Shown here piece by piece: positions 1-26,695 of a DNA stretch of 26,695 nt. The first letter of the stretch is position 1. Each line of letters begins with the position of its first letter. The notes below the pieces were generated by a model. That model saw nothing but the letters and a program-made list of their open reading frames with translations. It was not told the DNA's origin and searched no databases. The translations under genes were made by a program, and so were the position numbers. This stretch comes from a virus, in the IMG/VR virus record IMGVR_UViG_3300032282_003082, positions 1-26,695 of that record; one strand, given 5' to 3'.

Positions 1-17
1 TAATTGCAGAGTGGAAC

Positions 18-3000
18 ATGAACATACCAACAAACATTCATACTATTGGAAACTATCGCTATAGACCTAGTGACCAAAACTCTATTTATAATTCAATCCC
101 TAATTTTTTCAGTGGCGATGAAAATAAAGACACAGAAGTAAAGTTTTACTATGGTGCAACTGATGCTGATGTTATAATTGACGGAGGAATTGATGATACT
201 GGTCTTCCAACAACACTGACTTCTACTAAAGATAAACTAAAGATGCTCTACTCACTAGAAGATTGCTTTAAACCATTTAGACCAAGGTCTGGAATTAATA
301 AAGCTGCCTACTTTCCTGGTTCATATCTTCATAACCCAAATATTAATATGGCACAAAGACCAAGATATTATATGCCTGACAAAAATGATAAATTTAAATA
401 TTGGACATCTTATAGATCTGAAGGTGGAGTTGATTACGGAATTTCAAATAATCAAATATCAGGACAAAATACTATAGATGACACTGCACCATTTATTGTT
501 TATAATGAAGATGTACCCGCTAATAGACTTATCATTAAAATGCAAACCCATGTTGGAGATATTGATCTTGGACCATTTTCAAATAATGCTGGCTCATTTA
601 ATGATCCATATTATGGAAGTATAAATCAATCTACTCCAATTAAATGGAAGGTTCAAACTCTTAAAAATAATACATGGGTAGATGTTATATCTTTTAATCA
701 AAGCACAAAAAGAAAAGACGGAACAAATATAATTAAGTCTGATGGATATGTAGAGCTATCCTATGGATTAAAAATTCCAACTAAATTTGAAGCAAATTTT
801 GTTTATGCAGAAACTTATTCTTCTATTACGTTATTGCCAGAATCATCTATAGATGGATATGCATATTTAGTCAAAGAAAATGAACATGATTTAGGTGTTT
901 TTTATGTTTGGTCTGGAACAAACTATGAGATATTTACTCCAGAATATGGATGGCAACTTCAAGAAGAAACTGTAGATAGACTAACTAATTTTGTTACAGA
1001 TCTAACATCTCCAATAATGTACACAAATCAAACAGATGGACTACTTAAGTATAGAGAGTTTGACTATCTTCGTGGAATAAGGCTTATTGTTGAAACAATG
1101 AACAAGAGTAATTCCACATTTGATTTGATAGAAATGTCTCCAAGATTAGTAGTTAACTTAACAGATAAAACATTAAGCTATTCAATTAAAAAAACCGCTT
1201 CAGACTTAGGTGTAAGTGGAATGCCTGTAGGACAACTGCTTGCGTCTAATGGCACTGTTGAATTTTTTGATTATGATAATGCGTTTAATGAAAATAATTT
1301 ATTAAGTATAATTAAAAATTATATCACAAGGCATATTCAATTTAAGTTTTATGAAATTATTTTAGATGTAAATGGTTATGATTACTATGTTCCAATAAAA
1401 ACTATGTATTCTGACGGTTTTCCAAAAATTAATAATGATTCAAAAACTGTCAGTATTGAACTTAGAGATTTATTCTTTTATTTAGAATCCCTTACAGCTC
1501 CACAAATTTTGTCAACAAATACTTCAGTAAGTTCTGCTGTATGTTTATTGTTAGATTCAATTGGTTTTTCTAATTATACTTTTAAAAGAGTTGAAGGAGA
1601 ATCAGAGGTAGTCATTCCATTTTTCTTTGTTAAGCCAGATACAAATGTTGCAGAAGTATTACAGAGTATTGCCGTATCAACTCAAACTGCAATGTTTTTT
1701 GATGAGTTTAATAATTTTATTATGATGAGTAAAGACTATATGATGCCTACAATGTCTCAAAGACCAACCGATATAACTTTATATGGAACCACAGATTTTG
1801 ATCATATAGATGTTTATCAAAATCAAAGTACAAAAAATAAAATTGCAAATATTATTGAAATTTCTTCACAGGATAATCATGTTTATAATGATGGAGTAAT
1901 TAATTATACATCTAGATATATTCAAAGATCTGAAAGCTCAGTACAACAAAGACAGTTAGTAGATGATTCAAAGACATGGATTTATAAACCAGTTCTTTTA
2001 TGGGAAGTAAGTGGTACAGAAAAAACTAAATCTATCAATGATGATTCTGGATCTTCTACATATACGTTATCTGCAATACCACTCAATTCAGATTTAACAT
2101 CTGAAGTTCCAACTGTAGAAAATCATATTCTTGTTAATAATATTATGGACTTGGGAGAAGCAGTTTATCTTCTTAGTAGATATAATGGATATTTTTATAG
2201 TAATGGAGAAATGATAAAGTTTGATGCTGTTGAATATAATATTCCAGGAGCAGAAAAAATAATTGTTTCTGAAGAAAAAAATGGTACTGCAGTTTATACA
2301 ACTACGACTACAGGTAAAATTGGAAATGTATGGATAACAAGCGCTCAAGAATATGAAAAATATTTTGCACAAATATCTTTTAAAGGAAAAATTTATCCAA
2401 CTGGAAGAATAAGAATTTATTCTGAACCAAACTATGAAGAGTTTTCTGGAAACCTAAGATTAAAAAATGGAGCAGTGGCTAAACATGGTAGAGGACAATT
2501 TGGAACTACCATTGCTTCACATTATGCTGGAATTAATCCATATTGGTACGATAATAACTATGTTCGTGGATGTACTATGAAGTCTGAATATTTATTTTCT
2601 TCTGGTCCAGAAATAACTACTACAATAGGTTCTGCTGGTATCAATAATACTCTTGCACAAAAAACTACTAGAAATAGTATAATTAAAAATATTCTTTCAT
2701 CAAATTATGTTCCAGAAAATGAAATGAATACTCTTAGGTCTACAAGAAGTGGATCAATACAGTCTTCAGCATTGGTTATGAATGGTCCATCTTTTACAAC
2801 AACAGAAAAACCATTAGACTTTGTTTCTTATGTTTATAAACAACTAGATAATAGATATAAGCACTTTGGAACTAGAATGAGGATTATTGGTAAACTTCAA
2901 AATGATACAAACAATACTCAAACAGCTGTTGGTAATACAACTTACTTTACTGTAGATGGAACAACTCCAGATAAAACTATTAATATTTCAGGTGGTTCTG

Positions 3001-4280
3001 GAGGTCTGGCTTTTCTTTTAAATCCAACAACAAATAATGGATACTACTTTGAAATTATTGGACTTGGAAGTGAGGGATTTACAAAAACCAATTCCGTAAA
3101 TGTAAATAATATAATGTTTTATAAAATTAAACAGTATGGCACAGAGGCTGTGCCTGTTAAATTATGGCAGGGACTAGCAAATATTAATGTTGACCCAGGA
3201 TTATTTGCTGGACAATATAGAATGACTGGAGATGAACAAACAAGCGTTTATGATTTATCTGCAGAGTATGTTGATAATGGATCAATTAGAACATTTTATT
3301 TATATATAAACAATAACTTGATCGCTACTATTGATGATAATGATCCACTTCCAACATATAATAATATGGCAATGTTTGTTAGAGGTTCTTCTAAAGTTAT
3401 GTTTGAAAATATTTATGCTTTAACTAATAATTATAGCCAGAATACAGGGTTTGCTTTAGATACACCAGTAAATTCTGTATTTAATGATGGTCAGATAAGC
3501 ATTAATGAAGCATTTAGAAAATATTCAATGAGTGGAATTATACAGGGAACTCATTTATCTGGAATTAGTCCAAATGACACACCACAGTATAATATTTATT
3601 TTGATGAGTTTGGCAGCATAATGAGAGAAGCGTCTTTATTTAATGTTAAATATGACAAAGCCTATCCAGCTTTATTTGCTAAACTGACTCCAACATTTAA
3701 TCGCATTAAAGGATATACTGTATCTGGCTTTAGAGCTGGATCATATGGTGCAGAGTTTTTAATCTTTAACGCAACAGATACAGTAATTGTTTTAGATCAA
3801 CAAAATGGAAATTACTTGCAGATTCAAGGAATTACTTTTACTCAGCAATCTCAGAATACATTAAGCGTTGATAATTATTTTTCTAAAAATAGTGATTTAT
3901 CAACACCACAATTTTCTGGAAGTACATTAATATCATCTCCACTTAAGATTAAAAAAGACTATGAAGATATTAAATTAAGCAGAATGACATATGGCAAGAA
4001 AGATTTTTCATTAGACGTTGAATATATACAAACTGAAGATGATGCAAATAGTTTAATGAAATGGATTATTTCAAAAATAATGAAACCAAGAAAATCTATT
4101 GGAGTAAAAATGTTTGCAATGCCAACCTTACAACTTGGAGATATTGTTAATGTAGACTATAATCAAAACGGTATTGACATTATTGGAACAACAAATAAAA
4201 GGTTTGTTATTTATAGTATTGAATATAATAAAACAAAAGATGGTCCAGAAATGAATGTTTATTTAAGTGAGGTATTGTAA
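18..4280 (+). CDS. Minor tail protein, very large (tail tip/baseplate-type)
   Basis: This is a 1420-aa virion protein, most likely part of the tail tip or baseplate. Residues ~950-1140 look like a concanavalin/LamG-type jelly roll (alternating strands, ending in a VMFENIYAL-type strand), a fold often used for sugar or receptor binding. The last ~100 residues (LQLGDIVNVDY, then FVIYSIEYN, then MNVYLSEVL) resemble the C-terminal end common in phage minor tail proteins. The low-Cys, Asn/Tyr/Thr-rich, beta-rich composition fits a structural protein. The frame stays open upstream of this ATG to the window edge (reading I-A-E-W-N) and there is no strong Shine-Dalgarno, so the true start may lie outside the window. 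Its stop overlaps the next ATG by one base (TAATG). The family assignment is inferred from size, context and C-terminus. Confidence 0.75.
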   Translation: MNIPTNIHTIGNYRYRPSDQNSIYNSIPNFFSGDENKDTEVKFYYGATDADVIIDGGIDDTGLPTTLTSTKDKLKMLYSLEDCFKPFRPRSGINKAAYFPGSYLHNPNINMAQRPRYYMPDKNDKFKYWTSYRSEGGVDYGISNNQISGQNTIDDTAPFIVYNEDVPANRLIIKMQTHVGDIDLGPFSNNAGSFNDPYYGSINQSTPIKWKVQTLKNNTWVDVISFNQSTKRKDGTNIIKSDGYVELSYGLKIPTKFEANFVYAETYSSITLLPESSIDGYAYLVKENEHDLGVFYVWSGTNYEIFTPEYGWQLQEETVDRLTNFVTDLTSPIMYTNQTDGLLKYREFDYLRGIRLIVETMNKSNSTFDLIEMSPRLVVNLTDKTLSYSIKKTASDLGVSGMPVGQLLASNGTVEFFDYDNAFNENNLLSIIKNYITRHIQFKFYEIILDVNGYDYYVPIKTMYSDGFPKINNDSKTVSIELRDLFFYLESLTAPQILSTNTSVSSAVCLLLDSIGFSNYTFKRVEGESEVVIPFFFVKPDTNVAEVLQSIAVSTQTAMFFDEFNNFIMMSKDYMMPTMSQRPTDITLYGTTDFDHIDVYQNQSTKNKIANIIEISSQDNHVYNDGVINYTSRYIQRSESSVQQRQLVDDSKTWIYKPVLLWEVSGTEKTKSINDDSGSSTYTLSAIPLNSDLTSEVPTVENHILVNNIMDLGEAVYLLSRYNGYFYSNGEMIKFDAVEYNIPGAEKIIVSEEKNGTAVYTTTTTGKIGNVWITSAQEYEKYFAQISFKGKIYPTGRIRIYSEPNYEEFSGNLRLKNGAVAKHGRGQFGTTIASHYAGINPYWYDNNYVRGCTMKSEYLFSSGPEITTTIGSAGINNTLAQKTTRNSIIKNILSSNYVPENEMNTLRSTRSGSIQSSALVMNGPSFTTTEKPLDFVSYVYKQLDNRYKHFGTRMRIIGKLQNDTNNTQTAVGNTTYFTVDGTTPDKTINISGGSGGLAFLLNPTTNNGYYFEIIGLGSEGFTKTNSVNVNNIMFYKIKQYGTEAVPVKLWQGLANINVDPGLFAGQYRMTGDEQTSVYDLSAEYVDNGSIRTFYLYINNNLIATIDDNDPLPTYNNMAMFVRGSSKVMFENIYALTNNYSQNTGFALDTPVNSVFNDGQISINEAFRKYSMSGIIQGTHLSGISPNDTPQYNIYFDEFGSIMREASLFNVKYDKAYPALFAKLTPTFNRIKGYTVSGFRAGSYGAEFLIFNATDTVIVLDQQNGNYLQIQGITFTQQSQNTLSVDNYFSKNSDLSTPQFSGSTLISSPLKIKKDYEDIKLSRMTYGKKDFSLDVEYIQTEDDANSLMKWIISKIMKPRKSIGVKMFAMPTLQLGDIVNVDYNQNGIDIIGTTNKRFVIYSIEYNKTKDGPEMNVYLSEVL

Positions 4281-4771
4281 TGGTAGATCCAGTAGCAAAT
4301 TTAGCAGCATCAAATCCTTTAACTTCTACAGCAGCAGTTAAAGTTGCAACACCAGACTTAATTCTTTTTAATGATCAGTTGCTTCCAGAAGAGGTAATGA
4401 TTGATTTAGTTTTTGAAGACATTGGTGGAGAAGAAATGATTAATATAGTCCGTAATGATTTAGTTAATGGACAAAATCAATCTAGACAGATTGTTAGAAA
4501 TTTAGCTCAAATTAATTTAGATTATAATTCAAATAATATTTTAAGCTTGCAAGATACCTCTGCTTCATATTTTAAAAATTTTCCAATTGATTTTAGTCAA
4601 AAGGTTCCAGATGTTGGAACTGGTTTAAATGGAGAGATAGTCTATATTGAAGAAGGAACAGGCAATATAATTATTAATGTAGTTAGACTTGAGCCTGATG
4701 AGCAAGTAGAGGTGCAACTACTTAGTGCTGGATTGATACTTAATGGTACAATATATGAGGTGAATAATTAA
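4280..4771 (+). CDS. Hypothetical virion-associated protein (163 aa)
   Basis: A 163-aa protein I do not recognise, translationally coupled to genes on both sides by one-base overlaps. It has an Ala/Ser/Thr-rich N-terminus (about residues 1-25), then a mostly acidic body with short hydrophobic strands. There is no signal peptide, membrane segment or Cys pair. It lies between the large minor tail protein and a fibre-like protein, so a tail-tip or fibre-connector role is plausible by position only. Confidence 0.6.
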   Translation: MVDPVANLAASNPLTSTAAVKVATPDLILFNDQLLPEEVMIDLVFEDIGGEEMINIVRNDLVNGQNQSRQIVRNLAQINLDYNSNNILSLQDTSASYFKNFPIDFSQKVPDVGTGLNGEIVYIEEGTGNIIINVVRLEPDEQVEVQLLSAGLILNGTIYEVNN

Positions 4772-6012
4772 TGATAACTAATACTGGAAAAGGCATTTTA
4801 GCAAAATATTTAGTTGGGCAATCCCCAGCATATGCTTCATACATTGCTGTAGGTTGTGGTCCAACACCACTTCCTTTAGAGTATGATTTTAATTCAATAT
4901 TAAATGCAGATGAAGTTTCTGCAATGAAAAATAAAACAACTTTAGATTTTGAAATGTTTCGTGTTCCAATTACTTCTCGTGGGTATGTTGTGGAAGATGT
5001 TGTAGTGAATGATGAAGTTCAAAAAATATCTAAGGTTGTTTTAACAGCAGAACTTCCAACAGAAGAAAGGTATGAAATTTCTGAGGTTGGTATTTTTTCA
5101 GCTGGTTCAAATGCAGCAGCAGGTGCGTATGATAGTAAAACCGTACACTCATTTAATACTACAGAAAATTGGGAGTATCATTCACAAACTTCAGCCGAAA
5201 AAATTCCAACAGTCTATGTGCCTTTAGATTTAGACAATGATGATATTATTTCTGGTGAATATAAAATTAATCCACTTACTAAACAATATGATGCTGGATC
5301 TGGTGGAGTATTGGTTGATACTCCAGCAATACAAACAACTGCAGACAATAAAATATTTACATATCCAGCTAGATCTGAAAGATATGAGCAAGGTCGTTTT
5401 TTAAACAATGTAATTATGCTTCGTGGTGACTCTGCAGACTTATCAACAGAAATTGTTTCAGGGGTAACTAGACTAAAAGTAGAAAATCCATCAAGTCATA
5501 TTCATCTAACTGGAACTGCTATTGATTTTAGTAAAAATGCTCCAACAGATGAGCTTAGGTTAGCATTTTCAGTAATCAATAGAGATGGAGAAGCATCAAA
5601 TGTTGTTCCAGATGAAGTGAGAATTCTTGTAGAGTTTTCATCTTCAGATGTTGTAGACTCTGGAGAATGGGCAAGATTTGAAACAATTTTTTCAGCCGAA
5701 GATTATGATTTTGCTACAAATAGATATTACGTATCTACTAAACAATTACAACAGTTAAGAAAAAGTACATCTTTTACATGGGCCTCTGTTAACCTTGTTA
5801 AAATTTATGTTTGTGTTTTAAATAATTCAGAGCCGTCTCCTGAGTTTTATGTATCTTTAGATGCTTTAAGGCTTGAAAATGTTAGTACAACTAATTCATT
5901 ATATGGTTTAAGTGGATATTCTGTTATTAAAAATACTAACTCAGCAACAATAACTAAACTATCAAATACAACTAATTATATAGAATTTAGATTTACAGTG
6001 GATGTTCAATAA
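4771..6012 (+). CDS. Tail fibre/adhesin-like protein
   Basis: A 413-aa protein. Residues ~1-135 (starting MITNTGKGILAKYL, then YIAVGCGPTPL) resemble the attachment part of phage fibre or baseplate-periphery proteins, with a VPITSRGYVV strand and an EISEVGIFSAG segment. Residues ~190-370 are a beta-rich domain (LKVENPSSHIHL, then LRLAFSVINRDG, ending FYVSLDALRLEN) resembling carbohydrate-binding-module jelly rolls. This suggests recognition of host surface glycans. It starts at an ATG overlapping the previous stop and ends overlapping the next ATG, so it belongs to the tail operon. Fibre function is inferred from domain look and position. Confidence 0.6.
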   Translation: MITNTGKGILAKYLVGQSPAYASYIAVGCGPTPLPLEYDFNSILNADEVSAMKNKTTLDFEMFRVPITSRGYVVEDVVVNDEVQKISKVVLTAELPTEERYEISEVGIFSAGSNAAAGAYDSKTVHSFNTTENWEYHSQTSAEKIPTVYVPLDLDNDDIISGEYKINPLTKQYDAGSGGVLVDTPAIQTTADNKIFTYPARSERYEQGRFLNNVIMLRGDSADLSTEIVSGVTRLKVENPSSHIHLTGTAIDFSKNAPTDELRLAFSVINRDGEASNVVPDEVRILVEFSSSDVVDSGEWARFETIFSAEDYDFATNRYYVSTKQLQQLRKSTSFTWASVNLVKIYVCVLNNSEPSPEFYVSLDALRLENVSTTNSLYGLSGYSVIKNTNSATITKLSNTTNYIEFRFTVDVQ

Positions 6013-6440
6013 TGGCAGATATTGGAATTAAAAAGGTAACAATATTAAAATCAGATATAAAATCAATTTCTGGTGATGAACAGGGATATGTTTTAAGATA
6101 TAGAGTTGTATCTGAAGATAAGAATAGATCATCACACTGGTCTCCACAGTATAAACTATCCGCTGAAGCACAAGAGCCGATTGCTTATTCTATTAATGTG
6201 GATAATCCACATGATACTGCAACAGTTGTTTGGCAAAATGTTGTAGGGGTAAAAGAATATGATATTTACATTAAGTGGGATAATGCTGTTTGGAATTATA
6301 TAACAACCGTAGGATCGCCTTCTTTTGCAACACTAACAACTGGACATAACCATATTGAATTAGCTGTTCAAGTTCCAACCTTTCCAAAACAAAGGTTTGT
6401 TGGAGCAACTCTATTTGAGATACCAGTAACAAACGTTTAA
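6012..6440 (+). CDS. Fibronectin type III-like virion protein
   Basis: A 142-aa protein with an Fn3/Ig-like pattern. It has YVLRYRVVSEDKNRSSHWSP near residues 25-45, then an ATVVWQNVVGVKEYDIYIK segment near residues 75-93. The alternating W/Y strands and the V-x-W...Y-x-I-Y spacing are typical of Fn3 domains. Such domains commonly decorate phage tails and help adhesion to cell-surface carbohydrates. Its start is coupled to the previous stop (TAATG). Its stop is followed at once by a leaderless-type promoter for the next gene. Confidence 0.55.
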   Translation: MADIGIKKVTILKSDIKSISGDEQGYVLRYRVVSEDKNRSSHWSPQYKLSAEAQEPIAYSINVDNPHDTATVVWQNVVGVKEYDIYIKWDNAVWNYITTVGSPSFATLTTGHNHIELAVQVPTFPKQRFVGATLFEIPVTNV

Positions 6441-6449
6441 TGGTATAAT
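6441..6449 (+). promoter_or_regulatory. Extended -10 promoter, leaderless type, for the gene at 6456
   Basis: TGG-TATAAT (hexamer 6444-6449) starts right after the previous stop codon and ends 6 nt before ATG 6456. Transcription should therefore begin at or next to the start codon. No Shine-Dalgarno is present between them and no good -35 is visible. Leaderless mRNAs are common in Actinobacteria; their use here is inferred. Confidence 0.65.
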
Positions 6450-6455
6450 AGAATA

Positions 6456-6899
6456 ATGGCAAAGATACCGCTTCCAGATAGAGGACAACCTCTTGACGTG
6501 ACATATATTTATAAGATGGCTGAGGCAATTAATGATGTTGCTACTCAGGTATCTCCAACTAACTCAAAATACTTAACTGTAGATGCTGGATCTAATGGAA
6601 AACAAACTAGAAGAATTTCAGAGTCAAGAATTTTGGGTGGGTATAAAGAAATTATTAATGGTGGAACCGTCACGGCAGGACAAGAACAAGCTTTTACATA
6701 TGATTTTGGTGTAGAGTTTAAGTTTGCCCCAATTGTAACCGCAACAGTTGTAAATGTGACCGATAGACCCGCAGGTAAAAATATTTCAGTAATTTTAAAA
6801 TCTCCAACGACATCAAAGGTCGACGGTATTGTAAGATTTAATACAACAGGAGATGTTACTGTTGGTGTTAACCTGATTGTTATTGGTATTCCAAATTAA
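6456..6899 (+). CDS. Probable tail fibre/virion protein, leaderless start
   Basis: A 147-aa protein. The N-terminus (IPLPDRGQPLDVTYIYKMAE, near residues 4-23) and the short helix after it look like a trimerisation or attachment segment. The C-terminal half (residues ~65-147) is a regular beta pattern (FTYDFGVEFKFAPIVTATVV, then ISVILKSPTTS, then VGVNLIVIGIP) resembling the small beta-sandwich at the ends of some fibres, such as H-type-lectin-like folds. It is preceded by its own extended -10 element and lacks a Shine-Dalgarno. It overlaps the next gene by one base. Function is inferred from shape and position. Confidence 0.55.
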   Translation: MAKIPLPDRGQPLDVTYIYKMAEAINDVATQVSPTNSKYLTVDAGSNGKQTRRISESRILGGYKEIINGGTVTAGQEQAFTYDFGVEFKFAPIVTATVVNVTDRPAGKNISVILKSPTTSKVDGIVRFNTTGDVTVGVNLIVIGIPN

Positions 6900-7090
6900 T
6901 GCTAAAATGCAAAAAGTGCAAAGGTAGGATGCTAATTGATAGAATTTATAGTTCTCCAACACACCTTGAAACCTATTGTATTATGTGTGGTACAAGAGTT
7001 TTCTTTACACCACCTGGACAAACACCAGAGGGTTTATGGCTACTAAAAAAGGAACAACAGAGAGCGAAGGCTACAATCTCTCCCCTATAA
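6899..7090 (+). CDS. Small zinc-ribbon protein (63 aa)
   Basis: A 63-aa protein with two Cys pairs, C4-x2-C7 and C27-x2-C30, separated by ~19 residues. This is the classic spacing of a rubredoxin-like zinc ribbon. The C-terminus is basic and Gln/Lys-rich. It is coupled to the previous gene by a one-base overlap. It overlaps the next gene's chosen start (7036) by 55 nt in another frame. Nucleic-acid or protein binding is the usual role of such ribbons; no specific role can be assigned. Confidence 0.6.
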   Translation: MLKCKKCKGRMLIDRIYSSPTHLETYCIMCGTRVFFTPPGQTPEGLWLLKKEQQRAKATISPL

Positions 7091-7578
7091 TTCCTGGCAA
7101 TAAAAAAGTTTGGTTTTTAAATGGGGATTTAGTTAGAGTACATCATTTTAATAAATCTAATGGAATTATGTCTGTTTATAATATTACTAAAGATCAGATT
7201 GAAAGTTGTTTAATTAGTGAATTTAAAAAGAAAAGAGAAAAGGCTTATACTGTTGGCGAGACTGCTGATTTGGTTAATCGTCATAAAAAATATATGCCAA
7301 GATTAATGAAGAAAGGTTTAATCCCTTTTCCAATGGGTTCTCAAAAAGGAGGAGCAAGGGGATGGCAAATAAGATCATATTATTCAGAATCTCAAGTAAG
7401 AGAGATTCGTGATATACTTGCAATGAACCATATTGGAAGACCAAGAAAAGACAATTTAATAACAAATGATATTACTCCTACCAAGCAAGAGTTGACAAGG
7501 CGTATGGGAGAGGGTATACTTACATATACGAAGACAGAAGATGGAAGGTTTATTCCGATTTGGAATGAGTCTATTTAA
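7036..7578 (+). CDS. MerR-like helix-turn-helix DNA-binding protein
   Basis: A 180-aa protein from the ATG at 7036, which has an AGAGGG-like ribosome site just upstream. An in-frame start 20 codons earlier (6976) would add a Trp/Tyr-rich run that overlaps the zinc-ribbon gene and is less likely. Residues ~12-50 form a small beta domain (VWFLNGDLVRVHHF). Residues ~65-125 (AYTVGETADLVNRH, then MPRLMKKGLIPFP, then SQVREIRDIL) look like a MerR/excisionase-type winged HTH: helix-turn-helix, a wing with Gly, then a recognition extension. It is the first regulatory-type gene between the tail and replication modules, so it may control one of them. Confidence 0.6.
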   Translation: MATKKGTTESEGYNLSPIIPGNKKVWFLNGDLVRVHHFNKSNGIMSVYNITKDQIESCLISEFKKKREKAYTVGETADLVNRHKKYMPRLMKKGLIPFPMGSQKGGARGWQIRSYYSESQVREIRDILAMNHIGRPRKDNLITNDITPTKQELTRRMGEGILTYTKTEDGRFIPIWNESI

Positions 7579-7591
7579 CGAAGGGTATAAA

Positions 7592-7798
7592 ATGGAAAAC
7601 GATTCAACTAAGGTATCTGTAACACTTGGGTACACATTAAATTTAGGAAACTTTCAATCACTAAGACTTGATCTTGGTATTATAGATTCTAAGCGTGGAG
7701 AAGAAACTACAAACGATGCTTTTGAGCGTGTTTATAAGTTTGTTGAAGACAAGCTTGCTGAAAAAATTAACGAAGCAAAAGCTGAAATTAACGAATAG
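7592..7798 (+). CDS. Conserved-looking phage hypothetical protein (68 aa)
   Basis: A 68-aa protein from ATG 7592, with a CGAAGGG ribosome site 6-12 nt upstream. A longer reading from 7541 would overlap the HTH gene and is not supported. It has an N-terminal two-strand beta region (VSVTLGYTLNLGNFQSLRLD) followed by an acidic amphipathic helix (FERVYKFVEDKLAEKI). I have a general memory of short proteins with a Y-T-x-N-L-G-N-x-x-S core in phage replication regions, but no function is known to me. Its stop overlaps the GTG start of the next gene. Confidence 0.55.
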   Translation: MENDSTKVSVTLGYTLNLGNFQSLRLDLGIIDSKRGEETTNDAFERVYKFVEDKLAEKINEAKAEINE

Positions 7799-8106
7799 TG
7801 GCAGAGCGCAAAGACCGAATGGCTTTGCTTTCACGCTACAGTAAATACCATACTGCAAGGTATGAGCAAAAGCCATCACTAAATTTAAATGTAGAGCAAT
7901 GGGCAGCAGATGCTCTTGTAGAGTCATATGGCATGTCTGGTTGCTACGATATACTTGAGTACTACTTTAAAGTTTCAGAAAACCCTTCATGGAATTATTT
8001 TGCTTATAATGCAGAAAAAATTTTACAAGCACAAAAAGATAAAAGTCGAGATGACAAAGAGAGAGCAGAGCGCAGACGAATGGCAAAGGAGTGGCTAAGT
8101 GAATAA
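7798..8106 (+). CDS. Hypothetical protein upstream of replicative helicase (102 aa)
   Basis: A 102-aa protein starting at GTG 7798, which overlaps the previous stop (TAGTG); an ATG seven codons in is an alternative. It is helical, with Tyr/Trp-rich segments and a strongly charged C-terminal helix (residues ~78-100). No motif was recognised. It overlaps the helicase gene by 8 nt. Small proteins encoded immediately before phage DnaB-type helicases are sometimes helicase loaders. That is a positional guess only. Confidence 0.5.
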   Translation: MAERKDRMALLSRYSKYHTARYEQKPSLNLNVEQWAADALVESYGMSGCYDILEYYFKVSENPSWNYFAYNAEKILQAQKDKSRDDKERAERRRMAKEWLSE

Positions 8107-9322
8107 TACAGAGGCAAAATTAATCTCCGCAGTCCTTAATGATAAACAGGTTCATGTTCTTTTACAGGCAAATGTGGATAATCTTCTCAGAACTCATAAT
8201 GATGTTTGGAATTTTATAAGAAACTATTTTGAACATAACAGTTCTGTTCCACCAACAGATTTAGTAGTTGAAAAGTTTAGAGACTTTCAGCCAATTACTG
8301 GAGTAGGTGCAACCAAACACCATCTTGAAGAATTGCAGTCAGAATATTTGACTGATAGTCTTAAAGACATTATTCGTACAGCAGCATCTGAAATTCAGAC
8401 TGGTAATGGCGGAGAAGCCCTTGATCAACTAATTACTAAAACATCTGAGTTAAAGAAAAATACATCAGCAATACGTGATATTGATGTAACGGATCTTGAG
8501 TCAGCAGTTGCATACTTTGAAAATCTAAAAGAGCAACAGGCATTAGGACATGTTGGTATTAAAACTAACCTACCAGGATTTGATAACTATCTTCCATCTG
8601 GAATTATGCCAGGGCAGCTAGGAGTCTTCTTAGCATACCCAGGCATAGGAAAGTCATGGATGGCTCTATACTTTGCTGTACAGGCCTGGAAACAGGGTAA
8701 GACACCCCTTGTAATCTCTCTTGAGATGTCAGAGACAGAAGTTCGTAACCGTGTTTTTACTATTATGGGTGAAGGTCTTTGGTCTCATAGAAAACTAAGT
8801 AATGGTGAAGTTGAGATGGATATGCTAAAGATGTGGCATGCAAAACATCTACAAGGCAAACCAGAGTTTCATATTATTTCTAATGACCAAGGTGGAGAGA
8901 TTAACCCTTCAGTTCTTCGTGGAAAGATTGATCAATATAAGCCAGACTTTGTAATCGTTGACTACCTTCAATTAATGGCTCCTAATCAGAAGTCAGATAA
9001 TGAAACTGTAAGAATGAAGAACCTTTCTCGTGAACTAAAGCTTATGGCTATTGGTGAAGAGGTTCCTATTATAGCCATCTCATCAGCAACACCAGATGAT
9101 GTTAATGATCTTAGTGGAGTTCCTACTTTAGGTCAAACTGCTTGGTCAAGACAGATTGCCTATGATGCAGACTGGGTTATTGCTTTAGGTCGTGCAACTA
9201 ATAGTGATATTATTGAGTGCGCTTTTAGAAAAAACCGCAATGGCTTTATGGGAGATTTTCTTGTTCAAGTTGACTTTGACAAAGGATATTATAGATATAA
9301 AGACTTTGAGGATAAAAATTAA
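8099..9322 (+). CDS. dnaB: DnaB-type replicative DNA helicase
   Basis: A 407-aa ring helicase that unwinds the replication fork. The RecA-like ATPase core is clear: Walker A near 180-187 (YPGIGKSW), the SLEM motif at 208-211, Walker B FVIVDYLQLM at 284-293, and an R-K-N-R-N-G arginine-finger/H4-type segment at 377-382. The N-terminal ~130 residues form a reduced DnaB N-domain (helical), so the protein is shorter than the ~470 aa of bacterial DnaB, like many phage versions. It starts at GTG 8099 within the previous gene's end. It should partner the primase encoded at 9589. Replacement of the host helicase is inferred. Confidence 0.92.
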   Translation: MNNTEAKLISAVLNDKQVHVLLQANVDNLLRTHNDVWNFIRNYFEHNSSVPPTDLVVEKFRDFQPITGVGATKHHLEELQSEYLTDSLKDIIRTAASEIQTGNGGEALDQLITKTSELKKNTSAIRDIDVTDLESAVAYFENLKEQQALGHVGIKTNLPGFDNYLPSGIMPGQLGVFLAYPGIGKSWMALYFAVQAWKQGKTPLVISLEMSETEVRNRVFTIMGEGLWSHRKLSNGEVEMDMLKMWHAKHLQGKPEFHIISNDQGGEINPSVLRGKIDQYKPDFVIVDYLQLMAPNQKSDNETVRMKNLSRELKLMAIGEEVPIIAISSATPDDVNDLSGVPTLGQTAWSRQIAYDADWVIALGRATNSDIIECAFRKNRNGFMGDFLVQVDFDKGYYRYKDFEDKN

Positions 9323-9332
9323 GATTAGTAGT

Positions 9333-9338
9333 TATAAT
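9333..9338 (+). promoter_or_regulatory. -10 element, leaderless type, for the gene at 9344
   Basis: A perfect TATAAT ends 5 nt before ATG 9344, in the 21-nt gap after the helicase stop. The start codon would be at about +1 of the mRNA. No TG extension, no convincing -35 and no Shine-Dalgarno are present. Confidence 0.55.
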
Positions 9339-9343
9339 GGGTT

Positions 9344-9670
9344 ATGGCAAATTATCACCATAAACCTATTAAGAAGTTTTATCTGGATGGATTAATCCAC
9401 GATGAAGCATCTATTGGTAGGCTTAAAATTGAATATATTAGATTAATTGTTTCAGAGATGAGACTTAGTGGATATGTTCCAAGGTTTGACATTGAGCCAG
9501 ATTTTACTATAGACTATAATGAGAAGAAGAACAGTTTTTATTTTGCATTGACAGTACATGGAGTATACGTAGGGAAAAGGAATAGCGAATGGATATCAGG
9601 AATAGACGGAACCAAAGCAATATATATACAAAAGAGCAAATCAAAAGAGTCATCACAGGCTCAGGTTTAA
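9344..9670 (+). CDS. Hypothetical protein overlapping the primase gene (108 aa)
   Basis: A 108-aa protein I cannot assign. It has a basic N-terminus, a helix (residues ~24-42) and a beta-strand region rich in aromatic residues (FYFALTVHGVYVGKR, near 71-85). Its Ser/Lys-rich C-terminus is encoded in the 82-nt stretch shared with the primase gene in another frame. It has its own leaderless-type promoter. Lying between helicase and primase suggests a replication accessory role, by position only. Confidence 0.55.
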   Translation: MANYHHKPIKKFYLDGLIHDEASIGRLKIEYIRLIVSEMRLSGYVPRFDIEPDFTIDYNEKKNSFYFALTVHGVYVGKRNSEWISGIDGTKAIYIQKSKSKESSQAQV

Positions 9671-10533
9671 CTATTGAGTCAGAGGTTGACTCAGACTATA
9701 TTCTTTTTTGTCCATTTCACAATAACAATCGTACACCTGCAGGAGAAGTAGATAAAAATAATGGAACTTTTTTTTGTTTTTCTTGTCATAAAATCTCAGA
9801 CCTTATTGAATTGGTGATGCATACAACTGGTAGAACTTATTTTGAATCTATTAGATTTATTAAAAATAAAGAAACACAAATGGACTTAGAAAAAGAAATC
9901 AATAGACAGCTTTACGTTAAGCCAGAGTTTGTTCCATTTGACGAGTTAATATTAAAAAGACTTTATAACAATCTATTAACGTCAGATAGAGCAAAAGATT
10001 ATTTTAAGTATCGCAAGATTGAACCTAGTTCTTGGTCAAAGTTTTCTTTAGGTTACTCAGATAAACAAGATATGGTAACAGTTCCAGTTCATAGTCCAGA
10101 TGGAATGCCAGTTGGATTTGTTGGAAGATCCATTGAAGGAAAAGATTTTAAAAATACTCCAGGATTACCTAAAGCAAAAACATTGTTTAATTTACACAGA
10201 ATAAAAACAGCAGATAAGGTTTATGTTGTTGAATCTTCTTTTGATGCTATTCGTTTAGATCAAGTTGGTTTTCCAGCAGTAGCAACACTTGGATCAAATG
10301 TATCCAATATACAAATAGAATTGCTTCAGAAATATTTTAATAACATTATTGTTATTGCTGATAATGATGAAGCAGGAGGAAATATGAAAGACAAGATAAT
10401 TGAAAAACTTGGATCTCGTGTTTCTGTTATTAAACTAGATAAACAATATAAAGACATTGGCGATATGGCAGATGAAGAAATAAAGACTTTAGAGTCTTCG
10501 TTTGACAAAACCATACAGTCTATGCTAAACTAA
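9589..10533 (+). CDS. dnaG: DnaG-type DNA primase
   Basis: A 314-aa primase that makes RNA primers for the phage replication fork. The zinc-binding domain has C41-x2-H44 and C63-x2-C66 (CHC2 type). The catalytic TOPRIM part shows VYVVESSFDA (E215) and VIADNDEAGG (D258, D260). It is about half the length of bacterial DnaG (~600 aa) and lacks an obvious C-terminal helicase-binding domain. ATG 9589 is the only ATG before the zinc finger and has an AGGGAAAAGG site 9-18 nt upstream, so the unusual 82-nt overlap with the preceding gene seems real. Confidence 0.9.
   Translation: MDIRNRRNQSNIYTKEQIKRVITGSGLTIESEVDSDYILFCPFHNNNRTPAGEVDKNNGTFFCFSCHKISDLIELVMHTTGRTYFESIRFIKNKETQMDLEKEINRQLYVKPEFVPFDELILKRLYNNLLTSDRAKDYFKYRKIEPSSWSKFSLGYSDKQDMVTVPVHSPDGMPVGFVGRSIEGKDFKNTPGLPKAKTLFNLHRIKTADKVYVVESSFDAIRLDQVGFPAVATLGSNVSNIQIELLQKYFNNIIVIADNDEAGGNMKDKIIEKLGSRVSVIKLDKQYKDIGDMADEEIKTLESSFDKTIQSMLN
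10502..10531 (+). promoter_or_regulatory. Possible promoter for the ssDNA-binding protein gene
   Basis: TTGACA (10502-10507) is followed after 18 nt by TAAACT (10526-10531), which fits the loose TAnnnT -10 of actinobacterial promoters. It lies in the last codons of the primase gene, ~28 nt before the highly expressed type of gene at 10559. The -35 is perfect and the -10 only partial, so this is tentative. Confidence 0.4.
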
Positions 10534-10558
10534 TATAAACAACACAAAGGAGAATAAT

Positions 10559-11212
10559 ATGAGCGTAATTAAGGGATTAAAAGATATCAACGCCCTGCTC
10601 GAAAAACCAAAGTATGAAGGAACAGGACAAAAAGTTCGTTGGGTAAAGTTAGCTGACGGACAATCTGCAAAGGTTCGTTTTGTTGAAGAACTTGATCAGG
10701 ACTCAGCACATTACGCAGAAGCTCGTGGCTTATCTGTTGTAGTTGCAGAACACACAAACCCAAAAGATTATAAGCGCAAAGCTGCATGTACACAAGAAGC
10801 AGAAGGTCGTTGCTTTGGTTGTGAGATGGCTCGCAAGGAACCAAAGTCAGGCTGGAGAGCAAGACTTCGTTTTTACTGCAATGTACTAATTAACGATGGT
10901 ACAGAAGATCCATATGTTGCTGTTTGGTCACAGGGTATTTCAAAGCAATCAGCATTTAATAACATCCGTGAGTATGCACTTGATACAGGTAGTATCTCAA
11001 ATCTTGAGTGGAAGCTAAAGCGTAATGGTCAGGGAACTGAAACTAATTACACACTACTTCCATCAAAGCCAGACTCAGAGCCATTTAATTGGGAAGGCCA
11101 TGAGTTTTTCAACCTAGAAAAGGTTGTTCGTGAAGTTCCATATCCAGAGCAAGAAGCATTTTACTTTGGATTTGATACTCCATCTGTTACCAGCACAAAT
11201 ATCGACTGGTAA
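10559..11212 (+). CDS. gp32-like single-stranded DNA-binding protein
   Basis: A 217-aa protein, probably the phage ssDNA-binding protein. It has an OB-fold-like beta region. A zinc-site candidate is H65, C77, C85, C88 (E-H-T...A-A-C-T...R-C-F-G-C), nearly the spacing of T4 gp32 (H64, C77, C87, C90). The C-terminus ends in Asn-Ile-Asp-Trp, but there is no long acidic tail. It has the best ribosome site in the region (AAAGGAG, 6 nt before ATG), consistent with high expression. It sits between primase and polymerase, where it would coat lagging-strand DNA and recruit recombinase and polymerase. Confidence 0.75.
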   Translation: MSVIKGLKDINALLEKPKYEGTGQKVRWVKLADGQSAKVRFVEELDQDSAHYAEARGLSVVVAEHTNPKDYKRKAACTQEAEGRCFGCEMARKEPKSGWRARLRFYCNVLINDGTEDPYVAVWSQGISKQSAFNNIREYALDTGSISNLEWKLKRNGQGTETNYTLLPSKPDSEPFNWEGHEFFNLEKVVREVPYPEQEAFYFGFDTPSVTSTNIDW

Positions 11213-11215
11213 TTG

Positions 11216-14200
11216 ATGTCTTACGTAGGCTTACACGTACATACCCATTACTCCCTCTTTGACGGGATCGCTACTCCAGAAGAATATGTTGACCGTGCAG
11301 TTGATTTAGGGATGACAGCAATTGCCATCACTGATCATGGTACTTTATCTGGGCATAGGGAACTGCATCGAATTGCAAAAGCGAAGGGTATTAAGCCTAT
11401 ACTTGGCGTAGAAGGCTATATGTGTGCTGATAGATTTGATACAAGAGATAAGTCGGAAAGAGACGGCGAACTTGATTTAGTCTACAACCATATAGTACTT
11501 CTCGCTAAGAACCAAATTGGTTTAGAGAATTTAAATAAGATTAATGAAATTGCATGGACAGAAGGATATTTTAAAAAACCAAGGTTTGACTTTGAAATCC
11601 TTGAAAAATACTCTGAAGGTATTATTGTTACCTCTGCTTGTCCAAGTAGCGTTCTTGTAAAAGCACTTGAGAATAATGAGTTTGCAGTAGCAAAAGATTA
11701 TATTCAATGGTTTAAGCGTGTGTTTAAAGATGATTACTATATTGAAGTAATGCCACATAATGAAGCAGAGATTAATAAGCAGTTAATTGCTTTAGCTGAT
11801 GAATTTGATATTCAGGTGGTTGTAACACCAGACTGCCATCATAGTTCTACAGATCAAAAAGAAATTCAAGAATTTAAACTGCTCCTAAATACACATGTTA
11901 AGATTGATAAAGAACACACATTTGAAAAATCTAAAAAACATAAAGATATGATGGAAAGATTAGATTATCTTTATGGTCATGATCGTCAAATTACTTTTAA
12001 TAAGTTTGACATTCATTTACTTTCATATGAAGAAATGAAATCTGCTATGGAAGCTCAAGGAATTGATAGACCAGATATTTATGCCAATACATTAAGCATT
12101 GCTGATAAAGTTACAGACTATGGCATTCAAGAGGGTATGGATCTTCTTCCTGTTCAATATAAGAATCCAGATAAAGAATTAAAATCACTTGCACTTGAAG
12201 GTTTAGCAGAACGTGGGTTGCAAGATAATCAAGAATATTTAGATCGTTTAGATGAAGAATTAAAAATTATTAAAGATAAAAAGTTTGGACCTTACTTTCT
12301 TGTTGTTCGCAGCATGATTGCTTGGGCAAAGAAAGAAGGCATTATGGTGGGTCCAGGTCGTGGTTCTGCTGCTGGATCTTTACTTTGTTATACGCTTGGC
12401 ATTACTGACATTGATCCTATTAAACATGGTCTTTTATTCTTCCGTTTTATTAATCCAGAACGTAATGACTTTCCAGATATTGATACAGATATTCAAGATA
12501 ATCGTCGTGAAGAGGTTAAAGATTACCTTGTAAGACAATATAAACATGTTGCATCTATTGCTACATTTCTTTCTTTTAAAGATAAAGGTGTAGTACGAGA
12601 TGTTGCACGAGTATTAAATATTCCTCTAACAGATGTCAATAAGGTTCTTAAACTTGTAGACACTTGGGATGAATACTGTACTTCAAAAACAACACGGGAA
12701 TTCCGTGAGAAATATCCAGAGGTAGAAATTTATGGCGAACAACTTCGTGGTCGTATTAGAGGCACTGGCATTCACGCTGCTGGTGTTGTCACTAGTAAAG
12801 ATCCCATCTTCCGCTTTGCACCAATGGAAACACGATCTTCTACTGGTAGCGATGAGCGCATTCCTGTTGTTGCTGTGGATATGGAAGAGGCTGAACGGAT
12901 TGGCTTAATTAAGATTGATGCACTTGGTCTTAAAACATTATCTGTGTTACAAGATGCACTACAAATCATTAAAGAACGTGATGGTAAATTAATTAATCCA
13001 TTAGACATTCCTATGGATGATGCAAATGTTTATCAAATGCTTTCTGACGGGTATACAAAGGGAGTCTTTCAGTGTGAAGCAGCACCATACACAAACCTTC
13101 TCGTTAAGATGGGTGTAAAGAATCTTGCTGAACTTGCTGCATCTAATGCTTTGGTTCGTCCAGGTGCCATGAATACAATTGGAAAAGACTATATTGAGCG
13201 TAAGCATGGTCGTCAAAATATTGGGTATACTCATCAAGTATTAAAAGAATTTACGGAGGAAACCTATGGCTGCATTCTTTACCAAGAACAAGTTATGCAA
13301 GCATGCGTATCGCTTGGCGGTATGTCCATGTCGGAAGCAGATAAAGTTAGAAAGATCATTGGAAAGAAAAAAGATGCTAAAGAATTTGACGTATTCAAAG
13401 ACAAGTTTGTCGAAGGCGCTTCTGCCTATATTAGTCCCAATTCGGCTCGTGATCTATGGCATGACTTTGAAGCGCATGCGGGATACTCGTTCAACAAGTC
13501 TCATGCGGTTGCTTACTCTACGCTCTCGTATTGGACGGCATGGCTAAAGTATCATTACCCATTAGAGTTTATGTACTCACTACTAAAAAATGAAAAGGAT
13601 AAGGATGCAAGAACTGAATATCTTATTGAAGCAAAAAGAATGGGAATTAGCATTAAACTACCTCATATTAACGATTCGGATATTGATTTTAAGATTGAGG
13701 GTAAGGGTATTAGGTTCGGACTCAGTGCTATCAAGTACATATCTGACAAAATTGGTCAAAGATATATTGAATCACGACCATTTAGTTCTTACAAAGAACT
13801 TGAAGAATTTACCTTCACAAAAGGCAATGGAGTAAATAGTCGTGCACTTCAAGCATTAAGAATTATTGGAGCAGCAACATTTAATGATAATCCTAGAAAT
13901 GATCAAGAGATTAAAGAAAACTTATATGAATATTTAAATTTGCCAGAGTTTAATATTTCAGTTCCATCTCATTATCATGCTTGGATTACACAGACTGAAG
14001 ATTATGAAGAAAAAGGTTCTTTTATTTTGATGGGAATGATCAAGGGAATTAAAAGATCAAAGGGTTGGTCAAGAGTAGAACTATTAGATAAAACAGGAAG
14101 CGTAGGAATATTTGATGATGAAAACACCACTATTGAAGCTGGCATATCGTATCTCATTTTGGCTAATGATAATAGGATTCTTTCTGCTATCCCTGTCGAC

Positions 14201-14488
14201 CAAATAAAAGGTTCTGATAGTGCTCTTGTAAAGTTTTTAAACTACAAGATGCTTCCATATAAAGATGATGATATGTTTGTGGTATCCTTTAAACCAAGGA
14301 TTACAAAAACGGGAAAGAAAATGGCTTCGCTTACACTTGCAGACTCTTCAAGAGATTTACACTCTGTAACTGTTTTTCCTACAACATTTGCAAAAGCTTA
14401 CATGAAACTTGAAGAGGGCAATGTATATAAGTTTAGTTTTGGTAAGACTAAAGATGGCACAGTCATATTGGAGGATATAAATGCTTGA
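11216..14488 (+). CDS. dnaE: DNA polymerase III alpha subunit (DnaE-type)
   Basis: A 1090-aa C-family replicative polymerase from ATG 11216; the TTG one codon earlier is an unlikely alternative. The order is a PHP domain (1-~270) with HVH near the N-terminus, DHG, GVEGY, NHIVLLAKN, a Cys in TSACPSS and PDCHH; then the palm with VGPGRGSAAGSL (~378-389), PDIDTD carrying the first two catalytic Asp (421, 423), and KIDALGL with the third (568); then HhH and beta-clamp regions; then a C-terminal OB fold with a KTGKKMASLTLADS strand pattern. All expected PHP metal ligands look present, unlike in E. coli DnaE. A GC-rich patch lies at ~13.29-13.56 kb. It overlaps the MazG-like gene by 8 nt. Confidence 0.95.
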   Translation: MSYVGLHVHTHYSLFDGIATPEEYVDRAVDLGMTAIAITDHGTLSGHRELHRIAKAKGIKPILGVEGYMCADRFDTRDKSERDGELDLVYNHIVLLAKNQIGLENLNKINEIAWTEGYFKKPRFDFEILEKYSEGIIVTSACPSSVLVKALENNEFAVAKDYIQWFKRVFKDDYYIEVMPHNEAEINKQLIALADEFDIQVVVTPDCHHSSTDQKEIQEFKLLLNTHVKIDKEHTFEKSKKHKDMMERLDYLYGHDRQITFNKFDIHLLSYEEMKSAMEAQGIDRPDIYANTLSIADKVTDYGIQEGMDLLPVQYKNPDKELKSLALEGLAERGLQDNQEYLDRLDEELKIIKDKKFGPYFLVVRSMIAWAKKEGIMVGPGRGSAAGSLLCYTLGITDIDPIKHGLLFFRFINPERNDFPDIDTDIQDNRREEVKDYLVRQYKHVASIATFLSFKDKGVVRDVARVLNIPLTDVNKVLKLVDTWDEYCTSKTTREFREKYPEVEIYGEQLRGRIRGTGIHAAGVVTSKDPIFRFAPMETRSSTGSDERIPVVAVDMEEAERIGLIKIDALGLKTLSVLQDALQIIKERDGKLINPLDIPMDDANVYQMLSDGYTKGVFQCEAAPYTNLLVKMGVKNLAELAASNALVRPGAMNTIGKDYIERKHGRQNIGYTHQVLKEFTEETYGCILYQEQVMQACVSLGGMSMSEADKVRKIIGKKKDAKEFDVFKDKFVEGASAYISPNSARDLWHDFEAHAGYSFNKSHAVAYSTLSYWTAWLKYHYPLEFMYSLLKNEKDKDARTEYLIEAKRMGISIKLPHINDSDIDFKIEGKGIRFGLSAIKYISDKIGQRYIESRPFSSYKELEEFTFTKGNGVNSRALQALRIIGAATFNDNPRNDQEIKENLYEYLNLPEFNISVPSHYHAWITQTEDYEEKGSFILMGMIKGIKRSKGWSRVELLDKTGSVGIFDDENTTIEAGISYLILANDNRILSAIPVDQIKGSDSALVKFLNYKMLPYKDDDMFVVSFKPRITKTGKKMASLTLADSSRDLHSVTVFPTTFAKAYMKLEEGNVYKFSFGKTKDGTVILEDINA

Positions 14489-14798
14489 TGATTTAGCAAT
14501 TAAGTTGCATGAAGTTGCAGTAGAAAAAGGTTTTTGGCCTGAAGATATAGATGATATATTTGTAGCAAAACAATGCATGATGATAGTATCTGAGGTAACA
14601 GAAGTAATGGAAGCTATCAGAAAAGATAAAGGCGAAGAAGAGATAACAAAAGAAGTTGCAGATATTTTAATTCGTACCCTTGATTTATATGCAGGATTAG
14701 TTGAGGCAGGGTATACTAAGTTATCTCTTGATTACGCACTTGAAGAAAAAACACAGTTTAATAAATCTAGACCAGAGAAACATGGAGTAAAATTCTAA
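14481..14798 (+). CDS. MazG-like nucleotide pyrophosphohydrolase
   Basis: A 105-aa all-alpha NTP-PPase of the MazG/dUTPase-like superfamily, which hydrolyses NTPs or dNTPs to monophosphate and pyrophosphate. The Mg-binding E-x2-E...E-x2-D signature is E38-V-T-E41 with E58-V-A-D61. One domain of ~100 residues is the usual phage size. The ribosome site GGAGG lies 6 nt upstream, inside the end of dnaE. It may clean up the nucleotide pool for replication or blunt (p)ppGpp signalling, as proposed for other phage MazG proteins. The substrate cannot be read from sequence. Confidence 0.8.
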   Translation: MLDDLAIKLHEVAVEKGFWPEDIDDIFVAKQCMMIVSEVTEVMEAIRKDKGEEEITKEVADILIRTLDLYAGLVEAGYTKLSLDYALEEKTQFNKSRPEKHGVKF

Positions 14799-15808
14799 TG
14801 ACAGTAACAATAGAAGAAGCAATGGCACAACTTGATCCAAAGCTAAGGAAAAAACTTGGAACAGGTGTTGGGGTAAACTATGAATATCAACCAACCCCAA
14901 GTTATGGCTTAAACCGTGCCCTGGGAGGTGGACTTCCATATGGTAGACAGGTACTCATTTGGGGATCAAAGTCTTCTGCAAAGTCCTCTATGTGCCTTCA
15001 AATGATTGCTCTAGCACAAGCAGAAGGAAAACTATGTGCTTGGATTGACTCAGAAATGTCATACTCAGAAGATTGGGCAAGATCATTAGGAGTAGATCCA
15101 GAAAAACTTATTTATTCACAAGCAAGAACTATCAGTGATATGGTAGACGTGGGTGTAGCATTAATGAATGCTGGTGTTGATTTAATTGTTGTAGACTCTA
15201 TTACATCAATGCTTCCTGCAATCTATTTTGAAAAAGATACTGATGAAATGAAAGCTTTGGAAAATACTAAACAGATAGGAGCGGAATCTCGTGACTTTAG
15301 TAACGCATGGAAAATGCTTAATTATGCAAACAATAAAGTTAAGCCAACTTTGCTTGTTCTTATTTCTCAGTCTCGTAACAATATTAATGCTATGTATACT
15401 AGTCAACAGCCTTCTGGTGGTCAGGCTACTAAGTTTTATTCCTCATGTATTATTAAGCTCTTTTCTTCGGAGTCGGATAATCAAGCAATTAAAGGAAAGA
15501 TTAAAGTAGGAGATAAACTAATTGAAGAAAAAATTGGTAGGACTATTAGGTGGGAACTACAGTTCTCTAAAACCTCTCCAGGGTTCCAGAATGGTGAGTA
15601 TGATTTTTATTTTAGAGGTGATGATATTGGTCTTGATACCATCGGTGATCTGGTTACTACCGCAGAACTAAACGGTATTGTAGAACGCACAGGCGCTTGG
15701 TACATACTTCCTGACGGATCAAAAGTTCAAGGTAAAGAAGCTTTTATTAATCGTGTAAGAGAGGATCTTGACTTGCAACAATCAATCAAGGATAGATTAA
15801 GTGCCTAA
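14798..15808 (+). CDS. recA: RecA/UvsX-type recombinase
   Basis: A 336-aa strand-exchange ATPase. Walker A is G56-S-K-S-S-A-K-S63, with Ala where the canonical P-loop has Gly. Catalytic-type E86 lies in IDSEMS, and Walker B LIVVDS is at ~129-134. A QSRNNI segment and a QQPSGGQATKFYSS segment follow, where RecA has its Q-sensor and DNA-binding loops. The length is close to bacterial RecA (~350) and T4 UvsX (~390), and UvsX also has a non-Gly residue at that P-loop position. It overlaps the stop of the MazG-like gene. With the ssDNA-binding protein and downstream nucleases it forms a recombination set. Confidence 0.9.
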   Translation: MTVTIEEAMAQLDPKLRKKLGTGVGVNYEYQPTPSYGLNRALGGGLPYGRQVLIWGSKSSAKSSMCLQMIALAQAEGKLCAWIDSEMSYSEDWARSLGVDPEKLIYSQARTISDMVDVGVALMNAGVDLIVVDSITSMLPAIYFEKDTDEMKALENTKQIGAESRDFSNAWKMLNYANNKVKPTLLVLISQSRNNINAMYTSQQPSGGQATKFYSSCIIKLFSSESDNQAIKGKIKVGDKLIEEKIGRTIRWELQFSKTSPGFQNGEYDFYFRGDDIGLDTIGDLVTTAELNGIVERTGAWYILPDGSKVQGKEAFINRVREDLDLQQSIKDRLSA

Positions 15809-15977
15809 CTATACAGTTTATTCAGGCAAGTTTTTATGTCATACATGTAAAACAGAAGTTATTACCCTAAGACTATATCCTATTGAAAAAGAAATGACTT
15901 GGATGTGTAAGGATAAGCATTTAAGCAAGGTTAGTCTGGGAAAAAGAAAGAAGAAGGATTTTGACAGAGAAGAGTGA
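15801..15977 (+). CDS. Small zinc-finger-like protein (58 aa)
   Basis: A 58-aa protein starting at GTG 15801, overlapping the end of recA by 8 nt and the next gene by 17 nt. It has C13-H-T-C16 followed by C36 and H40, a possible CxxC...CxxxH zinc site. The C-terminal third is strongly basic (GKRKKKD). The compact layout and Cys/His spacing support a real gene despite its size. A DNA-binding accessory role in recombination is plausible but unproven. Confidence 0.55.
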   Translation: MPNYTVYSGKFLCHTCKTEVITLRLYPIEKEMTWMCKDKHLSKVSLGKRKKKDFDREE

Positions 15978-16242
15978 GTCCAAAAGAATAGGTGCTAAGC
16001 AGCACAAGAACTCTGGTCGTAATACTCAAAAGGGAGATGCTTCCTGGAAAAACTTTGTCGTAGACTTTAAAGAAGTTGGAAAGTCCTTTACTTTAAATAA
16101 AGAGGTTTGGGCAAAGGCTACAACTGATGCTATGAAAAACGGCAAAGACCCAGCCATAGTAGTCGTTATGGGCGAGGGTAACTCTAAAGTCAGACTTGCT
16201 ATAATTGAGATGAGTATATTAGAAGATCTAGTGGAGGAATAA
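15961..16242 (+). CDS. Small PD-(D/E)XK-like protein, possible Holliday-junction resolvase
   Basis: A 93-aa basic protein starting at TTG 15961 with an AAGAAGG-type site upstream. The arrangement K-N-S-G-R20, then K-G-D26-A, then V-D35-F-K37-E fits a minimal PD-(D/E)XK nuclease core. It is followed by K-S-F, a helix, and the strand AIVVVMG. Archaeal Hjc-type resolvases and other small phage nucleases share this order. It sits just after recA. The call is by motif, without an alignment, and the protein could instead be a non-catalytic DNA-binding relative. Confidence 0.5.
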   Translation: MTEKSESKRIGAKQHKNSGRNTQKGDASWKNFVVDFKEVGKSFTLNKEVWAKATTDAMKNGKDPAIVVVMGEGNSKVRLAIIEMSILEDLVEE

Positions 16243-16547
16243 TGGAACAACAGGTAACAACAATAGATATGGTAAATGGTTTAGCAGAGATTGCTGACTA
16301 TATGCAAGATGAAGAATTGACAACTGCCCTAACAATGATTGCTAAGTTAATCATTAAACCAGACATTCCAATTAATGTTGCACATGTAGAGATTGTAAGG
16401 CTTCAAGCCATAGCAGCAAAAATGGCATTAAAAGCAACATGGATGGCAAATGTAGATAAATCAGATAGAGGAAAAAAGAATTTGTATTATACTTCAGCAG
16501 AAGCAATTAACAATTTAGTTTCTGCTTTAAAGTACATAACACGATAA
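16242..16547 (+). CDS. Hypothetical helical protein (101 aa)
   Basis: A 101-aa, predominantly helical protein with no Cys pairs, signal peptide or recognised motif. Two hydrophobic helices (ELTTALTMIAKLII; AHVEIVRLQAIAAKMALKA) suggest a helical bundle. GGAGG lies 5 nt before the ATG, which overlaps the previous stop. The gene ends just before a promoter candidate, so it is probably last in its transcription unit. Confidence 0.55.
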   Translation: MEQQVTTIDMVNGLAEIADYMQDEELTTALTMIAKLIIKPDIPINVAHVEIVRLQAIAAKMALKATWMANVDKSDRGKKNLYYTSAEAINNLVSALKYITR

Positions 16548-16549
16548 TC

Positions 16550-16564
16550 TGCTATACTTATACT
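16550..16564 (+). promoter_or_regulatory. Promoter candidate with tandem -10 hexamers
   Basis: TGC-TATACT (hexamer 16553-16558, extended -10) is followed directly by a second TATACT (16559-16564), in the 37-nt gap before ATG 16585. The predicted leader is about 14-20 nt. No clear -35 is visible. It would start the Cas4-like/zinc-finger/RuvC-like unit. Confidence 0.5.
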
Positions 16565-16584
16565 AATAGAAACGAGCATAAAAA

Positions 16585-17385
16585 ATGACAAAAAGTTTAC
16601 TACAGCAGGTTATGATAAAACAGGAAAAAGCTCCACTTCATCCGATAGATGTTGCTGGCCTAACTGAAAAAATACAGTCTGGCTATACTGTTAATAGAAT
16701 TGATAAACATACACAAAAGAAAACATTTGCACCTTCAACAATTGCTTATGGTCATGGAGAGTGTCCAAGATATTGGTACCTTGCTTTTGATGGTCAAAAC
16801 TTTGAAGATGATGCAACACCATTTAGTGCTGCTAATATGACTGCAGGAACTAAGTCTCATGAAAGAATTCAAGAAGCTATGAGTAATGTGCCAGACTTTC
16901 TTGTTGACTCAGAATTTAAAATTACAAATCAAGATCCTCCAATTTTTGGCTATGGAGATGTTATCGTGAATTGGCAAGGAGAAGAACTTCTTGGTGAAAT
17001 TAAAACAATGATGAATGAGGGTTTTGAATATCGCAAGGCTCATCTAAAGCCTAAAACTGGACACCTAGTTCAGCTTTTAATTTACATGAAAATTTTAAAG
17101 AAAGCAAAAGCAGTATTAATCTATGAAAATAAAAACAATCATGAGATTTTAGTTTTGCCAGTAGAAGTAAATGATTATTATCGTCGGTGGGTAGACCAGA
17201 CGTTTGAATGGATGAGATCAGTTCGTAAGGCTTGGGTCGATAGAACCCTTCCTGAAAAGAACTATAGGTCCAATTCAAAGATTTGCAAATCATGTCCAAT
17301 TAAAAAGGCGTGTGCAGATGCTGGTAAAGGAGACTTTAAATTAAAGTCCATGGAGCCTATAGATGAAGCATTGTCAATGGTGTGA
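16585..17385 (+). CDS. Cas4-like PD-(D/E)XK exonuclease with Fe-S cluster
   Basis: A 266-aa nuclease of the Cas4/RecB family. A 4Fe-4S site is suggested by C60 (GECPRYWYL) together with C234, C237 and C243 (ICKSCPIKKAC). The catalytic core is H92 (GTKSHERI), D125 (GYGDVIV), E138-x-K140 (LGEIKT) and Q163 of a QLLIYM motif. It should resect DNA ends to give single strands for the RecA-like protein. No CRISPR array or other cas gene is present, so a recombination or replication role is favoured. It has its own promoter candidate and overlaps the next gene by 23 nt. Confidence 0.88.
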   Translation: MTKSLLQQVMIKQEKAPLHPIDVAGLTEKIQSGYTVNRIDKHTQKKTFAPSTIAYGHGECPRYWYLAFDGQNFEDDATPFSAANMTAGTKSHERIQEAMSNVPDFLVDSEFKITNQDPPIFGYGDVIVNWQGEELLGEIKTMMNEGFEYRKAHLKPKTGHLVQLLIYMKILKKAKAVLIYENKNNHEILVLPVEVNDYYRRWVDQTFEWMRSVRKAWVDRTLPEKNYRSNSKICKSCPIKKACADAGKGDFKLKSMEPIDEALSMV

Positions 17386-17638
17386 TAACTTTTTCACAAC
17401 ACAAATAAAATACCAGATCTATTGTTCTGCTGAATGCAGGACTAATGCTACAAAAGAAAAAATTGCGGCAAGGTATATTATAGAGCGTCGTCAAACACGA
17501 ATTGGTAAAAATAGAAGATGCAAAAGTTGCCAGGAATTATTATCAATTTATAACGATGAGCTTTTATGCATTAAATGTAATGTTAATCCAAAAGATGTAC
17601 TAAAGGCATTAAAAGACATTAAGGATAATTTAAAATGA
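17363..17638 (+). CDS. Double zinc-finger protein (91 aa)
   Basis: A 91-aa protein with two four-Cys sites: C4, C7, C21, C25 and C53, C56, C69, C72. They are joined by a basic helix (KEKIAARYIIERRQTRIG). The first site resembles Cys4 fingers of the CxxC...CxxxC type, the second a zinc ribbon. It lacks the WhiB signature, so it is not a WhiB-type regulator. It sits between the Cas4-like and RuvC-like nuclease genes, overlapping both neighbours, which suggests a DNA-binding partner in recombination or a regulator. Confidence 0.6.
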   Translation: MKHCQWCDNFFTTQIKYQIYCSAECRTNATKEKIAARYIIERRQTRIGKNRRCKSCQELLSIYNDELLCIKCNVNPKDVLKALKDIKDNLK

Positions 17639-18225
17639 AATTAGCAGAAGTAATAGGTTCAAAAGCACCAGAACGTGTCTGTGCTATTGACGCAAGTACT
17701 AATAGCCTTGCTTATGCTACTTTTCATGGGGGATATCTTAGAGAGTTTGGAAAGATTAATTTTCAAGGCAAAGATATTTATGAAAAAGTTATTGATGCTG
17801 GAAGAAAATCAATTGGACTGTTTGATCACATTGTAAATGTGGATGCAATTGTTATTGAGCATACTGTTTTTATGAACAGCCCTAAGACTGCTGCAGATCT
17901 TGCATTGGTTCAAGGTGCTTTGCTTGGCGCTGCAGGTCAATCTGGGATTCGTATTATTGGAAAAGTTTCTCCAATCACTTGGCAAAATTATTTAGGAAAC
18001 AAGAAAATGTCAAAAGAAGAGCAGGCTTTGATTAGATCTGCTCATCCAGGAAAGTCTGTTTCTTGGTATAAAACATATGAAAGAAATCTTAGAAAAGAAA
18101 GAACTATTACAATGATTAATACAATCTATGATAAATCTATTACTGACAATGACGTAGCCGATGCTTGTGGTATTGGACATTGGGCAGTAAAAAATTGGAG
18201 CAAAGCAGTAGGAGATGATCAGTAA
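17635..18225 (+). CDS. ruvC: RuvC-like Holliday-junction resolvase
   Basis: A 196-aa RNase H-fold endonuclease expected to cut four-way junctions made during recombination and replication, and perhaps to debranch DNA before packaging. The catalytic acidic set is D19 (AIDASTNSLA), E75 (IVIEHTV) and D173/D176 (DNDVADACGIG), matching the D-E-D-D order of RuvC. Length is near that of bacterial RuvC (~170-190). It overlaps the zinc-finger gene by 4 nt (ATGA) and the next gene by 1 nt. Confidence 0.85.
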   Translation: MKLAEVIGSKAPERVCAIDASTNSLAYATFHGGYLREFGKINFQGKDIYEKVIDAGRKSIGLFDHIVNVDAIVIEHTVFMNSPKTAADLALVQGALLGAAGQSGIRIIGKVSPITWQNYLGNKKMSKEEQALIRSAHPGKSVSWYKTYERNLRKERTITMINTIYDKSITDNDVADACGIGHWAVKNWSKAVGDDQ

Positions 18226-18875
18226 TGCCAGAATTAAATGCAAACATTCCACCAATCGAATGCTATGTGCGTGGAAACTTTTTAAGAGATCAAGAAGATA
18301 GTCATGATCAATATTTTCCATGTGTTATATTTGGAGTTGCAAGCATTAAGGGCAGAAGCCCAATGTTTCATTTCTTGATGGAAGATGGTGGACTATGGTG
18401 GAGAATGCCGATAAATGCTTTCTGCACAAAGCCAGGGGTTCCAGAAGAACCAATCTATAACCTTGTTCTATGGAATTCTTTTAGTCCTCATGTGTCTGTA
18501 ACTAAGTTTACAAACCTTAATAACATGAGAATGTCTTATCTTAATAGAGAAAAAGAAACAGTTGCTGGCAAGTATCTGTTTACTCTTGATTGGCATAACC
18601 CAGAAGCAAACATATTAGATGATGGGTATTCTGAAAATCCAGGACAGCATAAATGTGGACATGTGATTCAAAGAGATGATGGAAACTTTGCTATTCAACC
18701 CAACAACAGAGTTAAACTATATGAGCCATCATTTGTTACTAAAGACAAACTACTTATTCATAGACTTGTAAATACAAACAAATGGGATGTTGAAAGCTAT
18801 GACAAATGGATGTTAGAAGATTCAAACGCCTATGATTATGAGATTTTTGAAAAGGGTAAAAATGAAAACCTCTAA
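18225..18875 (+). CDS. Hypothetical protein, Trp/Asn-rich (216 aa)
   Basis: A 216-aa soluble protein I cannot assign. It has a strand-rich N-terminal half (YFPCVIFGVASIKGRSPMFH, then GGLWWRMPINAFC), a central LFTLDWHNPEAN segment, and a C-terminal acidic helix with several Trp. No signal peptide, membrane segment or nucleotide-binding motif is visible. An AGGAG site lies before the ATG, which overlaps the ruvC stop. It lies in the same coupled string as the resolvase. Confidence 0.55.
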   Translation: MPELNANIPPIECYVRGNFLRDQEDSHDQYFPCVIFGVASIKGRSPMFHFLMEDGGLWWRMPINAFCTKPGVPEEPIYNLVLWNSFSPHVSVTKFTNLNNMRMSYLNREKETVAGKYLFTLDWHNPEANILDDGYSENPGQHKCGHVIQRDDGNFAIQPNNRVKLYEPSFVTKDKLLIHRLVNTNKWDVESYDKWMLEDSNAYDYEIFEKGKNENL

Positions 18876-19113
18876 TGAGCTAAAAGCCGAAGCATTGATT
18901 GAACATTTAATTCTTCAAAACGCCCTTGAAATAGATGGATTTGACAATGATACGGGTGAAACGATATACTCTATTACAGAGCAATTAGAGTTTGTAAATC
19001 CAGACCTATACCTTGTACTAAAAAAGAAATACGAACAAAATATGTTTGAAATGATTAAGCAGGGTCCTATTGTTATGAGATGGAAGATTGATAAGGGGTT
19101 TTTAAATGGCTAA
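18862..19113 (+). CDS. Hypothetical acidic helical protein (83 aa)
   Basis: An 83-aa protein from ATG 18862, preceded by AAAGGG. A start 10 codons upstream is possible but lies deeper in the previous gene and has no ribosome site. It is a mostly helical, acidic protein (ELKAEALIEHLILQNALEID, then ITEQLEF) with no recognised motif. It overlaps the previous gene by 14 nt and the next by 8 nt. Confidence 0.5.
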   Translation: MKTSNELKAEALIEHLILQNALEIDGFDNDTGETIYSITEQLEFVNPDLYLVLKKKYEQNMFEMIKQGPIVMRWKIDKGFLNG

Positions 19114-19258
19114 ACTATACACAAATAATCTTTGGTTACGTAAGCGTTACGTCATTGATAAAAAAACTCCCGAAGAAATTGCTAAAGAATGTGGCACAAG
19201 TGTTGAAACAATATATGTTTACCTTGCTAAGTTTGGATTAAGGAAATCAAAGAGATGA
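19106..19258 (+). CDS. 50-aa helix-turn-helix protein
   Basis: A 50-aa protein starting at ATG 19106 inside the end of the previous gene. Residues ~21-46 (TPEEIAKECGTSVETIYVYL) match a resolvase/sigma-like helix-turn-helix: E-x-I-A-x-x-x-x-x-S-x-x-T-I-Y-x-x-L. The rest is basic (LWLRKRYVIDKK at the N-terminus, LRKSKR at the end). GATAAGGGG is upstream as a ribosome site. It is a plausible mini-regulator. Coupling to both neighbours and the clear HTH argue for a real gene. Confidence 0.6.
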   Translation: MAKLYTNNLWLRKRYVIDKKTPEEIAKECGTSVETIYVYLAKFGLRKSKR

Positions 19259-19377
19259 AAAAATTAAAAATATCTTTAGCCTTGGCAGTATTAGTAAGTG
19301 CTGTTGGAATTAGTTATGCACTGTTTACCCTGAAGGGAATGCCAGAAGCATTTGATTGGGAGGATGACGATGAGTGA
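19255..19377 (+). CDS. 40-aa membrane-anchored or secreted peptide
   Basis: A 40-aa peptide: basic N-terminus (MKKLK), hydrophobic segment at residues ~6-25 (ISLALAVLVSAVGISYALF), then a short acidic tail ending EDDDE. This is a signal-anchor or type I single-pass arrangement with the acidic tail probably outside. It overlaps the HTH gene by 4 nt (ATGA) and the DUF3310 gene by 8 nt. Function unknown; a small inhibitor or membrane effector is possible. Confidence 0.5.
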   Translation: MKKLKISLALAVLVSAVGISYALFTLKGMPEAFDWEDDDE

Positions 19378-19612
19378 AAATTTAACTATTACTGTTGATC
19401 AAGTAAATCATCCTCAACACTATACTACAGATCCCTCTGGCGTTGAGTGTATTGAGATTACTAGACACCGCAATTTTAATATTGGAAATGCTTTTAAATA
19501 TCTTTGGAGAGCAGGACTTAAAGATGAATCTAAGACTATTCAAGATTTAGAAAAAGCAATCTTTTATATTAAAGATGAAATCAATAGATTAGAAGGTAAG
19601 TATGTCAACTGA
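19370..19612 (+). CDS. DUF3310 family protein
   Basis: An 80-aa protein starting at ATG 19370, with GGGAGG 6 nt upstream deciding the start over a longer alternative at 19352. It carries the family pattern: VNHPQHY near the N-terminus, GVECIEIT, NFNIGNAFKYLWRAG, then a charged helix. DUF3310 is common in phages. As I recall, phage T7 gp1.7, reported as a nucleotide kinase, carries this domain, so a nucleotide-related role is possible. It overlaps the next gene by 11 nt. Confidence 0.8.
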   Translation: MSENLTITVDQVNHPQHYTTDPSGVECIEITRHRNFNIGNAFKYLWRAGLKDESKTIQDLEKAIFYIKDEINRLEGKYVN

Positions 19613-20135
19613 AGATGATTTAGTTAAACATCTTGATCAAGTCAATGATGTAGTTGAAGAATACCTAAAAGGTAATGATCCAACTAAAATTTCTAAAGAC
19701 CTTGCAATCCCACGTACCCGTGTAGTTCAACTTATTAATGAGTGGAAAGTTATGGCATCAGCTAATGATGCTATTCGTGCACGTGCCAAAGAAGCACTTG
19801 CTGCTGCCGATGCACACTATGGAAAGTTAATTTCAAAATCTTATGAAGTAATTGATGAAGCATCTATGACTAATAATCTTAGTGCTAAAACCGCAGGTAT
19901 TAAATTAGTTATGGATATTGAGTCTAAGCGTATTGATATGCTACAAAAAGCTGGATTGCTTGAGAATAAAGAGCTTGCAGAAGAGATGGTTGAAATTGAG
20001 AATAGGCAAATGGTTTTAATGTCTATTCTTAAAGACATTGCTTCAGAACATCCAGAGATTCGTGATGAAATTATGAAGAGGCTATCTTCTATTGCTAAAC
20101 AAGATGAGGTTATTACGGTAGTACATGATGGCTGA
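19602..20135 (+). CDS. Probable terminase small subunit
   Basis: A 177-aa helical protein directly before, and overlapping by 11 nt, the large terminase gene. Residues ~18-48 form a helix-turn-helix (KISKDLAIPRTRVVQLINEW). A long coiled-coil-like central region (residues ~60-130) could drive oligomerisation, and the C-terminus is acidic. DNA recognition by HTH plus ring assembly is the usual plan of small terminases, which bind the pac/cos site. The call rests on position and architecture; sequence similarity cannot be judged here. Confidence 0.6.
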   Translation: MSTEDDLVKHLDQVNDVVEEYLKGNDPTKISKDLAIPRTRVVQLINEWKVMASANDAIRARAKEALAAADAHYGKLISKSYEVIDEASMTNNLSAKTAGIKLVMDIESKRIDMLQKAGLLENKELAEEMVEIENRQMVLMSILKDIASEHPEIRDEIMKRLSSIAKQDEVITVVHDG

Positions 20136-21903
20136 TTTTGGTGATTTTATTGAAGCTTTAAAAAATAATAATTTTGCTGAGACTCCAGTAAATGCTAAAA
20201 CATTTGTTGAGGGTGAAGACTATTTAGGACAACCTCCGTTATCTCAAATACAGTATGACATTATTGAAGCTATGAGTCAAATCTATAGAAAAGAAGATCT
20301 CATTGATTTAATGGGTGAAGAAGAAGGCGCAAGGTACTATAAAAAATATACTAAGAATGAAATTATTCTGCAACTTGGCAAGGGATCTGGTAAAGACTTT
20401 ACCTCAACAGTAGCATGTGCTTATATAGTATACAAGCTGCTATGTCTAAAAGATCCAGCAAGATATTTTGGTAAGCCTTCTGGAGATGCTATTGATATTA
20501 TTAACGTTGCCATTAACGCACAACAGGCAAAGAACGTTTTCTTTAAAGGTTTTAAAACAAAGATTGAAAAATCCCCTTGGTTTCAAGGTAAGTATAATCC
20601 AAAAGCAGAAAGCATTGAGTTTGATCATGCTATTACTGTTTACTCTGGTCACTCAGAAAGAGAATCACATGAAGGTTTAAACCTTATTCTTGCTGTACTT
20701 GATGAGATCTCTGGCTTTGCTAATGAGGTAGGAACTGGAAATGATCAAGGTAAAACTGCAGATAATATCTATAAAGCATTCCGTGCTTCTGTAGACTCTC
20801 GTTTCCCTGACCTTGGCAAAGTTGCATTGCTTTCTTTCCCCCGTTATCCAGGAGACTTTATTTCACAAAGATATGATGCTGTAATTTTAGAAAAAGAATC
20901 TTTGCACAAGACTCATAAGTTTATTATTAATGATGAACTTCCAGAAGATATGGTTGGTAATTTTTTAGAAATTGAATGGGATGAAGATCAAATCATTTCA
21001 TATAAGTATCCAGGAGTGTTTGCATTAAAAAGACCAACATGGGAAGTTAACCCAACAAGAAAGATTGATGACTTTAAGATTGCTTTTATGACAGACCTTG
21101 GAGATGCTATGCAACGCTTTGCCTGCGTTCCAACATACTCAACAGATGCGTTTTTTAAGCAGGTAGAAAAAGTTAGAGCATGTATGACTATTAGAAATCC
21201 CATTGACTCATATAAAAGATTTGATGAAACATTTAAACCAGATCCAACTAAAAAATATTATGTTCATGCTGACTTAGCTCAAAAGCACGATAAGTGTGCT
21301 GTTGCTATTGCACATGTTGATAAGTGGGTAAATATTCAGGTAATTAAAGATTATCAACAAGTAGCACCAGTGGTGGTAGTAGATGCTGTAGTATATTGGG
21401 AACCAAAAATTGAAGGTCCTGTTAATTTATCTGAAGTAAAATTATGGATTCAGAATTTAAGAAGACAGGGTTTTGATATTGGAATGGTTTCTTTTGACCG
21501 CTGGCAATCGTTTGATATTCAAAATGAATTAAAACAAGTTGGAATAAGAACTGAAACAGTTTCTGTTGCTAAAAAACATTATGAGGATATGGCTATGCTT
21601 GTATATGAGGAAAGACTTGCTATGCCAGCAATTGAATTATTGTTTGAAGAATTAACTGAGCTAAAAATCATGAAAAATAATAGAGTTGACCACCCACGAA
21701 AATCTTCTAAAGACTTAGCAGATGCTGTTTGTGGTGCAATATTTGGGGCTATCTCTCATACTCCAAAGGATTTAGATCAAGAAATTGAAATACATACGTT
21801 CAGGGATCGACCTAAAGTTGACAACCCCTTTGCAAATGTGATAGAATATAAACCTATGCCAAATGATGTAAAAGATTATTTGGATAGATTCAACTTACTA
21901 TAG
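20125..21903 (+). CDS. terL: Terminase large subunit (packaging ATPase-nuclease)
   Basis: A 592-aa DNA-packaging motor. The ATPase part has Walker A L-G-K-G-S-G-K-D at ~84-91 and Walker B LILAVLDE with the catalytic Glu at 194. The RNase H-like nuclease part has candidate metal ligands D383 (YVHADLAQ), D458 (SFDRWQS) and D533 in SSKDLADAVCGA. Two ATG codons in tandem (20125, 20128) are possible starts. Length is usual for TerL (~450-650). It lies far from the tail genes at the left edge and next to replication genes, so portal and capsid genes are expected outside the window. A promoter for the next gene lies in its 3' end. Confidence 0.9.
   Translation: MMADFGDFIEALKNNNFAETPVNAKTFVEGEDYLGQPPLSQIQYDIIEAMSQIYRKEDLIDLMGEEEGARYYKKYTKNEIILQLGKGSGKDFTSTVACAYIVYKLLCLKDPARYFGKPSGDAIDIINVAINAQQAKNVFFKGFKTKIEKSPWFQGKYNPKAESIEFDHAITVYSGHSERESHEGLNLILAVLDEISGFANEVGTGNDQGKTADNIYKAFRASVDSRFPDLGKVALLSFPRYPGDFISQRYDAVILEKESLHKTHKFIINDELPEDMVGNFLEIEWDEDQIISYKYPGVFALKRPTWEVNPTRKIDDFKIAFMTDLGDAMQRFACVPTYSTDAFFKQVEKVRACMTIRNPIDSYKRFDETFKPDPTKKYYVHADLAQKHDKCAVAIAHVDKWVNIQVIKDYQQVAPVVVVDAVVYWEPKIEGPVNLSEVKLWIQNLRRQGFDIGMVSFDRWQSFDIQNELKQVGIRTETVSVAKKHYEDMAMLVYEERLAMPAIELLFEELTELKIMKNNRVDHPRKSSKDLADAVCGAIFGAISHTPKDLDQEIEIHTFRDRPKVDNPFANVIEYKPMPNDVKDYLDRFNLL
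21818..21847 (+). promoter_or_regulatory. Strong consensus-like promoter inside the terL 3' end
   Basis: TTGACA (21818-21823), an 18-nt spacer, then TAGAAT (21842-21847) preceded by TGA (an extended -10). This is the best promoter in the window. The predicted start is near 21854, giving a ~60-nt leader before ATG 21916, which has an AAAAGGA ribosome site. It would let the secreted-protein gene be expressed independently of the packaging operon. Confidence 0.7.
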
Positions 21904-21915
21904 AAAAGGAATAAA

Positions 21916-23055
21916 ATGAATTCATTTAAGAAAATCTCAATTGCTACTGCTGCAGCCCTAGCAATCGCTGGACTTTCTGTTGCACCAGCTTCGGCAGCTC
22001 CGCTTGCCGTTACTGTTGCTACGGTAGCCAACGCAACAACTACAGCAGCACCTGCAACTGTAGCAGTTCCAGCAACAAATGTAATTACTTCTGGAAATAC
22101 AATTGCACTTGCTGCCACAGCAGATACAGGAACAATTGTTTCTTTTGCTGCTTCATCAACAGTTAAGCTAGTTGCAGCACTTAATACAACCGATGCACCA
22201 AAGACAGTTGCATCAGGTGTTTCAACACTTTCATTTACATCTGCTGGTTTAGCAGTAACTGTATATGCATACACAACATCAACAGCAGTTGGTTCAGTTA
22301 CTATTACAAACGGAGCATACTCAACAATTGTTTATGTTAAGGGTGTAGCAGGATCTGCTTACAATCTAGCAGTCACAGTTCCTACAGCAGCAGCCGTTGG
22401 AACAGTTCCAGCAATTTCAGTTACAACAACTGACGTTTTTGGTAATGCATCTTCAGATACAGTAACAGCAACAATTGTTGGTTCAACTTTTGCTGATGGT
22501 TCATCAGTTAAGTCAGTAACACCAGATGTTGCATCATATTCACTTGCTACAGGTGTAGCAGGAGAAGTTACAGTTATTGTAACTGGCTTGACATTGGTTA
22601 CTCCAGTAGCAGGATTTGCAGCACCAGTAAAGGCAGCCATTGCTAAATTTGTAATTGCTGATCTTGGTGCAGACATCACAGCACTTAAGGCATCACTTGC
22701 AACAGAAAAAGCAGGCCGTGCAGCAGATGCTGCAGTAGCAGCAAAAGTTCTTTCAGATGCAGTTGCTTCCGCTCAAGCTGCAGCAACAACAGCAAAATTA
22801 GCTTCAGAAACAGCACTTGCTTCTAAGGATGCAGAAATTGTGAAGCTAAAGTCAGATGCAGTTATTGCAAAAGTAGCATCAGATAAAGCTCTTGCGGACG
22901 CTCTTGCAAAGGCAGCTTCAGATTCAGCAGCAGCCAAGGCAGCAGCAGATGTTGCAACTGCAACAGCAGCAGCAAAGTATAAGGCAGAGTATAACGCTCT
23001 TGCTACAAAGTGGAATAAGGCTCATCCAAAGAGCAAGATTGCACTAAAGAAGTAA
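21916..23055 (+). CDS. Secreted Ala/Thr/Val-rich surface-layer-like protein
   Basis: A 379-aa exported protein. The N-terminus is a clear Sec signal peptide: basic (NSFKK), hydrophobic core, cleavage after PASA at about residue 27. Residues ~30-245 are low-complexity, beta-rich Ala/Thr/Val/Ser sequence suggesting Ig-like or S-layer-type domains. Residues ~255-350 form an Ala/Lys/Asp-rich coiled coil, and the end (WNKAHPKSKIALKK) is basic. Composition and codon pattern (GCA/ACA/GTT-heavy, higher GC) differ from neighbouring phage genes and look like cell-envelope proteins of low-GC planktonic Actinobacteria, from general knowledge. It is flanked by its own promoter and terminator, like a moron. 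It may coat the infected cell, block rival phages or bind the virion; the role is unknown. Confidence 0.7.
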   Translation: MNSFKKISIATAAALAIAGLSVAPASAAPLAVTVATVANATTTAAPATVAVPATNVITSGNTIALAATADTGTIVSFAASSTVKLVAALNTTDAPKTVASGVSTLSFTSAGLAVTVYAYTTSTAVGSVTITNGAYSTIVYVKGVAGSAYNLAVTVPTAAAVGTVPAISVTTTDVFGNASSDTVTATIVGSTFADGSSVKSVTPDVASYSLATGVAGEVTVIVTGLTLVTPVAGFAAPVKAAIAKFVIADLGADITALKASLATEKAGRAADAAVAAKVLSDAVASAQAAATTAKLASETALASKDAEIVKLKSDAVIAKVASDKALADALAKAASDSAAAKAAADVATATAAAKYKAEYNALATKWNKAHPKSKIALKK

Positions 23056-23071
23056 TTTAACTTCATAAGTT

Positions 23072-23107
23072 GGGGGGTTGGCTACATGCCAGCCCCTCTT
23101 CTTTTTT
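23072..23107 (+). terminator. Strong rho-independent terminator
   Basis: An 11-bp GC-rich stem (arms 23072-23082 and 23088-23098, two G-T wobbles) with a TACAT loop, followed by a T-rich tract ending in TTTTTT. It sits 16 nt after the surface-protein stop and closes that transcription unit. Confidence 0.85.
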
Positions 23108-23109
23108 CA

Positions 23110-23118
23110 TGATACAAT
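23110..23118 (+). promoter_or_regulatory. Extended -10 promoter, leaderless type, for the cupin gene
   Basis: TGA-TACAAT (hexamer 23113-23118) ends 6 nt before ATG 23125, right after the terminator T-tract. There is no Shine-Dalgarno in the gap, so initiation on a leaderless mRNA is expected. No -35 is possible within the terminator stem. Confidence 0.6.
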
Positions 23119-23124
23119 ACTTAT

Positions 23125-23733
23125 ATGTTAGATATATTTAAACAAGCAAAAGCAAATAATCAAGTTTTGCATTTTGAAAATTTTCAGGCACCAGAAATTA
23201 CATGGGAAGACGCAGTAAAATTTATATATAAGGAGTCTAAGACCCCTAATAAAGATTTAGCAGAAAACCCTACTTGGAATAATTCAGGCCAAGTACATGG
23301 TAATTTGATAGCAATAGGTGGTTATCTTTTACCTCACACAAGAAATCTATCTTTAATATTTAAAGGTGTTTCAGAATTAATGCAAAAAATTAATAATAGA
23401 GATGATAGTTTTAATTGTTCATATTATAATGATCCAAATTTAAATAACAATATTGGATGCAGTTGTGATTTACCTTGGCATATTCAGGCATTAAGATTTT
23501 CTATTACAGAGCATCATGTTCAAGATCATAATGACCCAAATGATGTTTTATACTGGCAACTTTTAGGCACTTCATATTGGAAAATAAATGGAGATAAAGT
23601 CTATAAACTAAACCCTGGAGATTTATTCTATTTTAATAAAGAAGATTCCCATGAAGTTTGGCAAGATGGGCCTAGATCTGGAATTATAATAGATAATTTT
23701 CATAGCAAAGATCCCCATAAAACATACCCATAA
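23125..23733 (+). CDS. Cupin/JmjC-like Fe(II) oxygenase-type protein
   Basis: A 202-aa protein whose C-terminal half has a cupin/JmjC pattern. H135-N-D137 is followed by VLYWQLLGTSYWKI, then LNPGDLFYF with an H176 ligand in EDSHEVW. This H-x-D...H set is the iron-binding triad of JmjC, cupin-4 and related 2-oxoglutarate oxygenases; R184 could contact the cosubstrate. Residues 1-110 are unassigned, with three Cys (98, 112, 114) just before the core. No signal peptide, so it is cytoplasmic. Possible jobs are hydroxylation of a protein residue or a small molecule; the substrate is unknown. It could also be a non-enzymatic cupin. Confidence 0.6.
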   Translation: MLDIFKQAKANNQVLHFENFQAPEITWEDAVKFIYKESKTPNKDLAENPTWNNSGQVHGNLIAIGGYLLPHTRNLSLIFKGVSELMQKINNRDDSFNCSYYNDPNLNNNIGCSCDLPWHIQALRFSITEHHVQDHNDPNDVLYWQLLGTSYWKINGDKVYKLNPGDLFYFNKEDSHEVWQDGPRSGIIIDNFHSKDPHKTYP

Positions 23734-23754
23734 GTAGGGCTAACACTTATTTTT
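23730..23754 (+). terminator. Weak possible terminator after the cupin gene
   Basis: A six-base stem ATAAGT/ACTTAT (23730-23735 with 23745-23750) overlaps the stop region and is followed by TTTT. The stem is AT-rich and short, so termination would be inefficient. Confidence 0.3.
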
Positions 23755-23763
23755 ATAATAAAA

Positions 23764-23772
23764 TGATATAAT
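23764..23772 (+). promoter_or_regulatory. Extended -10 promoter for the PA14 protein gene
   Basis: TGA-TATAAT (hexamer 23767-23772), a perfect extended -10 with no clear -35. The predicted start is near 23779, giving a ~32-nt leader before the proposed ATT start at 23811. The leader contains a small palindrome and a purine-rich ribosome site. Confidence 0.65.
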
Positions 23773-23781
23773 AACCTTATT

Positions 23782-23792
23782 ACACATTGTGT
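23782..23792. repeat. Short perfect inverted repeat in the leader
   Basis: ACACA-T-TGTGT, 11 bp, at about +4 to +14 of the predicted transcript. It could be a small operator, a weak RNA hairpin or chance. Confidence 0.35.
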
Positions 23793-23810
23793 ATTTAAGG
23801 GGGAGAAGGT

Positions 23811-26408
23811 ATTAAAAAGTTATTACGCATAGTTTTAGTACTATCCCTAGCCCTCTTACCCCTTATCGTAGGCATAGATAAAGCCCACGCAGCAGAAGGT
23901 TTAACTGCTCAAGTCTATAACGTTTTGGGACAAAACAACGCTCCTTATATACCAGAGGGAGCTTCTCCTATACTAACTACTAATGTTCCTAATATTGATT
24001 TTCAATGGGGTAGCGGGAATGTTTCTGGCACAAATCGCTGGGATGATGTAATTGTCAGATATACAGGGTCAATCATTAGCAATACTACCCAAGATATTTC
24101 ATTTTTAGCAACAGCAGATGATGGAACAAAGCTCTACCTTGATGGTGTTTTAATAACAAATGATTGGCGGGATAAAGGTGGCGGAGGAACACTATCTTCC
24201 CCAGTATCTTTTACAGCAGGAGTTCCTAAAACCATAGAATTAATGTATTATGAAAATGGTGGAGGAGCATGGGTTCGGCTTTCGTGGGATCAATCTGGAT
24301 CAATGCAAGTTATTCCAGCAGAAGCCTTTACATCAGTAGCAGCTCCAATAGTAAAAACTATAGGTCCACCAAGAAATCTTACCGTAGTAGATAATGCAAC
24401 AAAAACAATATTAACTTGGGAAGCCCCTAATACTGGCAATACTCAGCCAGAAAGATATGCTATTTCTTTTAGCGCAGACAGCGGTGGCTGGGGTATAGCA
24501 ACTGGAAATGTTGGAGATGCTAATGCTCTCAATACAACCATAACCATTAATCATTCAATATTAGAACAGCTAAAACCAAGTGGAACTGTTTGGACATTTT
24601 CTATTAGATCTGATAATGATACAGAGCACTTATATTCTGATACATCAAACCAAGTAGCATTAAAAATTGGATTAACTCAAGAAGAAAAAGATGCTCAGGC
24701 AGCTGCTGCATTAGCAGCACAACAAGAATTAGATAGACAAGCAGCAGCAAACACTGCAGTTACTAATTATGAGAATCAACCAATAAGAACTTTATCAGAA
24801 GTGTCTATTGCAGAAGACTTAAAATTATTAGCTGATACTGCAACGGCAACTATTTTAAATCAAAATGTAAAGGTAACTTTACAATCAAGGATTGATGCAA
24901 GGGTATCAATAGTTTCTGCAGCAAAATCATTATTAATACAAGCAAAACTTGAAGCAGAAGCTGCAGCAAAATTAGCAGCAGAAAGAGAAGCAGCCAGAAT
25001 TGCTGCAGAACAAGAATCTGCTAGGCAAGCTGCTATTATCGCTGAAGCAGCAAGAGTAGAGGCTGCAAGGCAAGCAGCAATTGCTGAAGCAAATAGAATT
25101 GAAGCAGAAAGACAAGCTGCAATAGCAGAGGCTAACCGCATTGCTGCAGAAAAAGAAGCTGCTAGACAAGCAGCAATAATTGCAGAACAATATAGATTAG
25201 CAGAGATAGCAAGACAGGCCGCAATTAAAGCAGAACAAGATAGAATTGCTGCAGAAATAGTAGCACAAAAAGCAGAAGCAGATCGTTTGGCTGCAGAAGA
25301 AAGAGCAAGAATACAAGCAGAGATTGATGCAAAAGCAGAAGCAGATCGCATTGCTGCTGAAAAAGCAATAGCAGACGCCAAAGCAGCAGAAGAAAAAGCA
25401 GCAGCAGAAGCAAAGGCTGCAGAAGAAGCAAGGATTGCTGCAGAGCAAGCAGCCAAAGAAGCAGAAGCAGCACGACTAAAGGCTGAAGAAGAGGCAAGAA
25501 TTCAGGCAGAAAAAGATGCTAAGGCCAAGGCTGATGCTGAAAAAGCAGAGGCAGATAGATTAAAAGCAGAAGCTGACGCAAAAGCCAAGGCAGAAGAAGA
25601 TGCAAGACTTGAAGCAATAAAGAAAGCAGATGAAGAAGCAAGAGCAAAGGCTGAAGCAGATAGACTTGCACAAATTGCTAAAGATAAAGCAGCAGCAGAA
25701 GCCAGAATAGCAGCAGAGCAAAAGGCTAAAGAGGCAGAGGCTGCTCGTTTAAAGGCAGAAGCAGATAGAAAAATTGCTGAAGAGAAGGCTTTAAATGATG
25801 GAAAGATTACCAAAGAAGATGCTAAAAAGGTTTTAGATAATATTAATGCAGATGGCAAAGTGACTCAAGAAGAAGTTAAAAATATTGTTGACGCAATTAA
25901 AAAATCAGATTCTCCATTAACTGTTGAGCAAAAAGATTTAATCGCAACAGTAGTTGTTGCAGCAGCAATATCTTCTGGAGAAAATGTTACAGCAGCACAG
26001 ATTCAAGATGCTGGAATTCAATACAAAGATCTTCCAGCCTCAACACCAGTTGAGGTTCGCACATCTGAAAGTGGAGAAGCCCTTGTTATTACTGCTGAGG
26101 TAGCAGCAAATGTAGAACTAGTTACAGATGCTGGAGCATTATTAGAAGCAGCCTTTACAGATCCAGGAGCAGCACTTGCTGCAATTGGAAGCATTGGTGC
26201 AGATATGACTGAAGGCGAAAGAAAAGAAGCAACAGATATGGTTGTTGCAACAGTTGTGGCAGCGGGAGCAGCAATGAATGCTGTAGGCGCTGCAGCAGGA
26301 TCTACTGGAGGATCATCTGGAGGCTCTCGTTCAGGCGGGGGTAATTCTGGAGGATCAGGTGGAGGAGGAGCCTCTGGCAATTCCAAGGGAGTAAGGAGAA
26401 GACCATGA
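23811..26408 (+). CDS. Secreted PA14-Fn3-coiled-coil protein, probable ATT start
   Basis: An ~865-aa exported protein. The frame stays open upstream of the first standard start (TTG 23925) and encodes a textbook signal peptide (KKLLRIVLVLSLALLPLIVG, cleavage after A-H-A near residue 27). The only fitting initiator is ATT at 23811, 5 nt after GGGGGAG; TAA at 23796 closes the frame. The order is PA14 domain (~29-175; FLATADDGTKLYLDG, WVRLSWDQSG), Fn3-like domain (~180-285; PPRNLTVVDNATKTILTWEAP), a ~375-residue Ala/Glu/Lys coiled coil with imperfect repeats, an EF-hand-like loop (N-x-N-x-D-G-x-V-x-x-x-E, near residue 677), an Ala-rich domain, then a Gly/Ser tail ending in R-R-R-P. PA14 domains often bind sugars, so a cell-surface or lysis-stage adhesin is possible. 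Confidence 0.75.
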   Translation: MKKLLRIVLVLSLALLPLIVGIDKAHAAEGLTAQVYNVLGQNNAPYIPEGASPILTTNVPNIDFQWGSGNVSGTNRWDDVIVRYTGSIISNTTQDISFLATADDGTKLYLDGVLITNDWRDKGGGGTLSSPVSFTAGVPKTIELMYYENGGGAWVRLSWDQSGSMQVIPAEAFTSVAAPIVKTIGPPRNLTVVDNATKTILTWEAPNTGNTQPERYAISFSADSGGWGIATGNVGDANALNTTITINHSILEQLKPSGTVWTFSIRSDNDTEHLYSDTSNQVALKIGLTQEEKDAQAAAALAAQQELDRQAAANTAVTNYENQPIRTLSEVSIAEDLKLLADTATATILNQNVKVTLQSRIDARVSIVSAAKSLLIQAKLEAEAAAKLAAEREAARIAAEQESARQAAIIAEAARVEAARQAAIAEANRIEAERQAAIAEANRIAAEKEAARQAAIIAEQYRLAEIARQAAIKAEQDRIAAEIVAQKAEADRLAAEERARIQAEIDAKAEADRIAAEKAIADAKAAEEKAAAEAKAAEEARIAAEQAAKEAEAARLKAEEEARIQAEKDAKAKADAEKAEADRLKAEADAKAKAEEDARLEAIKKADEEARAKAEADRLAQIAKDKAAAEARIAAEQKAKEAEAARLKAEADRKIAEEKALNDGKITKEDAKKVLDNINADGKVTQEEVKNIVDAIKKSDSPLTVEQKDLIATVVVAAAISSGENVTAAQIQDAGIQYKDLPASTPVEVRTSESGEALVITAEVAANVELVTDAGALLEAAFTDPGAALAAIGSIGADMTEGERKEATDMVVATVVAAGAAMNAVGAAAGSTGGSSGGSRSGGGNSGGSGGGGASGNSKGVRRRP

Positions 26409-26575
26409 TGAAAGTAATAAAAGATATGATAGATCAATTGTGGACACTTTTGGGTATGTTTATTGCCTGGGTAGTCCTTGATGGCTCTGCAAAAACTATA
26501 GTCGGCTATGCAATTATAGGTACATTAATTGCATGGGCAATAACCTATCCAATTAGAAATAGAGATGATGAGTAA
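26405..26575 (+). CDS. Small two-TM membrane protein, holin-like
   Basis: A 56-aa protein with two hydrophobic segments (~residues 12-26 and 31-49) joined by a short DGSAK turn. Its N-terminus is short and charged and its C-terminus polar (RNRDDE). This is the layout of small class II holins, but many membrane peptides share it. It starts at ATG 26405 (or 26408), with AGGAG upstream, overlapping the PA14 gene stop by 4 nt, so the two are translationally coupled. Holin function is inferred from topology and position; no endolysin is visible in the window. Confidence 0.55.
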   Translation: MMKVIKDMIDQLWTLLGMFIAWVVLDGSAKTIVGYAIIGTLIAWAITYPIRNRDDE

Positions 26576-26695
26576 TGAAAGATAAATTAATGTGGGTAAT
26601 TACCCTAGGTATTTTAGGTTTCATTGGGCTTGTAGTGATTGGAGAATATGCTTCAATGCTATTACAACAGTCTACAACAGGTGAAAAATTTGGAA
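26575..26695 (+). CDS. Membrane protein, N-terminal part only
   Basis: The frame is open to the window end, so this gene is incomplete (40 codons visible). It begins MKDKLMWVITLGILGFIGLV, a single N-terminal hydrophobic segment at residues ~6-24, then a polar stretch. It starts at an ATG overlapping the previous stop by one base (TAATG). It could be a second holin, a spanin-like protein or an anchored effector; the missing C-terminus decides. Confidence 0.5.
   Translation, partial: MKDKLMWVITLGILGFIGLVVIGEYASMLLQQSTTGEKFG

Follow-up and report, generated by a model that had tools for sequence, protein, structure and literature searches.

The window, the 26,695-base IMG/VR virus record analysed here, carries a gene whose 202-residue product is predicted to adopt a JmjC-like, double-stranded beta-helix (DSBH) fold. 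Our preferred reading, to which we give about an even chance, is that this gene is a phage moron cassette encoding a minimal JmjC-type Fe(II)-dependent and probably 2-oxoglutarate (2OG)-dependent oxygenase with a structural zinc site. The protein family, its predicted fold, its residue conservation, the presence or absence and allele difference at one genomic site, and the promoter pattern were each computed directly. The gene, the predicted functional residues and the neighbouring elements, all on the + strand, are as follows.

20125..21903, +, large terminase subunit gene terL, the upstream neighbour (tblastn; best 53–57% identity to annotated Streptomyces phage terminases)
21916..23055, +, Ala-rich protein gene directly after terL (ORF; signal-peptide-like N-terminus by eye)
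23072..23108, +, intrinsic terminator ending the upstream unit (11-pair hairpin and T-run; −25.4 kcal/mol, z −5.5)
23110..23118, +, extended −10 promoter element TGATACAAT, 6 nt before the ATG, giving a leaderless start
23125..23733, +, JmjC-like/cupin oxygenase-fold protein gene, from ATG to stop (ORF, 202 aa)
23416..23481, +, codons of the candidate metal motif C98, C112, C114 and H119
23527..23535, +, codons H135-N136-D137, with the first two predicted metal ligands (35/35 members; aligned to the HxD of 4csw)
23572..23574, +, codon S150, the site of the JmjC 2OG-anchoring Lys/Arg (Asp+13)
23650..23652, +, codon H176, the predicted distal metal ligand (35/35)
23674..23676, +, codon R184, candidate 2OG anchor (H176+8, start of the last model strand; invariant, in distant relatives too)
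23764..23772, +, TGATATAAT, probable promoter for the gene that follows, in flanking sequence common to the empty site and identical in locus L002 shortly after the terminator
23811..26408, +, PA14 and Ala-rich repeat protein gene, the downstream neighbour (PA14 4.3e-8; fn3 weak, below cut-off)

Used alone as a query, the window protein found no viral relatives, and it matched none of 50,697 phage records at an E-value of 0.01. The first homologue, L003 (46% identity), came from a scan of terL relatives. A profile of the cupin core recovered 54 viral loci in a scan of viral contigs, and a profile of 35 members recovered 67 in a second such scan, a set that overlaps the 54. The distant groups L197-L205 and L206 were among the loci of the wider profile scan, and two further scans using the distant groups added L218. 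With member L116 as the query and E-values up to 10, partial matches were found to eight phage records (best E 1) and to 18 plasmid records (Streptomyces cupin-domain proteins; best E 8e-4), mostly covering the barrel core. Phmmer matches to designed proteins and to MT-A70 family proteins (E 0.17–0.22) were set aside as noise. Two scans of bacterial and archaeal genome contigs found no relative with the narrow peptide patterns used, and because those patterns were narrow, absence from bacterial and archaeal genomes does not follow. PHROG 4992, which has no assigned function, matches the window protein partially, over residues 133–184 (1.2e-5), and is matched by all five members of alignment A2 (best 6.2e-8). 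Family members are 42–53% identical to the window copy, and across 35 distinct members ten residues are invariant: H135, D137, H176, R124, S150, R184, C98, C114, W118 and H119. We conclude that this is a real phage gene family with conserved residues. An earlier note on this DNA had singled out H135-N136-D137, H176, PGDLFYF (164–170) and the cysteines at 98, 112 and 114; all are present, and the identity of H135, D137, H176, G165, D166, C98 and C114 in 35 of 35 distinct members indicates that they are not there by chance.

A single-sequence AlphaFold model of the window protein was useless (pLDDT 36); AlphaFold2 with a 38-row alignment gave a pLDDT of 88.5 and a pTM of 0.86. This model has a largely helical N-terminal part followed by eight strands within residues 119–191, which form the eight-stranded DSBH of the cupin/JmjC fold. 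The barrel whose absence the earlier note had taken as one sign against its reading is thus present in the model. VIA superpositions gave Z-scores of 12.5 with JMJD7 (159 residues, 3.8 Å), 12.3 with YcfD (162 residues, 3.5 Å), 12.1 with the P. putida P4H (148 residues, 3.0 Å) and up to 11.7 with PHD2. Those with JMJD7, YcfD and P4H run from residue 1 to 195–200, nearly the whole chain, and 2OG oxygenases make up most of the 50 best VIA matches over the whole chain. The comparison with ribosomal oxygenases that the earlier note had proposed yielded a YcfD-type match with a Z of about 12 across residues 1–200. The top Foldseek matches in the PDB were MINA53, a bacterial 2OG-Fe(II) oxygenase and YcfD, with E-values between 8.5e-6 and 2.5e-5, TM-scores of 0.45–0.54 relative to query length and rmsd of 6–7.5 Å; the Foldseek superpositions with 2OG oxygenases had an rmsd of 6–9 Å. 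Small non-2OG cupins were close behind in the top ten, including phosphomannose isomerase (3.7e-5) and quercetin dioxygenase (4.4e-5), with fewer aligned columns.

At E-values up to 1, Pfam matched JmjC_2 and Cupin_2 in all 35 members, Cupin_8 in 28 and AraC_binding in 14, and the best JmjC_2 E-value among members was 1e-8. For the window copy, all Pfam matches fall below the curated cut-offs (17.7 against 22 bits for JmjC_2, PF08007), with AraC_binding and Cupin_2 scoring slightly above JmjC_2. A sequence-only PDB search gave no clear match, the best being 3-hydroxyanthranilate dioxygenase (3-HAO) at E 0.011 (0.048 in a second search). Membership of the 3-HAO group was rejected: the metal-binding Glu of that enzyme, which we take to lie at His+6, is V or I at the corresponding position 141 (H135+6) in alignment A4. 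In the profile alignment, H135 and D137 fall on the HxD of the YcfD-like 4csw. We conclude that a DSBH/JmjC-like fold is supported by the predicted structure. The earlier proposal of a JmjC-like iron oxygenase fold thus stands as regards the fold, given the model, the VIA matches and JmjC_2 in 35/35 members, and fails as regards a 2OG-binding residue at the JmjC position.

The YcfD/RoxA-type ribosomal oxygenases (4lit, 4liu, 4ccl, 4csw) share the DSBH barrel, the helical N-terminal part, the HxD...H triad and the PGD-L-Y and G-x-x-x-W signatures. However, they are 360–388 residues long rather than 202, they have a 2OG-binding Arg at Asp+13 where the phage protein has Ser, and the phage family adds a Cys/His motif before the barrel; identity is 12–16% among the matches listed, and 14–16% in the VIA comparison. 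The P4H/PHD2 prolyl hydroxylases are of similar size, superpose over the whole chain with VIA Z-scores of 11–12 and have an Arg soon after the distal His, but this Arg is at +10 (DdPhyA H266/R276) rather than +8, and the Pfam signature here is JmjC_2/Cupin, not PF13640. The best viral structural matches are phage 'JmjC domain-containing' proteins in BFVD, from cyanophages and uncultured phages (14–16% identity; the top two are 165 and 205 aa long), led by the protein of Cyanophage P-TIM40, with an E-value of 1e-6 and a TM-score of 0.69 relative to target length. Plant-virus polyproteins were matched in the same search, presumably through AlkB-like domains.

The HxD...H metal triad of JmjC-type 2OG oxygenases is present in all 35 distinct members, and its invariance at 42–53% identity speaks for a metal function that has been retained. 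The residue with which JmjC hydroxylases bind the C5 carboxylate of 2OG is a Lys or Arg; it lies at Asp+13 in JMJD5 (H321/D323/K336), as described in PMC9712658, and by prediction in YcfDRM (H133/D135/R148), as given in PMC5862935. The 2OG contact residue that the earlier note had suggested looking for does not occur at this position, where all 35 members have Ser150 (Asp137+13). Enzymes of the PHD class have an Arg downstream of the distal His, at H+10 in DdPhyA (H266/R276), as described in PMC7864055. The equivalent candidate here is R184, at H176+8 against a published spacing of about 10. It is invariant in alignment A5 (38 rows) and is kept in 10 of 10 rows of an alignment that includes L197, L213, L218, two L206 proteins and a divergent second copy from L131. 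That copy has Glu and His where the HxD aligns and keeps the Arg184 equivalent; the persistence of the Arg beyond the HxD counts against reading R184 as purely catalytic. R124 is a second anchor candidate, since its spacing matches that of JMJD5 W310, which lines the 2OG pocket at H−11 according to PMC9712658. At position 124, the 10-row distant alignment has R in four rows, K in the L131 copy and V in three, the two L206 proteins being unmatched there. Kept even in distant relatives, R184 is the best candidate for a substitute 2OG anchor. As a separate observation, the second, divergent cupin-like gene of L131 (1201–1857) lies between ruvC-like and pre-terL genes and has lost both the HxD and the Cys motif.

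Immediately before the barrel is a motif of four residues, of which C98, C114 and H119 are identical in 35/35 members; position 112 is Cys in 11 and His in 24 of these. The loop between the motif residues varies in length, with C98, [C/H]112, C114 and H119 conserved. All four are kept in L197, L213 and L218, and residues 112, 114 and 119 are lost together in L206a, L206b and L131b, with a Cys near 98 remaining in L206a. This joint loss, together with the conservation of the motif, fits one metal site. We conclude that C98/[C or H]112/C114/H119 probably forms a single structural metal site, with zinc the presumed ion. In the tree, the 24 His112 members form one group, with support that is not strong (89/77), and because they group together the Cys-to-His exchange counts as approximately one event. 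The pLDDT averages about 53 over residues 101–110, and the metal site is therefore poorly modelled. The three cysteines that the earlier note had described as unusual are no oddity of the window copy; they belong to a family motif, with C98 and C114 in every one of the 35 members.

The gene appears to have its own leaderless promoter; a leaderless promoter in this phage had been named in the earlier note. The hairpin that ends the upstream unit has counterparts in L002 and L003. In 24 of 38 members, TGNTANNNT is found 5–6 nt before the ATG (6 nt in 22, 5 nt in two), whereas 1000 mononucleotide shuffles gave a mean of 0.16 and a maximum of 3; since the members are related, the 24 are not independent. 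No SD-like word was found at the window cupin start or in any of these 24; the other 14 members are without the element, and four of them have SD-like words. The element is also present in L095 and L106, loci not beside terL. Leaderless genes, which are described in PMC3160421 as having TANNNT about 12 bp upstream of the start codon, make up >20% of genes in Actinobacteria. At the window gene, TACAAT begins 12 bp before the ATG. A general promoter scan of the stretch listed 11 sites against 7.2 expected; TGATACAAT was absent from the list, having no −35 match. Among the 30 window starts listed, one other (6456) has the same leaderless-looking arrangement, with TGGTATAAT six bases upstream of its ATG (6441–6458). 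We conclude that leaderless expression of the cupin gene is supported by the arrangement of promoter element, six bases and ATG.

The terminase gene matches 352 phage records, every one at <60% identity, most commonly from phages of Streptomyces (127) and Gordonia (105); the window TerL is similar to the TerL of actinobacterial phages. The Ala-rich protein that follows has no significant match in Pfam, PHROG or NCBIfam. In the annotation of Streptomyces phage Phredrick, the genes after the terminase are small hypothetical genes and tRNAs, with no cupin, and a term search of a paper on isolated Nanopelagicales phages (PMC10202952) finds neither 'oxygenase' nor 'cupin'. The GC content of the cupin gene is 29.6%, against 34.9% for the window, and the family ranges from 26 to 38%. 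The downstream PA14 gene (23811–26408) has, by eye, an apparent ATT start after a strong SD sequence, GGGGGAGAAGG, with an in-frame TAA just upstream and no intervening ATG, GTG or TTG; the start in L002 (near 11880) is seemingly ATT too, and that in L003 is GTG.

Several lines of evidence suggest that the cupin gene is exchanged as a unit. Of the 54 loci, 29 (with 19 distinct proteins) encode a TerL homologue on the same strand, 1.1–1.9 kb upstream of the cupin. Among these 29, a homologue of the Ala-rich protein lies in between in 15 and a homologue of the PA14 protein follows the gene in 18, some contigs ending too early to judge. In L002, whose TerL is 98% identical to that of the window, the terminator is followed directly by the PA14-gene promoter, a clean absence of the cupin gene. 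In L139 (the L003 contig) and L140, TerL is 98% and 97% identical to the window protein, the Ala-rich protein 69% and 68%, and the PA14 protein 81% and 79%, and the cupin is only 46% and 45% identical. In a maximum-likelihood tree, which carries a long-branch warning, the window copy falls in a 9-row clade (support 100/98), and L139 and L140 fall in a 28-row clade (100/99). Since the alleles lie in separate supported clades, the locus has probably exchanged alleles, by recombination as we read it. It is possible instead that the gene diverged fast in place: the flanking DNA, up to about 22.5–22.8 kb, is only 87–89% identical to L002, L003 and L140, so the phages are related, not near-identical, and the tree has long branches. 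We conclude that the cupin gene is probably an exchangeable moron. A cupin gene was found downstream of terL in one of the best 80 terL relatives from a scan of viral contigs, 41 of which have at least 2.5 kb there; this sample is no estimate of prevalence. The idea that the cupin is nearly absent from the terL site was dropped, as the cupin-led scan places it at that same site in 29 of 54 loci.

Gene context at other loci offers clues to function. Within about 6 kb of the cupin in L094 (4713–12053) are six PF13640 2OG-Fe(II) oxygenase-like genes, one on the same strand and five on the opposite strand, and a short-chain dehydrogenase gene; five of the six score above the Pfam cut-off and one falls 0.1 bit below it. 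Gene order in L100 is similar by eye, and one of three neighbours searched in L111 is PF13640. The cupin homologue of L095 has glycosyltransferase, epimerase and FkbM methyltransferase genes clustered around it (1236–8208). PMC3037559 describes marine cyanophages as rich in 2OG-Fe(II) oxygenases, present in 14 of 16 genomes, with roles only proposed. Taken with the oxygenase and glycosyltransferase contexts, this is best read as pointing to a protein or glycan that is modified by oxidation. As to the substrate, our guess is a protein or glycan that might belong to the virion or to the surface of the host.

Under our preferred reading, the gene would be a self-contained, one-gene cassette, with a terminator before it, its own leaderless extended −10 promoter, and the promoter of the next gene after it. 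Its product would be a minimal, single-domain DSBH protein of the JmjC-hydroxylase type. We infer iron, 2OG and zinc as ligands, hydroxylation as the reaction and recombination as the route of exchange: Fe(II) would be bound via H135, D137 and H176; 2OG would be held by Arg184 on the last strand, as in P4H/PHD, rather than by the strand IV Lys/Arg of JmjC; C98/[C,H]112/C114/H119, just before the barrel, would hold a structural zinc; and the enzyme would hydroxylate a protein or glycan.

Alternatively, the product could be a cupin that binds metal but works without 2OG, sharing no more than the barrel and a metal triad with JmjC enzymes: a 3-HAO-type dioxygenase, a nucleotide-sugar isomerase or epimerase, or a small-molecule sensor. 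We consider this rather unlikely. In its favour, the JmjC 2OG position is without Lys or Arg, 3-HAO provides the best PDB sequence matches, Cupin_2 and AraC_binding match as well, phosphomannose isomerase and quercetin dioxygenase reach the Foldseek top ten, and one set of homologues lies in a sugar gene cluster. However, the triad is HxD...H and the 3-HAO Glu position is V or I, the small cupins align over only 78–148 columns among the matches listed, and the top VIA matches are mostly 2OG oxygenases.

The missing canonical anchor would also suit a JmjC-like protein that has no catalytic activity and acts by binding a host or phage partner, for example in anti-defence, in which case the variation among related phages at this locus, both in presence and in allele, would reflect an arms race. 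Invariance of three metal ligands in 35/35 members at 42–53% identity makes this distinctly improbable in our estimation. We regard as very improbable a ribosomal oxygenase proper, hydroxylating a host ribosomal protein as YcfD does; YcfD-type chains are among the closest folds, with a Z of about 12, but the phage chain stops after the barrel at 202 aa where the matched YcfD-type chains have 360–388, the Arg/Lys anchor is absent, and identity is 12–16% among the matches listed.

Databases already contain phage proteins named as JmjC or cupin. A search of the open-access literature on bacteriophage cupin/JmjC proteins returned only a review on histone and DNA/RNA demethylation, and nothing on phage JmjC-like genes; to our knowledge, no substrate is known for such genes of phages. 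What is new here is that the JmjC anchor is missing throughout the family, that there is a Cys/His motif and that the cassette is probably exchanged. The terL site provides a natural genetic comparison, with related phages that have the gene, lack it, or have a different allele at one site, and the family yields two residue-level predictions, that R184 is the 2OG anchor and that C98/[C,H]112/C114/H119 is a metal site. The most far-reaching possibility, which we put forward as a rather doubtful one, is a class of minimal 2OG oxygenases with the JmjC fold that is specific to phages, a JmjC/P4H hybrid whose anchor has shifted out of strand IV and into the last strand and which has its own zinc site, traded between phages as a leaderless-promoter cassette and altering virion or host surface chemistry. 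If true, this would mean that the JmjC fold can work with its 2OG anchor elsewhere.
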